NCBI RefSeq assembly: GCF_003240565.2
Contig: NZ_CP117256.1
Location: 248,001-312,000, forward strand
Direction: 5' to 3'
DNA from: Rhizobium tumorigenes
Lineage (GTDB): Bacteria > Pseudomonadota > Alphaproteobacteria > Rhizobiales > Rhizobiaceae
Length of the DNA stretch: 64,000 bases
Position 1 is the first letter of the stretch. Each line of letters opens with the position of its first letter. Below are positions 1-64,000 of this stretch, one piece after another. The notes beneath the pieces are model-generated. The model did no database searches. It was not told the DNA's origin and saw nothing but the letters and a program-made list of their open reading frames with translations. Both the position numbers and the translations under genes were made by a program.

Positions 1-1
1 T

Positions 2-103
2 TCTAACCACCTCGCGGATGCCGGAGGCGTCCGCATTTGGCATATTCGAGATACCCGTGACATCGGGTCAGTGATTGCCGAGTGGCGGAATTCAGCAACT
101 TAG
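2..103 (+). CDS. C-terminal tail of an unidentified protein (5' end outside window)
   Basis: An open frame runs in from the left edge and ends at TAG 101-103, giving 33 residues that end in VIAEWRNSAT. Its stop overlaps the stop of the convergent acetyltransferase gene. The fragment is too short to assign to a family. It is reported because the frame is open to the window edge and the stop placement is what convergent genes normally show. Confidence 0.3.
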   Translation, partial: SNHLADAGGVRIWHIRDTRDIGSVIAEWRNSAT

Positions 104-558
104 GCGATCTGTTTTTCCCTAACGAATGTCCGCTCCTCGCCATGCAGGACCTCTCTCACTTCGTGATAACCGAGACGAGCGTAGAAGCTTCTCGCCGTAA
201 GAGAGGCTGGGACGTGTAAGACCTTGACACCGATTTTGACAGCGGCGGTTTCCACCCTTGCCATGAGACGCCGTCCGACGCCGTGACCTTGAACGGTCGG
301 GGATACAAAAACCGTCCTCACCATATCTCCATCAAGGCTTGCTGTACCAACGGTCTCACCGTTTCGCCGTGCAACCCAAATGACCCGGCTAGCCATAAAA
401 TTAAGTACCGCTTCCGGGGAGAAGTTGCCAACGACCGTCTCAATGACACCGGCAGGATAGTCGGCTGAATTGCTGATACGGATTGTGTCCTGCACCAGTT
501 CGCTGATCGCAACGGCGTCGCTGCCGAGCGCAAGCTGGATTTCGATTGGCTCTGTCAT
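100..558 (-). CDS. GNAT-family N-acetyltransferase
   Basis: A 152-residue protein with the GNAT fold, predicted to move an acetyl group from acetyl-CoA to an unknown amine. The acetyl-CoA loop is visible as VSPTVQGHGVGRRLM around residues 87-101 (Q/R-x-x-G-x-G/A pattern), followed by the usual helix and a C-terminal ARSFYARLGYHEV segment (about residues 122-134) typical of GNAT motif B. The ATG at 556-558 is the best start, although no strong ribosome-binding site precedes it. It is convergent with the partial gene at the left edge and divergent from the recombinase gene. Substrate cannot be inferred; antibiotic, polyamine and protein acetylation are all possible. Confidence 0.85.
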   Translation of the reverse strand: MTEPIEIQLALGSDAVAISELVQDTIRISNSADYPAGVIETVVGNFSPEAVLNFMASRVIWVARRNGETVGTASLDGDMVRTVFVSPTVQGHGVGRRLMARVETAAVKIGVKVLHVPASLTARSFYARLGYHEVREVLHGEERTFVREKQIA

Positions 559-670
559 GTCTGGATTGAACTAAGCCGCTGATCGCGGCGATTTGCGGCG
601 GGCTTTGACGAGAGCGCCCTGACTGAGAGGATGGTTGTGTTGCAACCCACCCTTCAGACAGGAGGCCCCG

Positions 671-1534
671 ATGGCTGAGATAAGCCCTCTTCGCCGCCGG
701 ATGATTGAGGACATGACGATCCGCAATTTGTCCCCGGCAACCCAAAGATCCTACATCAGTGCAGTCCGGAAGTTCAGCCGCTATTTCTCCCGATCACCTG
801 ATCGGCTTAATCTCGACGACATTCGCACGTTCCAGGTTCACCTTGTCTCGACGGGGATATCGTGGGCATCGTTAAATCAGATCGTGTGTGCTCTCCGATT
901 TTTCTATGGCATTACCTTGGCCCAAGACGATGTCCCTGAGCGGATTCCATACGCGCGCAAACCCCGCAAGATCCCCGTTGTTCTGTCGGCGGACGAGGTG
1001 GCCCAATTTCTTGAGGCCGTCTCCAGTCTCAAGGCGCGTGTAGCGCTGACCACAGCTTATGCCGCTGGCCTCAGGGTCGGCGAGGTCTGTGGTCTGAAGA
1101 TCGAGGATATCGACAGTTCCCGGATGGTGATCCATGTTCGTCATGGCAAAGGCGCCAAAGCCCGATACGTCATGCTGTCAAACGAGCTGCTGGGCATTTT
1201 ACGCAGTTATTGGCGTCTATCGCGACCCACCGGGTTCCTTTTTCCAGGGCGCGATGCCGACAGGCCGATCGAACCGACCGTTTTGAACGCCGCCTGTCGT
1301 TCAGCGGTTGCCGCTACTGGCCTTTCAAAGCGGGTCACCGTCCATACGTTGCGGCATTCCTTTGCAACGCACCTTCTGGAGAACGGCACCGATATCCGGA
1401 TCATCCAGGTCTTGCTTGGCCATGCCTATCTATCCAGCACTGCGCATTATGCACAGGTGTCCACCGACACCATCAGGTCGACCGCCAGTCCCCTTGACCG
1501 TTTGCGATTGGAGGTGACCCCGCCGGAAGCGTAG
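671..1534 (+). CDS. Tyrosine recombinase (IS91-associated integrase)
   Basis: A 287-residue phage-integrase family protein. The N-terminal SAM-like core-binding domain covers about residues 10-90, the catalytic domain 100-280. All key residues are present: Arg135 (GLRVGE), Lys160 in a GKGAKAR loop, His226-x-x-Arg229 (HTLRHSF), His251 (LLGHAYLSS) and the nucleophile Tyr260 (TAHYAQ). ATG 671 is chosen over an upstream in-frame ATG at 635 because an AGGAGG-like site (CAGGAGGCC) lies just before it. The transposase gene follows after 4 bases, so the two are almost certainly co-transcribed and belong to one element. The protein looks intact and may be active. Confidence 0.9.
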   Translation: MAEISPLRRRMIEDMTIRNLSPATQRSYISAVRKFSRYFSRSPDRLNLDDIRTFQVHLVSTGISWASLNQIVCALRFFYGITLAQDDVPERIPYARKPRKIPVVLSADEVAQFLEAVSSLKARVALTTAYAAGLRVGEVCGLKIEDIDSSRMVIHVRHGKGAKARYVMLSNELLGILRSYWRLSRPTGFLFPGRDADRPIEPTVLNAACRSAVAATGLSKRVTVHTLRHSFATHLLENGTDIRIIQVLLGHAYLSSTAHYAQVSTDTIRSTASPLDRLRLEVTPPEA

Positions 1535-1538
1535 CAGG

Positions 1539-2726
1539 TTGCGTCCCGCCTTCGAAGTCGCCGACATCTTTCGGTGGCATGGTGGCCCTTACAGACGCGA
1601 GAACGCCGGTCATCTTGGCCGCAGCGAACGACGCGTCATGGGAGCAATAGAAGCCTGCCGGACACCCAGGCTCGGGGGTCATGTCGATGCTTGCGATCAG
1701 TGCGGCAGAACCCGCATCTCCTATAACTCATGTCGTAATCGCCACTGCCCAAAGTGTCAGGGAGCCGCTCGCAAGGATTGGGTCGACGCACGCATCGCCG
1801 ATCTCTTGCCGGTCCCCTATTTCCATGTGGTCTTCACGCTACCACGTGATGTCGCTGACATCGCCTTCCAGAACAAGGCGGTCGTCTATGCATTGTTGAT
1901 GCAGATCTCGGCCGAGACCCTGCAGACCATCGCAGCTAACCCCAAGTGGCTAGGCGCAGAGATCGGCGTCACCGGCGTACTTCACACCTGGGGCCAGGCG
2001 ATGACCCACCATCCCCATGTCCACTGCGTCGTACCGGGCGGAGGCCTCTCACCAGACAGAACAAGGTGGATCAATTGCCGATCGGGCTTCTTTCTACCCG
2101 TGCGCGTGCTGTCACGTCTGTTTCGCCGACGCTTCCTGACAGCTCTCGCTGAAGCCTTTGCCAAAAACGAACTCCAATTCTTCAACGAACTCGCTCATCT
2201 CAACGATAGCAAGACATTCGCCCGCCATCTTGCCCGCGCTCGCAGCATCGAATGGGTGGTCTACTCAAAGCCCCCATTCGGCGGTCCAGATCAGGTACTT
2301 GCCTATCTTGGCCGCTACACCCATCGTGTTGCCATCGCAAACAGCCGCATCGTCCATGTCGATGACGACCATGTCGCCTTCAGATGGAAGGATTATCGTG
2401 GAGACGGTCGCGACCGTGAGAAGATCATGCGTCTTCATCCCCACGAGTTCATCCGGCGCTTTCTCCTTCATGTGCTTCCGGATGGCTTCCACCGCATGCG
2501 CCACTTTGGCTTCCTCGCCAATTGTCATCGGCGCGATCGTATCGCTCTCTGCAGAAGCCTCCTCGGCCAACCATCACCGACAGGCGAGCGATCCCATTCG
2601 ACAAAATCTCAGCAGGCCCATTCCTTCGAATGCCCCGATTGTCAGCGTCCCATGCGTCGAACTGGCGTCACCGTTGCCCCTGTACCACCGCCTCGGCCAT
2701 CATCCTTCTGGTGCGATACTTCATGA
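1539..2726 (+). CDS. IS91-family transposase (Y1 rolling-circle type)
   Basis: A 395-residue IS91-type transposase. An N-terminal zinc-binding segment (residues about 50-80, with CDQCG and NRHCPKCQG cysteine pairs) is followed by the metal-binding histidine motif HHPHVHCVVPGGG (about 160) and the catalytic tyrosine region YLGRYTHRVAIAN (about 265), all diagnostic of this rolling-circle family. The gene starts 4 bases after the recombinase stop. No frameshift or internal stop is seen. The extreme C-terminus, rich in Pro and Arg, is poorly conserved in the family and may include some readthrough beyond the native end. Confidence 0.9.
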   Translation: MRPAFEVADIFRWHGGPYRRENAGHLGRSERRVMGAIEACRTPRLGGHVDACDQCGRTRISYNSCRNRHCPKCQGAARKDWVDARIADLLPVPYFHVVFTLPRDVADIAFQNKAVVYALLMQISAETLQTIAANPKWLGAEIGVTGVLHTWGQAMTHHPHVHCVVPGGGLSPDRTRWINCRSGFFLPVRVLSRLFRRRFLTALAEAFAKNELQFFNELAHLNDSKTFARHLARARSIEWVVYSKPPFGGPDQVLAYLGRYTHRVAIANSRIVHVDDDHVAFRWKDYRGDGRDREKIMRLHPHEFIRRFLLHVLPDGFHRMRHFGFLANCHRRDRIALCRSLLGQPSPTGERSHSTKSQQAHSFECPDCQRPMRRTGVTVAPVPPPRPSSFWCDTS

Positions 2727-3174
2727 TGTCAGACAACCGCAAACATCACAGCATATTCCCACTCGTCCAGCGCTGTGCCGGCGATCGATATCGCTCGACC
2801 CCCGCAAGATCGAACCGCTTCAGATCCCGGTACATTTGGCCCACAGGTTGCAAGGTCTCCGGCAAAACGCTCCCGAATGTCCATTCTCAGGATCAGCGAC
2901 ACCCTCGGAGCAATCGGGACGGCATGGTTCCGGCTCCGCCGACATAGGGCCGCTTCTCAATTCCCCATAGCAGCGTCCAACAACCCGCGTCTTAGTTCAA
3001 TCCGGCTTACATGAGGCCGCCCGAACCCGCCGCGCTGTCCCATGCGACCTCAAATAACCCTCCAGATTCTAAGCCAACGCCGCTTTTGATTCAATGAACG
3101 CGTAAGGCCGAAAGGTCATTTTCAATATATGCGTCTCAGATTGACCGTTCTTGAGTATCGCCACATACTGCTGC
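2727..3174. other. Non-coding stretch after the IS91 transposase
   Basis: No open frame here looks like a protein. The first 300 bases or so are GC-rich and probably belong to the terminal part of the IS91-type element; from about 3030 the composition becomes more AT-rich, which may mark the junction with older plasmid sequence carrying the phosphotransferase pseudogene. Confidence 0.4.
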
Positions 3175-4086
3175 ATGCTCACCATAGATCCAGAAATTAC
3201 TTGGGCCGAAGAATGGCTAGCATCTCACACCTACCGTGTGTTGGGTGAACCCAGCTTAATACACACTGTTCCATGGTCAAAAATCTATTGCTTCGAAACT
3301 GACCGGGGGAACGTTTACCTGAAATGGAGCGCACCTCCCTACGCGCGCGAGGCGGTGCTGATGATCCATATAGCCGAGCTTTATCCGGCCGATATTTCTC
3401 CGGTTTTGGCGAAAAAAACCAAGACATTGGCGCATTTCTTATGCCTGACGGCGGCGAGCCTCTCCGTAGCAACCTGAAGTAATCATATGATCTGCAAACT
3501 GTCGGCACGCTGCTTAATCGATATGCCTCGATCCAGCGTACGTTTTCCTCCCAAGTGGAGCAGCTTCTCACGCTGGGGCTGGAAGACTGGCGTATGGCCA
3601 TGTTTCCTGGCCTCTACAACGATTTGGTTCATGACGAGGGTCTGCTGAAGCAGGAAGGGTTGGGCGCGGCCGAAATTGAGAAGTTGCAAGAGAAGGAAGA
3701 AGACTTCCGTCGTCTATGCAACACTCGCCAGATTCAAAGTGCCTGAAACGGTCGAGCATTGCGATTTTCACGATAACAACGTCCTCACCAATGCCGGCGG
3801 CATGCTTATCAACGACTGGGGTGATGCAGTCATTTCCCATCCGTTTTTCTCCCTGGCGGGCTTTCTGGACAGTGCTGTCCGAAACCACGGACTTGAGATC
3901 GATTCACTCGTCTACAAACACTTGAAAGATGCCTATTTCGAAGTCTGGCTCGACTTGGAAAACGCGGAAAATCTGGAACGCATTTTCGAGATTGCCTGCA
4001 TCCTCCGTCCGATTGAGTTCGCATTTAATTTCAGCGGCGTCGCTCGGATGATAACGAAAAAGGAGTTCGATCCTTACGGGGGCTAA
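3175..4086 (+). pseudogene. Aminoglycoside phosphotransferase (APH) family pseudogene
   Basis: A phosphotransferase gene of about 300 codons that now needs two frameshifts and one stop readthrough. Piece 1 starts at ATG 3175 (MLTIDPEITWAEEW) and leaves frame at a run of seven A at 3412-3418; in the next frame the text continues NQDIGAFLMPDGGEPLRSNLK and hits TAA at 3480-3482, after which YDLQTVGTLLNRYASIQ continues. A second shift near 3710-3720 returns to the first frame and yields the hallmark APH catalytic loop HCDFHDNNVL followed by the metal motif INDWGDA. The order and motifs match APH/choline kinase-like enzymes, which phosphorylate small hydroxyl substrates. It is non-functional unless the A-run is a sequencing error, and the nonsense codon argues against that alone. 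Confidence 0.8.
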
Positions 4087-4376
4087 ATCGCAGAAGCTCT
4101 ACGCCAATTCCTATCGGCTATGCCTACGCTTTCGCTATCGACAGAATGAGCACAGTCACTTTCATCAATTAACGACATAGTATGCTCCTCTAATGACGTC
4201 ACTCCTCCGCCTTGAAGGGATGCGAACCGCAGACCCCGCGATTCCCAGCGAGTACTAGAGTGGACGAATATCCGGCGTCCGCCGGCCAGTCTGCGAATGT
4301 CTGTGAGGCAGACTGTACTCAGCGATATCGGACGTGATCCGCTTGATGGGCGCTCACAATAGGCTATGTCGGTGGA

Positions 4377-5171
4377 ATGAGCATTTCCGAAGCCAACGAT
4401 ACTTCCCGCAGACAGAAGATGCGTGCAGGTTTGCAGCGTCTCGAAAGCATTGCCGGGCGAGGCGTTTTCGTTGTCCAAGCTGTTTTATCGACTGTAGACA
4501 TCGCCATCCTCACCTTCTTCGTACTCGGCCCTTATTTTCGTTCCGGACCTTCCTATCTCGTCATCGACTACGCGATTGCAATCTGGATAGCTGGCGAAAT
4601 CGTCGCACGCGCTATAGCGTCGCCGTCGCTGCGCGTCTGGTTGCTTCGACCCATGACCTGGATCGACTTCGTCATCCTGGCGACGCTCTTATTCCCGGCG
4701 GTGCTGTTCAATTTTGCCTTCCTGCGAGTTATGCGCATTTGGGCCATTGGGCGGAGCCCGCTTTTACGAGAAGCGCTGCGCAGGACGGGCCATGTCGATC
4801 GTCTCGATGTCGTGCGGGCCGTCATCAATTTCCTCGTCTTCCTCTTTCTCGTGACGGGTTTTGTGTACACCTCTTTCTTTTACCACCAGGATGGTGGTGA
4901 GGGGTTCGTGGATGCGCTGTATTTCACGGTGGCCACGGTCACAACGACGGGTTTTGGCGACATCACCCTCCCCGGTACCGTTGGCAAACTGACGTCCGTT
5001 GTAACGATGATTGTCGGGATTTCGCTGTTCGTTCGGCTCGCACAGGCTGTGGTTCGACCCCATAAAGTGACCTATGCCTGCCATCGCTGTGGTCTACAGC
5101 GACATGATGCCGACGCCGTGCACTGCAAGGCTTGTGGCGAAATTCTCAACATTCCGGACGAGGGCGCGTGA
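4377..5171 (+). CDS. Voltage-gated-type potassium channel with C-terminal zinc ribbon
   Basis: A 264-residue inner-membrane ion channel. Hydrophobic segments at about residues 28-50, 60-80, 95-115, 148-168 and 200-225 frame a pore loop with the selectivity filter TTTGFGD (189-195). The arginine-containing segment RVMRIWAIGR (117-126) resembles a degenerate S4 sensor helix. The last 30 residues carry two CxxCG pairs (CHRCG and CKACG), a zinc-ribbon tail unusual for small bacterial K+ channels and a candidate cytoplasmic regulatory or assembly domain. ATG 4377 follows GGTGGA. The gene stands alone; no transport or stress operon is adjacent. Ion selectivity follows from the filter, gating is unknown. 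Confidence 0.87.
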   Translation: MSISEANDTSRRQKMRAGLQRLESIAGRGVFVVQAVLSTVDIAILTFFVLGPYFRSGPSYLVIDYAIAIWIAGEIVARAIASPSLRVWLLRPMTWIDFVILATLLFPAVLFNFAFLRVMRIWAIGRSPLLREALRRTGHVDRLDVVRAVINFLVFLFLVTGFVYTSFFYHQDGGEGFVDALYFTVATVTTTGFGDITLPGTVGKLTSVVTMIVGISLFVRLAQAVVRPHKVTYACHRCGLQRHDADAVHCKACGEILNIPDEGA

Positions 5172-5300
5172 CGCCAGGTCGAACATGACTTTCAGGAGTG
5201 CTCTGCCGATGCAGCCTTCATCGAGTTGAAAGCCGGTCATTTTCGCTCAGCCCTCAATTGCTGCGTCCCGCGTCGAGTAGGCTGGTATAATAGCCACTCC

Positions 5301-5748
5301 CTAGATAGGAACTGACCCTTTGATTTCCAAATTTGTTACGATGGCGCCCCGTCCACAGAAGGCGCCATCGTAAGTGCAACATGTGCCCGTTGTCATTGGG
5401 ATCCACCGCCCTTCCCGGTCACTAGTCATCGCGGAGCGCGCGTGAGATGTGGCCTGACCGAATTCTGACGGTGAGCCAAAGATAAATTCGATGACCTTGG
5501 CGGAGGACATTTCGCATGGCTTCGATCCAGTCAATCGACAAACGTTGAAGCTGACGATATCTGTTCTGCCAAGCTCCTCGCCATGAAGCCAGGTCTTTCT
5601 GGCACTCTCCGACCGCTTGACTGTCACGCCCCATGGCCGGCCCCCAAAATGTCCGTCGATATAGCCGTCCGGCAATCTGGCAAGCGCGTCTTCGAACTTC
5701 GTCAGAACACGCGGCGGTGTTCTGCCCGCCTTTCATGGTGCCAGGCAT
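5301..5748 (-). pseudogene. Small conserved hypothetical gene, frameshifted
   Basis: On the minus strand a frame beginning FEDALARLPDGYIDGHFGG and running through EELGRTDIVSFNV to KPCEMSSAKVIEFIFG looks like a real, compact protein. It lacks a start in frame: the plausible ATGs at 5748 and 5736 lie in the neighbouring frame, and a one-base change in the GCCGCG stretch near 5710 would join them. I recognise this as the kind of short hypothetical protein found on rhizobial plasmids but cannot name a function. The C-terminal 40 residues look unnatural, so the 3' end may also be disturbed. Confidence 0.4.
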
Positions 5749-6231
5749 TCGTCGCAGAGCCCGCAGCCGTCGTCATCCATGCTTGATGCGGGACACGACC
5801 TTTGACAACACGGACAGGTCGTCGCATCCGAAGCGCAAGTCTCTTCTCGTCCCGACGGAATAATTTCGATGCAGATTTTCGACAGCATATCGGCCGCGCG
5901 TTGATCCATGGCGATGCTCCAATTCAGGCTTATACCAGAGATAGTAAGCGTCGGCGGCGGCACAAGCCGGCAGGTCGCTACGGGGACGTAGCCAATTCAA
6001 ACACAGTGAGAGTCAAGCATCGTCTTGACGATCTTCCTCTGATCTTGTCGATTTGTGCCTTGTTTAAACCCGCACATGCTGTGCAGATCAGAGTTTCCAT
6101 CGACGAGATCAAGCCGGAAATTCTTCGGTATCGAAAAATTCTCAAATCTGTCATATCGGCTACGTAAAAGCCCAGGATTGGGTGGCCGGGCAAAGCCAAT
6201 GCTAACTCTGCATTTTAACGGAATGAGACTG
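5749..6231. other. Stretch without a convincing gene
   Basis: Several short frames exist on both strands, including a cysteine-rich minus-strand frame (ATTCPCCQRSCP), but none has a ribosome-binding site together with protein-like composition. Given the frameshifted gene on one side and the amber-mutated phnM on the other, this is best read as decayed sequence. Confidence 0.35.
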
Positions 6232-7458
6232 ATGCCCGAGAAATCAGTAGTAATCATCGAAGGCGCAACCGTGGTTTTCGGCGATCGCCTGGAGGCTGCG
6301 TCCGTGCGTCTGGAAGACGGTCAAATCACGGCAATCGACGGCCCCCGTGATGGGGCCACGTCGGTCGATGGTCGTGGTCATCTTCTCGGACCGGCCTTTG
6401 TGGACGTCCATGGCGACGCGTTCGAGCGCCAGCTCATGCCCCGGCCCGGCACCACACTTCCGGTCGAAGCAGCGCTTCTCGAAACAGACCGCTAGCTTGC
6501 GTCAAACGGGATAGCCACAGCCTTTCACGCTCTGACATTGAGCTGGGAGCCGGGCTTACGCTCAGTAGAAAACGGCCGCGCCGTCGTTTCCGCGCTTGAA
6601 GCTTTGGCCCCGCGCCTGACAGTCGACAACCGCGTGCAACTGCGCTGGGAAACCTTCTGCTTCGAGGCAATCGGCCTCATACGCGAAGCGCTCTCGGGGC
6701 CGCGCCGACCGTCCATTGCTTTCAACGATCACACGTCGATGCTGATGCTTGATCCGTCCGTGCCGTTACAGGAACGGCCGTTCGACCTCGATCCGGACTT
6801 TCCGGTCGTCGACACCTCGAAAGCTGCCTTTGCCGAGAAGATGGGTGAGCGCGCCAAGCGGGCGAAGATATCCGCGACGGACATGGTTAGCTTGGCGAAG
6901 AGCATGTGGGAGCGCCGACCACAGGTTCTGGCCGCCATCGAGGAAGTCGCTGCTCTCGGTAGGATTGCCGGCGCCCCAATGCTGTCCCATGATGACAGCC
7001 AGATCAAGACACGCGATTTCTATCGCCAGCGTGGTGCGCGGATCTGCGAGCTCCCGATGAATTGCCGGGTGGCAAAGGCGGCTCGCGAGGCCGGCGACTA
7101 CATCGTCTTCGGCGCACCGAACGCGACACGCGGCGGGAGCCACTTGGCGTCCATCGCTGCCGCCGACATGATACGCGAAGGCCTCTGCGATATCCTTGCT
7201 TCGGACTACTACTACCCGGCGATGCTTCTGGGTCTGGCGCGGTTGAAGGCAGATGGGGTTGGGCAGTTGCACGAACTCTGGCCGCTTGTGGCCGGCAATC
7301 CCGCGCGGGCATCCGGGCTTCTTGATCGCGGAACGATCGAGATTGGCAAGCAGGCCGATCTCGTGCTCGTCGATTGGCCGGATGGCGCGACGCCGGCGGT
7401 GCGCCGAACCTGGGTTGCTGGGCGGGAAGCCTACCGGGCGCTGGTCGCAAATCACTAA
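6232..7458 (+). pseudogene. phnM: phnM (phosphonate C-P lyase accessory hydrolase) with an internal amber codon
   Basis: PhnM is the amidohydrolase-fold enzyme that removes diphosphate from alpha-D-ribose 1-methylphosphonate 5-triphosphate in the C-P lyase pathway. Here the whole reading frame is present, from MPEKSVVIIEGATVVFG at 6232 through the metal-site region DVHGDAFERQLMPRPG to PNATRGGSH, SDYYYP and a C-terminal LVDWPDG segment, about 408 codons. A single TAG at 6493-6495 interrupts it, in ALLETDR-stop-LASNGIATAFHAL, where the family usually has Gln (CAG to TAG is one change). No other damage is seen. No other phn genes are within the window, so this is a stranded copy. An internal restart at TTG 6538 would lack the metal-binding N-terminus. 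Confidence 0.85.
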
Positions 7459-7494
7459 GCAAGTACCCCGGTCTTCGCATTACCTCGTGAAGTC

Positions 7495-7530
7495 TGACGT
7501 GTCCCAGGGCGTGGTGTAACTGGGTTCACC
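7495..7530 (+). repeat. Solo IS256-family terminus remnant
   Basis: GTGTCCCAGGGCGTGGTGTA followed by ACTGGGTTCA closely matches the left tip of the IS256-family element at 44590 (GTGTCCCAGCGCGTGGTGTA then TCTGGGTTTCA). No transposase sequence follows, so this would be an orphan end left after deletion. Confidence 0.4.
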
Positions 7531-7676
7531 TTCCAGGCGTACGAGACGCGTTCCGCCATGTTGAAACAGAGCTTGAGCGATGGGACACCGAACTCGAAGC
7601 GGAACGATCAGCGCTTGCCCGGTCCATCCTTGGAATCGTGCCCGGAGACATCGTTACGTCCGAAAGCCGCGAGTAA
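7530..7676 (+). pseudogene. C-terminal fragment of an unidentified protein
   Basis: Directly after the IS256-type end a frame of about 48 codons reads AFRHVETELERWDTELEAE and continues to SILGIVPGDIVTSESRE before TAA 7674-7676. It has the charged helical look of a real protein end but no start; the IS end precedes it. I cannot assign a family. Confidence 0.3.
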
Positions 7677-7905
7677 CTGTTGCGGCTGTCGGTTACGAGC
7701 GTAACGTTATATTCCGGCGGCAGCAGCGTCAACTTCATGGTGTCAGGAATTAGGTTTCAAAGAACGGAACGCTGGGCAAGCTGCAAGAAACGCTGAATTT
7801 GCCTTACCGACGAGAGACACGCTCAAAAATGAGGCCGTCAGTGCCTGGCGCGCAGGCTCCTCAACCAAGCCGTGATGAACGAGCAGCACTCAAACCGGCA
7901 ATGTT

Positions 7906-8523
7906 TCAAGGGAAATCGACCAGACTCACCCGCAGGTCATTGATGACCGCGGCGAGCCCTGGTGCGCCGATCAGTGGCACAATCCGGGCCGGCGCCAGCT
8001 TGGGGACGGCCCGCCCGAAGACAGCGACATTCGTGTGGCCGTTCAGTCGAGATGGATAGATGACGCCGTCGGGAAGAGACTGATGCTCGTGGAATGCCAG
8101 CGCCCAAGAGCGCGCCAGGCTCTGACGCGAGGATTTCGCCACGTCTGTTGGAACCCCCATCCTGATCGGGTGATCGTCACGCAGGTCAACAAGGCTGAGG
8201 TCTGCGATCGTCTCGACCTCAGCGTAGCGCCGCGCATAGATCTCTTTCTCATCGATCGGAAGATCGCCGACAAGACCGTCGCGGCGATCACGCAGAACCG
8301 CCTCTAGGAAGCAGACCTTGAGTGTTTCGCCGAGATAAAGAACGCCGAAGCGCTTCGTTGCATCACGTCGGCGCGGGTCGCTGAAACGGCTTGGCATTTT
8401 TCCAAATCCCAGCGGGTCCGGAAAGGCGCTCGCGTAGATCCGGCCAAAGCGACGCCCTGAAGGAATCGTTTCAATATCGAGCGGCTGACGCTCGAAACCG
8501 GTAGGCGGTTTGATACCAGCCAT
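7906..8523 (-). CDS. RES-domain toxin of a type II toxin-antitoxin pair
   Basis: A 205-residue RES-family protein. The family is named for conserved Arg, Glu and Ser residues, and characterised members degrade cellular NAD+. The RES core runs from about residue 25 to 190: FGRIYASAFPDPLGFGKMPS, then RFGVLYLGETLKVCFLEAVL with the conserved Glu after the Tyr, then a C-terminal SRLNGHTNVAVFG segment with the Ser. Its ATG (8521-8523) abuts the antitoxin stop (TAA-ATG), so translation is coupled. Toxin downstream of Xre antitoxin is the normal order for this class. It would act in the cytoplasm when antitoxin is lost, as plasmid addiction or stress response. Confidence 0.85.
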   Translation of the reverse strand: MAGIKPPTGFERQPLDIETIPSGRRFGRIYASAFPDPLGFGKMPSRFSDPRRRDATKRFGVLYLGETLKVCFLEAVLRDRRDGLVGDLPIDEKEIYARRYAEVETIADLSLVDLRDDHPIRMGVPTDVAKSSRQSLARSWALAFHEHQSLPDGVIYPSRLNGHTNVAVFGRAVPKLAPARIVPLIGAPGLAAVINDLRVSLVDFP

Positions 8524-9186
8524 TTAGCGGAAGTCACCGCGGGCAATGCCCTCGGCTGCGGCGATCACGTCGTTATCCTGGCCCCGCTTAAGGGCGTCGA
8601 GCCCGGTGCGACCGTCAAGCGCACCGTGGGGCGAAACTAGAAAGCGGTAAACGGCCCAGGCACCCGCCAGGATCTCGTGCAATTTTTGAAGCGCCGCATA
8701 GGGTCGGCCGTCTCGGTCAAGCTGCCAGGCCGGGAAGCGGAACCCTCGCTTGGCGCCATCCAGGCCGAGCACTTGGCCGTTTTGACGCTTTGTATTGACC
8801 GTGACGCGCGAAACGCCAAGAAGATCTGAAAAGGCGTCGGCGCTCAGCATGTCGTCCTCGCTGAGGATCTCTGCAACGCGGCGATGGCCGCGCTCTCGTG
8901 CGGAGGACAAGGCTGCCTTCAGTTCGTCATCCGGTTCGCCAGCCTCTTCGACCAGAAACGCACCGTCGCCAACCAGCAAGTCTTCCTCGACGATCGAAAT
9001 TGTCTGCGCTCCGGCGCGCGGATCCACGACGACGCGGAAACTCACCTGATGGCCAGCCTTCTGGCTCAGTTGCACCGCCTTGGTATACTGGTTAAGCAAC
9101 GCTTTTTCGAAATCGGCCTTGCGGGGTAGCTTCATCGATAGCGCGATATTTGGAGTTTCACTTGCTGACGTTTTCGTGACGGGCAT
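8524..9186 (-). CDS. Xre/MbcA/ParS-type antitoxin of the RES pair
   Basis: A 220-residue antitoxin. It carries a DNA-binding segment (residues about 110-150, SADAFSDLLGVSRVTVNTKR, a helix-turn-helix) and a C-terminal toxin-binding region ending GALDGRTGLDALKRGQDNDVI, the pattern expected for DUF2384 antitoxins (gene-product repeats such as GRTPLDAL). The N-terminal 90 residues are longer than in minimal members. ATG 9184-9186 is preferred over an upstream start because AAGGTGG lies seven bases before it. Family knowledge: the antitoxin binds and neutralises the RES toxin and represses the operon. The AT-rich bases just upstream would contain the autoregulated promoter. Confidence 0.85.
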   Translation of the reverse strand: MPVTKTSASETPNIALSMKLPRKADFEKALLNQYTKAVQLSQKAGHQVSFRVVVDPRAGAQTISIVEEDLLVGDGAFLVEEAGEPDDELKAALSSARERGHRRVAEILSEDDMLSADAFSDLLGVSRVTVNTKRQNGQVLGLDGAKRGFRFPAWQLDRDGRPYAALQKLHEILAGAWAVYRFLVSPHGALDGRTGLDALKRGQDNDVIAAAEGIARGDFR

Positions 9187-9768
9187 GACAATCCACCTTT
9201 TGAAAATAAAATAGCCAGTCGTTGTCATCTCGTCAAGTTCGTTAAGTTAGTAAAGACATCATCCGATTTATCCAACCCTGTGTGTTTCACGCAGAGCCTA
9301 TCGCCTTGATGGGAATCGAACCTTCGGCGCACCATTGTCTTCGTCACGTCGAATTAAATTAACTGCTTGGCTTTCCAAGGACGAACGCATTAATTTCCAA
9401 ATGGAAGCTCGATGTCCTCCCGGTTTTTCTTTGCCCCCTTGATCATGACCGCCTTGAACCGCGCCCTGGATCCCCGGCGCCGTCAGTCGTCATTGTCGCC
9501 ACGACGCCGGCAATCAGCACGATTGGCGACTGGCTAAGAGACAAACTTGACGCATAAAGGTCAAAGGGAGCGATCCAAAGACGACAGGCCCCTCACGCCC
9601 TTCACAGGATTTAAATTCTCGGTGCAAAAATATTCACGAACCGAGGGAGATCAAGCAGTTGCATCTAAGCGTTGACCCCTCTGCCGCCACCAGAGGGCAT
9701 CAAAGATGTGAAAGACGCTTGGGCAACGAATTATCGTTGACGACTGAAATCATGAATCCGTAACCGGC
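9187..9768. other. Intergenic region between the toxin-antitoxin pair and the catabolic operon
   Basis: No complete gene. On the minus strand a 30-codon tail (ARFKAVMIKGAKKNREDIEL to a stop at 9390-9392) has protein-like composition but is cut off upstream by stops, so it is probably a gene remnant. The part next to 9186 should hold the promoter of the antitoxin operon. The 3' end of the leftward catabolic operon lies at 9769; no strong hairpin with a T-run was seen there. Confidence 0.4.
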
Positions 9769-10890
9769 TTAGCCTTGACTTGGTTGTTCCCAAAGGTTCA
9801 GCGATCGGCCGATTTCCGTCTTCAAAGCATTTTCATACAGCTCGTACCCCCAGCTGATATCGAAGACCGCCATGCCGCAGGCGATGAAGATGATGCGATC
9901 ATCCGCAGTTTCACGACCGGATTTTTGGCCGTTGACCACATCACCCATACCGGTGGAATCATGCAGTTGCGGCAGTTTGCCGGCATCGATGAGGCGGTAG
10001 AACGGGCCGCCGATGACCCCACCGTAGTAGGCTTCCTTGTCGCCTGAAGCGATCGCATCTTCGACATACGCCTCGTGGAGAGGGGTATGATCGTACACGA
10101 CCTTGCAACTGGTCAGGAAGGATTCGTCGGTGTTGACTGGGCCGGAAACAAGAATCGTGGCGCCCTTCTTGATCCAGCTGTCTTCAAAAAAGAGCGGCTT
10201 GAGACGAGAGGCTGCGACCGTAATGACATCGACGTCGCGGAAACCGGCTTCCGCACTGTCGACTCCGACGGCTGGAATCCCGTATTCCTGGCTGACCCAG
10301 CTGGCAAACTCGTTCGCCTTGTCGAGGAAGAGGTCGAAACAGATAACTTTCTCGATCGACTTCATCTGGGTCATCACCGCAACGAAGCAGGCCTTGTTGA
10401 TCGGACCGCAGCCAACCACCGACGCAACCTTGGAATTCGGGTTTGCCAGGTGCTTTGCGGCGACACCAGGCACGCCGCCGGTCCTGGCCGCGCTCAGCAG
10501 GTTTGCCGACATCAGCGCCAGCGGCGCGCCTGTTTCCTTGTCGTTCAGCATCATGGTCAGAATGGAGCGTGGCAATCCCTTGCCGGCATTCGCATGGTTG
10601 GAACCGTACCATTTGTTGCCGCAGACGTCGAAGCGGCCGCCGAGATAGCCTGGCATGGCGGCGAAGCGGCGGTCGGGTCCGGCCACCGGCATGTTGGGAA
10701 AACGCGTCTGCTTTGGAAAGACGATATTCATGCCGTGACTGTTGTGATTGGCTCCCCCCATCAGGTAGTCGCCTTCACCCAACAGGCTGAAAGTCTCTTC
10801 GCAAACGCGAACGCATTCTGCGGCGTTGAGGACGCCGGCCTCGATCATGTCAGGCTCGGAAAGATAGAGAAAATCAATTCTAGGATACAT
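9769..10890 (-). CDS. Ornithine cyclodeaminase / mu-crystallin family NAD(P)-dependent enzyme
   Basis: A 373-residue member of the ornithine cyclodeaminase/mu-crystallin superfamily, whose members include ornithine cyclodeaminase, alanine dehydrogenase, ketimine reductases and proteins annotated as tyramine oxidase subunit B; the last is the closest look-alike I recall. The Rossmann dinucleotide loop is VVGCGPINKA at about 168-177; upstream FVPxxTRFPNMP-like and LLSAARTGGVPGVAAKHLA segments are typical of the substrate-side domain. It is the last gene of the leftward operon, 21 bases after the enolase-like gene. Its placement suggests a redox or deamination step on an amino- or imino-acid intermediate. 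The precise substrate is unknown. Confidence 0.8.
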   Translation of the reverse strand: MYPRIDFLYLSEPDMIEAGVLNAAECVRVCEETFSLLGEGDYLMGGANHNSHGMNIVFPKQTRFPNMPVAGPDRRFAAMPGYLGGRFDVCGNKWYGSNHANAGKGLPRSILTMMLNDKETGAPLALMSANLLSAARTGGVPGVAAKHLANPNSKVASVVGCGPINKACFVAVMTQMKSIEKVICFDLFLDKANEFASWVSQEYGIPAVGVDSAEAGFRDVDVITVAASRLKPLFFEDSWIKKGATILVSGPVNTDESFLTSCKVVYDHTPLHEAYVEDAIASGDKEAYYGGVIGGPFYRLIDAGKLPQLHDSTGMGDVVNGQKSGRETADDRIIFIACGMAVFDISWGYELYENALKTEIGRSLNLWEQPSQG

Positions 10891-10911
10891 GGTGTTGCCT
10901 TGAAATCGGAG

Positions 10912-12225
10912 TTAAGCGCTTGCTGTCTGACGGTCTGGATCCGACGCGTCTGCAAAGCGGAGAAGCGGTGTGATGTCGAAGAGCCGGCAGCCGGGACTAC
11001 GGGCATTGGCGCGCATGAGGAAGTTGAGCTTTTCGATGCGTTCGCCCGAGCGCGGCGCGCCGTTCTTCTGGAAAGGCACCTGCAGGCCGACGGAGAAGTC
11101 CATCACCACGTCGTCAACAACCCCACCCGAGCGGCCTGACGGCACGGCAATCATCCCGTGATCTGCAGCGAACCGGTAGGCATCCATGGCTTCGGTGATG
11201 GTCCCGACCTGGTTCGGCTTGAGTACAAATCCTTCAACGGCGCGCATTTCATGGGCGCGGCGCAGCAGCGGCAGACTTGTCACGGTCAGGTCGTCGCCGA
11301 GGACGAGCGTGCGCGGCAACGCCTTGACCGCCCGACTGTAACCGTCCCAATCGTTTTCATCGAGAAGGTCCTCGATGAAAACGAAGTCGAAGGTTTCGGT
11401 CAGGCCCTTGACGTAGGCGATCAACGCATCGGCGGAAACACGCTCGCCCTTGAGCAGATAGGTGTCGCTTTTCTTGTCATACATCTCGCTGGAGGCGCAA
11501 TCGAGCGCGAACGCCACGCGGCCGGCATAGCCGCAGGCATCGACGGCCCTCTTCATCAGGGAAAGCACGATCGCCGGATCATCGGATGGCGCGGCGTAGC
11601 CGTAGGAACTTGCGACCTGAGGCTTGTGGCCAAGATAGTCGGTGAGGATATCGGCGAGCTTGTGAAAGATCGCCACCGCCATCTCGATCGATGTGTCAAT
11701 GCTGTCAGTGCCATAGGGCACGATCAGGAATTCGTTGAACGGCTGCACCAGGTTTTCATAGCGCCCGCCGTTGATGACGTTGAAGCACGGCACCGGTACG
11801 GTCTTGAGGTCGCCGCCGGCGACATGCCGGTAAAGCGGCATGCCACGCGAAGCCGCCGCCGCCCGGAACACGGCGATGGACGCGGAGTAGATCGTGTTGC
11901 CGCCGAGATTGTGCTTGTCCGACGTACCATCCAGCGCAATCATGGTCTCGTCAATCGCTCGCTGGTCGAAGACATTCATGCCGATCAGGGCGGGGCGAAT
12001 GATCGCCAGCGCCTTCTCGACCGCATTGTGAACGCCCAGTCCCCCGTAGGAGGCCGGATCGCCATCGCGCAGCACGAATGCCTCGTGCATGCCGACGGAG
12101 GTGCCTGTCGGCGCGGCACCGAGCCCTATGGACCCACTTTCCGTGCGGACCTCGATTTCGATGGCCGGACGGCATTTGCAGTCGATGATCTGTTGAGCGT
12201 GAAGGGAAACGATCTTGTCTTCCAT
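10912..12225 (-). CDS. Enolase-superfamily paralogue with altered catalytic residues
   Basis: A 437-residue protein aligning along the whole length of enolase. Retained: loop Ser43 in PTGTSVG, Glu165 (NEF for QEF), metal ligands Asp242, Glu285 and Asp311, and the base Lys336 (LKPNQ). Changed: the catalytic GDEGG loop reads VASSYGYAAP (204-213), the SHRSGE histidine loop reads PSGRSGG (362-368), and the GGSH motif reads GGRY (153-156). So metal and carboxylate binding look preserved while three proton-handling positions differ, which argues for a related beta-elimination on another substrate rather than plain 2-phosphoglycerate dehydration. ATG 12225 sits one base after the kinase stop, so the two are tightly coupled. 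Residue equivalences are from memory of enolase structures. Confidence 0.8.
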   Translation of the reverse strand: MEDKIVSLHAQQIIDCKCRPAIEIEVRTESGSIGLGAAPTGTSVGMHEAFVLRDGDPASYGGLGVHNAVEKALAIIRPALIGMNVFDQRAIDETMIALDGTSDKHNLGGNTIYSASIAVFRAAAASRGMPLYRHVAGGDLKTVPVPCFNVINGGRYENLVQPFNEFLIVPYGTDSIDTSIEMAVAIFHKLADILTDYLGHKPQVASSYGYAAPSDDPAIVLSLMKRAVDACGYAGRVAFALDCASSEMYDKKSDTYLLKGERVSADALIAYVKGLTETFDFVFIEDLLDENDWDGYSRAVKALPRTLVLGDDLTVTSLPLLRRAHEMRAVEGFVLKPNQVGTITEAMDAYRFAADHGMIAVPSGRSGGVVDDVVMDFSVGLQVPFQKNGAPRSGERIEKLNFLMRANARSPGCRLFDITPLLRFADASDPDRQTASA

Positions 12226-12226
12226 T

Positions 12227-13636
12227 TTAGTTCTGACCCTTTGCTTCCGGAACGTACATGATCGTGAGATCGCACAGGTTGGTGCCGGTATTGCCGGTGA
12301 AGACGGCCGACGAGAGCGGCTCCAGGGCTTCGAAGCAGCTGTGCTCGCGAAGACTGTGGAAGAGGTTGACGCCTTTGGCCGCCGCGGTGCCCAGTGTGGT
12401 CGAATCAGCAATCCCGCCGGCCACCGTCGTCGTGCCATCCGTGCCCTCGCTGTCGATGGACAGGAGGCAGGCGCCCTGCGTCTTCGCCGCGGTGATGGCG
12501 AAGCTGACGGCCATCTCCTGGCCGGGGCCACCATGGCCTCGGATCAGCGAGCTGTCTTCGATCAGCGTCGTCACCTCGCCTGAACTCAGCAACACGCATG
12601 GCGCCTTGATCGGATTGCCATAGGTCTGGATTTCGCGCGCCATCGCGGCAAAGAAGGTTCCGGCATCGCGTGCCTCGCCTTCCAGGAAGGACGAGACGAT
12701 CATCGCCGGAATGCCCATCTCGTCGCAGATTTCCTTGGCGTAGATGCAGGAATCGGGGAGCGTGTTCAGCAGGAAATAGGTGTTGTCCGGAAACGCCTTG
12801 GGCGTCTCTGCTTCCGGCCCGGCATTCATCAGATGATTGACGATCGTTTTCGGCAGGCGATCGGCCAGATTGCGGTTGTTGATGGTGGCGCGGGCGTCGT
12901 CCAGCGTCGTCGCATCCGGTCCGATCGGCGTGCTCTTGTAGGCGGCGTAGGGGACCGATATGTCGGCCGTCGCCGGATTGCCGACCGCATCGCTGATACC
13001 GAAACCAATAAGTTCGGCGCCGACGTCCTGGATGCGCTTGGCAAGCATGCCGCCGTTCAGCGCTGATATGTGACGGCGAACAGCATTGATCTCATAGATT
13101 CCGGCGCCCGATTTCAGAAGAACATCGGTGGCATCGATCTCGTCCTGCAGCGAAATGCCATCGATCGGGCAGGACATCAATGCGGAGCTTCCGCCGCTGA
13201 TGACGCAGATGAAGAGGTCGTCAGGCCCGGCCTGGTCAACGATCTCGATGATCTTGCGCGATGCCCGGTGACCCTCTTCGTTGGGCAGCGGGTGGCCGCC
13301 GATATAAACTTCGGTGCGATGAAAGCGGTCTGCCTCTTCCGCGACTTTGACAATCGCGATTCCCTTGGTCAGGTGGTCGCCGAGTACATGATCGACGGCC
13401 ATGGCCATGTGATTGCAAGCCTTGCCGGCACCGAATAGATAGACGTGCCGCTTTTTAGAAAGGTCCCACGAGGCGGCGCCGATGTGGAGGACACTGCCCT
13501 CCATGCGCATGATCGCCCGCATGCGCTTGTAGCTGTCGAGCCGATCCAGTGTTCGGTCGGCGATCTCGAGGACGATCCGCCTTGAGGCGACGTCACCTCG
13601 CGAACATACCTCCTCAGAGTTCCTGATTTTTTTCAT
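12227..13636 (-). CDS. MOFRL-family glycerate 2-kinase-like protein
   Basis: A 469-residue protein of the GckA/TtuD glycerate kinase family (DUF4147 plus MOFRL domain), which phosphorylate glycerate or a related hydroxy acid with ATP. The N-terminal domain has VYLFGAGKA, GHPLPNEEG and VISGGSSALMSCP; the C-terminal MOFRL domain has LLSSGEVTTLI, GHGGPGQEMA and SEGTDGTTTVAGG, all family signatures. ATG 13634-13636 is chosen because upstream residues are not family-like. It starts a kinase-enolase-OCD subset within the larger operon, preceded by a 185-base gap that carries a candidate operator. Family reaction would feed 2-phosphoglycerate to an enolase, but the neighbouring enolase is divergent, so the kinase substrate may also differ. 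Confidence 0.85.
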   Translation of the reverse strand: MKKIRNSEEVCSRGDVASRRIVLEIADRTLDRLDSYKRMRAIMRMEGSVLHIGAASWDLSKKRHVYLFGAGKACNHMAMAVDHVLGDHLTKGIAIVKVAEEADRFHRTEVYIGGHPLPNEEGHRASRKIIEIVDQAGPDDLFICVISGGSSALMSCPIDGISLQDEIDATDVLLKSGAGIYEINAVRRHISALNGGMLAKRIQDVGAELIGFGISDAVGNPATADISVPYAAYKSTPIGPDATTLDDARATINNRNLADRLPKTIVNHLMNAGPEAETPKAFPDNTYFLLNTLPDSCIYAKEICDEMGIPAMIVSSFLEGEARDAGTFFAAMAREIQTYGNPIKAPCVLLSSGEVTTLIEDSSLIRGHGGPGQEMAVSFAITAAKTQGACLLSIDSEGTDGTTTVAGGIADSTTLGTAAAKGVNLFHSLREHSCFEALEPLSSAVFTGNTGTNLCDLTIMYVPEAKGQN

Positions 13637-13685
13637 GACGAATTCGCTTTGTCTGGTTGAGGTGCCTGAGCCCACGCATTCTATT

Positions 13686-13718
13686 GAAATTAGCCAATGT
13701 CGATTGTCGCCAATTTCA
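13686..13718. promoter_or_regulatory. Candidate operator/promoter region upstream of the kinase gene
   Basis: An imperfect inverted repeat, GAAATTAGCCAAT with GTCGATTGTCGCCAATTTC, lies 50-80 bases upstream of the kinase start. On the minus strand it contains ATTGGCGACAAT (13703-13714), a 12-base word identical to one in the palindrome at 18143-18172. This suggests one regulator, most simply the GntR/FCD protein at 20329, controls both transcription units. Confidence 0.55.
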
Positions 13719-13821
13719 GATCGCATGGGTTTGCTTGCAGAGTGCTCGTTTAAGGCTAAGATGGAGGCGTTCGTCGTGTCCGGCTCACAATCCGCTGTCG
13801 CTATCTCGAGATGGAACGTGG

Positions 13822-14886
13822 CTAGTCGATACGCTGACCATCCTCTCCGAAGAAATGAAGATGCGCTGCCGGCAGTCTGACGCGCAGCTTGGACGGTGCT
13901 GCCAGGACCATCTCGTCCTGTGTGAAGATTTTGAACGGCACATCGTGGAGCTTCAGGTGAAGGATGAAACCGAGGCCGGTCGGTTCAACAAGATCAACAT
14001 CCACCTCGCGGCTGGCCTCAGGGTCGAGGATAACGCTTTCAGGCCGGATGCCGACCGTGAGTTTAGAGCCGGCCGGGAGCGGCAATGGCTTTTGAATTGG
14101 CAGCGCTGTTCCGTCCTTGAGGACGACGCAAGCGCCGTCATTCGACGAGTAGGTCGCGTCTATGAAATTCATGCCTGGCGATCCGATGAAGCTGGCGACG
14201 AACAGGTTAGCGGGCCGCCGGTAAAGATCGAGAGGGCTGCCGACCTGCTGCACCCTGCCCTCGTTCATCGCCACGATGCGATCGGCCAGCGTCATTGCCT
14301 CGATCTGGTCATGGGTGACGTAGACGGACGTTGCCTTCAACTCCTTGTGAAGGCGCTTGATTTCCGATCGCATCTGTTCGCGCAGGCGGGCATCGAGATT
14401 CGAGAGCGGTTCGTCGAAAAGAAAGGCCGCCGGATCGCGAACGATCGCCCGTCCCATGGCAACGCGCTGTCTCTGGCCGCCGGACAGCGCCTTGGGACGG
14501 CGATCCAGCAGTGCCGTCAGGCCAAGGACCTCGGCCGCACCGCTGATAGCTGCGGTGATCGCTGCCTTTGGACGTTTGCGCAGCTTGAGACTGTAGCTCA
14601 TGTTGTCAGCGACGGACATATGCGGGTAGAGCGCGTAAGACTGGAATACCATGGCGATGTTCCGGTTCTTGGGCGCAAGATCGTTGACGCGCGTACCGCC
14701 GATCCTGATCTCGCCATCGGAAACATCCTCCAGCCCGGCGATCATCCGCAACAAGGTGGACTTGCCGCACCCGGAGGGACCGACAAGCACGATGAACTCG
14801 CCATTCTCTATGGAAAGGTTGACTTCATGAAGGACAGTGTGGTGGCCGTACGACTTGCGGACGGCATCGATGGTTATGGATGACAT
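13822..14886 (-). CDS. Sugar ABC transporter ATPase (MalK/UgpC type)
   Basis: A 354-residue nucleotide-binding subunit that drives sugar import at the inner membrane. Walker A is GPSGCGKST (37-45), the signature is LSGGQRQRVAMGRA (about 134-147), Walker B LFDEPLSNLDA, and the switch histidine follows in VYVTHDQIEAMT. The C-terminal 110 residues form the OB-like MalK regulatory extension (VGIRPESV at about 277). The gene follows the MalG-type permease after 12 bases, completing the importer. MalK-type ATPases often serve several importers, but this one is clearly dedicated by position. Confidence 0.95.
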   Translation of the reverse strand: MSSITIDAVRKSYGHHTVLHEVNLSIENGEFIVLVGPSGCGKSTLLRMIAGLEDVSDGEIRIGGTRVNDLAPKNRNIAMVFQSYALYPHMSVADNMSYSLKLRKRPKAAITAAISGAAEVLGLTALLDRRPKALSGGQRQRVAMGRAIVRDPAAFLFDEPLSNLDARLREQMRSEIKRLHKELKATSVYVTHDQIEAMTLADRIVAMNEGRVQQVGSPLDLYRRPANLFVASFIGSPGMNFIDATYSSNDGACVVLKDGTALPIQKPLPLPAGSKLTVGIRPESVILDPEASREVDVDLVEPTGLGFILHLKLHDVPFKIFTQDEMVLAAPSKLRVRLPAAHLHFFGEDGQRID

Positions 14887-14898
14887 GTTCTAACTCTT

Positions 14899-15732
14899 TC
14901 AGCCTTTGACGGCGCCTGCGGTAAGGCCCTGGACGAGGAAGCGTTGGATGGCGAAGAAGAAGATCCCGACCGGAACGAGCGCCATCACGGAGGCAGCCAT
15001 CATCTGGCCGAAGTCTACCGAGAACTTTGACACGAAGGTCAGCAGGCCGACCGGGAATGTCGATACCGACCCTTGCGAGATGAGCATCAGGGCGAGCAGC
15101 AACTCGCTCCAGGCAGCCGTGAAGACGAAGCCCAGGGTCGCGGCAATTCCCGGCAAGGTTAGCGGCAGGATGATGTGACGGAATGCTGTGAAGCGCGTCG
15201 CACCATCAATCATCGCGGCTTCCTCCAGATCCTGCGGCACGCCGTCGAAGAAGGACTGCATCAGGAAGGTGGCGAAGGGAATGTTGAAAGCGCTGTAGAC
15301 GATGATAAGGCCGAAAAGACTGTTGGTTAGGCCTAGCGTCGAATACATCTTGAAGATCGGCGCAATCAGCATAGCCAGGGGAAACATCTGGGTCAGCAGC
15401 ATCAGGGCGAGCATGGCGGCTTTGCCTCGAAAGGTGAAGCGCGACATGGCGTAGCCCGCAAGTGACGCCAGGACGGTAACCACAAATGCCGTCCCCAGCG
15501 ATACGATAAGGCTGTTTTTGAAGAAGATCGGGAAATCGCTGTTGGTCAGCACATAGGCGTAGTGCTCGAACGTTGCCCGAGAGGGCCACAACCGAACGCC
15601 TTCGGAATAAAGGAGATCGGTCGGCGTGATCGAGACCTTGATCAGCCAGTAGATGGGAAACAAGGCAAAGACCAGATACGGCAGGAGCGCTAGCCTGTGT
15701 AGAAGGGTGAGAACGAGCTTCGGTGTCTTCAT
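14899..15732 (-). CDS. Sugar ABC transporter permease (MalG type)
   Basis: A 277-residue inner-membrane permease with six predicted membrane segments, starting with LALLPYLVFALFPIYWLIKVSI. The coupling EAA loop reads LEEAAMIDGATRFTAFRHIILPLTLPG (about 180-206), which docks on the ATPase. It belongs to the CUT1 carbohydrate uptake group together with the preceding MalF-type gene, whose stop lies two bases upstream. Start ATG 15730-15732 is preceded by AAGGTC. No damage seen. Confidence 0.95.
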   Translation of the reverse strand: MKTPKLVLTLLHRLALLPYLVFALFPIYWLIKVSITPTDLLYSEGVRLWPSRATFEHYAYVLTNSDFPIFFKNSLIVSLGTAFVVTVLASLAGYAMSRFTFRGKAAMLALMLLTQMFPLAMLIAPIFKMYSTLGLTNSLFGLIIVYSAFNIPFATFLMQSFFDGVPQDLEEAAMIDGATRFTAFRHIILPLTLPGIAATLGFVFTAAWSELLLALMLISQGSVSTFPVGLLTFVSKFSVDFGQMMAASVMALVPVGIFFFAIQRFLVQGLTAGAVKG

Positions 15733-15734
15733 TA

Positions 15735-16658
15735 TCAGTGACCTTTCAACAAGCTCTTCCGCAACACCATGATCAGCGCGGCGTAGATGAACAGCAGCAG
15801 CACCAAGACGACCGCGACAGCTGAGGCGTAGCCAAAATCCAGCTGCTTGAAAGCGATGGTGAAGATGTAGCTCGAGAGGATCTGTGTGTGGTCAGCCGGT
15901 CCGCCATTCGTCATGACGACGATCAGATCGGCGAAGTTGGCGACCCAGATCGTCCGAAGAAGCACTGTGATCAAGATCGTCGGCGCCAGGAATGGAACGG
16001 TGATCGAGAAAAATCTCTGGATCGGCGAGGCCCCATCGATGGCGGCGGCCTCATAGAGATCGCGAGGAATGGACTGGAGGGCGGCAAGCAAAGTTATCGC
16101 GAAGAACGGTATCCCGCCCCAAACGTTGGCGATGATCGGTCCCCACATTGCGGTCGCCGGGTCGGAGAGGATGTTCTTCGGTTGCGACAGCAGACCAAGC
16201 GCGCTCATCCAGTGCGGCAACGGGCCTACCACTGGATTAAAAAGCCACGCCCAGGTCAGCCCCATCAGCAATGACGGGACGGCCCAAGGCAGAAAAATCA
16301 GGGCTTGGGCAAGGCCGCGGCCAAAAAACGGCTTGTCGAGCAGAAGCGCCAGAAAGAGTCCGAACACAAATTGAAGAGCGACGGAGGCCGCCGTCCACCA
16401 GATGGTATTGAACAGGGCACCATAGAAGATCTTGTCTCCAAGGATTTCCTTAAAATGCTGGAGCCCTATGTAGCCGCCGGAAAACGGGTTGAGGATCTGC
16501 ACGTCCTGAAAGGCGTAGGAAACGCCGAGGGCGAGAGGAACCAGGATGAGCGCGATAATCAGCAACACCGACGGTGCGGTGTAGAGATATGGCTCTAGCA
16601 TACGGCTCAGCCGCATGGACAATGGCGGCGTTCGACCCTTCGAGAACTGGGACGTCAT
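15735..16658 (-). CDS. Sugar ABC transporter permease (MalF type)
   Basis: A 307-residue permease with six membrane segments; the first is LYTAPSVLLIIALILVPLAL. The EAA loop is YEAAAIDGASPIQRFFSITVPFLAP near residue 205. The reading frame extends 45 codons further upstream, but ATG 16656-16658 (MTSQFSKGRT) is preferred: it follows AGAAAGG and the upstream codons encode a Pro/Gly/Arg-rich non-membrane stretch unlike the family. It pairs with the MalG-type subunit to form the import channel of the island. Confidence 0.93.
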   Translation of the reverse strand: MTSQFSKGRTPPLSMRLSRMLEPYLYTAPSVLLIIALILVPLALGVSYAFQDVQILNPFSGGYIGLQHFKEILGDKIFYGALFNTIWWTAASVALQFVFGLFLALLLDKPFFGRGLAQALIFLPWAVPSLLMGLTWAWLFNPVVGPLPHWMSALGLLSQPKNILSDPATAMWGPIIANVWGGIPFFAITLLAALQSIPRDLYEAAAIDGASPIQRFFSITVPFLAPTILITVLLRTIWVANFADLIVVMTNGGPADHTQILSSYIFTIAFKQLDFGYASAVAVVLVLLLFIYAALIMVLRKSLLKGH

Positions 16659-16808
16659 GCGGATAACCTTTCTGGATGGCATCCTCATCGTGGCGGGTGG
16701 GGGCTGCGCTGGGAGTACGCCGCCGCCCTTGCCGCCACGACTTTGGAGCCGGAACGGAACCAAGGCGAGTACGTGTGCCCTGTCCCCATTCATTATCGAT
16801 CATCGAGC

Positions 16809-18065
16809 TTATTTACTGGACAGGAACTTTTTCTGGGCTTTGGTCATGTAGTCCGCCCACTGATCTGCCATGGCATCACCAGAAATCTCGCCAAGCAAGG
16901 CCTGCTGCGACGTCTTGAGCGTCAGCACGTCCTTGAAGTAGGCAAACTCCTGCAAATACGTCGGCATCCGCATCGGCGTCATGTTCGGGTCGGCAAGCTC
17001 GTCGAACCAGCCCTTGAACTGGGGCGAAGCATAGAAGGGATCCTTCTGGGCCGACTTCAAAACGGGCAGAGTGCCGACCCGCTTGTTCCACTCCATGTTG
17101 CCCTCTGGGCCTTCAAGCGTGGAGAGCAGCTTCCAGGCGAGATACTTGTTCTCGCTTTTGGCCATCATCGACCAGCCGACGTAACCGATCGTCGGGAAAG
17201 CCTTGCCGTCTGAACCCTTTGGCATGGAAGTCACGCCGAAGTCCTCGGGCTTCATGCGATCCGCGATTGCAATCAGAGCATCCGGATCCTGGTCCAGCAT
17301 CGCGCAGGTGCCGGAATAGAAGCCGGCGACGACCTCGTTGAAACCCCAATTGACGCTGTCCTTCGGAGCAAGACCCTTCTTGTAGTAATCGACGAGGAAA
17401 TTCAGGCCCTTCTTCCAGCCTGCATCATTCAGCGTCGAGACGCCATCCTTCGTGAAGAAATCGGATGAGCCGGCGTTGGAGGCACCGAACATCATCCAGC
17501 CGTTGAGGCCGCCAGGACCGCCACGCAGGCAATAGCCGGACTTGCCGGTCTTCTCGACAATCTTCTTGGAGACGTCGAGGAACTCATCCATGGTCTTCGG
17601 CGGCTCGCTCACACCCGCCTGAGCGAAAAGCTTCTTGTTGTAGAACATCGCCCGCAGATAGAGGCCGTATGGCAGCGTGTACGCGGTGTTCTTGACATCG
17701 CGGCCCAGTGCAAGCGCCTGTTCGGTGAGATCGGACGTGTACTGCCACTTGGCAAGATATGGCTCAAGGCTCTCGAGCTGGCCGTTGTTTGCGTAAAGCG
17801 ACAGCCAATTGTCAGGCATTTCGACGATGTCCGGCACGTCGCCTGCCGAAACCATGGTGGCGAACTTCTGGAATGCTTCGCTCCAGGGCAGCGAGGTGAT
17901 CTCGACTGTCGTTCCCGGGTTGGCCGCCTCGAACTTCGAGACGATGGACTTCAATGTGACGGTCCGTTCCGGACTTGTCAGGACTTCAACGATCTTGAGC
18001 TTCGTATCCGCGAACGCGGTGCTGGCCATCAACGACATTGCGGCCACAAGAATTAACCGTTTCAT
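16809..18065 (-). CDS. Sugar ABC transporter periplasmic binding protein
   Basis: A 418-residue extracellular solute-binding protein of the family 1 (CUT1) type. It begins with a Sec signal peptide, MKRLILVAAMSLMASTAFA, with cleavage expected after AFA at residue 19. Typical features follow: WSEAFQKFATMVSAGDVPDIV near 60-80, and YGLYLRAMFYNKKLFAQAG in the hinge region. It is the first gene of the leftward operon, with a good AAGGGGA ribosome-binding site before ATG 18063-18065, and it determines which glycoside or oligosaccharide is imported. Substrate cannot be read from sequence. Its promoter shares the divergent region with the GH5 gene. Confidence 0.95.
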   Translation of the reverse strand: MKRLILVAAMSLMASTAFADTKLKIVEVLTSPERTVTLKSIVSKFEAANPGTTVEITSLPWSEAFQKFATMVSAGDVPDIVEMPDNWLSLYANNGQLESLEPYLAKWQYTSDLTEQALALGRDVKNTAYTLPYGLYLRAMFYNKKLFAQAGVSEPPKTMDEFLDVSKKIVEKTGKSGYCLRGGPGGLNGWMMFGASNAGSSDFFTKDGVSTLNDAGWKKGLNFLVDYYKKGLAPKDSVNWGFNEVVAGFYSGTCAMLDQDPDALIAIADRMKPEDFGVTSMPKGSDGKAFPTIGYVGWSMMAKSENKYLAWKLLSTLEGPEGNMEWNKRVGTLPVLKSAQKDPFYASPQFKGWFDELADPNMTPMRMPTYLQEFAYFKDVLTLKTSQQALLGEISGDAMADQWADYMTKAQKKFLSSK

Positions 18066-18142
18066 GCAATCCCCTTTTATTAGTATGATCTAAGCATGCT
18101 TGATGGCCAGGGTCTCCAGGACATCTGAAAACTTTGTAAAGA

Positions 18143-18172
18143 AGATTGGCGACAATTGTCAATCGCCAATCT
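18143..18172. promoter_or_regulatory. Perfect-armed palindromic operator in the divergent control region
   Basis: AGATTGGCGA and its exact reverse complement TCGCCAATCT flank a 10-base centre CAATTGTCAA, a 30-base element between the divergently transcribed binding-protein and GH5 genes (194-base intergenic region). The word ATTGGCGACAAT recurs upstream of the kinase gene at 13703-13714. GntR/FCD regulators bind short palindromes of this sort, and one such gene is encoded two genes to the right. Confidence 0.65.
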
Positions 18173-18259
18173 TGCGTAGTTTCCCAAAGCCGCTTATGCA
18201 TTCCCTTGCAGGCGTCGCCAGCACCGGCCCATCAGTGAAACAGCAAGCAGGATAGAATT

Positions 18260-20242
18260 ATGCAGCTCCAGCCTCTTACAGTCCGCGGCGCCTCTTTTCG
18301 CGACAGCGCAGGCCGAGAAGCTCTGTTAAGGGGCGTCAATCTTGGTGGCGATTGCAAATTCCCCTACCCCTACGGCGGCACCAATCACCCGTCAGATTTT
18401 TCCGACCATCGGACTGTCAGCTTCATTGGTCGGCCTTTTCCTCTGGAGGACGCCGACGAGCATCTTGGCAGATTGAGGCACTGGGGGTTCAACGTGCTCC
18501 GCCTGCTGACCACATGGGAAGCGGTGGAGCATGAAGGGCCGGGCATCTATGACGAGGCCTATCTGGATTATTTCACGGCCCTTTGCCGCAAGGCCGGAGA
18601 ATACGGAATGTATGTCTTTGTCGACTTTCACGAAGATGCGTGGAGCCGCATGACGGGCGGAAGTGGCGCTCCAGGATGGGTCTTTGAGGCTGTCGGACTT
18701 GACTTTACCAAGTTCCACCCGGCGGGCCTCTCGCACGTTATGCAGCTGAAATATGACTATGCTCTGGGCGGTCGACAGGACAGTTATCCCCAGATGACCT
18801 GGGGCTCCAACCATCGGCTTTCGCCCGGTGGCATCATGTGGACCCTGTTCTTCACGGGACGGCTCTTTACGCCGGACTTTCTGATCGACGGCGTCAACGT
18901 GCAGGATTTCCTGCAGTCGCACTACATCGGCGCCATGAAGGCGGTCGCAGCGCGGGTCGCCGACCTCCCGAACGTGCTAGGCTTCGACACGTTGAACGAG
19001 CCCGTGCCCGGCTGGATCGGCAAGCAGATTAGCTATCGCCATTTGCGGCCCAGTGCCGACAATCCCTCCAACCCGCGCATTGGCCTTGCTCTGTCGCCAC
19101 TCGACAATCTGCTGGCCGCCCAGGGAATTCCGGTATCGGTGCCGCGCATCCTGCGCGATCCCGGCACAGGTGCGTTTTCGGTCGGCGATGAGGAGATCAT
19201 CAATCCCGACGGCGTATCGATCTGGCTGCCGGGAAAAGCCTGCCCGTTCGAGGCTGCCGGCGCCTATACGGTGAAAGATGGCAAGGTTACCGCGATCGAT
19301 GAAGATTTCTTCTGCGGTAGCAAGATCCGCCCGGTGACTGCCGCCGAAGACGCCTATGCACCGCTTTTCCACGGGGTTGCAAAGGCCATACAGGCCTTCA
19401 ATCCGTCGTGGGCATTGTTTGCCGAACTAGAGCCATACAGCATCTATGTCGGCGGTCCCTTCCCTAAGGCCATGCCATCGCATGCAGTAAATGCCAGCCA
19501 CTGGTACGACAGCTCGACGCTGTACACCAAGAGCTTCAATGCCGAACAGGCTTACGATTTCACCACTGGCCAGATGCTTTACGGCCGTGAAGCCATCAAG
19601 GCCAGCTACGTGAAGCAGATGCAGGACATTGCCGATCTATCCAAGACGTTAGGGCCTGATGGCGCTCCGACGCTCATTGGCGAATTCGGTATCCCGTTTG
19701 ACCTCGATGGCGCGGCCGCATACCAAGCTTGGGAAAAAGGCGATCGAAGCAGCGCTCCCTGGCAGCAGCACATCGATGCATTGACGCTGACATATGAAGC
19801 GTTTGATGAACTGAAGCTGCATGGCACGCTGTGGAACTATACGGCGTCGAATCGCAACGCCTTGGAGATCGGCGATGGCTGGAACCAAGAGGATCTTTCG
19901 ATCTACTCAGTTGACCAACGCGAAAATCCCGAGGATCCGAACTCGGGCGGGCGGGCCGTCGAGGGTTTTTGCCGCCCCTTCGTGCGCTTTGCGCAGGGAA
20001 ACCTGATCCGACTGTCGTTCGCCGCCGACCATCGTGTTTTCCATGCGGAGATCAAGGTCAACGGTGACATCGAGGCGGACAGCGAAATATATCTTCCGCG
20101 GCTCCATTTCGGCAACCAGCCCATCATCGAAACGAACGGCCCGTCGGCAAGCGTCGTCTACGACAGCGCGACACAATGCGCACTGATCCGCGCTGCGCAC
20201 GGATTGCTGGAAATCCGGGTGAAGCCCGAAACCAACTTGTAA
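18260..20242 (+). CDS. Glycoside hydrolase family 5 enzyme, cytoplasmic
   Basis: A 660-residue GH5-type retaining glycosidase, large for the family and reminiscent of the endoglycoceramidase/glucosylceramidase branch. The barrel begins at LRGVNLGGDCKF; the acid/base glutamate is Glu247 in GFDTLNEPVPGW and the nucleophile is Glu475 in TLIGEFGIPF, with an HWYD segment between them (about 414-417). A C-terminal beta domain (about 560-655) follows. There is no signal peptide, so it acts on substrate after import by the divergent ABC transporter. ATG 18260 follows AGGA. It opens the rightward set of genes. Substrate is uncertain: a beta-glucoside or glycoconjugate is plausible. Confidence 0.85.
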   Translation: MQLQPLTVRGASFRDSAGREALLRGVNLGGDCKFPYPYGGTNHPSDFSDHRTVSFIGRPFPLEDADEHLGRLRHWGFNVLRLLTTWEAVEHEGPGIYDEAYLDYFTALCRKAGEYGMYVFVDFHEDAWSRMTGGSGAPGWVFEAVGLDFTKFHPAGLSHVMQLKYDYALGGRQDSYPQMTWGSNHRLSPGGIMWTLFFTGRLFTPDFLIDGVNVQDFLQSHYIGAMKAVAARVADLPNVLGFDTLNEPVPGWIGKQISYRHLRPSADNPSNPRIGLALSPLDNLLAAQGIPVSVPRILRDPGTGAFSVGDEEIINPDGVSIWLPGKACPFEAAGAYTVKDGKVTAIDEDFFCGSKIRPVTAAEDAYAPLFHGVAKAIQAFNPSWALFAELEPYSIYVGGPFPKAMPSHAVNASHWYDSSTLYTKSFNAEQAYDFTTGQMLYGREAIKASYVKQMQDIADLSKTLGPDGAPTLIGEFGIPFDLDGAAAYQAWEKGDRSSAPWQQHIDALTLTYEAFDELKLHGTLWNYTASNRNALEIGDGWNQEDLSIYSVDQRENPEDPNSGGRAVEGFCRPFVRFAQGNLIRLSFAADHRVFHAEIKVNGDIEADSEIYLPRLHFGNQPIIETNGPSASVVYDSATQCALIRAAHGLLEIRVKPETNL

Positions 20243-20328
20243 CACCGGGGCAGGTGTCGCAAGAAAGAGATAGTCATATCAGCCCGCTCGCGTCACTGAG
20301 ACCGGGGATCGTGGAGGAAACAAATTCG

Positions 20329-21048
20329 ATGGCACTGCGCTCTATTTCGCCGATCGTGAAGATGCCTATCGAGGTGCAGGCAACGGACGCGCTGCGGGAC
20401 GCCATCGTCAATGGTGGCATCGCGCCGGGCGAACGCATCACGGAGCTCCAGCTATCGGAAGAAATGGGTCTGTCCCGGGCGACGTTGCGCAGTGCGCTGC
20501 ACCAGCTTGCAAAAGAAGGCTTGATGACCCTCATTCCTTACACAGGCTGGAGTGTCATCAGCATGACCTCCGTCGATGTTTGGGAGCTTTACACATTGCG
20601 ATCAGCTATAGAGCGTCTTGCGGCCCAGCTTGTCGCAAGAGCAATTGACGATCATGGCAGGAAAGTCATCCAAACCGCATTCGAAAGCGTGATCACTGCC
20701 TGCGAAACGGCGAACGGCAGTGCGATCGCGGCAGCTGACTTTGCCCTTCACAAAGCCATCATAGAACTGACCGGGCATAATCGATTGATTGCTCAATATG
20801 GGCTCATCGAGCAGCAGATACGAATATCGATCCGCTCCAGCGATGCGCTGATCGCCAGCGGCGACGAAATCATCGAGCAGCACCGACCGATCGTCGATGC
20901 CATTATCGGCGGCAGCCCAGAGCTGGCTGGGGCACTGTCAGAGCAGCATAACCTTACCGAGGGGCAGAAACTATCGGACCATCTGCGGTCGCGGGAAGAG
21001 ACAAACCCTCCAACAAGCGAGCGGAAACCGTTCACACGTGAACGGTAG
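20329..21048 (+). CDS. GntR-family regulator with FCD domain
   Basis: A 239-residue transcription factor. The N-terminal winged helix spans about residues 15-75 (TDALRDAIVNGGIAPGERITE, then LSEEMGLSRATLRSALHQL as the recognition region), and the FCD ligand-binding domain spans about 85-215. ATG 20329 is chosen because GGAGGA precedes it and because the upstream part of the frame overlaps the GH5 gene in another frame. It lies between the GH5 and PLP-enzyme genes and is the obvious local regulator of the island; the palindromes at 18143 and 13686 are candidate binding sites. FCD regulators are usually repressors released by a pathway metabolite. Confidence 0.9.
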   Translation: MALRSISPIVKMPIEVQATDALRDAIVNGGIAPGERITELQLSEEMGLSRATLRSALHQLAKEGLMTLIPYTGWSVISMTSVDVWELYTLRSAIERLAAQLVARAIDDHGRKVIQTAFESVITACETANGSAIAAADFALHKAIIELTGHNRLIAQYGLIEQQIRISIRSSDALIASGDEIIEQHRPIVDAIIGGSPELAGALSEQHNLTEGQKLSDHLRSREETNPPTSERKPFTRER

Positions 21049-21109
21049 CGCCCGGTACCGAGCGTCCCAGGGCGGCAACGTCGCCGGCGTTCTTTCAAAG
21101 GAAATGCAC

Positions 21110-22279
21110 ATGGATTTTGAGGATAGCATTCTTCAGCAGGCTTCCCGCATCGTCGCCCATGATGAGGCGAATGCTTATGATGCGGTGGTGCCGCCGATAG
21201 TACAGACCTCGCTGTTCACCTTCTCCAGCTATGAAGAAATGGTCTCGACATATCGCGGAGAGACAAGCCGTCCTGTTTATACGCGAGGCCTCAACCCAAC
21301 GGTCCGGGCCTTCGAAGACATGCTTGCGAAACTGGAAGGTGCCGACGACGCACTCGGGTTTGCCAGCGGTATGGCGGCGATTGCCTCTACAATCTTGTCC
21401 TTCGTCAAGCCCGGCGACCGGATCGTCGCAGTGCGGCATATTTATCCCGACGCTTTTCGGCTTTTCGGCACCCTGCTGGCCCGCATGAACGTCGGCGTGG
21501 ATTATGTGGATGGGCGCGACCATGGCGAAGTTCGCAAAGCCTTGCCTGGAGCCAAGCTGTTCTACATGGAAAGCCCGACGAGCTGGGTCATGGAAACGCA
21601 TGATGTCGGCACGCTCGCAGCGCATGCCCGCGAGTTCGGGGTTCTGACGGTCATCGACAACAGCTGGGCAACGCCGGTCTTTCAGCAACCCTTGTCGCTC
21701 GGGGTGGATCTGGTTCTTCATTCGGCTTCGAAGTATCTCGGTGGTCATAGCGACGTCGTCGCCGGTGTGGTGGCCGGTTCCAAGGAACTTGTCGGGCGTA
21801 TCCGTTCAGAAGCCTATCCCTATCTCGGAGGCAAGCTGTCACCGTTCGACGCGTGGCTCATCATCAGGGGCTTGCGCACCTTGCCAATCCGCATGAAGGC
21901 GCACGAGTCCTCGGCAGTCACCATTGCGCAACGGTTGCAAGCGCATGCGCAGGTGGAGCAAGTCTATCATCCCACCTTAGCCGGGGGCTTGCCGGCCGGT
22001 CTGACGGGGACATCAGGGCTGTTTTCGTTTGTTTTCAAGGAAAGCATCGATGTCAGCATATTTTGCAATGCGCTCAAGTATTTCAAGCTTGGCGTCAGTT
22101 GGGGCGGCCATGAAAGTCTGGTCGTGCCGGCGGAAGTCGTCCTTCAGCAAAAAGCGCTACCGAACTCAGCGCAAACTTTCGGCATCAATCCGCGGTCCGT
22201 TCGCCTGCACGTTGGGCTTGAAGGCACTGAGACGCTCTGGGCTGATCTCGAAAACGCAATCGCGACCGCGGCAGGCTGA
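21110..22279 (+). CDS. Cys/Met metabolism PLP-dependent enzyme (cystathionine gamma-synthase/lyase-like)
   Basis: A 389-residue fold-type I PLP enzyme. The lysine that holds PLP is Lys208 in LHSASKYLGGHSD, the ring-stacking and N1-binding region is VIDNSWATPVFQ (Asp183), and YTRGLNPT (58-65) is the usual phosphate-binding loop from the partner subunit. Members catalyse beta- or gamma-elimination or replacement on sulfur amino acids and related compounds. ATG 21110 is preferred over 21104 because AAAGGA is seven bases upstream of it. Inside a carbohydrate island it points to an amino-acid or thio-linked aglycone rather than a plain sugar; that is inference. Confidence 0.88.
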   Translation: MDFEDSILQQASRIVAHDEANAYDAVVPPIVQTSLFTFSSYEEMVSTYRGETSRPVYTRGLNPTVRAFEDMLAKLEGADDALGFASGMAAIASTILSFVKPGDRIVAVRHIYPDAFRLFGTLLARMNVGVDYVDGRDHGEVRKALPGAKLFYMESPTSWVMETHDVGTLAAHAREFGVLTVIDNSWATPVFQQPLSLGVDLVLHSASKYLGGHSDVVAGVVAGSKELVGRIRSEAYPYLGGKLSPFDAWLIIRGLRTLPIRMKAHESSAVTIAQRLQAHAQVEQVYHPTLAGGLPAGLTGTSGLFSFVFKESIDVSIFCNALKYFKLGVSWGGHESLVVPAEVVLQQKALPNSAQTFGINPRSVRLHVGLEGTETLWADLENAIATAAG

Positions 22280-22374
22280 CCCGGATGGCGTCACCTGCTC
22301 TGCATCCGACAGCATAGGTACTTCCACAAGATCTCGAACTAGGGCCTTTTCGGCCGGAAAGCTGGAGCATCCAT

Positions 22375-23169
22375 ATGGCAAACTCGCTCAATACGCCTCC
22401 ACTGTCGCGATATAGCGGGCCAAACCAACCCGACCTCGATACTGAGGAAATCTGGGCCGCCCGCGTCGATCTGGCGGCCTGCTTCCGAATGGCGGCGCGA
22501 TATGGCATGGAGGAAGGCATATGCAACCATTTCTCAGCTGTCGTGCCCGGTTACGACGACCTGTTCATTGTTAATCCGTATGGATTTGCCTTCAGTGAAC
22601 TGACAGCATCGATGCTGCTCATCTGTGACTTCCATGGCAATGTGATCTCCGGCAATGGCGCACCTGAGGCTACTGCCTTCTTCATTCATGCACGAATCCA
22701 CAAAAATATCCCGCGGGCCAAAGCCGCTTTCCATACCCACATGCCCTACGCGACGGCGCTTTGCATGACCGAAGGCGACCCTCTGATTTTTGCAGGCCAG
22801 ACGGCATTGAAATTCTACGGGAGAACGGCGGTCGACAGTGCCTATAACGGCTTGGCCCTCGACGTTCGCGAGGGAGACCGCATAGCCGGCGCAATCGGCG
22901 ATGCTGACATCGTCTTTATGAAGCATCATGGCGTCATTGTGTGTGCGCCCAATATCGCTGAAGCGTGGGACGACCTGTATTACCTGGAACGAGCATGTGA
23001 AGTGCAAACGCTGGCGCTCTCGACCGGACGAAAGGTCGAGCCGGTCGCTCCGGATATCGCGCAGGCCGCCTATCAACAGATGCGGGAAGGCGATCCGGAG
23101 TCCGCTATACTGCATTTGGATTCGATAAAGCGGACTCTGACCAGAGAAGAACCGAAGTTCAGGGAATGA
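22375..23169 (+). CDS. Class II aldolase/adducin family protein
   Basis: A 264-residue zinc-dependent aldolase-type protein. Metal ligands are visible as His120 and His122 (FHTHMP) and the later HH pair 184-185 (MKHHG); Glu98 (GAPEAT) is in the catalytic base position. These enzymes cleave phosphorylated sugars by retro-aldol chemistry or act as decarboxylases or epimerases. ATG 22375 has GGAG upstream, 95 bases after the PLP enzyme stop, so the two are likely co-transcribed. It ends the rightward set. Product identity is unknown; a C2 or C3 fragment that feeds the kinase branch would fit. Confidence 0.88.
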   Translation: MANSLNTPPLSRYSGPNQPDLDTEEIWAARVDLAACFRMAARYGMEEGICNHFSAVVPGYDDLFIVNPYGFAFSELTASMLLICDFHGNVISGNGAPEATAFFIHARIHKNIPRAKAAFHTHMPYATALCMTEGDPLIFAGQTALKFYGRTAVDSAYNGLALDVREGDRIAGAIGDADIVFMKHHGVIVCAPNIAEAWDDLYYLERACEVQTLALSTGRKVEPVAPDIAQAAYQQMREGDPESAILHLDSIKRTLTREEPKFRE

Positions 23170-23754
23170 ATGTTTCGCGCGAAAGGCCGATTTGGCGCTC
23201 GCTTATATCAAAGGCGAGGTACTCATTCGTTCCGCTTCATAATATTATCGGCTAGGGTATCAGGGGTATCTATTACTGCAGTGACTGGTGACCTAACTTA
23301 TGTTTAGTTCCTCGAGGCCAAGAGCATGGGCCTGCACCGTGCGCTTGAACGGTATTGAACCCGCGACCGGATGGCCGAATTGAATAAGCGTCTGAAACGC
23401 CACGCTTTTTTGCATAAAGCCTATTTCTGGAATGTCTGTTCCAGCGACAGCTCTATGTTCGATACCAATTCCCCGTAAGCACATTAATATGGCAGGTGCA
23501 CGATGCCACGCAAGTGCGCCACCGAAATTCCCACCTCCTGTCCTCTGGATTCGAACGACAGTCGACAAGGGGCCACTGCCGTACTGCCGCAGTCTGATCC
23601 GTAAAGGTGGCTCCAACATTTTGTAACAACAAACGACACACTGCAACAGTAGCAAGGCTCATAATGTCATTGAGCTTCGCATCGCCTCCAAACATCGATC
23701 TAACTTGGTCGCCAAATAGGACCGGGTAGAGCGTTTTAGTCAAAGGGAAAATTC
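23170..23754. other. Intergenic region with no convincing gene
   Basis: A 120-codon minus-strand frame (23293-23655) exists, but it lacks a ribosome-binding site and does not resemble a known family. The stretch contains one copy of a 50-base repeat at 23614-23663 that recurs at 61069. The last 60 bases lead into the exported protein gene and should hold its promoter. Confidence 0.4.
23614..23663. repeat. Dispersed ~50-bp repeat, copy 1
   Basis: CAACATTT, then ACAACAAACGACACAC, then GCAACAG and a closing GGCTCATA match a second copy at 61069-61120 with few differences. The shared core is 16 identical bases. Neither copy lies in a gene. Confidence 0.5.
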
Positions 23755-24126
23755 ATGACACGTCATGTCATCGCGTTCACCGCGGCCGCTGCTCTGACCG
23801 CTATCGCCGCCGTACCGGCCTTCCCGCAGGTCGTAATCTACGATGGCGAGCCTTCAGATCCCTACTCGGTCGACGGGAACACGGAATCCAACTTTCTAGA
23901 TTCTTGGAACCGCCATCATGACGATCAGAACCGCTGGTCCGGGCAACAGTCTAGCTTTGGACCGGGTGACGTCATTACCTTGCTTGAAGGTCGCGGCTAC
24001 CGAGTGAGGAATGTTCAGGATGTCGGCGAACGTTATCTGGTCAAGGCAACCCGTGGCGGCGACAACCTGCTTGTGAGCGTATCGCGGTCTGGCGATATCA
24101 TGGGTGTTGTGCACGACCAGAGATAA
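23755..24126 (+). CDS. Small exported protein of unknown function
   Basis: A 123-residue protein with a clear Sec signal peptide (MTRHVIAFTAAAALTAIAAVPAFP, cleavage near residue 24), then a polar linker (about 30-70, rich in Asp, Ser, Asn and Trp) and a C-terminal compact domain starting FGPGDVITLLEGRGYRVRN and ending LVSVSRSGDIMGVVHDQR. The C-terminal part resembles small PepSY-like periplasmic modules, but I would not assign the family firmly. ATG 23755 follows AAGGGAAA. It stands alone between the catabolic island and the MATE gene; expected in the periplasm. Confidence 0.75.
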   Translation: MTRHVIAFTAAAALTAIAAVPAFPQVVIYDGEPSDPYSVDGNTESNFLDSWNRHHDDQNRWSGQQSSFGPGDVITLLEGRGYRVRNVQDVGERYLVKATRGGDNLLVSVSRSGDIMGVVHDQR

Positions 24127-24354
24127 AAGTGATACCGGATTTCGCACGGTGAAGAGCTCACTCGCATATTGATTCCAGGGTCATAGCGTGGCAGTTCTGA
24201 TTTCCAAACGGCTCAAAGCTCAGATGCGTTCTAACTTCGAAACGTTTGAAGGACGCTGATCCGATGAGCGTGACTTGGCCTTGCATGGGCAATAAAATTA
24301 GGGCGCCATCCATTAATAGATTTAGAGTTTTGCGCGTAAGGACGAGGGAACCCG

Positions 24355-25788
24355 ATGACACATGCAACGGACGCCATTGCCCAACCGTCACCTATGAATC
24401 CACGCATCCGGCGCATGCTCACAGATCCGATCCTGCCCATGCTTGTTCGCCTAGCCTGGCCAAACGTCCTTATCATGCTGGTACAGGCGTCGACTGGGCT
24501 CATAGAGACTTGGTGGCTATCCCATCTGGGTACCGATGTGCTCGCCGGAATGGCGCTCGTGTTCCCTGCAGTCATGCTGATGCAGATGATGTCTGCCGGT
24601 GCATTCGGCGGAGCAATTTCGTCAGGGATTGCGCGCGCGCTCGGCGGAGGTCGAAACGCGGACGCAAATCAACTTGCGACCCACGCCATCATCATCAACG
24701 TCATTCTTGGCTTCATATTTACAGCGATCATGCTGGCTTTCGGACGGCGGATTTATCGGGCGCTAGGCGGCGGTGGCAGTGAGATTGAGACTGCTCTCAT
24801 CTATTCCAATGTTGTTTTCAGCGGAATGGCATTCGTTTGGCTGATGAATGGCCTAGCTAGTATCGTGCGTGGTACGGGTAACGTGCTTGTACCGGGTATC
24901 GTCACCTGCGGCGGTGCGATTGTGCTTGTTTTTGTGTCGCCGCTCCTGATTTTTGGCTTCGGGCCAGTCCCCGCCATGGGGGTTGCCGGTGGAGGATTGG
25001 CGTTGTTGCTCTATAACTTTTGTGGCACCGCTATTCTCGGATGGTATATTTTGTCAGGCCGAAATGCCGTTGTTTTCGGACGTGATGCCCTGAGCTTTGA
25101 TCGCTTTCGAGACATAGCGCGGCTGGGCGCCGTCTCATCTGTCAACTCTGTGCTCACGAATGTCACGATAGGCGTGGCAACGGCGATTGTGGCTGCTCAT
25201 TCAAGCGTGCAGGCAGTCGCAGGCTTCGGTACCGCTGCAAGGCTTGAATACCTTCTCATGCCCGTGATATTCGGGATCGGCGCTCCGATGGTTGCCTTGA
25301 TAGGGACCAATATCGGCGCCGGTCAGTGCGATAGAGCCATCAAGATTGCGTTAACGGGCGCTGCTCTATCGTTTGCAATTACGGAAACGATTGGTATCAT
25401 CGCTGCGATATTTCCTCATGAATGGATTAGTCTGTTCAGCCATGCTGCCGGGGCTATCGATACAGGCGTCAGCTACCTGCAGGTGATCGGGCCCGTCTAC
25501 GGGTTCTCCGGGATGGGCATGGCTCTTTACTTTGCTTCCCAAGGGGCAGGCCAACTGCGTTGGCCTATGTGTTGCGGATTACTCCGGCTGGCCGTTGCAG
25601 GAGTTGGCGGATGGCTTGCGGTAGAGATTTCAGGTTCGCTACAAGGCTTATACGCTGCCATGGCAATCGCACTTGTTGTCTATTCCACACTTTTGGCGCT
25701 GGCGATACGCTCTGGCGTTTGGTTTCACGCCTCCGCCGATGAGGGCTCAGGCTCCCTGAGGCCGCAGCCGTCCCGCGGCCAGCATTAG
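24355..25788 (+). CDS. MATE-family multidrug/metabolite antiporter
   Basis: A 477-residue MATE transporter with twelve membrane segments arranged as two halves. The first helix region LPMLVRLAWPNVLIMLVQA and the repeated second-half start FRDIARLGAVSSVNSVLT are typical. The conserved MxxGxxxxxxSxxG-type segment is MMSAGAFGGAISSGIARALGGG at about 75-96. It would exchange Na+ or H+ for cationic drugs or metabolites across the inner membrane. ATG 24355 follows GAGGGAA. No regulator adjoins it directly. The 20 C-terminal residues are polar and probably cytoplasmic. Confidence 0.92.
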   Translation: MTHATDAIAQPSPMNPRIRRMLTDPILPMLVRLAWPNVLIMLVQASTGLIETWWLSHLGTDVLAGMALVFPAVMLMQMMSAGAFGGAISSGIARALGGGRNADANQLATHAIIINVILGFIFTAIMLAFGRRIYRALGGGGSEIETALIYSNVVFSGMAFVWLMNGLASIVRGTGNVLVPGIVTCGGAIVLVFVSPLLIFGFGPVPAMGVAGGGLALLLYNFCGTAILGWYILSGRNAVVFGRDALSFDRFRDIARLGAVSSVNSVLTNVTIGVATAIVAAHSSVQAVAGFGTAARLEYLLMPVIFGIGAPMVALIGTNIGAGQCDRAIKIALTGAALSFAITETIGIIAAIFPHEWISLFSHAAGAIDTGVSYLQVIGPVYGFSGMGMALYFASQGAGQLRWPMCCGLLRLAVAGVGGWLAVEISGSLQGLYAAMAIALVVYSTLLALAIRSGVWFHASADEGSGSLRPQPSRGQH

Positions 25789-26563
25789 CCAAGTTCGCCC
25801 TTCTAGGCGCACAACGAACTGCGCACCCGAGCCAAACTCTAGCCAACAAGTGCCAGCGATCAATTTCGGATATTTGCCGAGCTTCTAAGATCGCCGACGG
25901 AATCGAAAGTCTTCGGCTTCTCAAGCCTCTGGTCAGGCGTGGCGTTCAAGGGCGCGGACCGTCGCATCGACCTGCGGCTCTCGGCTCCGGACCAGATCAC
26001 CGACTATTCGAGCCGGGCCCGGACGCATTGTTCAGCCAAGAGTGAGGTAGCCAGTATTTAGAAAAACGCCGTAATCTTAGTCGGGCCGAACACCGGTGTT
26101 CCGTCCGGCGTTATCGTTCATTGGCCGCAATAGAAGGTGACTTCGGACATCGCCGCCGGGAAAACTTCTGGCGACCGTGCGTTCGCACGTGGCAGGGCGT
26201 CCTTCGCCAAGATCGGTGGCGTGGCCGTAGATTTCGGCCATGCCTCCGAGCGGCATGCGATCGCCAACTCAGGTGATGGCGATCCTGTGGGTTTTCCTCG
26301 GGTCGAAATCAACAAATGAAAAAATCGCATGTGCAACACCGGGGTGTGATCTGTCTTGTCGATAGCCCCTTCTAAGCGGGGATAGGGGCTTATTCACCCA
26401 GCTCAGTTCCGAAACCGCACGCTCTGGAAGCCTGTTTGCCAAAACCGCTCCCTCTGGCGACATCCTTTCCCGCGAGTGCAAATCGCAAGATCACCACCCG
26501 GGCAAGAAACGACGTCCCTCAAGCGACTACCAGTCTGACTACAACTAGAGCTTGCTCAGAACC
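25789..26563. other. Stretch without an intact gene, possible gene fragments
   Basis: Plus-strand text near 25905-26060 reads ESKVFGFSSLWSGVAFKG then ADRRIDLRLSAPDQITDYS, protein-like but without start or recognised family, so probably a remnant. The stretch 26118-26340 also has uniform codon-like composition on both strands. Nothing complete is supported. It separates the MATE gene from the convergent TetR-EmrAB set. Confidence 0.35.
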
Positions 26564-27217
26564 TCAAGCGAACCCGCATCCCCGAAGAAAGAAATCGACT
26601 GATTTCCTGGCCCGGGCGATCGCCGCGTCCCTGTTCGGGGGCCGCCCGCCGAGGGTATCCTGAATCATCGGCCCTTGGATGAGGTAATAGAACTGATCCG
26701 CTAAAAAAACCGCGTCCTCGACGCCGCCGTTGTATAGAAGAGAGCTTAGCCGATCTCGGGAGTGCTTTCTTCCGGCAGCTTCGGCGATTCGCATCAGTTC
26801 GGGAAACTTTCTCGCCTCTCTGTGAACTAGGAAATACAGCGCCAGCACTTGCGTATCCAGAAACGCATCGACCAGCTTCTCGGCGACCGTATGAAGCTCT
26901 TCAGAAAGCGTCTTGCCTCCAAGCCGCGACAACTCGGCCGGGGGCCGCCGCTGTTTTGTGAAGTCGATGATAACCGCTTCGAACAGGTCGGCTTTCGTGG
27001 CGAAGCGCGTATACAGTGTTCTCTTAGAGCATTTCGCCAGCGCGGCAATGTCATCCGTGCTCGTGCCCTCGTACCCCCTGTCGAGGAACAGGACCTGAGC
27101 CGCGGCGACGATCTCCGCCGTCAAATTCGCCTCGTTTCCCTTAGCGGGACGCCCTCTTGAACGTGGGCTTGCCTGGGAGCTCTTTGCGTCGTTGCCACTA
27201 TTGACCGTAATTTTCAT
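26564..27217 (-). CDS. TetR-family regulator of the adjacent EmrAB-type pump
   Basis: A 217-residue TetR repressor. The helix-turn-helix covers about residues 30-75 (LTAEIVAAAQVLFLDRGYEG, then TSTDDIAALAKCSKRTLYTRF); the rest is the all-helical ligand and dimer domain, ending in a TetR_C-like FLADQFYYLIQGPMI stretch. The N-terminus (residues 1-28) is Ser/Arg/Pro-rich and longer than average. ATG 27215-27217 has AGGAGA upstream. It lies 58 bases after the exporter gene on the same strand, so it is the third gene of the emrA-emrB-tetR transcription unit, a common autoregulated layout. Confidence 0.9.
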   Translation of the reverse strand: MKITVNSGNDAKSSQASPRSRGRPAKGNEANLTAEIVAAAQVLFLDRGYEGTSTDDIAALAKCSKRTLYTRFATKADLFEAVIIDFTKQRRPPAELSRLGGKTLSEELHTVAEKLVDAFLDTQVLALYFLVHREARKFPELMRIAEAAGRKHSRDRLSSLLYNGGVEDAVFLADQFYYLIQGPMIQDTLGGRPPNRDAAIARARKSVDFFLRGCGFA

Positions 27218-27275
27218 CGTCTCCTGTTCGTATCGACATCCTGAAGGTTCCTCATGACGGCACCGATCGCAATGC

Positions 27276-28835
27276 TCAGTGCATCGCCGCTGCAGGTGCG
27301 CGCTGAATCGGTCTCAGGATAAACACCAGCGGTGTGATGACCAGAAGGGAGATGGCGAAGAAGTAGAACATGTCGTTGAACGCCATGACGGTGGCCTCAC
27401 GAATCATTACCTGAAAAATGTTGACGGTGGAGAGCTGGACAGATTGCGGATCACTCCCGGACTGAAGCACACGCTCCTGGACAATGAGGGAATTGGCGGT
27501 TACCGACTCGATCAAACGCTGCGTGTGAAGCGAGGTCTGACGGTCTAGCAGGGTACCGATCAGGGCAAGACCAACGGAACCACCGAGGTTACGGGCGGCC
27601 GTGTATATTCCTGCGGCGTCCTGCGCCTGTTCGCGGGGCACGGAACGCGTCATGGCCTGATTGAGGAAGATAAGCGTGAAAGCTTGCCCGAATCCGCGAA
27701 GCAACTGCGAGAAATTGAAGTCGCCCCCATCGGCGCCCGCGGTTAGGCCCGTATCCACATAACAGCTCACAGAATAGCACATCAGTCCGAATACGATCGC
27801 TATCCTAAGGTCGAGCTTTCTGGTCAGAAGCGGGAAGAGCGGGATGATCATCAGCATCGGAAGACCGCTAAGGAGGACGACCATGCCCGACTGGAGTGCA
27901 TTGTATCCGCTGATGCGTGCAAGAAACTGCGGTATCAAATAGGTTATCCCATAGAGCGAGGCACCGGTCACGACCGCCATGACAATGACACTCCCAAATG
28001 ATCTCTGAAACAGGATGCCGAGGCGGATGACGGGTCTTTCCGCGGTCAACTGACCCACGACAAGCATAAGCAGTCCAAACAGCGCAAATCCCGTCAGCAG
28101 TACGATAACCGAGGACTCGAACCAGCTTTCTCTCTGCCCGTCCTCGAGAACGACAGTAAGGCATCCCAGGAACATTGGCAGCCCGACGATACCCAGCCAA
28201 TCCGCTTTCAGCAGTAATTCTAGACTGGTCCTCGCAGGCGGTAGTCCAAGGGTGAGAAGCAGAAGCAGGCCGACGCCTACGGGGAGATTAAGAAAAAACG
28301 CATAGTGCCAGCTGGCGTTCTCTGTAAGCCATCCACCAAGTACAGGGCCTGCGATGGGCCCCATGACAGCGGTGATCCCGAACAGGGCGATGCCGACTGG
28401 CTGCTGGTCTGGCGGCAGCCGCAGAGCGATGATGGTCATGGCGGTCGGTATCATAGCGCCTCCGGTAAACCCCTGGCCGACGCGTCCCGCCACCATCATT
28501 CCGAGAGACGTCGAAAAACCGCAAGCCATCGAGAAACAGATGAACAGTGACGTCATCACCAGCAGGAACTTCCGGAGGCCGAGAAGGTCGGTGAACCAGC
28601 CAGAAAGCGGGATCATGACGATCTCCGCCACGAGGTAGGCGGTGGCGATCCATGTGCCTTCCGATCCACTCGCGCCAATTTCACCCTGTATTTGGGGCAG
28701 AGCGGAGTTGGTAATCGAAACGTCCAGCGTCGCCATCAACGCACCGACTATACCCGCGGTGACGGCGGTCCATGCCGCTGCATCCGCTTTTTCGAGCGGT
28801 TTAACGGCCTCGCCATCCACTGTCGTGATGCTCAT
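27276..28835 (-). CDS. EmrB/QacA-type DHA2 MFS multidrug exporter
   Basis: A 519-residue major facilitator with fourteen membrane segments. Early motifs are ATLDVSITNSALPQIQGE (motif D1 region, about 36-53) and GWFTDLLGLRKFLL (motif A, about 79-92); the central long helices and a C-terminal FAISLLVITPLVFIL segment fit DHA2. It works with the EmrA-type adaptor whose gene overlaps it by four bases (ATGA), and probably with an outer-membrane factor encoded elsewhere, to extrude hydrophobic compounds by proton antiport. The TetR gene follows. No damage seen. Confidence 0.94.
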   Translation of the reverse strand: MSITTVDGEAVKPLEKADAAAWTAVTAGIVGALMATLDVSITNSALPQIQGEIGASGSEGTWIATAYLVAEIVMIPLSGWFTDLLGLRKFLLVMTSLFICFSMACGFSTSLGMMVAGRVGQGFTGGAMIPTAMTIIALRLPPDQQPVGIALFGITAVMGPIAGPVLGGWLTENASWHYAFFLNLPVGVGLLLLLTLGLPPARTSLELLLKADWLGIVGLPMFLGCLTVVLEDGQRESWFESSVIVLLTGFALFGLLMLVVGQLTAERPVIRLGILFQRSFGSVIVMAVVTGASLYGITYLIPQFLARISGYNALQSGMVVLLSGLPMLMIIPLFPLLTRKLDLRIAIVFGLMCYSVSCYVDTGLTAGADGGDFNFSQLLRGFGQAFTLIFLNQAMTRSVPREQAQDAAGIYTAARNLGGSVGLALIGTLLDRQTSLHTQRLIESVTANSLIVQERVLQSGSDPQSVQLSTVNIFQVMIREATVMAFNDMFYFFAISLLVITPLVFILRPIQRAPAAAMH

Positions 28836-29995
28836 TGTCCGACCTCGACGGCTTCGCCTTTCCCATAGCAGCTACCGCGGGTATCCACCTCGACACTGAC
28901 GGAAAGTCCGGGAACTAGCAGCTTTGGTGGGTTTGCATTGGCCTCAATCTTGATGCGGACGGGAATGCGCTGAACGATCTTTGTGAAGTTGCCTGTGGCG
29001 TTTTCGGTCGGGATCAGGGCGAACTGCGCGCCCGTCCCAGGCGAGAAGCTCTCGACTTCGCCATCGAGGGTGCCGGAGCTAATGGCGTCGACGCTGATGT
29101 GAGCGGGCTGTCCCACACGCATCATTTCGACCTGCGTCTCCTTGAAGTTGGCAACGAGGTAGATGTCGTTGACGGGAACGATAGTCATTAGCCGCATGCC
29201 CGCAGAGACGTACTGCCCGATGTTGACCGACTTGTCGCCGACGACACCCGCAATCGGCGCGGTGATCTCGGTAGCATCAAGATTTAGCTGGGCGGTTGCC
29301 AGCTGCGCTTCGGACTGCCTCACGGCCGCCTCCACCTGTTTGACAGCGGCTTCGGTGGTGTTGATGGCCTCTTTGGCAGACTCTAGTGACGCCTCGGAGA
29401 CTTTGACCTGCGCAGCCTGCTGGTCACGCTGACTCGTATAAGTGGCTATCTGCTCGTTGGACGTCGCGCCTGAGCGGCCGAGCGACTGATAGCGGTCGAC
29501 CTGGCTCTGGGCGAACCGCGCCTGGGTCCTTACCGAGATAAGCTGGGCTTCAGCCTGACCGACTGCGGATATCTGCTGCTTCGCTTCGGCCAGCGCTCTG
29601 GCGAGGTCCGCCTTGGAGGACTCGACACCCGCCTGCGCCTGCGCGACCTTGGCCTGATAGTCTTGGGGTCTGATTTCCAGGAGCCTGTCGCCGACAGCGA
29701 CCCTCTGGTTCGCGACCACGTACAAGTGTTCGACATATCCCTGGACCTTAGGGGACACCGCCGTCTGGTCGGCCTGTAGGAACGCATCGTTGGTTGACTG
29801 CAGAAAGCGGCCGACTGTCCAGTAGTGGAAGAACCAAATGGAGCCGCCGACAACCGCCACGAGGGCGACGATCAGGAGGATGCGTTTAATCAGCCGCCTC
29901 TCTTCTGGCGATTTAGTCGGCGGGGAGAGGTCTCCGGGCTGTTCTTCGGAAACGTCGCCTTCGTTTTCGACCCGCATTGCACTCGCTTTTGCCAC
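28832..29995 (-). CDS. EmrA/HlyD-family membrane fusion protein
   Basis: A 387-residue periplasmic adaptor anchored by one N-terminal membrane helix (about 37-57, ILLIVALVAVVGGSIWFFHY). A biotinyl-lipoyl half-motif (VSPKVQGYVEHLYVVANQRV, about 85-104) is followed by a long coiled-coil hairpin (about 125-245) and the second lipoyl half (LDATEITAPIAGVVGDKSV). The first start is GTG 29993-29995; ATG 29977 is an alternative. Its stop overlaps the exporter start. It is the first gene of the unit, and the 25 bases upstream contain an AT-rich, partly symmetric TACTATATAGT element that could be the TetR operator. Confidence 0.92.
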   Translation of the reverse strand: MAKASAMRVENEGDVSEEQPGDLSPPTKSPEERRLIKRILLIVALVAVVGGSIWFFHYWTVGRFLQSTNDAFLQADQTAVSPKVQGYVEHLYVVANQRVAVGDRLLEIRPQDYQAKVAQAQAGVESSKADLARALAEAKQQISAVGQAEAQLISVRTQARFAQSQVDRYQSLGRSGATSNEQIATYTSQRDQQAAQVKVSEASLESAKEAINTTEAAVKQVEAAVRQSEAQLATAQLNLDATEITAPIAGVVGDKSVNIGQYVSAGMRLMTIVPVNDIYLVANFKETQVEMMRVGQPAHISVDAISSGTLDGEVESFSPGTGAQFALIPTENATGNFTKIVQRIPVRIKIEANANPPKLLVPGLSVSVEVDTRGSCYGKGEAVEVGQ

Positions 29996-30555
29996 TACCT
30001 GATCACTCCATCACTTTAATGGTACTATATAGTTTATTTAATCGCGATGGAAATTCCCGCTGGCGACATGCGGCACTCTTCAGAGCTTTTTGGGAAGAAA
30101 GGCGAAAAAAGGCGCCGCAAACTGCGGGGGCAGAGAAAGGCGATAGCCTTCAGGAGATATCAGAACTGCTTGCGGCAGCCGATCGTGATCGTGTTACTCT
30201 CGAATCGGGGGTGAACGAATAATCAACGCGAGCCGTGAGTTGAAGCTGTCAGCCGCCGTATAATGATATCCTGTATCCAGCATGGGCTTTCGAATAACGC
30301 CGCCCTAGCGAACACGCTCTGCAGATTGATGCTGACGCTGGCGTCGAGAGGCACTGACAACCTGATCATGCGCGAATCGCTGCCCGAACTTGCCGATGAC
30401 CCGCACGACAATGGGATCATCAGCAGCGTGATGCTGCCGGTTGGAAGCGGCCTCGAAGTCAGTCGCTACGACCCGGACTAAAGCTATATGAGGCTTTTTG
30501 TCAAACCCACGTGAGCCTGCTTGCGGGAGACAACAGCCCGACGAGGCTGGATGGA
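29996..30555. other. Intergenic region between the EmrAB operon and the peptide-export cassette
   Basis: Holds the EmrA promoter side: TACTATATAGT at about 30022-30032 is nearly self-complementary. Plus-strand text 30067-30222 (FRAFWEERRKKAPQTAG, ending TLESGVNE) and 30360-30481 (ESLPELADDPHDNG, ending MLPVGSGLEVSRYDPD) look like gene remnants; the second resembles the end of an O-methyltransferase-type protein. No intact gene is supported. Confidence 0.4.
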
Positions 30556-30580
30556 CCGGCAGCCGGGAAGCGGCTGCCGG
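30556..30580. terminator. Hairpin downstream of the peptide precursor gene
   Basis: CCGGCAGCC and GGCTGCCGG form a perfect 9-bp stem around a 7-base loop, 22 bases past the peptide gene stop on the minus strand. There is no T-run, so it may be a transcript-protecting or Rho-assisted hairpin rather than a classical terminator. Confidence 0.55.
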
Positions 30581-30601
30581 AATTCATGCGATCAGAGGCG
30601 T

Positions 30602-30841
30602 TTAGCTAGCAAACGAGCTATTGAAGTTGAAGCCGCCAGACGCGTTGCTGAACGAGAATGTTCCAGCCTTCTGTACAACTTCAGCCGGCAGCGATGCCGA
30701 AAACGTGCCTGACTTCGAACCGAAGGTGTAGCTGCCGCTGACAGCACCATCGGCACCGATGGTGACCGTGGAAGCGACCGTGGAGGCGCCGCCGCTCACG
30801 AGATCCAGCTGGGCGATGTCGAGTTCGATGATGTTGTTCAT
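30602..30841 (-). CDS. Double-glycine-leader secreted peptide precursor
   Basis: A 79-residue precursor whose first 18 residues, MNNIIELDIAQLDLVSGG, match the GG-leader consensus: Leu at -12, Leu at -7, Val at -4 and Gly-Gly at -2/-1. The predicted mature peptide has 61 residues, no cysteine, and is rich in Ser, Gly, Ala, Thr and Phe with repeated GTFSASL / GTFSFSN elements suggesting beta structure. AAAGGAG lies seven bases before the ATG. It follows the HlyD gene by 61 bases on the same strand, so the peptide is the obvious cargo of the adaptor and peptidase-ABC exporter. Bacteriocin, signal or adhesive peptide are all possible. No immunity gene was identified. Confidence 0.85.
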   Translation of the reverse strand: MNNIIELDIAQLDLVSGGASTVASTVTIGADGAVSGSYTFGSKSGTFSASLPAEVVQKAGTFSFSNASGGFNFNSSFAS

Positions 30842-30902
30842 GTTAGTCTCCTTTCAGGTTGGGTTGGGGGGTGGCCTGCCTGGCCTTCCCCTCCTTCAGT
30901 CA

Positions 30903-32138
30903 TCACCGGCTGCCTATGGCCATCAGAGGGTCCAATATCCAGTCGGTGAAGTGTCGGCGATCTGTGACGATATCGCCGATTAGGGTCATACCGGGGGTCA
31001 GCGGACGCTCTTCGCCATACGCGGCGATGCTGGTGCGCTCGAGGCTGACTGTGACCCGGTAGACGGGAGCTGTAAGGGCGATGGGAGCCAGAAGCTCACC
31101 CTCGCGATAGGTTGCGCGGGAGACCTGAACGACATGTCCCAAAAGCATCCCGAAACGCTGATATGGAAAGGCATCGACCTTGAGCCGTACCTCCTGCCCT
31201 GGCTGGATAAGGCCAGCAGCGCGCGGCGGAACGAGGAGATTGGCTTCGAGGTTGCTGCCACCAGGCACGAGGGCGGCAAGAGGCGATTGGACGATGGCAG
31301 TCTGCCCCGGCTGGGCCTGTAGCGCCGCAACCCGGCCGGCCACCGGCGCGACGACCACATAGGCGCGGTTGACCTGCAATTGGGCGAGGGATTGCTCAAG
31401 CTCGCTGCGAAGACCTTGTAGCTGAGCGAGCTTGTCGTCCCTTCCAGCCGGCAGGCTGGCCAATTGCGAGCGGGCATCGACAAGATCGCCTTGCCGCTGT
31501 TCCTTTTGCCGCTCCAGTTCGTGGATGACGCTCTCCTGGGCAAAGATCTGCTGCTGGCGGCGCGATAGTTCAAAACGCGTGCCGCCGCCATTGACCTGGA
31601 GCTTGGCATAGTGGCCGGTATCGTCTGTTTGCAGGGCTTGCAGCCCGCGTTCCGACTCCAGACGTTGCTCCTGGCTCGCCAGTTCACTGCCCAGTCCTTC
31701 GACACGGGAAGACAGGCGCCGCTCCTCCTGGTCAAAGCGGGTGTTGGATGCCTTGATCTGTGTGTCGATGGACTGGATACGGGCTTGCGTCTCGATCCGC
31801 AATTTTTCACCAACCGTGCCGTCAGCGCCGGTCATCTCCAGCGACAGCTCCACCATCGGCTGCCCCTGGGTGACCTGGTCTCCCTCATGGACGAGCACGC
31901 GTGTTACCGTACCGCCCCTGGCGGCGTAGATCTGCGCCAGGCCGCCAGTCGGGGCGATGTAGCCCTGCACCGTCTCCTTGCGCGCATAGGTACCAGTCAT
32001 GAGATAGGCCGCACCGACGACAACGAGGCAGCCGAGGACGGCCGTCATCATCCCGTGGCTCACCGGTTGTGCGATCATCACCTCCCCGCCAATGCGGCGG
32101 CGATGTTCAGTGGCTTCGGTGCGGAACAAGGTACTCAT
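30903..32138 (-). CDS. HlyD/CvaA-family adaptor for peptide export
   Basis: A 411-residue membrane fusion protein with one N-terminal membrane helix (about 30-52) after a short cytoplasmic tail. A lipoyl half-motif (ARGGTVTRVLVHEGDQVTQG, about 73-92) and its partner (VVAPVAGRVAALQAQPGQ, about 257-274) flank a long coiled coil (about 115-250). It belongs to the CvaA/MchE group that links GG-peptidase ABC exporters to an outer-membrane TolC-type channel. Its ATG overlaps the exporter stop by four bases, and the peptide gene follows, giving exporter-adaptor-cargo order. Confidence 0.92.
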   Translation of the reverse strand: MSTLFRTEATEHRRRIGGEVMIAQPVSHGMMTAVLGCLVVVGAAYLMTGTYARKETVQGYIAPTGGLAQIYAARGGTVTRVLVHEGDQVTQGQPMVELSLEMTGADGTVGEKLRIETQARIQSIDTQIKASNTRFDQEERRLSSRVEGLGSELASQEQRLESERGLQALQTDDTGHYAKLQVNGGGTRFELSRRQQQIFAQESVIHELERQKEQRQGDLVDARSQLASLPAGRDDKLAQLQGLRSELEQSLAQLQVNRAYVVVAPVAGRVAALQAQPGQTAIVQSPLAALVPGGSNLEANLLVPPRAAGLIQPGQEVRLKVDAFPYQRFGMLLGHVVQVSRATYREGELLAPIALTAPVYRVTVSLERTSIAAYGEERPLTPGMTLIGDIVTDRRHFTDWILDPLMAIGSR

Positions 32139-34315
32139 GGCACCACCTGCAGAGGCTGTGCCGGCACGTCGCGCTTCAGCTCGCGTATATTGCCGTTCTC
32201 GACTGCGAAGACGCGGGCAGCTCCCTCGATGGCTCCGGCGCGATGTGCGACCATCACTTGGGTGATACGGAGCTTGCTCAGCGATTGCATGAGGCGGCGC
32301 TCCGACAGAACGTCCAGGTTGGCCGTCCCCTCGTCGAGGAACAATATGGACGGCTTGCGGTAAAGCGCACGGGCGAGGAGAGCTCGCTGCTGCTGCCCAC
32401 CCGACAGCGTCGATCCAAGATCGCCAACCAGGGTCATGTAGCCCATTGGCATACGCATGATTTCGTCATGAAGGCCAACGAGGCGGACGACTTCTTCGAC
32501 CCGCGCCATATCGATCTCAGGATCGAAAAAGGCGATGTTGTCGGCAATCGTCCCCGCAAAAAGCTGGTCGTCCTGCATCACCACACCAACCTTGGCTCGA
32601 TAGGCGCGCATCCCGAACGCCCCGAGCGGGAGACCGTCGACAAGCACCTCGCCTTCGCCCGCCGGATAGAGGCCCATCAACAATTTCAAGAGGGTAGACT
32701 TGCCGCCACCGGAAGGGCCAACAAAGACGACGGATTGCCCCGCCTCTATGGAGAGGGATACATCCTTGAGAACCCATGCCTCACGTTCGGCATAGCGAAA
32801 GGAGAGGTTGCGCACGAGGAGCGATCCGGCAAGGGGACGATCCTCGCGTGCTGCGGCATTGAGGGCGGGCTCGGGATCCTGATGAACGACATCGGCCAGG
32901 CGCTCGAGATGAAGGCCGATCATTCGAAATTTGAAATACTGATCGACGAGTGAAAACGCTGCCGTGCTGAACTGGCTCCGATAGGAAAGGAAAGCCAGCA
33001 GCATGCCGAGCGTCATCTCTCCCCTAATGATGCTGCCGGCGCCGAAATAGAAGACCAGAAGCATCTCGGCACCCGTCAGGAAGGATAGGCCTGCCGAGCC
33101 TTTGAGACTGATTTTCTGGACGCGTACATTGTTGTTGATGCTGTCGGCATAGGCATTTTGCCAGACACCGTGGCGTTCCAGTTCACGTCCGAACAGCTTG
33201 AATGCTCGCGCACCACGGATAGTTTCGAGGAGGATACCATCCACCTTGGCCTGGTACTGGATGCCTTCGTTGGTCAGGCTGCGAAGCCAAGGGAAAGTCC
33301 CCATTCGGATGCAAATGACTAGCGCCAGCGATGCCAGCACAATGCTTGCCAGATAGGGTGCGTAGATCAACATCACAGCCAGCGTGATGATCGCCATCAA
33401 ACCGTCCAGCGCGCCTGACACAAAGCCACCTGTCAGCAGATCCTGAACCGGTTGAAGGGAGTTGAAACGCGACAGGATATCGCCGAGACGACGTTTTTCA
33501 AACCACGGGACAGGAAGGCGCAAGGCATGGCGCAACAGATTGCCGCGCATCTGAAAGGTGAGAAGCGTGCTGAAGTGCATCTGCACGTACCCGCGCAACA
33601 AGGTCGTGGCGCTCTGGACCAGCAGCAGCAATCCCGCGCCGATGACTATGACGTTCAAGAGACTGAAATCACCTTTTGAGATGGCCTCGTCGACAATCAT
33701 CTGGTTGACCAGCGGCGACAGCAGAACAAAGAATTGCAACAGGGTGGAGAGCGCCAGGATCTGCAGCAGGCTCGGAATGAAGCCTGCGCTCCGGGACCAC
33801 AGGTCGGCCAGGCGCACCCGCTCGACCACCTTGCGTGTTCGGAAGGTGGTTGCCGGCGTGAGTTCCAGCGCTATCCCGGTAAAATGTTTCGATGCTTCGT
33901 TGAGGGAAAGCCGTCGCTGGCCGCTCGCGGGATCGTGGATGTCCACCCACCGGCCGGATGCATGCGTCAGCACGACGTAGTGCGACATATCCCAGTGGAG
34001 AATGCAGGGTGTCTTCAGCTTGCCGATATCTGCCATTTCCAGCTTCAGCGGCCGACTGGTCAGACCGAGATCGTCAGCGACGGCGATGAGCGTTTTCAGA
34101 GTCGTACCGTTTGCGGATGCAGCGTGGCGGCGGCGAAGTTCTGACAAAGTTGTCCGATGACCGTGAAAGCCGGCCACCATCACCAGGCACGCAAGCCCGC
34201 ATTCAGCGGCTTCGGATTGTAGCAGAGGCTCAATCCCGTAGCGTTTATGGAGGGCCGTGAGAAACAACTGACTATCTCGCTTTAGCGGTGGTGAAAAATG
34301 AGAAATGGGGTGCAA
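32135..34315 (-). CDS. C39-peptidase ABC exporter for GG-leader peptides (CvaB-like)
   Basis: A 726-residue peptidase-containing ABC exporter. The N-terminal C39 domain has the full catalytic set: Gln33 and Cys39 (LLQSEAAECGLACLV), His112 (MSHYVVL) and Asp128 (IHDPASG). It cleaves after the GG of the leader during export. Six membrane helices span about 160-430. The ATPase domain carries Walker A VGPSGGGKST, signature LSGGQQQRALLARAL and Walker B ILFLDEGTANLD. It heads the exporter-adaptor-peptide unit. No outer-membrane TolC-type gene is nearby, as is usual since a housekeeping copy can serve. All active-site residues are present, so it should be functional. Confidence 0.95.
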   Translation of the reverse strand: MHPISHFSPPLKRDSQLFLTALHKRYGIEPLLQSEAAECGLACLVMVAGFHGHRTTLSELRRRHAASANGTTLKTLIAVADDLGLTSRPLKLEMADIGKLKTPCILHWDMSHYVVLTHASGRWVDIHDPASGQRRLSLNEASKHFTGIALELTPATTFRTRKVVERVRLADLWSRSAGFIPSLLQILALSTLLQFFVLLSPLVNQMIVDEAISKGDFSLLNVIVIGAGLLLLVQSATTLLRGYVQMHFSTLLTFQMRGNLLRHALRLPVPWFEKRRLGDILSRFNSLQPVQDLLTGGFVSGALDGLMAIITLAVMLIYAPYLASIVLASLALVICIRMGTFPWLRSLTNEGIQYQAKVDGILLETIRGARAFKLFGRELERHGVWQNAYADSINNNVRVQKISLKGSAGLSFLTGAEMLLVFYFGAGSIIRGEMTLGMLLAFLSYRSQFSTAAFSLVDQYFKFRMIGLHLERLADVVHQDPEPALNAAAREDRPLAGSLLVRNLSFRYAEREAWVLKDVSLSIEAGQSVVFVGPSGGGKSTLLKLLMGLYPAGEGEVLVDGLPLGAFGMRAYRAKVGVVMQDDQLFAGTIADNIAFFDPEIDMARVEEVVRLVGLHDEIMRMPMGYMTLVGDLGSTLSGGQQQRALLARALYRKPSILFLDEGTANLDVLSERRLMQSLSKLRITQVMVAHRAGAIEGAARVFAVENGNIRELKRDVPAQPLQVVP

Positions 34316-35192
34316 TTTCCGACGAAAGCCCGGCCGTTATGCCGGCCGACGACCGTCCGCTCACGACAGGGCCGTCGACGAGTTTTCTGCACACGATGGT
34401 TAAAGTTCAGGAGATTTGGACTTTTAAATCCAGTTCAGAGCTCGCATCGGACCAAGGGCACTGACTGGTCCCGAGTTCCGTGAAGATGAGTGATGTAAGA
34501 CATACGACAAAGCTCCCTTGGATCGTTGTCGGCGCTTTATTCCCGGCACTCGTAATTCGTGCGTGGCAATCAAGCTGCCGTGTCCAAAGGTATGGCATGC
34601 CTCACTATTGAGTTGGGACTAGTTATATTGGGAGATGTTGCGGCGGCGCACTTTGCTGCCACAATCAAGATGATATCGGGCTCGAAGGAGGGGCCGAAGG
34701 CTCTGGCTGCGTAGCGGCAATCACGATGAGGCGTCTCATCCTGATCGCCGCGCTATACTCTGGCCCAGGGGGCGTAGAAGGCGACGTGACGGCCTACCTG
34801 CTCCGCATGCGCTACGGCCAGAAACATTGAAGCAAGATTTTCAGCCTTTTGCTTCGGCATCTTCAACTCCGAAGCCTTGCTGGCGCGCTCATTCTCGGCC
34901 GCGCACTGATCTCTGGCATTCATATGACAGTGTTGGGATTGCCTTTGGCATTGGCGGCGTGGTCGCGGCAAGTTTGCTGCTTCTGGCCAGCGGTTACCAT
35001 AGCTCGGGCGAGCAATGGGAAAGACATATGCGAAGACGTTCCTGATTCTAGTCGTTTGCCGATGCTTCGGCTGGCATTGTTATCGACAGCGGAGCAGACT
35101 AAAGTGGAAGTCAAGGGAGGCGTCATCGAGGAACGTCGCCGTTTTTCCATGAAGCTTATCCAGGACTGACCCCTGACTATGTGCCTAAGCCC
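34316..35192. other. Region upstream of the peptide exporter, no firm gene
   Basis: The promoter of the exporter unit must lie in 34316-34600. Short frames are present: plus-strand 34592-34714 (ACLTIELGLVILGDVAAAHF) and 34728-34829 (RRLILIAALYSGPGGVEG), and a plus-strand frame with one hydrophobic helix near 34930-34980. None has a convincing ribosome-binding site, so they are not called as genes. Some could be further short secreted peptides but none shows a GG leader. Confidence 0.4.
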
Positions 35193-38100
35193 TCACTCTC
35201 CTGCAGCCATTTGTAGGCCCACAACAGCCTGGTCTTGCTTTCGGCTTGTAAACTTCATCACGTAGACAAAGAAGACCGGTACGAAGAGTATTGCGAGGAG
35301 CGTCGCCGATATCATACCACCGAGGACGCCCGTGCCAATAGCAGTCTGGCTTGCCGACCCAGCCCCAGTGGCTATAGCTAAAGGGACAACGCCAAGTGAG
35401 AATGCAAGCGACGTCATCAAAATAGGCCTGAAACGGAGATGTGCTGCCTCGACCGCCGCGTCAAACGACGATTTTCCAGCAGCCCTTAGGTCTTTAGCGA
35501 ACTCGATAATTAGAATAGCGTTCTTCGCTGACAAACCCATGATCGTAATCAGGCCGACCTTGAAGTAGACGTCGTTTGGCATATCGCGCAGCATCACCGC
35601 GCCCACGGCCCCGATAACGCCGAGAGGGATGACGAGAAGCACTGAAATCGGGATGGCCCAGCTCTCATATAGTGCGGCCAGGCAGAGAAACACTAGCAGA
35701 ACGGAGAGGCCAAGAAGCATCGGAACTTGCGAGCCCGACTGGATCTCTTGCAGGGACTGGCCGCTCCACTCGTATCCAAAGCCTGCTGGAAGCGTTTGGG
35801 CGATGCGCTCGACCTCAGTGATGGCGTCACCCGATGAATACCCGCTTGCCGCCTGCCCGCTGAACCGGACTGCTGGGAAACCATTGTAGCCGACGATCTG
35901 TGCGGATCCCTTGGTGAATTCGTATCTCGAAAATGCGGAGATCGGTACCATCCCGCCCGCAGCGTTCCTGACGGTAAGTTTCATCACATCGAAGATAGTT
36001 CCACGCTTGTCTGCGTCCGCCTGCACAGTCACACGTTGCATGCGCCCAGAGTTTGGGAAGTCGTTGACGTAGGACGAGCCAAGGTTAGTGCTGATTGTCT
36101 GATTGATATCGGCGAATGTCACGCCATAAGTATTTGCTTTCTCGCGGTCGATTGTCAGCACAGTTTGCGGCGCGTCCGGAAGGCCCTCAACCATAACGCC
36201 TGCTAGAACGGAGCTTTTACGGGCCCCTGCCATGAATTGGTCGCGCGCCTCGTTCAGCGCTGCAGTCCCCAGATTTGCTCGGTCTTGAAGCCGGAATGCG
36301 AAGCCGTTGGTGCTACCCAGGCCGGAAATTGCTGGTGGTGACAATGCGAAGGCACTTGCATCCCTGATCATCTGGAAGCCGGCATTGAACTTTGCCGAAA
36401 GTGCCCGTGCCGACTGCGCGGCCGTCCTCTTGCTCCAATCCTTGAGAGTGATGAACGAGAGTCCTGCGTTTTCGCCCGATCCAGAGAAACTAAACCCGCT
36501 TATCGCGACGATACGCTCAACAGATGATTCTGAGGCGACGATTTTCTCCATGGCCTTGATGGAATCAAGCGTCCGTTCCGCTGTCGCGTCGGCTGGGCCC
36601 TGAACTTGAGCCAGCAACGTTCCCTGGTCTTCATCGGGTAAGAATGACGAAGGCAGTTGCAGGAACATCCACGCCGTCACCGCAGCCACGGCGAGGTACA
36701 CGATCATCACCCTGCCTACCCTTCGCAGAAGACATGCTACCCATCCGCTATACTTCTTCGAGCCACGGTCAAATCCTCGGTTGAACCATCCAAAGAAGCC
36801 CCTTTTTGTGTGAGAGTGACCTTTCTGGACAGGCTTAAGGAACGTCGCGCAAAGTGCCGGCGTCAGTGACAGGGCTAGGAACGCGGAGAAAAGAATGGAG
36901 GCGACCATCGTTAAAGAAAACTGCTTGTAAATCACGCCGACAGCGCCGGGGAAGAACGCCATAGGAACGAAGACGGCTGTCAAAACCAGTGTGATGCCAA
37001 TGACGGCCCCGCTGATCTGAGTCATCGCCTTCTTTGTCGCCTCCTTGGGTGAAAGCCCTTCTTCTGTCATGATCCGCTCGACATTTTCGACAACGACAAT
37101 CGCATCGTCCACCAGAATCCCAATGGCGAGGACCATGCCGAACATGGTGAGAACGTTGACGGAGAACCCAAGCACGTACATGATGCCGCAAGCACCGAGC
37201 AAAGCGATTGGCACTACGATGGTCGGAATGATCGTATAGCGAAAGTTCTGGAGGAAGAGGAACATCACGGCGAATACGAGAACCATTGCCTCGACAAGCG
37301 TCATCAGCACCTGTTCGATAGAGATGTTGACGAACGGCGTGGTGTCGTAGGGAATGGAATATTCAATATCACTTGGAAATGAGGGTGCAAGTTCGGTCAG
37401 GCGAGCCCTGATGGCGGTGGCCGTCTTCAGCGCATTGCCGCCAGGGGCAAGTTCTATGGAAGCGCCAGCGGCAGGCTTGCCATTGATGCGAACCGATGTC
37501 GAATAGCTATCGGCACCGACTTCAATTCGTGCCACGTCGCTAAGTCGAACAGTTGAGCCGTCAGTTTCCGCGCGAAGCACGATCTTACCGAATTCCTCCG
37601 GCGTGGTGAGTTGGCCTTTGATCAATAGGGAGCCTGTCGTGCGGCGATCCGGCAAAGATGGGGACGTGCCAAGACGGCCAGCAGCGACCTGCGCATTTTG
37701 GGCTTGGATGGCTGCTGTAACATCGGCGGGTGTCAGATTAAGGCCAAGCAGTTTGTCTGGGTCAAGCCACACACGCATGGCGCGCTCGCCACCAAAGAGT
37801 TGGGCGTTGCTGACACCAGTGACACGGCGCAACTCATTGGCAATGTTTCGGCTCATGTAATCGCTGAGAGAAATACCGTCGGTCGAACCACTTTTAGAGG
37901 TTAGCGCCACCAAAAGCAGCGTTCCGCCTCCCGCTGTTTCGACGTTTATTCCTTGTTGGACAATCGACGGCGGAAGCCTGGCTTCGACCCGTTTGATGCG
38001 GTTTTGGACGTCGACGGCCGCCGTTTCAGGAACCGTTCCCGGCTCGAATGTCACAGTAATCTTGATCGAACCAGCCGCGTCGGATGTTGATTCATAATAG

Positions 38101-38327
38101 AGCAGCCCAGGAACGCCATTCAGTTCCTCCTCCATCAAGCGTGTCACGCCCTCGTAAGTATCTTCCGGGGATGCGCCCGGATAGGTAGCCGTGACGGTGA
38201 TTTGAGGCGGCGCTACATCCGGATACTGGGAAATAGGAAGCAGGAAGAGCGAGATTGCGCCACCGAGCATAATTGCGATGGCGAGAACCCAAGCAAAGAC
38301 TGGACGTTCGATAAAGAAGGCTGGCAT
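35193..38327 (-). CDS. RND (HAE1) multidrug efflux pump
   Basis: A 1044-residue AcrB/MexB-type inner-membrane pump that exports amphiphiles by proton antiport. It starts MPAFFIERPVFAWVLAIAIM, the standard RND opening; ATG 38325-38327 is preferred over an upstream in-frame start for this reason. The TM4 proton-relay aspartates appear in LAIGILVDDAIVVVENVERIM (about 400-420), and a second repeat starts near residue 545. The adaptor gene ends five bases upstream, so the two form one operon. The reading frame is intact throughout. The nearby two-component system could regulate it. Confidence 0.96.
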   Translation of the reverse strand: MPAFFIERPVFAWVLAIAIMLGGAISLFLLPISQYPDVAPPQITVTATYPGASPEDTYEGVTRLMEEELNGVPGLLYYESTSDAAGSIKITVTFEPGTVPETAAVDVQNRIKRVEARLPPSIVQQGINVETAGGGTLLLVALTSKSGSTDGISLSDYMSRNIANELRRVTGVSNAQLFGGERAMRVWLDPDKLLGLNLTPADVTAAIQAQNAQVAAGRLGTSPSLPDRRTTGSLLIKGQLTTPEEFGKIVLRAETDGSTVRLSDVARIEVGADSYSTSVRINGKPAAGASIELAPGGNALKTATAIRARLTELAPSFPSDIEYSIPYDTTPFVNISIEQVLMTLVEAMVLVFAVMFLFLQNFRYTIIPTIVVPIALLGACGIMYVLGFSVNVLTMFGMVLAIGILVDDAIVVVENVERIMTEEGLSPKEATKKAMTQISGAVIGITLVLTAVFVPMAFFPGAVGVIYKQFSLTMVASILFSAFLALSLTPALCATFLKPVQKGHSHTKRGFFGWFNRGFDRGSKKYSGWVACLLRRVGRVMIVYLAVAAVTAWMFLQLPSSFLPDEDQGTLLAQVQGPADATAERTLDSIKAMEKIVASESSVERIVAISGFSFSGSGENAGLSFITLKDWSKRTAAQSARALSAKFNAGFQMIRDASAFALSPPAISGLGSTNGFAFRLQDRANLGTAALNEARDQFMAGARKSSVLAGVMVEGLPDAPQTVLTIDREKANTYGVTFADINQTISTNLGSSYVNDFPNSGRMQRVTVQADADKRGTIFDVMKLTVRNAAGGMVPISAFSRYEFTKGSAQIVGYNGFPAVRFSGQAASGYSSGDAITEVERIAQTLPAGFGYEWSGQSLQEIQSGSQVPMLLGLSVLLVFLCLAALYESWAIPISVLLVIPLGVIGAVGAVMLRDMPNDVYFKVGLITIMGLSAKNAILIIEFAKDLRAAGKSSFDAAVEAAHLRFRPILMTSLAFSLGVVPLAIATGAGSASQTAIGTGVLGGMISATLLAILFVPVFFVYVMKFTSRKQDQAVVGLQMAAGE

Positions 38328-38332
38328 CGAAA

Positions 38333-39511
38333 TTATCCCTCTTTCTTTGCGGAGGAGCTTGTCGAAGCTATCCCGGGCCATGGCTCGGCCTTGACAGACG
38401 CGCCGGGGGCAATCCTCTGAAATCCATCCACCACGACCCTGTCGCCTGTTGCCAAACCCTTGACGACAACCCAGCGGCCTTCAATAATCCAGCCGAGCGT
38501 CACGTCGCGAACTTCGATTTTGCCTTTAGCGTCGACAATATAGAGCTGAGGTTTTCCGGCAGTATCACGTTGCACTGCTTGCTCCGGAACAGCGAATGCG
38601 CCTTCCAGGGAGCCCTGCTGGAGTTTTGAGCGAACATACATGCCCGGAAGCAGGTTGTGTTCCGGATTTGGAAACTCGCCCCTAAGGATCAATTGCCCAG
38701 TCTGGGCGTTCACGCTTGCCTCAGAAAACAACAGCTTGCCTTCGTGTGGGTACGCACTGCCCTGCTCCGTCACGAGCTTCATGGCTACCCTCTCCCGACC
38801 CACCTCCTTAAGATGACCCGTCTTAATAGCATTTCGTAATAGTATCAATGTGTCGGCGGGCTGGGTGAAGTCAGCGTAGATCGGATCAATCTGTTGGATT
38901 GTCGCCATTACGTCTGAGGTTGGGCTGACCAACGTGCCCTCGGTGATGAGAGCGCGACCGATCGTGCCGGTGATGGGAGCCTTGACCTGCGTATACTGAA
39001 GGTCGAGCTCGGCCGAGCGCAAATCCGCTTCCGCTCGGGAAACATCGGCGTTGCTCTGGGCCAGCGTCGCGATTGCCGTCTCACTGTCATCTGCGCTGGT
39101 AACGCCCTTTTGCTGAAGCTGTGTTTGCCTGTCTGACTTTTGGGAGGCCAATTTTCGAGCAGCTACCGCGCTGTCAACAGCTGCTTGCGCTGAATCAACC
39201 TTGGCCTGAAATGGAGCCGGGTCAATCACATAAAGGAGGTCACCTTGTTTGACACCAGCTCCCTGCTCGAAAACCCGTTTCAGCACCAGCCCAGTCACGC
39301 GCGGGCGGACGTCAGCAGTAACCATCGAGGCAACACGCCCCGGCAATTCACTGACGACCGGTAGAGTTTGCGGCCTCACCTCTACAACGGACACAGGCGT
39401 CGGTGGCGCCGCGGCGGCTTTCGTAGTGGCATCCTCGTTGCTGCAGGCCGTTATAGAGAGGGCGACGCACGCCCATAATGCAGTCCGCGTTACTGACATA
39501 GATAACGACAT
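38333..39511 (-). CDS. RND periplasmic adaptor lipoprotein (AcrA/MexA type)
   Basis: A 392-residue membrane fusion lipoprotein. The signal peptide ends in the lipobox LSITAC (Cys23), so it is anchored by lipid. VRPRVTGLVLKRVFEQGAGV (about 67-86) and the later YTQVKAPITGTIGRALI hold the lipoyl halves around a coiled-coil hairpin (about 100-165); the C-terminal beta-barrel and membrane-proximal domain end near 375. It is directly upstream of the RND pump and would bridge it to an outer-membrane channel, which is not encoded here. Confidence 0.95.
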   Translation of the reverse strand: MSLSMSVTRTALWACVALSITACSNEDATTKAAAAPPTPVSVVEVRPQTLPVVSELPGRVASMVTADVRPRVTGLVLKRVFEQGAGVKQGDLLYVIDPAPFQAKVDSAQAAVDSAVAARKLASQKSDRQTQLQQKGVTSADDSETAIATLAQSNADVSRAEADLRSAELDLQYTQVKAPITGTIGRALITEGTLVSPTSDVMATIQQIDPIYADFTQPADTLILLRNAIKTGHLKEVGRERVAMKLVTEQGSAYPHEGKLLFSEASVNAQTGQLILRGEFPNPEHNLLPGMYVRSKLQQGSLEGAFAVPEQAVQRDTAGKPQLYIVDAKGKIEVRDVTLGWIIEGRWVVVKGLATGDRVVVDGFQRIAPGASVKAEPWPGIASTSSSAKKEG

Positions 39512-39709
39512 GGAATGTCCCCAGGTGAAGCTTTATGGAGAGAAGTCAGGCCACATCAACCAAAAACAAGATAAACGAGACAGTATCGTTTTCTGGATGA
39601 GAAAATGGTTTCTGAATTCAGCGGGTAGAGGCACCAGGGCCATATTCAAACAAACACTATCGCTGGCGATTTCAAGTACGACCGTCAACGGCTTAACGAT
39701 TAGCCGCTG

Positions 39710-40390
39710 CTAATTCTCAGGCATCACTAGCGGCTTTGCCATTTGATCAATTAGAGAGTCTGCTCCCCTTTCGATGCCAATTTTTGAACCCTTCAAGCGC
39801 ACAAACGTCGCACCAGCGTTCATTGCCATCGGATATTGCTTGGTGACGTAAGAAGACAACAGGCGACTGGTACTGGAATCGTAAATCTCAACGGCGTAGC
39901 TCACTGACCCAGCCATTGTCCCTTCCCGGCCTCGAACGGCCTGCGCAGTGTTGACCACGACGCCGCCGACATCCAAATGTGAGAGCGGTCCGAGAATGGG
40001 TGTGGTGTCCTTCGCTCCGGTCAGCGTCAGGTGCAGTCTAACGGTCTGGGGACCAGGGCTCTTGACAACTGCAAACCTCGTCTTCAGTCGCGACGTAAAG
40101 ACATTCTGCATGTAGTCGGCAAGGACCGACTTGTCAGCGTTTGTGAGCTTGACGAACTGATTGTCCTCACCCCGGTAAATGGTGACCGGATCAATGATGA
40201 TCTTGGTGTACTGCCGCCAGTCAACGGTAGTTGAGAAGCGGTACGGCACCCGACCAGATTTGTCCTCGGTGTTTGAGCGAAGCTGAGACCTAGATGCAAG
40301 TCCTGAGTAGGGCGTCGGATCTGCCGTGGTGCACCCAGATATGATAGAAGACAACGCGGCTAGCGAAATGGCGAATAATAGAGTTTTCAA
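39710..40390 (-). CDS. DUF3313-like lipoprotein
   Basis: A 226-residue predicted lipoprotein: LKTLLFAISLAALSSIISGC gives a signal peptide with Cys20 as the lipidated residue. The body contains WRQYTKIIIDPVTIYRGEDN and VRLHLTLTGAKDTTPILGP, features of DUF3313 outer-membrane-associated lipoproteins. The frame is open another 70 codons upstream without family-like sequence, so the start is placed at TTG 40388-40390, which has GGAG seven bases before it. It follows the RND adaptor-pump pair on the same strand but about 200 bases upstream of it, so it may be an accessory of that efflux system. Function is unknown. Confidence 0.75.
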   Translation of the reverse strand: MKTLLFAISLAALSSIISGCTTADPTPYSGLASRSQLRSNTEDKSGRVPYRFSTTVDWRQYTKIIIDPVTIYRGEDNQFVKLTNADKSVLADYMQNVFTSRLKTRFAVVKSPGPQTVRLHLTLTGAKDTTPILGPLSHLDVGGVVVNTAQAVRGREGTMAGSVSYAVEIYDSSTSRLLSSYVTKQYPMAMNAGATFVRLKGSKIGIERGADSLIDQMAKPLVMPEN

Positions 40391-40624
40391 ATGTTGGCTC
40401 CAAGGTCGATGGCATCTCTGCCGTGGCCAACTTAGCTGTCTGAATGTTGCGGTGTTATTTGAAATGTTCAAAAATGTTCGACAGAAAGATTTGTGCATTT
40501 CCCGGCAGTCCAGGTGCGTGGCAGCACGACACCGTAATCTGTTCAAAACGCCGAAGTACATACGTTGGAAGTAAGATGTTGCCCCCTGGGAGCTATACAT
40601 CCCCAGCCTCAGCGTGTGACTTAC

Positions 40625-40990
40625 CTACCCTTCGTAATACTTCCGCATGTCCTCTGGTGGCGTGGTGATAGCGAGATAAACCAAAGCTTCCTCTCCAGTA
40701 TTTTCAATACCATGAACGACGCATGGCGGTGTCCTAACGATTTCACCGGCACTGAGAGGGATGGATTGGTCGTCTTCAAGCAACAGCATTCCTTGGCCAG
40801 CTTCTATCAACCAAGTCTGTTCTGAGTTGGGGTGACTATGTCGAGCTGAAACTGCGCCTGGCTTCATGGTCACTCTGGTGATGGTCACCTGTGCGTCTGG
40901 GGAATTATCCTGACATAGGATTTGCTCAGATTTTTTTCCCTGATTTCGCAAAACTACAGACTTTTCGACTGCGAGAATTTGAACTTTCAG
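40625..40990 (-). CDS. Small cupin-domain protein
   Basis: A single-domain cupin of about 108-121 residues. Cupin motif 1 is visible as MKPGAVSARHSHPNSEQTWLIEAG with the His-x-His and Glu metal ligands; motif 2 is IPLSAGEIVRTPPCVVHGIEN with the second His. The first conventional start in frame is TTG 40949-40951, but an AGGAG box lies six bases before an in-frame CTG at 40988-40990 and the intervening codons look coding, so a CTG start is possible. The protein would bind a metal and act as a small dioxygenase, isomerase or sensor. No partner gene is obvious. Confidence 0.8.
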   Translation of the reverse strand: MKVQILAVEKSVVLRNQGKKSEQILCQDNSPDAQVTITRVTMKPGAVSARHSHPNSEQTWLIEAGQGMLLLEDDQSIPLSAGEIVRTPPCVVHGIENTGEEALVYLAITTPPEDMRKYYEG

Positions 40991-41118
40991 TTTGATCTCC
41001 TGTCAAACGCCTAACCTGTTACCCGCATTACCGTAATCGCCGATAGACTAGATACTTCTTACACATTGCTTCGTCCTCCGTAAATCGAGCAAAACGCCTA
41101 ATCACGGGATGGAGGGAT

Positions 41119-41694
41119 TTACCGCTTTGCTTCGTTGATCGAGTGAATGATTTCCCCTGTTGATCGCACACGCGCGATTGCTGGAAAAATTCTGTGGACT
41201 GTAAACTCGTGCATTTCTCTACTTAGGCTTGAGCATCCGTCCTCCGCAATTATGACTGAGTACCCGTGCTGCCACGCCTCGCGTGCTGTGCTTTCGACAC
41301 CAAAATTTGTGGCAATCCCAGCTATTATGACGGCTGTGATACCGCCCCTGTTTAGCAATATATCTAATTCAGTGTCGTGAAACGCGCCCCATTGGCGCTT
41401 GGTCACGACAGGTCCGCTCAAGCTGCATACAGCCCACGAAAATTCGGAAAAACGTAGTGGTAGCGGGTCTGGCATCCGACTCTGCGCGTCTGTCGGTTGG
41501 CCCGGCAGTTTGGAAAAGTCCATTTTGACGCGAACCGTCAAACCGCCGAATGACGCGACCGCCTTGGCGAGAGCTGCAGCATTTGTCACCACAGTTTCAG
41601 AAGAGTGCGGCGCAATTGCTCTTTGCAATATGCCTTCCTGCAGGTCTATGACCAAAAGCGCGGTGGTCGACGGCGCCAATACAATGTGCCTCAA
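41119..41694 (-). CDS. Isochorismatase-family hydrolase lacking the usual cysteine
   Basis: A 191-residue isochorismatase-fold protein. Catalytic Asp17 (VIDLQEG) and Lys99 (VTKRQWGAF) are present, but the position that is Cys in nicotinamidase-like members is Gly132 (GIATNFGVESTAR). That pattern is found in true isochorismatases such as EntB and in some uncharacterised relatives, so vinyl-ether hydrolysis or an unknown reaction is more likely than amide hydrolysis. Start is TTG 41692-41694 with AGGAG six bases upstream. It stands alone between the cupin and the histidine kinase. Confidence 0.87.
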   Translation of the reverse strand: MRHIVLAPSTTALLVIDLQEGILQRAIAPHSSETVVTNAAALAKAVASFGGLTVRVKMDFSKLPGQPTDAQSRMPDPLPLRFSEFSWAVCSLSGPVVTKRQWGAFHDTELDILLNRGGITAVIIAGIATNFGVESTAREAWQHGYSVIIAEDGCSSLSREMHEFTVHRIFPAIARVRSTGEIIHSINEAKR

Positions 41695-41913
41695 GACTGA
41701 CTCCTATTAAAGCAATTATCCGGTCGCCAATCGTGTGAGTGCGAATCGTTACCTGTCAATACAACCTGTTTGTCATGGCAGGAATATATCACATCGTGCA
41801 ACAGCACCCCCTCAACCCCATATTCAGCAAAGCCTGCCAATCTTTATCCGAATTCGCCCAAGCCTCTTGCGAGCGCCTTTTATTCGGTCGCAGCCCCAAC
41901 TGTATGGGAGCTT

Positions 41914-43245
41914 CTATTTTGGGACAACCGGAAGGCATATAACAATTATTAGGCCGTGCGGCACGCCGTCAGAGAGAGAGAAGCGACCGGAGTGGCCTTT
42001 AACCACGATACCTTGCGCGATCGTAAGACCAAGACCAAGCCCTCTTTTTGCGCCAATTTGGCGGGATTCATCTGCCTTAAAGAATGGTTCCAACACTTTT
42101 TCCTTGAGTTCGTCCGGTAGGCCGGGGCCGTTGTCACAAACGCGAATTTCGACCTCACCCTGATCATTCGTATTGAGTCTCAGTTCTATGCGTGCCGCGT
42201 AGCGGGATCCATTCTCAATTAAATTTGTCAATGCTCGGGTCAAAGCTTGAGGCTTGCAGGTGTGGGTCAATTTTCTGGGGCCTATATAATCAACGTCAAT
42301 CCCTGCATCTTGAAAGTCGGAAGCGATTGTTTGTAGCAGACTGGAGAGGTCGACTTTGCGCGCTTTCTCAGTATCAGACGGATCATTAAAATATGCCAGG
42401 CATTCGTCCACCATAAACACCAATGTAGTAACATCGGTCAGCATAAGATGCCTGAGTTCGGGCTCGAAGCAACGCTCGATACGCATCTTCAGTCGGGTCA
42501 GCGGCGTTCTTAGATCATGCCCTACGGAGCTGAGAACGCGGGTACGGTATTCTACCATGCTTTGGATCCTGTTACGCATTACGTTCAGCGATTCCGCCAA
42601 GCTACGGATCTCCAATGCGCCGTCCGCTTCGAACGGCTCATGAGTATCGTCATCCATACTCACACGCTTTGCCGCCGCCGCGAACCGCCGCAAAGGGTTG
42701 GTGATCAGCAAGCCGCTAAAATAGGCGAGAACAAGCAAAGGAACTACAATCTTTAAAAGCCCGCTGGCGACGGCCGGCGCAAACCAGACTTCAGCGGGAA
42801 ACACTGGTATCCGGAAAACAAGAACACGCCCATAGTCAACGCGCACTGCCAGCACATTCGGCTTGGCTTGCGCGGAGAACAAGTGCTTGATTGATGTCAG
42901 TATATTTCCGGCCGTTAGCGCTTTAGCTCGCGAAACGAGTTCTTCATGGGAAAGAATATTTCCTTGCCAGGTTAACTGCTCTTCCGCCGGCAACTTTTCG
43001 ACAGCAACATCCATGCTCGCCGCCGCAGCAAGAACAGCATCCTCTTGCTGCAGTGTTTTAGCATCTTTGAACTGTAGGAACAGTGCTTCTGCTCTTCCGG
43101 CGAACAGCCCATTCTGAAACTCGCGATCTTGCCGGCCGTAAATGAAAGGCTCTGTAAACATGGCAACTATCGAAACCAAAATAACGAGCATAGTCGCTAG
43201 AATGAGTATCTGCCGTTGTATGGAGGCTCTTCGAAGGTTTCTCAA
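41914..43245 (-). CDS. Two-component sensor histidine kinase (EnvZ-like)
   Basis: A 443-residue membrane kinase. Two membrane helices (about 12-30 and 158-180) bracket a periplasmic domain of about 125 residues. HAMP-like sequence follows (LITNPLRRFAAAAKRV), then the phospho-acceptor His243 in SSVGHDLRTPLTRLKMRIER, and the HATPase domain with NLIENGSRYA (N box), VCDNGPGLP (G1) and GLGLGLTIAQGIV (G2). Its start overlaps the response-regulator stop by four bases, so both are made together. The signal is unknown; proximity to an RND pump suggests envelope stress or a toxic compound. Confidence 0.93.
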   Translation of the reverse strand: MRNLRRASIQRQILILATMLVILVSIVAMFTEPFIYGRQDREFQNGLFAGRAEALFLQFKDAKTLQQEDAVLAAAASMDVAVEKLPAEEQLTWQGNILSHEELVSRAKALTAGNILTSIKHLFSAQAKPNVLAVRVDYGRVLVFRIPVFPAEVWFAPAVASGLLKIVVPLLVLAYFSGLLITNPLRRFAAAAKRVSMDDDTHEPFEADGALEIRSLAESLNVMRNRIQSMVEYRTRVLSSVGHDLRTPLTRLKMRIERCFEPELRHLMLTDVTTLVFMVDECLAYFNDPSDTEKARKVDLSSLLQTIASDFQDAGIDVDYIGPRKLTHTCKPQALTRALTNLIENGSRYAARIELRLNTNDQGEVEIRVCDNGPGLPDELKEKVLEPFFKADESRQIGAKRGLGLGLTIAQGIVVKGHSGRFSLSDGVPHGLIIVICLPVVPK

Positions 43246-43976
43246 ATTACCCGCTCAACTCGAGATGCGAATAAATAACCGCCAAGCCGGACGGTCTTGA
43301 TAAAGGTCGGATCTTTCAGGTTTGGCTCAATCTTCTGTCGCACGCGACTGATGTGTGCATCAATGCTGCGCTCAACTGGCCCAGCAGATCCTGCATGTGT
43401 CATTGAAAGGAGCTGTTCGCGATTGAGCACCTTGTTTGGATGGGAGCAGAATGCCAGAAGGATTTCGAATTCGGCTGTCGTCATGGATACCTGCACCCCA
43501 TCCGGATCTTGTAGCTGTCGACTTTTCGGGTCGATGCGCCAGCCTGAAAACGTCATTGGGGCAAGATCAGGCTCAGCCTCCCGTCCGCGTGCGCTTCGTC
43601 TCAAGATGCTTTTGATCCGCGCCATCAGTTCACGCGAATTAAATGGCTTGGTAACGTAGTCATCAGCTCCAAGCTCTAATCCCAGAACTCGATCAATGTC
43701 TTCCCGCATCGCTGTTAGCATCAGTATTGGCAGAGAACTTGACGAACGGAGCCGTCTGCAAATGCTAAACCCGTCCTCACCGGGAAGCATTGCGTCAAGC
43801 ACGATAAGGTCGAAAGAATGGTGAAGCAAAAGCTTGTCCATGTCCGCGCCGCTGCCTGCAGACATTGCTTGGAAGCCGCCTCCCCTAATCAGCTCAACAA
43901 GCATGTCGGCGATGGCTAAGTCATCTTCAACGACGAGCACGTTGGTCTGATCCGAGATCGCCATTTCATATGCCAT
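43242..43976 (-). CDS. OmpR-family response regulator
   Basis: A 244-residue regulator. The receiver domain has VVEDD (acidic pocket), phospho-acceptor Asp61 (LIVLDAMLPGEDG), Thr/Ser switch (LTAMRE) and Lys (VTKPFNSRELMARI). A winged-helix OmpR DNA-binding domain covers about residues 140-240 (TTAEFEILLAFCSHPNKVLN, then SIDAHISRVRQKIEP). Several ATGs are close together at the start; 43976 is the longest, and MAISDQTNVL is also possible. It is the first gene of the regulator-kinase pair. Target genes are not evident, but the RND operon on the same strand is a fair guess. Confidence 0.93.
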   Translation of the reverse strand: MAYEMAISDQTNVLVVEDDLAIADMLVELIRGGGFQAMSAGSGADMDKLLLHHSFDLIVLDAMLPGEDGFSICRRLRSSSSLPILMLTAMREDIDRVLGLELGADDYVTKPFNSRELMARIKSILRRSARGREAEPDLAPMTFSGWRIDPKSRQLQDPDGVQVSMTTAEFEILLAFCSHPNKVLNREQLLSMTHAGSAGPVERSIDAHISRVRQKIEPNLKDPTFIKTVRLGGYLFASRVERVI

Positions 43977-44580
43977 ATTGGGGTATTCTGCCTTTGACTG
44001 AATTGCGAGTCCAGCATTATGCCACCAGGCACGCAGCTAGTCATTTCGTTTTGTTTTCCGCGCCCGACTGCCCTTGTCGCGCTCGATACATCAGGAGCGT
44101 TAACGATCCGACGCCTCAAGCTGCATGTACAATCTCAGCGTATTTCTCAGTAGTTACCGCGAAAGCCGCCGGCTGTTGCATGAAATTACATTTGAAGATG
44201 TTGAGATATGTTGTTGGAGGTGGGGAGGATGCCTCGAATTACGACGATAGATTGATCTCGCCGCGTTTCTCAATGCCGATGAGAACCGTTGATTGTCGCA
44301 AGCTCTCCCGACCACCAGGCGAAAGAATGCAGTGAGTAGCAGCGCTGACGCGTAGCGCCGCAACAGGACGCTATCATTAATTCCGCTATAGAAGGCAAAA
44401 CCAGCATTTGCCGAGGTGCCCGACGGTGACAAGGAGAAATAGTGCCGTAATCACGTATCCACTTATTGAAGCCGCTCCTATCGCCCAGAACACAACGATA
44501 CATACCCCATACAGTAGAATCTCCCCCTTCAGTGCCGAAATCGGAAACGTATCCAAAGTCGAAGGAGACGCAAAATCGAT
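43977..44580. other. Intergenic region before the nested insertion cluster
   Basis: About 600 bases with only short, overlapping frames on both strands and no ribosome-binding site next to any of them. It ends at the 8-bp target duplicate TTCTAAAG that marks the left edge of the IS256-family element. Confidence 0.4.
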
Positions 44581-44686
44581 TTTCTAAAGGATCGTGTCCC
44601 AGCGCGTGGTGTATCTGGGTTTCATAGCCATCGGTGTTTTCCGGTAGGGTCGGGTTGCTTATGACCAACCTGAAGGACACCACCGA

Positions 44687-44892
44687 TGACCGACGACATG
44701 ATGAACCTGCGCTCGCTTGTTGAGAAGAGAGCCGATGCGGATTTCCTGCGCGAGATGATTGGCTTTGCCGCCGAGAAGCTGATGGCACTGGAAGTTGGGG
44801 CCGCGACGGGTGCTGGCTATGGCGAGAAGACAGCGCTTCGTCTCGCCCAGCGCAATGGCTACCGCGATCGCGACTGGGAAACGCGAGCCGGA
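44687..44892 (+). pseudogene. IS256-family transposase, N-terminal piece
   Basis: Starts at ATG 44687 ([20 protein letters not shown]), the normal beginning of rhizobial mutator-type transposases, and runs to DRDWETRAG, where the frame jumps into the element's own right terminus and stops (DRVP-stop). The text that should follow ([10 protein letters not shown]) is at 49733-49704 on the opposite strand. Confidence 0.9.
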
Positions 44893-44961
44893 GATCGTGT
44901 CCCGTAGCGTGGTGTAGCTTTTGACATCCACGGCATATCCCGGTCTTGGCCGGAGGGAATA

Positions 44962-45057
44962 TCAACGAGCCACTGCTGGCATGCTGATGAGGGGATCATC
45001 GCTCATTTGGGCGATTGTTTCCAGCGTCATATAGCGGGACCGCTGGACGGCCCATTT
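44962..45057 (-). pseudogene. IS256-family transposase, C-terminal tail
   Basis: Minus-strand text KWAVQRSRYMTLETIAQMSD, then DPLISMPAVAR and a TGA stop at 44962-44964, is the end of the mutator-type transposase. It is separated from the preceding piece by the IS110 element; removing 45058-46429 joins it as EQND-KWAVQRSR without loss of a base. Confidence 0.88.
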
Positions 45058-46429
45058 GATGGCATGGACCGCTCCCTTTCCCTCAGCGAAGATGGCGGCT
45101 GTTTTTTAGCCAAGAAGGAGTCATCCCATGCCTGTTGTTACTGTTGGTCTCGATCTCGCAAAAACAGTCTTTCAAGCTCACGGCGTCGATGCTGCCGGCC
45201 AAACTGTTCTTCGCCGTCGCCTTGGACGCAGCGAATTGTTGGCGTTTTTTGCTAAGCTGCCGCCTTGTTCGATCGCGATGGAAGCATGCTCAAGCGCTCA
45301 TCACTGGGCTCGGGAGCTGGTGAGGTTGGGACACGACGTTCGGCTCATTCCGCCGCAATATGTCAAACCCTACGTTAAACGGAATAAGACCGACGCGGCA
45401 GACGCAGAGGCGATATGTGAGGCGGCGGGTCGACCAAGCATGCGCTTTGTTCCGATCAAGACCCGAGATCAGCAGGCAGTGCTCGTTTTGCATCGGTCTC
45501 GTTCATTGCTGGTTCGGCAACGAACAGCATCGATCAACGCTGTGCGGGGATTGGTTGGTGAGTTTGGGCTTATCACATCAAAAGGCCGCTACCGCATGTC
45601 AGAGTTGCGGCAGCGCATGAACGCAATGACACCAGACCACCTACCAGAAATCGCCTGCCAAGCTATCAATACCCTGTTTGATCATATCGATGTACTCGAA
45701 GAACAGATTGCTGCTGTCGAACGACAGATTGTCGAGTGGCATAAGAGCAACGAAGACAGCCTTCGACTGGCGACTGCGCCAGGTGTTGGCCCTATCACAG
45801 CGAGTGCTATCGTAGCAGCTGTGGGAGATGGTCGTCAGTTCCAGTCGGCGCGGCATTTTGCGGCCTGGCTTGGATTGACCCCAAGGATACATGCGAGCGG
45901 GAAAAAAGAGAGGATCGGAAGGATCAGTAAAGGAGGCGACCGATATCTGCGGGCGCTTCTAATCCATGGCGCAAGAGCGATTGTCGGTACGCTGTTCCGC
46001 AAAAATGTGACGCCTCGTCCGTGGCTGCTTGCACTGGCGGCACGCAGACCGACCAACGTCACCGCCGTCGCCGTCGCGCACAAAACGGCACGCGCCTTGT
46101 GGGCAATGCTGACGCGTGAAGAGAAGTACCGCAAACCAATTGCTGCTGCACCGTCTGCAGCGTAACAGCTTCAGCACTGTTCCTATAAACAGTGCTGGCT
46201 TGCGAGGGTAAGCGAATGTGATGGCAAACCGGTATGATCCGGGTTCGGCAAAGGCCCATGAAACGATGCGAGCCATATGAGCTCGTCCATTTGTCTGGCC
46301 GCCGATCCGCGAATACCATCAAGGCCAGCGGCCGAGAGGCTCGCATAGACAGGCCGGATACACGAACGCAAGCACCGTGTCTGCCGTGACGTTCAAATTG
46401 CACCTTGCAAACCGGGAGCGGTCCATACA
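45058..46429 (+). mobile_element. IS110-family element inserted in the IS256 transposase
   Basis: Removing exactly 1372 bases restores the host reading frame (GAT AAA TGG GCC on the minus strand), which fixes both ends. No target duplication is present, as is normal for IS110. Short inverted sub-terminal repeats ATGGACCGCTCCC occur near both ends (about 45063 and 46413-46425). The transposase gene lies inside, reading rightward. Confidence 0.88.
45128..46165 (+). CDS. IS110-family transposase (DEDD type)
   Basis: A 345-residue IS110-type transposase/recombinase. The N-terminal RuvC-like DEDD domain shows GLDLAKTVFQ (first Asp), SIAMEACSSAHHW (Glu) and KRNKTDAADAEAICEA (Asp pair region); the C-terminal domain shows the serine-motif neighbourhood TAPGVGPITASAIVAAVGDG and AAWLGLTPR. 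GAAGGAG precedes ATG 45128. The frame is intact, so this copy may still move. It resembles the IS1111 subgroup in having sub-terminal inverted repeats. Confidence 0.93.
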   Translation: MPVVTVGLDLAKTVFQAHGVDAAGQTVLRRRLGRSELLAFFAKLPPCSIAMEACSSAHHWARELVRLGHDVRLIPPQYVKPYVKRNKTDAADAEAICEAAGRPSMRFVPIKTRDQQAVLVLHRSRSLLVRQRTASINAVRGLVGEFGLITSKGRYRMSELRQRMNAMTPDHLPEIACQAINTLFDHIDVLEEQIAAVERQIVEWHKSNEDSLRLATAPGVGPITASAIVAAVGDGRQFQSARHFAAWLGLTPRIHASGKKERIGRISKGGDRYLRALLIHGARAIVGTLFRKNVTPRPWLLALAARRPTNVTAVAVAHKTARALWAMLTREEKYRKPIAAAPSAA

Positions 46430-46717
46430 CATCGTTCTGCTCGAGGAGCAGAGCGCCGACGAGCCGAATGATGGCATCCTCGTTTGGAAAGATGCCAACC
46501 ACCTCGGTGCGGCGCTTGATCTCACCGTTTAGGCGTTCGATGGGATTTGTCGAATGCAGCTTCGCCCAATGCTGCTTGGGAAAGGTCATATAGGCCAGCA
46601 CATCGTTCTCTGCCTCATCCATCAGATTGGCAAGTTTTGGCACCTTCGGCCTGATTTGGTCGGCGACATTGCGCCATTGCGTGCTGGCAGCCTCCGGCGT
46701 CTCCTGGGCAAACGCTG
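46430..46717 (-). pseudogene. IS256-family transposase, third-quarter piece
   Basis: Minus-strand text from AFAQETPEAASTQWRNV through KLHSTNPIERLNGEIKRRTE to VGALLLEQND. It includes the catalytic-glutamate region of mutator transposases (STNPIERLNGEIKRRT). It is bounded by the IS66 left end on one side and the IS110 right end on the other. Confidence 0.9.
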
Positions 46718-46777
46718 GTATCCCTCCGCCGAAGGCCGTCTGCCGTGATTTGCTGATTGGCTTTAAGTCCATGCCTT

Positions 46778-47182
46778 ATGTCATGCGCTACAATCATATC
46801 ACCCATTGAGGTCTTGTCCGCCGATGATCTTGGTCGCCGGCGGGATTGGTCGGACGAAGAGAAGGTCCGGATCGTCGAGGAGAGCCTGCAGGGTTTTCGG
46901 CAGGGTTCAGTGACAGCACGGCGCTATGGATTGTCGCGATCGTTGCTGACAGCCTGGCGTCGTCAATATCGGAGCGGGCTTTTGAACGTTTCCGCGTCAA
47001 CGGGCTTCGTACCGCTTTCGATTTCGCCGCCGGGGGCATCTTCCGAGATGAACTCACCGCCGCGGTCTGAAGACGACAAGACGATCGAGATCGGCCTGCC
47101 GAACGGCCGGCGGCTGACGATCCCGGCCTCGCTTGATCCGACCATTCTTGCCCGACTGCTACCGATCCTGGATGCGTCATGA
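46778..47182 (+). CDS. tnpA: IS66 TnpA accessory protein
   Basis: A 134-residue IS66 OrfA-type protein with an N-terminal helix-turn-helix: WSDEEKVRIVEESLQGFRQG, then SVTARRYGLSRSLLTAWRRQY at about residues 21-62, the usual opening of this family. The C-terminal half (IEIGLPNGRRLTIPASLDP) is the short conserved tail. Start is taken as ATG 46778; the frame is open slightly upstream. It overlaps tnpB by four bases. In IS66 it is required together with TnpB for transposition, probably as DNA-binding partner. Confidence 0.87.
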   Translation: MSCATIISPIEVLSADDLGRRRDWSDEEKVRIVEESLQGFRQGSVTARRYGLSRSLLTAWRRQYRSGLLNVSASTGFVPLSISPPGASSEMNSPPRSEDDKTIEIGLPNGRRLTIPASLDPTILARLLPILDAS

Positions 47183-47529
47183 TCGCTTTTCCAGCCGGGG
47201 TGAAGGTGTGGATCGCGGGTGGCGTGACGGACATGCGTTGCGGCATGAACAGCCTGGCGCTGAAGGTGCAGGAAGGCCTTGGCCGCGATCCTCATGGCGG
47301 TGAGGTCTTCTGCTTTCGCGGCCGCAAGGGTGACCTGATCAAGGTCCTGTGGCACGACGGCGTCGGAATGTCGCTTTATATAAAGCGCCTTGAGGCTGGC
47401 AAGTTCATCTGGCCGGTCAGCCATAACGGCTCTGCCGTGCCAGTGTCGACGGCGCAGTTGGGCTACCTCCTGGAAGGGATCGATTGGCGTAATCCGCGTT
47501 GGACGCAACGCCCTTCCAAGGCAGGTTGA
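47179..47529 (+). CDS. tnpB: IS66 TnpB accessory protein
   Basis: A 116-residue IS66 Orf2-type protein with the typical text VKVWIAGGVTDMRCGMNSLA, VFCFRGRKGDLIKVLWHDG, GKFIWPVSHNG and QLGYLLEGIDWRNPRW. Length and motifs are those of intact members. Its ATG overlaps the tnpA stop (ATGA). Family role: essential cofactor for IS66 transposition, biochemical activity unknown. Confidence 0.92.
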   Translation: MIAFPAGVKVWIAGGVTDMRCGMNSLALKVQEGLGRDPHGGEVFCFRGRKGDLIKVLWHDGVGMSLYIKRLEAGKFIWPVSHNGSAVPVSTAQLGYLLEGIDWRNPRWTQRPSKAG

Positions 47530-47589
47530 TCGCCTCTATTTGCGCTGTTTTTGTTGGGCTTTCGGCATTTTTCATGATAGCTTTTGGCC

Positions 47590-49227
47590 ATGGATGACGC
47601 TGCTTCGGAGATAGCCAGATTGCGCGCCGCGCTTGCGGCGTCCGAGGCGCGTGCTGCCTCCGCCGAGGCCAATCTCGCGCAGGTGCGCGCCGTCGTGACA
47701 ACCTCTGAGGCGATGATCCGGCACCTGAAGCTTGAGATCGCAAAAATGCGCCGCGAACAGTACGGACAAAGTTCGGAACGGCGCGCTCGGTTAATCGACC
47801 AGATGGAATTGCAGCTCGAGGAACTCGAAGCTGATGCCACCGAAGACGAGATCGCAGCTGACCGCGTGGCAGCGAAGATCACAAATGTCTCCGCCTTCGA
47901 ACGCCGCCGGCCGGCCCGTAAGCCGTTTCCTGAGCACCTGCCACGTGAGCGCATGATCATCGAAGCTCCGTCGACCTGCACCTGCTGCGGCTCGACCAGG
48001 ATCGTGAAGATGGGCGAAGACATCACTGAGACGCTGGAGGCGATCCCGCGGCAGTGGAAAGTGATCCAGACGGTGCGAGAGAAGTTCACCTGCCGGGATT
48101 GCGAGAAGATCAGCCAGTCACCGGCCCCGTTCCATGCGACACCGCGGGGATGGGCAGGTCCCAACTTGCTCGCCACGATCCTGTTCGAGAAGTTCGGCCA
48201 GCATCAGCCATTGAATCGCCAAGCCGAGCGCTACGCCAAGGAAGGCGTCGATCTCAGCCTCTCCACGTTGGCCGACCAGGTCGGAGCCTGCGCGACCGCC
48301 CTGCAGCCGATCCATGACCTGATCCGCGCCCATGTACTGGCAGCCGAACGGCTGCATGGTGACGACACCACCGTGCCGCTCCTGGCCAGGGGCGCAACAC
48401 GGCAGGCAAGGTTATGGACCTACGTGCGCGATGATCGTCCGTTTGCGGGCGGCGCACCGCCCGCAGCGCTCTTCTACTTCTCACCCGATCGCGAGAAGAC
48501 CCATCCCAATCGGCATCTCGCCGGGTGGCATGGCATCCTGCAAGCCGATGCCTACGGAGGCTATAACGATCTCTATCGTGCCGATCGAAGTCCGGGGCCG
48601 GTCAGGAGTGCACTTTGTTGGAGCCATGCGCGGCGCAAGTTCTTCGAACTGGCAGATATCGCCGGCAACGTACGCAAGGGCAAGCCAGCCCATGAGATAT
48701 CGCCTGTCGCGCTTGAAGCCGTTGCCCGCATTGACGCGCTCTTCGACATCGAGCGCGGCATAAACGGCATGTCCGTCGAGGAACGGCTTGCCGCTCGGCA
48801 GGAGCATGCTCGCCCACGCGTCGAGGATTTGTACGACTGGCTCAGAGCGCAACACGCTCAGATGTCGAAGCACAATCCCGTCGCCAAGGCGATCAACTAC
48901 ATGTTCGATAAGGAGGGACGCTGGGAGGCCTTCACCCGGTTCCTCGATGACGGCAGGCTATGTCTGACCAACAATGCGGCCGAGCGGGCCCTGCGCGGGA
49001 TTGCTCTCGGAAGAAAGTCCTGGCTATTCGCCGGCTCCCAGCGAGGAGGCGAGCGTGCCGCCTTCATGTATTCTCTGATCGTCACCGCCAAGATGAACGA
49101 CATCGATCCGCAGGCCTGGCTGGCGGACGTACTCGCTCGCATGCCTGGCATCCCCGTATCAAGGCTGCCGGAACTGTTGCCATGGAACTGGTCTTCCGCA
49201 GGCCATGTCCGTCAGAAAGCAGCCTGA
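47590..49227 (+). CDS. tnpC: IS66 TnpC transposase (DDE)
   Basis: A 545-residue IS66 transposase. An N-terminal coiled coil (about residues 1-70) is followed by the region QYGQSSERRARLIDQMELQL, a zinc-finger segment with CTCCGSTRIVKMGED and CRDCEKISQ (about 130-175), then the catalytic domain with LHGDDTTVPLL (first Asp), LQADAYGGYNDLY (second Asp) and LTNNAAERALRG (Glu) near residues 255, 320 and 462. ATG 47590 is used rather than TTG 47584. No damage seen; probably active. Confidence 0.94.
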   Translation: MDDAASEIARLRAALAASEARAASAEANLAQVRAVVTTSEAMIRHLKLEIAKMRREQYGQSSERRARLIDQMELQLEELEADATEDEIAADRVAAKITNVSAFERRRPARKPFPEHLPRERMIIEAPSTCTCCGSTRIVKMGEDITETLEAIPRQWKVIQTVREKFTCRDCEKISQSPAPFHATPRGWAGPNLLATILFEKFGQHQPLNRQAERYAKEGVDLSLSTLADQVGACATALQPIHDLIRAHVLAAERLHGDDTTVPLLARGATRQARLWTYVRDDRPFAGGAPPAALFYFSPDREKTHPNRHLAGWHGILQADAYGGYNDLYRADRSPGPVRSALCWSHARRKFFELADIAGNVRKGKPAHEISPVALEAVARIDALFDIERGINGMSVEERLAARQEHARPRVEDLYDWLRAQHAQMSKHNPVAKAINYMFDKEGRWEAFTRFLDDGRLCLTNNAAERALRGIALGRKSWLFAGSQRGGERAAFMYSLIVTAKMNDIDPQAWLADVLARMPGIPVSRLPELLPWNWSSAGHVRQKAA

Positions 49228-49526
49228 TGGCGCGCCCGACGCATGTCTACACGATCGACTATGTCGCCTCGCTGATCGGCGAGAACATTGAACTCATCCA
49301 GCAAGTCGCCAGCAACTCCGACAACATCGACTACGGCGAGATGATCCACACCCACGATGGAAGCGAAGAGGGCATCACGACCTTCACCGAACGCGGGATC
49401 GAAAGCTTGCAGGAATTCCTCGCCGATATCCGCACCTGGGATGGTGGTATCCGCCAATTCCTCATCGACGAGCAATGCGATCAGGGAAAGATCGAACGCA
49501 TCATGGCAGACGAGCCGAAATCATAA
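49227..49526 (+). CDS. Fourth IS66 gene: small acidic protein
   Basis: A 99-residue acidic protein ([20 protein letters not shown], ending [12 protein letters not shown]) whose ATG overlaps the tnpC stop (TGATG), so it is co-translated with the transposase and lies inside the terminal repeats. Similar small genes follow tnpC in some rhizobial IS66 elements and are usually left as hypothetical. A role in transposition control is possible but unproven. No domain recognised. Confidence 0.75.
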
Positions 49527-49553
49527 CCCCTGCGGCCCTCGCCGGATGGATAC

Positions 49554-49733
49554 CTTCGAAATGCCCGACATGCCCATGGCCTTTACGAGGTCATCGACCG
49601 ATCGCGTCGAGATGCCCTGGATATAGGCCTCTTGTATGACGGCCGTCAGAGCCTTCTCGGCCATGCGGCGTGGTTCCAGGAAACTCGGGAAATAGCTACC
49701 TGTTCGCAGCTTGGGAATGCGCAGCTCCACTGT
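49554..49733 (-). pseudogene. IS256-family transposase, second-quarter piece
   Basis: Minus-strand text [20 protein letters not shown], then [20 protein letters not shown] and [14 protein letters not shown], ends at the IS66 right end. It continues directly from the N-terminal piece at 44892 once the segment is re-inverted. Confidence 0.9.
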
Positions 49734-49825
49734 TTCTAAAGCTTCTTGATGCTTCGCCTAAAGCTGCACCTGCGCAGTATGTTCACCATGTTCGTTTTCC
49801 GCCAGCATCTTGTTTCTGATGCTGT

Positions 49826-50305
49826 TCATTGCTTCTCGCCGACAGGTGCGCGGTTGCAGAACGAAGATTTTGCAGCACGCCACCATCTACCAATTGTCCT
49901 TCGAGCTTTTCTGAGGTTGCGACCCGATTTAGAAAGATCAGGCTGGGAGCTTTTTCGCGTGGACCGAGGAACGTTTGAAATTTGAATACGCTCCATGAAC
50001 GCTTTGCCGTCGAATTGCTTTGAAGCGTGGACACTGCCGTCACCAAGGATTACATCGTAGAAAAAGACCTCCAGGTTCAACACCGGGGTGAGCTTTATAT
50101 TGCGAACCATTGCTATGCCCGGACGCGTTGTCACGACCAGAGCATAACCGCCAGAGCGCAGTGCGTCGAATAGTTCGGGGATGGTGTAAACAGCAACGGC
50201 CATATATCCATGGGTCTTCAGCTGCGATAAAATTACATCCGCCCCATTTCTAGCAAGAAAGACGAGGATTGGGTTACGGTATTTAACATCTGAGTGCAGC
50301 GTCAC
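49826..50305 (-). CDS. Unrecognised protein, paralogue of the 61310 gene
   Basis: A 159-residue protein with GTG start 50303-50305 preceded by AAGGAG. The first 110 residues alternate hydrophobic strands and helices in a flavodoxin- or receiver-like rhythm (PILVFLARNGADVILSQLKT, AVYTIPELFDALRSGGYALV, VTTRPGIAMV), without the aspartates of a response regulator. The end (about 125-159) is basic. The same layout and the words IPxLFDAxRSGxxAxVVT and F-x-ERI occur in the protein at 61310-61759, so these are two members of one small family on this replicon. Function unknown. Confidence 0.7.
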   Translation of the reverse strand: MTLHSDVKYRNPILVFLARNGADVILSQLKTHGYMAVAVYTIPELFDALRSGGYALVVTTRPGIAMVRNIKLTPVLNLEVFFYDVILGDGSVHASKQFDGKAFMERIQISNVPRSTRKSSQPDLSKSGRNLRKARRTIGRWWRAAKSSFCNRAPVGEKQ

Positions 50306-50440
50306 AGACCTACTCCTTTTTATGAAATGAGCTTAGCTGTTCTCAGCTCAACGGTGTGTTCGATCTTATTCGGTTTTGTTTTGAGCTTTGCGGCGGCGGT
50401 GCAACGCGACGGATTGTGGCGCTGCCAATCCGCGCGCTGC

Positions 50441-51136
50441 TCAATCCAGATCCGCGATAGACCTAATGGCGTTGCGACCCGTCTCGATCGCCAGCCAAGG
50501 CACAGCAGCGGTTTGCTCCAGCACATATTGAGCTTGCTGAAGAGGGCGAAAGCCTCGACCGGCCTCATCGCCCTTCGTCAGTAGCGCGTTGTTGGAAACC
50601 TGACCGTGCCGGATTGAACCTACGGCTTGGTGATCTCGCCTTTGACATTTTGAACCACATTCCTTGAGTACCTCGAGATTAGAAGGTCTCTTGATCGGGG
50701 AAGTTGGTTTATTGGCGCGTGGAGAGGCAATTTTGTCGAAGGCGTAGTTCGCCGGTTTTGAAAATGGAATAGCGACCACAGGCGCCAGGGGGAAAGGCGA
50801 GGTGCTGGCCCCGCGCGCTGGCGAAGAATCGATAGCAGCCATCAGCCCTGTAGGCTTGACGCCCCCGTGCAGCGAAGCAGTGTGGATGCTTGGTCTTGCG
50901 GCAGGCGGATTGGCGGCTCCGTGCCACTGAGTGGTATAGGCCGCTGCGGACGATACGCCAATGATAAGAGCACAGGCACTTAACCTGATCCATGTGCCCG
51001 AAAGTGCGAAACGCGGATGCTGTCCAAGATCGATCGTGTGTTGGTACGTCCAAACTCTTTCCGCGTTTAAGTCGAGTGCATTTACCCGTGAAAGACTTCC
51101 TTGAACGGGTAACTTGGCATCTGGCTCGAAAGTCAT
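50441..51136 (-). CDS. Hypothetical single-pass membrane protein
   Basis: A 231-residue protein with ATG 51134-51136 and GAGGA upstream. A cytoplasmic segment of about 47 residues precedes one hydrophobic stretch (WIRLSACALIIGVSSAAAY, about 49-67), then a long Pro/Ser/Ala-rich region without clear domains. Type II topology (C-terminus periplasmic) is likely. It is on the same strand as, and 135 bases upstream of, the unrecognised 49826 gene, so they may be co-transcribed. I do not recognise the family. Confidence 0.6.
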   Translation of the reverse strand: MTFEPDAKLPVQGSLSRVNALDLNAERVWTYQHTIDLGQHPRFALSGTWIRLSACALIIGVSSAAAYTTQWHGAANPPAARPSIHTASLHGGVKPTGLMAAIDSSPARGASTSPFPLAPVVAIPFSKPANYAFDKIASPRANKPTSPIKRPSNLEVLKECGSKCQRRDHQAVGSIRHGQVSNNALLTKGDEAGRGFRPLQQAQYVLEQTAAVPWLAIETGRNAIRSIADLD

Positions 51137-51563
51137 TTTGGGAGTCCTCTTCAGCCTCGGGATGGGCTTGTAACTTGGATCGTATCAAGGACACCTGTTT
51201 TCGAATGTTCTAATTTGTTGGGTTATGTTGCGGTAGAGATGGCACATGCGTGTTTAACCCACGTTGTCGCTGAACCGGTGGCTGTTTCTTGCATCGCATG
51301 ACTTGAAGACGTCTGTTTGTCTGAGAAGCTCATCAGGCGCTCACGACGTCAGAAGTTCTCGATCCCAATTCTTCGAAATTTGTACCGGATTCTGTCACTA
51401 CAAATGAATTACGCCCACAGAGGCAATTGGTCGCAACAGATCGCAACATTTCAGAATAAAACTTCGCAGCAGTCTGGTGCAGTGGATGCAATATAAGCAG
51501 TTAAAAATTAACCAACTGCTTTTTAAAGTGTACCCTCTATGCCGACTAATCCTGATTTCTTAG
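51137..51563. other. AT-richer intergenic region
   Basis: No open frame of interest. It contains the tandem-like words GGTCGCAACAGATCGCAACA near 51428-51447 followed by an AT-rich stretch up to the IS5 left end at about 51565. The promoter of the membrane-protein gene should lie in the first 100 bases. Confidence 0.35.
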
Positions 51564-51564
51564 T

Positions 51565-52478
51565 GTCTGTTCAAGAATGGCGGGCGTGCGCGGGGTTGAG
51601 TGAAGGGCGGCAATCAGATTCTTTGTATTTTGCGACAAATACGGAGAGATCGAATGGCCTGGACACCCTTCACCCGGCGTCACCATGACAGAAGCCGCAT
51701 GCGCTACGCAAGTGATCTGAATGACCGTGAGTGGAGCTTGATCGAGCCCTTCATGCCGAGGCAGCCTCGACTGGGCCGCAGACGCAAGACGTCGCTTCGG
51801 GCGGTGATGGACGCGATTTTTTATCTGCTGCAGTCAGGCTGCCAATGGGCATTGCTGCCGCATGATTTTCCACCGAAAAGCACGGTCTACCATTATTTCA
51901 ACCGGTTTTGCCGGGACGGGACGTGGCGTCGTATCCATGACGCGCTCTACTGCCGAACGCGGCAGCTTGAGGGGCGAGAAGAGCAACCGTCATTTGCCAT
52001 CATCGATAGCCAATCAGTGAAGACCGGCCCGGATGCTCGTCTCGATATTGGCTATGATGCGGGTAAGAAGATCAAGGGCCGCAAGCGGCACATTCTGGTC
52101 GATACTCTTGGCATGCTTCTGAAAGCCGAGGTCCACTCGGCAGGAATTCAGGATCGTGATGGAGCAGCACTTGTTTTCGACAGGCTCGCCAACCGTTTTC
52201 CCTTTATCGAGAAAATCTGTGGCGACGGCGGCTATCAGGGCACAACGGTTGAAGAGGCCAGCCCGCGACCGATGGAGATTATCAAACGAAACCAGGCCGG
52301 TTTCCAGGTGCTACCGAAGCGATGGATTGTCGAACGAACGCTGGCTTGGCTCGGCATAGACCGCCGAATGGCAAAGGATTTCGAGCGTTTCTCGGCCACA
52401 AGCCTAGCCTTCATCCAAACAGCAATGATCAAGCTCATGACAAGAAGGCTCGCTCGATACCCGCTTTCTTGAACAGAT
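51565..52478 (+). mobile_element. IS5-family element
   Basis: Terminal inverted repeats TCTGTTCAAGAA at about 51565 and TTCTTGAACAGA ending at 52478 enclose one intact transposase gene. Size is about 0.9 kb, as expected. The right end touches an IS110-type element without any separating host sequence that can be recognised. Confidence 0.8.
51654..52472 (+). CDS. IS5-family transposase
   Basis: A 272-residue DDE transposase. The N-terminal DUF4096-type region reads DLNDREWSLIEPFMPRQPRL, then QSGCQWALLPHDFPPKSTVY. Catalytic residues are visible in IIDSQSVKTG (first Asp, about 122), ICGDGGYQG (second Asp, about 190) and WIVERTLAWLGIDRRM (Glu, about 229). ATG 51654 follows GGAGAG; MRYASDL at 51699 is an alternative. 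The frame is intact and the stop lies just inside the right terminal repeat. Confidence 0.93.
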   Translation: MAWTPFTRRHHDRSRMRYASDLNDREWSLIEPFMPRQPRLGRRRKTSLRAVMDAIFYLLQSGCQWALLPHDFPPKSTVYHYFNRFCRDGTWRRIHDALYCRTRQLEGREEQPSFAIIDSQSVKTGPDARLDIGYDAGKKIKGRKRHILVDTLGMLLKAEVHSAGIQDRDGAALVFDRLANRFPFIEKICGDGGYQGTTVEEASPRPMEIIKRNQAGFQVLPKRWIVERTLAWLGIDRRMAKDFERFSATSLAFIQTAMIKLMTRRLARYPLS

Positions 52479-52577
52479 GGGGTGATTGGGGTCTGCGCCG
52501 CGGGTGTGGCTGCTCCCCTTGAGGATGTTAGAACGTGGTCCGTGTTGATCGGCCACAAGCATCGAAAGGAAGCAGCC

Positions 52578-53615
52578 ATGATGTACTATGCTGGAATGGA
52601 CGTGTCTTTGGAAGAAACATCGATCTGTATCGTCGACGAGACCGGCCGGATCGTGAGGGAGACGCGGGCGGCGAGTGAGCCGCAGGCGTTGATCGCAGCA
52701 CTTGAGGATATTGGTCTGCCAATGGAGCGCATTGGCCTTGAAGCGTGCTCGCTGACGGCCTGGCTGCATGACGGGTTGCGGGGCGCGGGATTGGCAGCGA
52801 TTTGCATCGAGACGCGCCAGGCCAATGCGGCAATGACGACGATGCCCAACAAGACCGATCGCAATGATGCACGCGCCTTGGCACAGATCATGCGCACCGG
52901 TTGGTTCCAGCAGGTGCATGTCAAGAGCCGCCAATGCCGGCTGTGGCGCTCGCTTCTGGTCGCACGCCGGACGGTGATGAACGAGATGCGCTCGATCGAG
53001 AATGTGGTGCGCGCCATTCTGCGGGAGGGCGGCATCAAGCTTGGGACGCCAAGTCGGGCAGACTTTGCAGGAAAGGCGCGCCAGATAGCGAACAGCGATC
53101 CGCTGGTGATGGCGCTGGTCGAGCCGCTATTGGCCGTGCTTGCCACGATGCTGGAACAGTTCGCCCAACTGACGAAACAGGTGCTCGACGTTGCCAAAGG
53201 TGAGATGACATGTCGTCGGCTGATGAGTGTGCCCGGCGTAGGACCGATCACCGCGTTGGCCTTCCGTGCCACCATCGATCGCCCAGACCGGTTCCGTCGG
53301 TCGCGCGATGTCGGTGCCCATCTCGGCCTGACGCCGTCGCGCTATCAATCCGGCGAGACCGACATCCAGGGTCGGATCAGCCGATGTGGTGACGAAATCG
53401 CTCGAACCGCGCTTTATGAAGCAGCTCATTCGCTGCTGGTGCGGTCGAAAAAATGGTCGAGCCTCAGGGCCTGGGGCACGAGCATTGCCGAGCGCCGCGG
53501 CATGGCGCGGGCACGCGTCGCAGTCGCCCGAAAACTTGCGGTGATCCTGCATCGCATGTGGTGCGACGGTTCCGAATTCCGTTTCGGAAAGCAGGCCGAC
53601 CTCGCAGCAGCCTGA
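52578..53615 (+). CDS. IS110-family transposase, second element
   Basis: A 345-residue DEDD transposase distinct from the one at 45128. It shows YAGMDVSLEETSICIVDETG (first Asp), RIGLEACSLTAWL (Glu), NKTDRNDARALAQIM (Asp pair) and the C-terminal MSVPGVGPITALAFRATID and GAHLGLTPSRYQSGE. AAGGA precedes ATG 52578. The element begins right after the IS5 right end (about 52479); its other end is not resolved but must lie before the sensor-gene remnant at about 53880. Frame intact. Confidence 0.92.
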   Translation: MMYYAGMDVSLEETSICIVDETGRIVRETRAASEPQALIAALEDIGLPMERIGLEACSLTAWLHDGLRGAGLAAICIETRQANAAMTTMPNKTDRNDARALAQIMRTGWFQQVHVKSRQCRLWRSLLVARRTVMNEMRSIENVVRAILREGGIKLGTPSRADFAGKARQIANSDPLVMALVEPLLAVLATMLEQFAQLTKQVLDVAKGEMTCRRLMSVPGVGPITALAFRATIDRPDRFRRSRDVGAHLGLTPSRYQSGETDIQGRISRCGDEIARTALYEAAHSLLVRSKKWSSLRAWGTSIAERRGMARARVAVARKLAVILHRMWCDGSEFRFGKQADLAAA

Positions 53616-53874
53616 TGATGAACAACCGGAGGGAAAAGGCACAAACAGCAAGTTCTGCCTGAAAGGCAAATCGGATCGTTCCCGTGGGGACGATGGGCAA
53701 GGTGATCTCGTTTAGAGTCTCGAACCTGAGGGCGAAAACCCCAAGGTCGTGAAACAGATTGGGACACCTTGCCTTCCTGACCCCATCATGCGGCGGCCAC
53801 GCGCCGACCGCGAAGAGAAGCGAGTGACCCGCGGGGCGGTATGATCCGAAATTTAGATCGGGAGCAGCTTGACT
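53616..53874. other. Presumed right end of the IS110-type element
   Basis: No gene. The sequence is GC-rich up to about 53845 and then meets the end of the truncated PAS sensor gene on the minus strand, so the element-host junction is probably at 53845-53880. Confidence 0.35.
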
Positions 53875-54072
53875 TCAACGACCCCAATCAGAGAAGACTC
53901 TTAGATGGCGCTTGTAAGCGCGCAACTCGCGTAACGTGGAGACTTCGTCTAGGGTCGTTCCAAAGAACCGATCAGCCGAGGCCCCCTTGAAAAACCCCAT
54001 GGGCTGGTTGATGAACACCCTCCGGAAATTGCGGTCGTAGCGGACAATGCCGTCGGCCGTATGTTCGACTAG
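53875..54072 (-). pseudogene. Multi-PAS sensor gene, third piece (3' truncated)
   Basis: Minus-strand text LVEHTADGIVRYDRNFRRVF, then INQPMGFFKGASADRFFGTT, is the start of a PAS domain. It joins in frame to the second piece when the IS701 and IS427-type elements between 54073 and 56340 and duplicated target bases are removed (EREIRSL-VEHTADGIV). It ends at a stop after HLRVFSDWGR, next to the IS110-type element, so the kinase domain is lost. Confidence 0.75.
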
Positions 54073-55489
54073 CACTACTTTGGCAGAATTGAATTTTTGC
54101 TATGAAAGTGTTGTTGACAGTGCGGACATCGGATCTGTGCTGGCGGTATAGTAAGCGCATTGATCACGGCTCGACGGACGGCTGGCAAGGTCGGTTCAGG
54201 CGGCCCACAGCGAACTCGTCGCTTCTTTTTTTTCCCGCTTTGCAGTTTGCAATCTCTGGTGCTGGAGAAAAGCATAAGCGATCATCGTCATCAGAGCGTG
54301 CCGATGTAGGCCTTGCCACGATCGGCCCTCGAAGTGATCGAGACCGAGCTCCTCTTTCATCTGCTGATGCGCCTGTTCGCAGACCCATCTCGCCTTGATC
54401 GCGGCCGCCAGCACTTTCAATGTCGCATCGACCGGCAAATTGGACAGGTAGTATTTGCGCTCGTCGTTTGATCGCCATTCGCCAACTAGCCAGGCCGCTT
54501 CGCCCGGCATGTGCTGCTGTCCCTTGTCATAGATGCGCTGCGGCGTGCCATCGGCGATCCGGATGCGCAATGCTGCAAACCGTGCGGTCAGGCGACCTTT
54601 TGTGCCGCGGCGCCAACTGACCTTCTTCCAGCTTGCAGATGCCAACATCGTTTCGGCGGCAACCGAAAGGGTGTCGGGGATCGAATGTTTGCGAGGACGG
54701 CCATGACCGGAGACGGAAAAGATCAATCCAACATCATCGGGATAAACCTTCTGATGCTTGGGGATACCGACCGCCCAAGTGAGGCCACGTTCACTTAAGC
54801 CCTTTCGGAACGCAGCCGACAGGCCGTAACCTGCGTCAGCCAGCACTGTGCCAAACCGGACACCGGTCACGATCAACCGATCGATCTCGGCAAGAGCAAT
54901 CTCCGGCTTCGTGCGAGAGGTCCGCATGTCGTCTGGGACCCCAGCCTTCGCCATGCGCTCCTGATCACCGATCCAGCTATCCGGCAGGAACAGACGCAGG
55001 CCAACCGGGACCGGCACCTCGTCTCGCGCAAGCGTCACTGACACCAGCGTCTGGCAATTTGCTCTCTTGCCCAGCATCGAGGCGTATTGCGGCGCTACTC
55101 CGACGGAATGATCCCCCTTCTTCGGCAGGCCGGTGTCATCAATCACCAGAAACGCATCGGATGCGCCAACGATCCTGTCCGCCTGCAGCGCGAGCTCGGC
55201 CTCAAGAGGAACAGCATCCCAAAGGCCGTCGGAAATGAAATGGTGGAGACGGTCGTACTGGCCTGGAGCGAACCGTTCCGCCATCGGCTCAATACTCTTG
55301 CGGTCTCCGGGACCGATAAGCCCCGACACATAAAGTGGACACATCTGTCGCCGTTTCTTGTGTCCAAGCTTCTCCAGAAACGGCTGCAAAAATGCTGAAA
55401 GCTCTATATCCCAATCCGCCATATCGCGCCCCAAAAGTGAGAGCGCAAATCATCTCAAACCAGGCTTGCCCGAATCTGCCAAAGTAGTG
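54073..55489 (-). mobile_element. IS701-family element
   Basis: Inverted repeats CACTACTTTGGCAGAAT at 54073 and ATCTGCCAAAGTAGTG ending at 55489 enclose one transposase gene. Both sides carry the 4-base duplicate CTAG (54069-54072 and 55490-55493), the YTAR-type target of this family. The right CTAG is also the left flank of the IS427-type element, so this element inserted at an existing IS boundary. Confidence 0.9.
54196..55422 (-). CDS. IS701-family transposase
   Basis: A 408-residue DDE transposase. It opens MADWDIELSAFLQPFLEKLG, then RQMCPLYVSGLIGPGDRKS and the first catalytic Asp in FLVIDDTGLPKKGDHSVGVA; the second is in GTVLADAGYGLSAAFR and the Glu in the QMKEELGLDHFEGRSWQGLH segment, all in family order. 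A TTG twelve bases upstream is an alternative start. The frame is intact and fills the element between its repeats. Confidence 0.92.
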   Translation of the reverse strand: MADWDIELSAFLQPFLEKLGHKKRRQMCPLYVSGLIGPGDRKSIEPMAERFAPGQYDRLHHFISDGLWDAVPLEAELALQADRIVGASDAFLVIDDTGLPKKGDHSVGVAPQYASMLGKRANCQTLVSVTLARDEVPVPVGLRLFLPDSWIGDQERMAKAGVPDDMRTSRTKPEIALAEIDRLIVTGVRFGTVLADAGYGLSAAFRKGLSERGLTWAVGIPKHQKVYPDDVGLIFSVSGHGRPRKHSIPDTLSVAAETMLASASWKKVSWRRGTKGRLTARFAALRIRIADGTPQRIYDKGQQHMPGEAAWLVGEWRSNDERKYYLSNLPVDATLKVLAAAIKARWVCEQAHQQMKEELGLDHFEGRSWQGLHRHALMTMIAYAFLQHQRLQTAKREKKEATSSLWAA

Positions 55490-55502
55490 CTAGGCCGTAG
55501 AC

Positions 55503-55945
55503 TCATAACGATCTGATCCAGATTCTTGCTGCTGCCAATTTTACGGCGGCCAGAAAGTTCAGGGGGTCTTTGTCATAGCGCGTTGCGATGCCTCTGAACT
55601 GTTTGAGTTTGCTGAAGAAACGCTCGACGGGATTTCGCTGTCGGTAAACCCATTGGCTGAAAGGGAAGCTTTGCTTTCGATTGTTCTTGGCAGGGATGTT
55701 GGCCCAGGCCTGCTTCTGCTTTGCCAATGTTCTTATCGCATTGGTGTTGTAAGCCTTGTCCGCCAGCAGAATCGCACCTTTGGATATATCCTTTAACATC
55801 GGCTCAGCCATGCGACCGTCATGGGCTTGCCCGGCTGTGAGTGCCAGACGGACCGGTCGGCCTTCTGCATCGACAACGGCGTGGATCTTGGTGGTCAGGC
55901 CGCCACGGGAACGTCCCATGCTGCCATCGTCTTGATCCCCCTTTT
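55503..55945 (-). CDS. IS427-type transposase OrfB (made by frameshift)
   Basis: The -1 frame after AAAAAGGGGG reads GDQDDGSMGRSRGGLTTKIH, then ILLADKAYNTNAIR with the second catalytic Asp and YRQRNPVERFFSKLKQFRGI with the Glu. No independent start or ribosome-binding site is seen, so production by programmed frameshifting is likely, as known for this subgroup. Intact to its stop near the left tip. Confidence 0.85.
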
Positions 55946-56266
55946 TCCCGTGGCCGCATGTTGATGGACACGGACACAGGAACTGTCGATCATGACGATA
56001 TCGCCATCGAAGGCCTTGGAAATCTCGCCCAAAACATGGTCCCAGACACCCGCTTTGCGCCACCGAACGAACCGGTTGTAGCAAGTTGTGTATGGGCCAT
56101 ATCGGTCCGGAACGTCTGCCCAGGGCGAGCCTGTCCGGAAACGCCACAAAATACCGTTGATCACACGGCGGTCGTCAACGCGTGGCACGCCACGCGGCTT
56201 GTTCGGCAATAAAGGCTGGATCACAGACCACTCGAAATCGGTGAGATCAAACCGGCGACGGGTCAT
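55895..56266 (-). CDS. IS427-type transposase OrfA
   Basis: A 123-residue first-frame product: RRRFDLTDFEWSVIQPLLPN, WRFRTGSPWADVPDRYGPY and the first catalytic Asp in DIVMIDSSCVRVHQH. ATG 56264-56266 follows GGAGG. The frame continues past AAAAAGGGGG (minus strand, complement of 55937-55946), where a -1 slip leads into OrfB; without the slip it ends in unrelated residues (GIKTMAAWDVPVAA). Confidence 0.87.
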   Translation of the reverse strand: MTRRRFDLTDFEWSVIQPLLPNKPRGVPRVDDRRVINGILWRFRTGSPWADVPDRYGPYTTCYNRFVRWRKAGVWDHVLGEISKAFDGDIVMIDSSCVRVHQHAATGKRGIKTMAAWDVPVAA

Positions 56267-56341
56267 GAAAGGCCTCCAAATCAAAGCCTCAATGAATCAA
56301 AATCAGGCTGATTTGCAAACCCCGTTTATGAGTGCGCGGCC

Positions 56342-56550
56342 TAGCGAGCGGATTTCTCGCTCGCGGCGTACCAACTCCTCCTGAGTGGTTTTTAACGCCG
56401 TTATGTCATTAGCTTCCGGCATAAGGAAAGCGACCGTACCATCCTCATCGAAAATTGGCGTCAGGGAAAAATCACTGACATAGAGCTTGCCGTCGCTCCC
56501 CCGCTGCGACGTAAGCCCACGGTGAGGGCCGTCTTGCGAGGTTGATGCGA
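56342..56550 (-). pseudogene. Multi-PAS sensor gene, second piece
   Basis: Minus-strand text RGSDGKLYVSDFSLTPIFDE, DGTVAFLMPEANDITALKTT and QEELVRREREIRSL is the end of a PAS/PAC domain and the linker helix to the next. It is cut on its 5' side by the IS66 remnant and on its 3' side by the IS427-type element at CTAG 56341-56344. Confidence 0.75.
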
Positions 56551-56588
56551 ACATCGGAAGTCCTAGTGCAAACACTAGGAGTAGACCT

Positions 56589-56999
56589 ATGACCAAGCAT
56601 CCGATTGAAGTGATCACGTCTGTCGAGCGCCGTCGGCGCTGGTCTCTCGAGGACAAAGAGCGGCTGGTTGCAGCCTGCCTTGAGCCTGGTGCGGTTCTTT
56701 CCGAGATTGCCCGTACGGCCGGCATCCACGTTAGCCAGCTCTTTCGGTGGCGCAAGGAACTCTGCCGGATCGAGGAGCCGTCGAAGCAGGTATCGAGCAC
56801 CTTGGTGCCCGTGATCGTTTCGGAGGCCGCGCCGGCAGCCCAGCCCGCCGCCTTAGAAGCGCCAGCCCCATCGCAGTCCCGCCGGAAGCGTAGCGATGTG
56901 ATGATTGAGCTGGGCCGCGGTCGTCGTGTCCGCGTGGACAGCGACATCGACACGGAGGCACTTGGCCGCATTCTCGATTGTGTACTGGGCCGGCGATGA
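56589..56999 (+). CDS. tnpA: IS66 TnpA accessory protein of the remnant
   Basis: A 136-residue IS66 OrfA-type protein: helix-turn-helix region [20 protein letters not shown], then [20 protein letters not shown] (about 14-56), a variable Ala/Pro linker and the tail [20 protein letters not shown]. The stop overlaps the tnpB start (ATGA). The gene itself is undamaged, although the element can no longer move on its own. Confidence 0.87.
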
Positions 57000-57343
57000 T
57001 CCCTGTTCCTGCTGGTGTGAAGGTCTGGTTGGCAACCGGCCATACGGACATGCGCAAAGGCTTTCCCGGTCTGTCGCTGATGGTGTAAGAGACGCTGAAG
57101 CGCGATCCGATGTGCGGGCATCTGTTCGTCTTCCGCGGTCGTGGCGGTGGCCTGATCAAGGTCATCTGGCATGATGGCCAGGGAGCATGACTGTTCACGA
57201 AGAAGCTGGAACGGGGACGCTTCATATGGCCGTCGGCGGCCGATGGGACGGTCGTGATTACCCCTGGGCAGCTTGGTTATTTGCTGGAAGGTATCGACTG
57301 GCGGATGCCACAAAAAACTTGGAGACCGACCTCAGCCGGATGA
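56996..57343 (+). pseudogene. tnpB: IS66 tnpB with two in-frame stop codons
   Basis: The full 115-codon frame is recognisable ([66 protein letters not shown]) but codon 31 is TAA (57086-57088, family usually Gln) and a second stop TGA lies at 57188-57190 after WHDGQGA (family usually Cys/Met). No indel is seen. Confidence 0.88.
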
Positions 57344-57387
57344 GCAAAACGCTGGAATGACGGGGTCGAATATGATTCCATCAGGCC

Positions 57388-58209
57388 ATGCACGATGCGG
57401 TCGAACAGCTTCCCGACGATCTTGCCAGCGCACTTGCGGCCCTGGCGGCGGAGAGTGCCCGGCGTGTTGCTGCCGAGGTAGAAGCGGCGGCTGCCAAGGC
57501 GGAAGCCGCAAGCGCAAAGGCGCTCGTATCGCACTCCGAGGCGCTGATCGCGCGGCTGAAGCTGGAGATCGAGAAGGTCCGCCGGGAGCTTTACGGCAGC
57601 CGCTCTGAGCGCAAGGCGCGGCTTCTCGAACAGATGGAACTGCAACTCGAAGAACTCGAAGCTGATGCAGGCGAAGACGAGCTCGCGGCGGAGATGGTTG
57701 CCAAGGGCTCGACCGTCAGGGCCTTCGAGCGCAAGCGTCCGTCACGCAAGCCGTTTCCCGAGCATCTGCCACGCGAACGTGTCGTCATTGCTGCCCCAAC
57801 AAACTGTTCCTGCTGCGGCTCGGCCAAGCTGTCGAAGCTCGGTGAGGATATCACAGAGACGCTGGAGGTCATCCCGCGTCAGTGGAAGGTCATTCAGACC
57901 GTTCGGGAGAAGTTCTCCTGCCGCGAATGCGAGAAGATCACGCAGCCGCCAGCACCCTTCCATGTGACGCCGCGCGGCTTTGCCGGCCCGAACCTTCTGG
58001 CGATGATCCTGTTCGAGAAGTTCGCCCAGCATCAGCCGCTCAATCGCCAAAGCGAGCGCTATGCCCGAGAGGGGATCGACCTCAGCCTGTCGACGCTTGC
58101 CGATCAGGTCGGCGCGTGTGCCGCGGCCCTGAAGCCAATCCGTCATTGGCCCACCAGTGACCCTCTCAAAAACACAGTGCTCACGTCTGCTCCGCGTCAA
58201 GGCCGGTGA
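57388..58209 (+). pseudogene. tnpC: IS66 tnpC, 3' truncated
   Basis: About 250 codons of an IS66 transposase: N-terminal coiled coil, LYGSRSERKARLLEQMELQL, zinc segment CSCCGSAKLSKLGED and CRECEKITQ, and LSTLADQVGACAAALKPI. After this last word (about 58139) the frame runs into unrelated sequence (RHWPTSDPLKN) and stops at 58207-58209. All DDE residues are missing. Confidence 0.88.
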
Positions 58210-58745
58210 AGGCATAACCGATGGGGTTCGTTTCCACATTGCGGCCGTCGGGTGTCAGTATCGCCACAAGACGACGGGTTGAGTTGAACAATGCCCGATT
58301 TCGCCTCGCTAGCGGCGATTGCTCGCTGATCTGCCTTTCTCCTTGAGGCATCGCGTAGCACAGCGTTTATATAGCGGCCTTCTGCCAGCCGAAGATGGGT
58401 CAGGCAAAGTTCAACATCGATCACCGTGCCATCCGACCTTCTTACGACGGTGTTCACATGTACGCTATCGGATACGGCGCATGCGTTGGTGACCAATAGG
58501 TCGCGCGAAACATCCTCGAGGGAAAATGAACAGAAATCGAGAAGACTTTTGCCTCCAATGTCCGCGATTGCACAGCCCAGGAGGCGGGCGAAGCTTGCAT
58601 TCGCTTGGAGGATCGTGAACTCGGAGACTGATAGCAGAGCGACGCTTTCGCCGCAGATGCTGGACGCAGGCGATATGATTTGGTCGAAATTGCTCCGTAT
58701 CGATTCTTTAATATGGAAAGCTGGTCAATCATGTTGTTTCGCACC
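58140..58745 (-). pseudogene. Multi-PAS sensor gene, first piece
   Basis: Minus-strand text SNFDQIISPASSICGESVAL, SVSEFTILQANASFARLLGC, NTVVRRSDGTVIDVELCLTH and AEGRYINAVLRDASRRKADQ is a PAS-PAC unit. A two-base loss at AAATCGGG (about 58299) shifts the frame into RALFNSTRRLVAILTPDGRN, a second PAS domain that reaches GYAFTGLDAE before the IS66 junction. The likely ATG (about 58732, MIDQLSILKN) is in another frame, so the 5' end is also damaged. This was probably a PAS-rich histidine kinase. Confidence 0.75.
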
Positions 58746-59452
58746 TACGGTTATTAGATCCGGAGCTTAGTAAATTCAGGTCGATGATCTCAACCTTAAG
58801 AAACGCATCATAGGCGACAATCCTCTAATTTATCCTCATCGAAATACTTAGTTTTTACACAAACATTCCAATTTATTGTTTATACAGGCATAATCGAAAC
58901 AAAAGGGTTCGGCTTCAGACTTCAAATCTTACGGCCACATGAAGCGCATGCTGGATGCGCCTAGCTATCGCATTCGAAGCATGCGTAGCCGACCGGGTCA
59001 GACTAAAAGCGAGCGTCTTGGAGGCCAGCTCGCCACGAAGGTACGTGTGCCAAGCGAGAGCCGTCTTTGTGAACAACGCTGGTCTGTAAAGGGTCGTCAG
59101 CACGGAATGCCCCGAGCTACTTATCCCCGCCATTTCACGAGCCCGCCTGAGCAGTTGCCTTCTCTCGACGCGATCCAAGCCCATTTCAACCGAGCATTGG
59201 CCAGCGGCAAACAGCAAACACAGGAAAGTACCAATTTGCTTGATGGACCTCGGCTGCATTCGCGATGGTTTGAGTCTCTAGGTTCAACGGTTTCCAGCGC
59301 TTTTCATTTCGTGCCATGGCAGCTCGAAATATATGTGCTGCAACATTTTTGAATATAACGCGACCCAAAGCAACATTGGCGTCTGATATAACGAATGAAC
59401 AACGCGAGACGGAAAATTCTACCGATTTCCATGGGAAAACAGGACATCACAA
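58746..59452. other. Region without a supported gene
   Basis: Two overlapping frames on opposite strands (58939-59352 plus; 58915-59259 minus) have no recognisable domains or ribosome-binding sites, and I support neither. The 58780-58900 part is AT-rich and may hold the old promoter of the sensor gene. The word GCAACATTTTTGAATATAACG-like text near 59339-59359 resembles the start of the dispersed repeat. Confidence 0.35.
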
Positions 59453-59560
59453 ATGACCACGATACAACTCGCATTAGCGGCAACTATATTTCTCTCGTGG
59501 CTGTGGGTCACGCTGTATGCAGTGAAGAGGAACATCTTAGGGATAGACAAAGCATGGTAA
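59453..59560 (+). CDS. Tiny single-helix membrane protein (35 aa)
   Basis: ATG 59453, preceded by AGGA eleven bases upstream, opens a 35-codon frame: MTTIQLALAATIFLSWLWVT, LYAVKRNILGIDKAW. One hydrophobic helix (about 5-22) followed by a basic segment fits a small bacterial membrane peptide. It lies 150 bases upstream of the glycosyltransferase on the same strand. The evidence is the frame, spacing and composition only. Confidence 0.45.
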   Translation: MTTIQLALAATIFLSWLWVTLYAVKRNILGIDKAW

Positions 59561-59710
59561 CTACGCAGTCTGTCTAGAACACCTTTCGTCTGTATTTGTG
59601 AGCGAGCGCGATTGATGCCAACGGCGTTGCACTGCGAATAGCATAGGCGTAGACGCCTTCGCATGTGCCGGTAAAAGGCTGTGCAATCGCCCGATATTTT
59701 TCAAGAAGCG

Positions 59711-60547
59711 ATGTCCCCGCAACATTTGGCGATTTACCTTATCAATATTGATCGCGCCGCCGATAGGCTGGCGGAGATGAGGCGGCAGAGTGCCGAATTT
59801 TCGATTGAACTCAATCGCGTCGAAGGCGTCGATGGGCAGGTCCATCCGAGTGAGGACTGGATTGATGTCGATGTGCGTCTCTTCCTGAAGCGAAATGGGC
59901 GGCATATTTTGCCAGGAGAATATGGTTGCTATCGCAGCCATCTGCTTGCGCTAGAGCGGTTCCTTGCCGGCGGTAAAGACGCGGCGATCGTCGTTGAAGA
60001 CGACATCTTGCTCGACGATACGTTTTTAGCGCGAGCGGTTTCCGCCATGGAAGCTGCTCCAGATGCCGACGTGATCAAATTCGTGAACCATCGGTGGAAG
60101 GGCTTCCGAACTTTTACCACAACCGCAGAAGGCGATATTCTAGGCCGCTGCATATTTGGGCCACAAGGCTCCACGGCAGGCTATCTGGTAACGCTTAGCG
60201 GGGCGGCGAAGATAGTCTCCAAGTTGCGGATCATGTCTTTGCCCTGGGACGTCGCTATTGAACGCGGGTGGGACAACGGGACATCGCTTTACAGCACTCG
60301 GTCCAATTTGGTCGGGTTCACTCGCTTGCGAAAGAAGACGATGATCGGCAACCGTGAGACTTATTTGTCTGCCAAACTACCTATCTGGCGCCGGATCCCT
60401 GCACATTGCTTTCGGACGATGGATTTTTTTCGGAGGTTGCATTATGTGCTTGTCCAATCCCGGATGTCCAGATGCAACATCATTGACGCTTCCAAGGGCC
60501 GGCGTCTCGTTGAACGGTTTATGATCGCTTTGACTTGGCACCGATAG
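59711..60547 (+). CDS. Glycosyltransferase family 25 (LPS/lipooligosaccharide type)
   Basis: A 278-residue GT25 enzyme, predicted to add a sugar (often galactose) to surface polysaccharide in the cytoplasm. Motifs: IYLINIDRAADRLAEM at the N-terminus, GEYGCYRSHLLALERF (about 70-85), the metal-binding VVEDDILLDD (about 97-106) and FGPQGSTAGYLVT (about 150-162). ATG 59711 (MSPQHLAIYLIN) fits the family start better than 59681. It is not in a polysaccharide cluster here. The last 60 residues are basic, perhaps for membrane association. Confidence 0.9.
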   Translation: MSPQHLAIYLINIDRAADRLAEMRRQSAEFSIELNRVEGVDGQVHPSEDWIDVDVRLFLKRNGRHILPGEYGCYRSHLLALERFLAGGKDAAIVVEDDILLDDTFLARAVSAMEAAPDADVIKFVNHRWKGFRTFTTTAEGDILGRCIFGPQGSTAGYLVTLSGAAKIVSKLRIMSLPWDVAIERGWDNGTSLYSTRSNLVGFTRLRKKTMIGNRETYLSAKLPIWRRIPAHCFRTMDFFRRLHYVLVQSRMSRCNIIDASKGRRLVERFMIALTWHR

Positions 60548-61309
60548 GCAGACGTTGAGGGAATTTATGTCACGATGGTGCCAGCCGAGTGGCCATAACA
60601 ATTTGCGTCAAGTTGACCGAACCGAGCGCGTGGAACCGTTCCTCGCTGATCGATCTCAAGGCTCTGGTAATGCAGGCTCGGAAGTAGGAGACATCCTACT
60701 TCCCTAAAGGTGACCGAGATCCGTAAGATGGCCGACTGACCCAGTCTGCCTTAAGCCAACATCTTGCTTATCCCAATTTCGCGGGTCTAGTTCGGTTTCA
60801 TCGAACAAGCACAGTGTAGATATTGTTCATGCAACCATCCAGGGGTCTGCGAGTAATTGTGGGTTATAGCTGAAATTAATCAATGAATACCAGCGGAGAC
60901 CGATCATTTTTGGATCTGTGTTCAATACAATTCTGCAGCGTCGTCGTTGAGCGGTGCTCGTAGATTTCATTTTGCTCCCTGCGGCGACGGCATAGCGATT
61001 AGGCCTCAAGCCCAGAAATGTCTATTAACGGGGGCGTTTAGCAGCTTTCAATCGTGGGGATCGAGACCGCAACATTTCTCAACAACAAACGACACACCGC
61101 AATAGCAACGCGGCGCATACAGATCACGCTGGCCCATCCAAGGCCTGACCAAAGGGCGAGGCGCCCCGCACCTGAACAGAGTGGGCGGGGCTTTCAGGTT
61201 CAAGCTTAAGCGCCACGAACCAAAGTCAGAGCCACCCTCGGATGCTCAGAGCCTTAAAAAGATTGATGGAGACATCAATCTCTTTGGAGATGCAGTCAGG
61301 AGTATTCGC
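60548..61309. other. Intergenic region containing a dispersed repeat
   Basis: No gene supported. It includes the second copy of the 50-base repeat (61069-61120) and leads into the 61310 gene, whose promoter should lie after it. An in-frame GTG at 61181 could extend that gene by 43 codons but lacks a good ribosome-binding site. Confidence 0.4.
61069..61120. repeat. Dispersed ~50-bp repeat, copy 2
   Basis: GCAACATTT, then ACAACAAACGACACAC, then GCAATAGCA and a closing GGCGCATA match the copy at 23614-23663 in order and spacing. It lies about 190-240 bases upstream of the 61310 gene. Confidence 0.5.
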
Positions 61310-61759
61310 ATGGCGAAAGTTTTCAAATTGATGCGACGGCGTCCGGTTATCGTTTTTCTGCCGGCAGGCAGGTCAGCCGCTGTGATCTCAACGCTGGTAT
61401 CGAACCGGTTCCAGGTCTTTGAAGTATGGTCCATTCCACAGCTTTTCGACGCTGTTCGGTCGGGCCGTTGCGCCGCTGTAGTCACCTTGGACACCTCTAT
61501 CGCCCTCGTCCTCGCGATCGGGTCAATAAAGGCGATGGATGCCAACGCTTATTTTGGCATCTCGAATGCCAAATCGACTTTCGACGCTGTAGGGTTCTTG
61601 GAGCGGATCACCGTGTTGGTCAATGCTGACGGAAGACAAGACACTCCCGTCGTCGGCGGCACACTGAAGAATCGCTTGGGGAGGATCTCGGACCGTCCAC
61701 TCGGACAGCTGTGGAGCGCACTGATCCTCGGTGGCCCGCGGCCCCGAGATCCCAGCTAG
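61310..61759 (+). CDS. Unrecognised protein, paralogue of the 49826 gene
   Basis: A 149-residue protein. ATG 61310 is preferred because AGGAG lies eight bases upstream and because this gives a length matching the paralogue (159). Shared layout: strand-helix repeats VIVFLPAGRSAAVISTLVSN, EVWSIPQLFDAVRSGRCAAV, VTLDTSIALVLAIGSIKAMD and DAVGFLERITVL, then a polar basic tail. The fold looks receiver- or flavodoxin-like, but the phosphorylation aspartate set is absent, so phosphorelay function is not supported. Function unknown. Confidence 0.72.
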   Translation: MAKVFKLMRRRPVIVFLPAGRSAAVISTLVSNRFQVFEVWSIPQLFDAVRSGRCAAVVTLDTSIALVLAIGSIKAMDANAYFGISNAKSTFDAVGFLERITVLVNADGRQDTPVVGGTLKNRLGRISDRPLGQLWSALILGGPRPRDPS

Positions 61760-62269
61760 CGGCAATGCCTTTTACCCAATGCATCTTGCCGAATAGACCG
61801 CCGGCGTGTGCTCTGGCGGCCGGCGAGGTAAAAGGCGCGTGTGAATTCGTTGAGCGACCCAAGGAACAAAAAGATGAAGGCGATAATCAGCCCGGGACGG
61901 AAGAGATATTTTCTTGCCAAGTAGACAGCTTTTCCACCGGCAACTGCCCGCGTGGGCTTTTGGAATACCGTCGTGGCGATCTTGGGAAGCAAAAAGAGAG
62001 AAGCTCGGCAAAATGCTGCTTTACGGCAAAAATACGACAAAAATCCATAGCAGTCCGCGATCAGATTGCATATTTAGTCTAATATTTACAGAGACCTAGG
62101 GCGTCACACAAACATCATTTGGCACATCACGGATTTGTGATCACGGTCGGTCGACTCATCAATAAGAGATTGCCGGAGCAAGTACGACACCCAATTGTGA
62201 CAGCTTGGTTTGGCTAATGAGATACTTGCCCGGTTAACCCTGTACCGAAACTGAAACCAAGGAGCAGAC
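61760..62269. other. Intergenic region, no supported gene
   Basis: Short frames on both strands only. The final 150 bases (from about 62100) are AT-rich and should contain the promoter of the binding-protein gene; AAGGAG sits just before its ATG. Confidence 0.4.
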
Positions 62270-63301
62270 ATGAAACGCAGGACTTTTCTAATCGGAACGA
62301 CGGGTGCGATATTCGGCGCATCCCTCAACGGCATCCCTTCGGCGATGGCGCAGGACGCCAAGCCTGAAAAGACCGACGTGGCGATAGGGGTGGGCGGCAA
62401 GCCGCTCTTATACTACCTGCCGCTGACAATCGCGGAACGCAAAGGCTTCTTCAAGGAAGAGGGCCTGAACGTTACGATCAACGATTTTGCGGGCGGCTCG
62501 AAGTCTCTCGAGGGCCTCGTCGGCGGTTCGCTCGATATCGTCGCCGGTGCCTACGAGCACACGATCCGCATGCAGAACAAGGGACAGGATATCGTCGGGA
62601 TCTGCAATCTCGGCCGCTTCCCCGGTATCGTCATTGCCGTGCGCAAGGATCTCGCCGGCGAGATCAAGTCGATGGCCGACATGAAGGGGCGCAAGGTCGG
62701 CATTACCGCGCCCGGCTCCTCGACAGCGCTGATGTTCCAGTACGCAATGCTGAAGAGCGGATTGAAGGCCGACGATGCCTCGCTGATCGGGATCGGCGGA
62801 GGTGCCGCCGCACTTGCAGCCTTCAAGAGCGGTCAGATCGATGCCATATCGCATGTCGACCCCGTCATCGCGCAGCTGCAGTACGACAACGATATCGCCA
62901 TTCTCCTCGACACCCGCACGGAGGCCGGCACGCGGTCCCTGTTCGGCGGCCCCAACCCGGCTGCGACTGTCTACCTCAAGAAGGACTTCGCCATTGCCAA
63001 TCCGGTGACGACGCAGCGCACCGTCAACGCGTTCATGAAGGCATTGAAATGGATTGGCCAGGCCAGCCCCGAGGATGTGGCCAGCGTGGTGCCGACGGAA
63101 TACCAGCTGGGTAACCGCGATCTGTACATGCAGGCCTTCAAGAACTCGAAGGAAATGTACTCGCTGGATGGACTGGTCACCAAGGAAGGGTACGAATCCA
63201 TGATGGGCGTGCTGAAAACGCTCGATCCGGGACTTGCCAATGCCGATGTCCCCTTCAGCAAGACCTTCGATCCGACATTCGCCAAAGCGGCGAAGACTTG
63301 A
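62270..63301 (+). CDS. ABC transporter substrate-binding protein (NitT/TauT/SsuA type), orphan
   Basis: A 343-residue periplasmic protein. The N-terminus MKRRTFLIGTTGAIFGASLN has a twin-arginine-like RRTFLIG motif with cleavage expected after AMA (residue 27). The body shows YYLPLTIAERKGFFKEEGLN, FAGGSKSLEGLVGGSLDIVA and GRKVGITAPGSSTALMFQYA, typical of binding proteins for sulfonates, nitrate, taurine or thiamine precursors. No permease or ATPase gene is in the window, so either it serves a transporter elsewhere or it is a moved fragment of an operon. Its GC and codon choice are higher than in the flanking sequence, suggesting separate arrival. Confidence 0.92.
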   Translation: MKRRTFLIGTTGAIFGASLNGIPSAMAQDAKPEKTDVAIGVGGKPLLYYLPLTIAERKGFFKEEGLNVTINDFAGGSKSLEGLVGGSLDIVAGAYEHTIRMQNKGQDIVGICNLGRFPGIVIAVRKDLAGEIKSMADMKGRKVGITAPGSSTALMFQYAMLKSGLKADDASLIGIGGGAAALAAFKSGQIDAISHVDPVIAQLQYDNDIAILLDTRTEAGTRSLFGGPNPAATVYLKKDFAIANPVTTQRTVNAFMKALKWIGQASPEDVASVVPTEYQLGNRDLYMQAFKNSKEMYSLDGLVTKEGYESMMGVLKTLDPGLANADVPFSKTFDPTFAKAAKT

Positions 63302-63824
63302 TCGGCGCTGTGGATCACAAGCAGGAACTCCACATTCCAATCACGGAGAAACAAACATGCAAGGAAAGACGACCCCAGATCCAACGGTACAGCATTTTTG
63401 CTTAAGGCAAAAAATACACGGCGAGTTAGCAATTTCATTCGAGCCCGGCAGCTCCGTAGGGACAAGCATTGAACGGGGAGAGGAGACAATAATGTCACCT
63501 TATAGTGAAGCATACAGACGAACCGTTAGGCAGTCTCTTCAAGCAATATGGCTGGACTATAGCGCGACGATCAGAATGAGACGCCGCGAAAAACCGGTAG
63601 GTCGCTTTGTTTGTCGCGAATGAGCGGGCCTGCCGCGTTGGCATTTGGCCTCTATGGCGAAACGCCGCCGATAGCTTGGCATCGTAAAAAAGGCCAGCGA
63701 AGGACGCTATCCGCAGATACCTCTCATGCTCAGGCATTTTTTCCCAAAGAGTCATCGCCGCTATGCGCAATTCGCGATGGTGGCCGGAAGAGATCTCGTG
63801 GCCACCGACGAGTATCTGGCGACC
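63302..63824. other. Intergenic region before the right-edge IS66 gene
   Basis: A frame from 63357 to 63623 (with an internal ATG at 63492, MSPYSEAYRRTVRQSLQAIW) has some protein-like composition but no family match and weak ribosome-binding sites, so it is not called. The end of an IS66 element should lie in 63640-63820. Confidence 0.35.
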
Positions 63825-64000
63825 TCATTGTGAGGCCTTGATGTGGGCGGCATAGGCCATCAAGGCGTCGATGTCTTTGGCGAGGTGGCCGTTTGCGAGG
63901 CGGCTGAAGAAGTCGCAAAGATAGGCGTAAGGTTCAACGCCGTTCATTTTGCAGTTGCCGATAACACTGGCAAACCGAGCCCAGTTGCGGCCCCCTTCAT
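63825..64000 (-). CDS. IS66-family transposase, C-terminal end (continues past the window)
   Basis: Minus-strand text EGGRNWARFASVIGNCKMNG, VEPYAYLCDFFSRLANGHLA, then KDIDALMAYAAHIKASQ and TGA 63825-63827. This is the IS66 C-terminal domain (family text: NWA-x-x-ASxIxTCKLNGVxPxAYL). The frame is open at the right edge. It differs from the two IS66 copies inside the window, so it is a third element. Confidence 0.85.
   Translation of the reverse strand, partial: EGGRNWARFASVIGNCKMNGVEPYAYLCDFFSRLANGHLAKDIDALMAYAAHIKASQ

Follow-up and report, generated by a model that had tools for sequence, protein, structure and literature searches.

What does the cassette encoded in this stretch of Rhizobium tumorigenes DNA export, and what would the product do outside the cell? 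The window, that is, the whole stretch of 64,000 nucleotides analysed, holds a compact unit of three genes (exporter, adaptor and precursor), which seems to process and secrete a single small protein, itself well conserved. All features of the cassette lie on the minus strand. The C39-peptidase ABC exporter (PCAT; 32135..34267), assigned from its ORF, Pfam matches, start conservation and triad, overlaps by 4 bases (32135-32138 in the ORF calls) the gene for a HlyD-family membrane fusion protein of 411 aa (30903..32138; HlyD_3, 6.9e-14). The HlyD stop is separated by 61 bases from the start of the GG-leader precursor of 79 aa (30602..30841), which is recognised by its ORF and its relatives and has AAAGGAGACTAACATG at its start. 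The ORF layout, the overlap, the 79-residue precursor and its ribosome-binding site are all where the preliminary description had placed them. An upstream element (34577..34639) and a G+C-rich hairpin immediately downstream of the precursor stop (30556..30580) are also part of the unit, and the whole cassette, taken as a unit of homology, extends over 30549..34707, as it matches at 97.9% (4164 columns) another copy, located on contig C6 of this genome. In all 15 loci the constant gene set is exporter, adaptor and precursor only, with the precursor directly after HlyD, and the conserved unit of these loci contains no gene for a modifying enzyme (maturase) of the kind expected for a RiPP with a maturase. 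The idea of a self-contained cassette holds more strongly than could be known from the window.

The longest exporter ORF begins at TTG 34315 and encodes 726 aa (32135-34315, minus strand). Conservation between loci begins only at TTG 34267, which would give 710 aa, and this renders the first 16 residues of the longer ORF doubtful; the start is probably TTG 34267. The peptidase C39 domain occupies 33848..34222 (PF03412, 114.3 bits, cut-off 22; 1e-31) and is accompanied by ABC membrane and ABC ATPase domains, with HlyD in the adaptor. The catalytic triad is present as first described, Cys39, His112 and Asp128 in 726-aa numbering, or Cys23, His96 and Asp112 from the later start, and it is kept in 16 of the 17 loci compared, the alignment of the remaining one (L007) ending before the His and Asp positions. 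Compared with the NHLP bacteriocin export system (TIGR03796), the exporter scores below the cut-off, at 473.7 versus 853.3 bits.

The precursor begins with a leader of 18 residues (30788..30841), delimited by its sequence and by residues conserved among aligned members, which ends in VSGG and reads LDLVSGG before the predicted cut after Gly18. Among 21 aligned members, E6, L12, D13, V15, G17 and G18 of the leader are invariant, as is Tyr38. The leader had been called a perfect match to the consensus. It is a good leader, with hydrophobic residues at −12, −7 and −4 plus the GG, but position −8 is Gln and not the Glu of the ComA leader consensus, as given in a passage of PMC6363468. Of 3000 random stretches of 1 kb generated with a first-order Markov model, 3 contained an ORF with such a leader and a ribosome-binding site, whereas the ORF of the window is conserved among relatives. 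A scan of the own genome for LDxVxGG-type leaders found five places, two of them the cassettes, versus three in the control.

The mature core (30605..30787) comprises 61 residues, with an average mass of 5923.3; it is rich in Ser, Gly, Phe and Thr and contains no Cys, in agreement with the residue count and the lack of Cys reported before. In 14 sequences, pN/pS is 0.17 for the core versus 0.43 for the leader. The core is therefore under purifying selection, and is held more tightly than the leader. AlphaFold predicts five β strands at nearly the same places in the window protein and in a 54%-identical relative, with pLDDT, in blocks of ten residues, of 92-95 for residues 21-60 and 85-90 beyond. 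These models were built on 20-21 related sequences, and the lower-ranked models of the first prediction drop to a mean pLDDT of 54. Foldseek returned no significant structural match in the PDB for the predicted core, and the β fold is something we infer from the models only.

The names attached to this family require some caution. NCBI calls several relatives "Blp family class II bacteriocin". The window precursor scores 17.8 bits against Bacteriocin_IIc (PF10439), below the cut-off of 27.1, in an alignment that covers residues 1-38 and is thus mostly leader. The same model matches 21 of 21 members at E ≤ 1 (best 1.8e-6), and one of them (P0004) bears the domain in its precomputed annotation. 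The name "flagellar hook protein", often attached to the product in databases, is misleading: at E ≤ 1 the window protein has no match to flagellar families of either Pfam or NCBIfam. None of the listed bacteriocin families matches the core, and the description of an export cassette for a single GG peptide without Cys is upheld. The further suggestion of a new type of secreted peptide is not established, since relatives are already in the databases and exporters and leaders of this class are known. Our literature searches retrieved no paper on this GG-leader family, and in the main text of two papers on the "tumorigenes" clade (PMC10410297, PMC10064268) the terms bacteriocin, HlyD, peptidase domain-containing and flagellar hook have no occurrences.

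How is the cassette distributed? A search of 72,556 plasmid records finds the precursor in 13 of them, at 16 places, and the same 13 hold the exporter clade (at least 80% identity; the next exporter is at 45%). These records overlap with the 15 loci; in loci L013-L038 the cargo was scanned by a motif script only. Homologues deprived of a GG leader or of a linked exporter had been named as counter-evidence, and did not turn up; relatives keep the GG, and the exporter is present in 15/15 loci and 13/13 plasmid records. The distribution is patchy, as is that of many bacteriocin genes. Six of 394 Rhizobiaceae genomes match at E ≤ 0.01; two were retained (the own genome and G247), and four were dropped as chance matches (E 0.0016-0.0064, 27-43% identity, in frames of 304-6202 aa). 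An order-level profile search, scoring at most 14 candidates per genome, found it in one of 397 genomes, the own one.

The cassette recurs at different sites. The second copy of the 4.16-kb block, on contig C6, sits among unrelated neighbours and encodes an identical precursor protein; in a blastn comparison of the whole window with G000:C6:200000-219999 (E ≤ 1e-5) the cassette was the single match, and a looser blastn with the 34 kb around it added one 70-base match of 74%, far away. One plasmid of Rhizobium sp. B21/90 also bears two copies. Of 120 locus pairs compared for their flanks, 108 had a covering match and 39 reached at least 85% identity; in 31 of these 39 the similarity ends within 60 bases past the precursor stop, and 14 of the 31 end at +45 to +57, which is the end of the hairpin. 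Against mobility, longer 3′ flanks are common to the other eight, the 5′ ends vary, and no transposase, terminal repeats or target duplication was found for the cassette.

The upstream element lies 310-372 bases upstream of the exporter start, reads AACATCTCYCAATATAAC...CCCAACTCAATA, and recurs across loci, in the own genome and on plasmids; it is possibly a promoter or operator. Its exact 18-mer is found in 10 of the 15 loci. In the own genome, its 34-mer (≤3 mismatches) has two sites, both cassettes, and its 18-mer (≤2 mismatches) four, with none in either control; the two extra 18-mer sites are in the window, at 44185-44202 and 59342-59359. In plasmid records the element occurs at 13 places in 10 records, all of which carry the cassette. 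The 3′ hairpin is present in 15/15 loci, and in A. rubi and A. rosae the stem sequence differs with pairing retained; in the own genome its pattern is found at two places, both cassettes, against none in the control. Since an intrinsic-terminator scan did not include this hairpin in its output, we only infer a terminator, or else a stabiliser of the mRNA 3′ end.

Is there an immunity gene? Among ORFs of 30-250 aa within 1.5 kb on each side, none recurs directly beside the cassette across all 15 loci. Most recurring flank ORFs are read in different frames across the upstream element, or belong to the flanks of closely related loci. One recurrence is real, a 120-aa exported-looking protein upstream in four loci (L006, L008, L043 and L045), with a relative of 123 aa in the window (23755-24126). 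In 11 of the 15 loci a member of this small exported family is encoded no more than 6.8 kb from the cassette, directly upstream of it in three, and the family is found on 28 plasmid records, 11 of the 13 with the cassette and 17 without it; three of five members tested have PepSY_2 matches below threshold. As a feature of the whole family, the view that no immunity gene adjoins the cassette holds for the immediate flanks, but its recurrence in 11/15 loci makes this small PepSY-like protein a more loosely linked candidate for self-protection. Its lack in 4/15 loci and 2/13 plasmid records, and its presence on 17 records without the cassette, weigh against the antibacterial reading put forward below, and we do not assign it as the immunity gene. 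Immunity genes may also differ by locus.

We propose that the cassette would be a mobile, plasmid-borne and complete unit of expression and export, composed of element, C39 exporter, HlyD adaptor, precursor and 3′ hairpin. The C39 domain would cut the 18-residue leader after Gly18, and the exporter, HlyD and an outer membrane protein of TolC type that the host provides would export the 61-residue Cys-free, β-rich protein, which would then act outside the cell. That the product is a cleaved and exported peptide is very probable, being well supported by what is known of the family of C39 exporters. The likeliest single action would be to serve, in the manner of a bacteriocin, in competition among related plant-associated bacteria. 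The producer would then be protected not by a gene with a constant place next to the cassette but by absence of the target, by the exporter itself, or by a loosely linked gene such as that for the PepSY-like protein. As a whole, this explanation is offered tentatively, at not quite an even chance, and the antibacterial activity itself is plausible rather than probable, slightly ahead of structural, signalling and plant-directed roles; the extracellular role is in any case presumed. Against an antibacterial role are the conserved core and the lack of an immunity gene fixed beside the cassette: verified class II microcins, according to PMC9746304, come with a cognate immunity protein, and their cores vary greatly. 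The sub-cut-off, mostly leader match to PF10439 also counts against it.

A rather less probable reading is that a site-hopping plasmid cassette is devoted to one folded β protein that is no bacteriocin but has a conserved structural, signalling or plant-directed role. The C39/GG route is known for toxins and pheromones; if this reading is true, it would be a dedicated secretion route in gall-forming and related Rhizobiaceae. In its structural form, which is unlikely, small β-rich subunits would assemble outside the cell as a matrix, coat or amyloid-like fibre, and aid colonisation of plant surfaces. Such a role needs no immunity gene, and is in accord with the conserved core beside which none is fixed, with the Ser/Gly/Phe/Thr-rich composition lacking Cys, and with the five strands predicted alike in the window protein and its 54%-identical relative. 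However, the CsgH- and Big_6-type Pfam matches (best E 0.013 and 0.014) and an NCBIfam adhesin-repeat match (0.0097; 16.3 versus 50 bits) are insignificant, no structural relative emerged from Foldseek, the small alignments and weak lower-ranked models behind the fold count against it, and the unit has no second subunit gene.

It is tempting to look for a receptor in the response regulator (43242-43976) and HAMP histidine kinase that are encoded 7.6-9.7 kb upstream of the cassette (41914-43976). The product would be a peptide signal sensed by this two-component system, or the system would at least control the cassette. Seven of the 15 loci have homologues of both no more than 10 kb from the cassette, those of L007 being inverted and on its opposite side; 11 of the 13 cassette plasmid records encode a kinase relative (≥50% identity); and in the window a two-mismatch copy of the element, one of the four such genome sites, precedes the regulator start by 209 bases. 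Nevertheless, the pair is absent from the stretch examined in 8/15 loci, in the remaining loci bearing the pair no copy of the element was found ahead of the regulator gene, and from locus to locus the occurrence of the element does not track that of the pair (both in four, element alone in six, pair alone in three, neither in two). The regulator resembles OmpR and the kinase EnvZ. The case for a dedicated partner is weakened by the plasmids, since 13 of 24 records with such a kinase relative lack the cassette and on cassette-free plasmids the pair adjoins a DUF3313 gene. This reading is improbable.

RaxX of Xanthomonas is a GG-leader peptide that acts on the plant host, and by analogy the product might do likewise, for which there is a slim chance: a plant source is named for 12 of the 13 cassette plasmid records, three retrieved records are named Ti plasmids, and Tyr38 is invariant, but the three-gene unit has no sulfotransferase, VirE2 and RolB-type genes are both missing from five of the seven complete plasmid records that were searched (one of the five being from a root nodule), and sampling of these genera is itself biased towards plants. 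Some other role is comparably improbable.

Roles beyond toxins for Gram-negative C39 exporters are called probable, though without evidence, in the part of PMC10986499 devoted to them. For this cassette there is a known likely substrate, which is single, conserved and linked one-to-one with its exporter, so that a non-toxin role becomes directly testable, in a unit found repeatedly on plasmids of plant-associated Rhizobiaceae, Ti plasmids among them.

Among known systems, the cassette can be compared with the class II microcins of the colicin V/microcin V type, with which it shares the GG leader, the C39 exporter with its Cys/His/Asp triad, the HlyD-type adaptor, a small product, the lack of a linked modifying enzyme and the plasmid location. 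It differs from them in having no fixed immunity gene beside it, in the gene order exporter-adaptor-precursor, and in a core that is strongly conserved across species, predicted to be all-β and without family match. The likeness to the Blp family class II bacteriocins (Bacteriocin_IIc, PF10439) resides in the leader region, whereas the core bears no resemblance. HetC, which the same part of PMC10986499 proposes, with other Gram-negative PCATs, as an exporter of non-toxins, is similar in being a Gram-negative C39 exporter with a possible role beyond toxins; as described there neither a GG substrate nor an adaptor gene is linked to it, whereas the cassette links both. Finally, the ATP-grasp RiPP-like cluster of Nitrospirillum amazonense (L009) contains the nearest exporter found outside the Rhizobiaceae (72%), with HlyD adjoining as in the cassette, but it bears a relative of ATP-grasp maturases and a different, SGA-leader peptide, in contrast with the Rhizobiaceae unit, which has no modifying enzyme.

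The cassette is real and conserved, and its ends are better defined than in the preliminary description. Its three genes, all on the minus strand, are found where they had been placed and with the features claimed for them, according to ORFs, Pfam domains, and sequence: the C39 exporter (32135-34267), HlyD (30903-32138), and the 79-residue precursor (30602-30841). The location of the exporter was borne out, but not its N-terminal start, since conservation begins at the TTG at 34267, whereas the longest ORF reaches 34315, 16 codons further upstream. Likewise, the precursor does have a GG leader, but not a "perfect consensus" one, as it lacks the Glu at −8 when set against PMC6363468. By chance, the combination of a leader-bearing ORF and a ribosome-binding site is rare, occurring in 3 of 3000 random 1-kb stretches.

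A profile search for relatives of the precursor gave 16 protein clusters at E ≤ 5.2e-13, among them all 9 from the single-sequence search. An alignment of 21 members shows invariant residues in the leader (E6, L12, D13, V15, G17, and G18) and in the core that follows it (A30, G32, Y38, and G45); three members, P0014-P0016, have shorter cores. Those relatives that have a name in the sources are called "Blp family class II bacteriocin", "flagellar hook protein", or "hypothetical protein"; the second name, present in several records, has no Pfam or NCBIfam support for the window protein.

The pN/pS is 0.17 for the core and 0.43 for the leader (14 sequences; computed as a ratio of means across non-independent pairs). 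In local alignments, cores are 80-100% identical to that of the window (with 48 of the 61 residues aligned in six loci), excepting P. polonicum, whose core is 51% and whose exporter is 79% identical. AlphaFold predicts five strands in the window protein (residues 22-28, 33-40, 43-50, 60-65, and 72-77; mean pLDDT 84, five models 54-84) and five in the P. polonicum protein (22-28, 33-40, 43-50, 59-66, and 69-76; pLDDT 82, five models 68-82), an agreement that is not independent proof because the two alignments have most rows in common. The GTFSASL and GTFSFSN "repeats" pointed out earlier overlap predicted strands 3 and 4.

How tightly are the peptide and its exporter linked? The precursor lies behind HlyD in all 15 loci compared, namely, the window, eight Rhizobiaceae loci, and plasmid loci L039 and L041-L045; hence, the same cargo family accompanies every Rhizobiaceae locus seen. 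In the plasmid collection, the precursor and an exporter of at least 80% identity go together: each is present in 13 records, and these are the same ones. In locus L007, the precursor is intact and the exporter frame (9557-11732) is apparently broken, the longest frame beginning 319 bases in and the alignment ending before residue 96; this seems to be an assembly error or a broken gene.

The shared unit can be delimited by comparison with the genome's second cassette copy, which is on contig C6. Between the entire window and 20 kb around that copy there is a single match, 30549-34707, at 97.9%; under more permissive settings, one further match appeared elsewhere, of 70 bases at 74%. The shared block starts a little upstream of a conserved element (34577-34639) and ends shortly after a hairpin (30556-30580). 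Searched as a 34-mer allowing up to 3 mismatches, the element has two sites in the genome, both at cassettes (control 0). An 18-mer search allowing up to 2 mismatches gives four sites (control 0), and the two non-cassette sites are both inside the window, at 44185-44202 (minus strand, 209 bases ahead of the start of the response regulator) and 59342-59359 (plus strand), each with 2 mismatches. In plasmids, the element occurs at 13 places in 10 records, every one a cassette record; among the 10 matches listed, it lies ~290-400 bases upstream of the exporter, and an eleventh was seen in plasmid locus L054. The exact 18-mer is missing from 5 of the 15 loci (L004, L005, L006, L008, and L043). The hairpin follows the precursor stop in all 15, with a stem of other sequence but retained pairing in A. 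rubi and A. rosae, and its core pattern occurs in the window's own genome only at the two cassettes.

Among 120 locus pairs, 108 have a covering match and 39 are at least 85% identical. Similarity is lost within 60 bases past the precursor stop in 31 of these 39 (in 14, at +45 to +57) and runs further in 8. Neighboring genes vary from locus to locus, and the cassette unit contains no transposase gene. Because of the ends of the shared block, this 3′ loss of similarity, and the differing neighbors, we read the cassette as a unit that would move between plasmid sites.

The window covers positions 248001-312000 of contig C2. Among plasmids, its cassette is best matched, at 98.8%, by pRt932 from Rhizobium tumorigenes strain 932; the taxonomy used names this species Arminella tumorigenes. 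The VirE2 and RolB-type genes of the genome are on contig C3, and the cassettes are on C2 and C6. In the region L062 6583-13157, the C6 copy comes after a TonB-dependent receptor gene, annotated as "siderophore receptor" in the matching plasmid. One plasmid of Rhizobium sp. B21/90 has two full cassettes (L054 10543-14165), and searches gave two cassette places each for plasmids of K1/93 and K15/93.

The product may have a role such as that of a toxin. Carriage on plasmids, a patchy distribution, duplication of the cassette, and the leader type are consistent with a toxin, but the core is conserved to an unusual degree and matches no bacteriocin families, and no immunity gene is fixed beside the cassette. 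Two neighbors are leads for protection or control, and evidence of neither. One is a small exported-looking protein (23755-24126, plus strand), with a weak resemblance to PepSY_2 in relatives. In 11 of 15 loci, a member of its family lies no more than 6.8 kb from the cassette, in some of them upstream of the exporter on the same strand (by ~130-150 bases in L006, L008, and L043 and by 552 in L045); 17 of 28 plasmid records with this family have no cassette. The other is a pair formed by an OmpR-like response regulator and an EnvZ-like HAMP kinase, encoded upstream of the cassette with isochorismatase-family and DUF3313 proteins (39710-43976, minus strand). Relatives of the pair lie within 10 kb in 7 of 15 loci, downstream and inverted in L007, and are also present on plasmids that lack the cassette. 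Kinase relatives at 50% identity or more are present in 11 of 13 cassette plasmid records and in 13 records without the cassette.

Cleavage and export by the C39/HlyD family are established, and it would follow from membership in this family that the cassette peptide is cleaved and exported. PMC9746304 and PMC6363468 lead one to expect both steps of such systems. The exporter scan of genome contigs gave 36 loci: eight in Rhizobiaceae (77-97% identity), one each in Nitrospirillum (72%) and an Azospirillum MAG (61%), with another 26 loci that are more distant. The Nitrospirillum locus (L009 13449-15426) keeps HlyD, but after the exporter and HlyD relatives come a ferritin-like protein, a relative of an ATP-grasp maturase, and a 65-residue peptide with an SGA leader, likely a RiPP cluster. 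In the Azospirillum MAG, no HlyD was found among the ORFs listed, and a different GG-leader peptide lies upstream of the exporter (L011 8701-9054). Since both exporters accompany other peptides, the cargo varies outside Rhizobiaceae.
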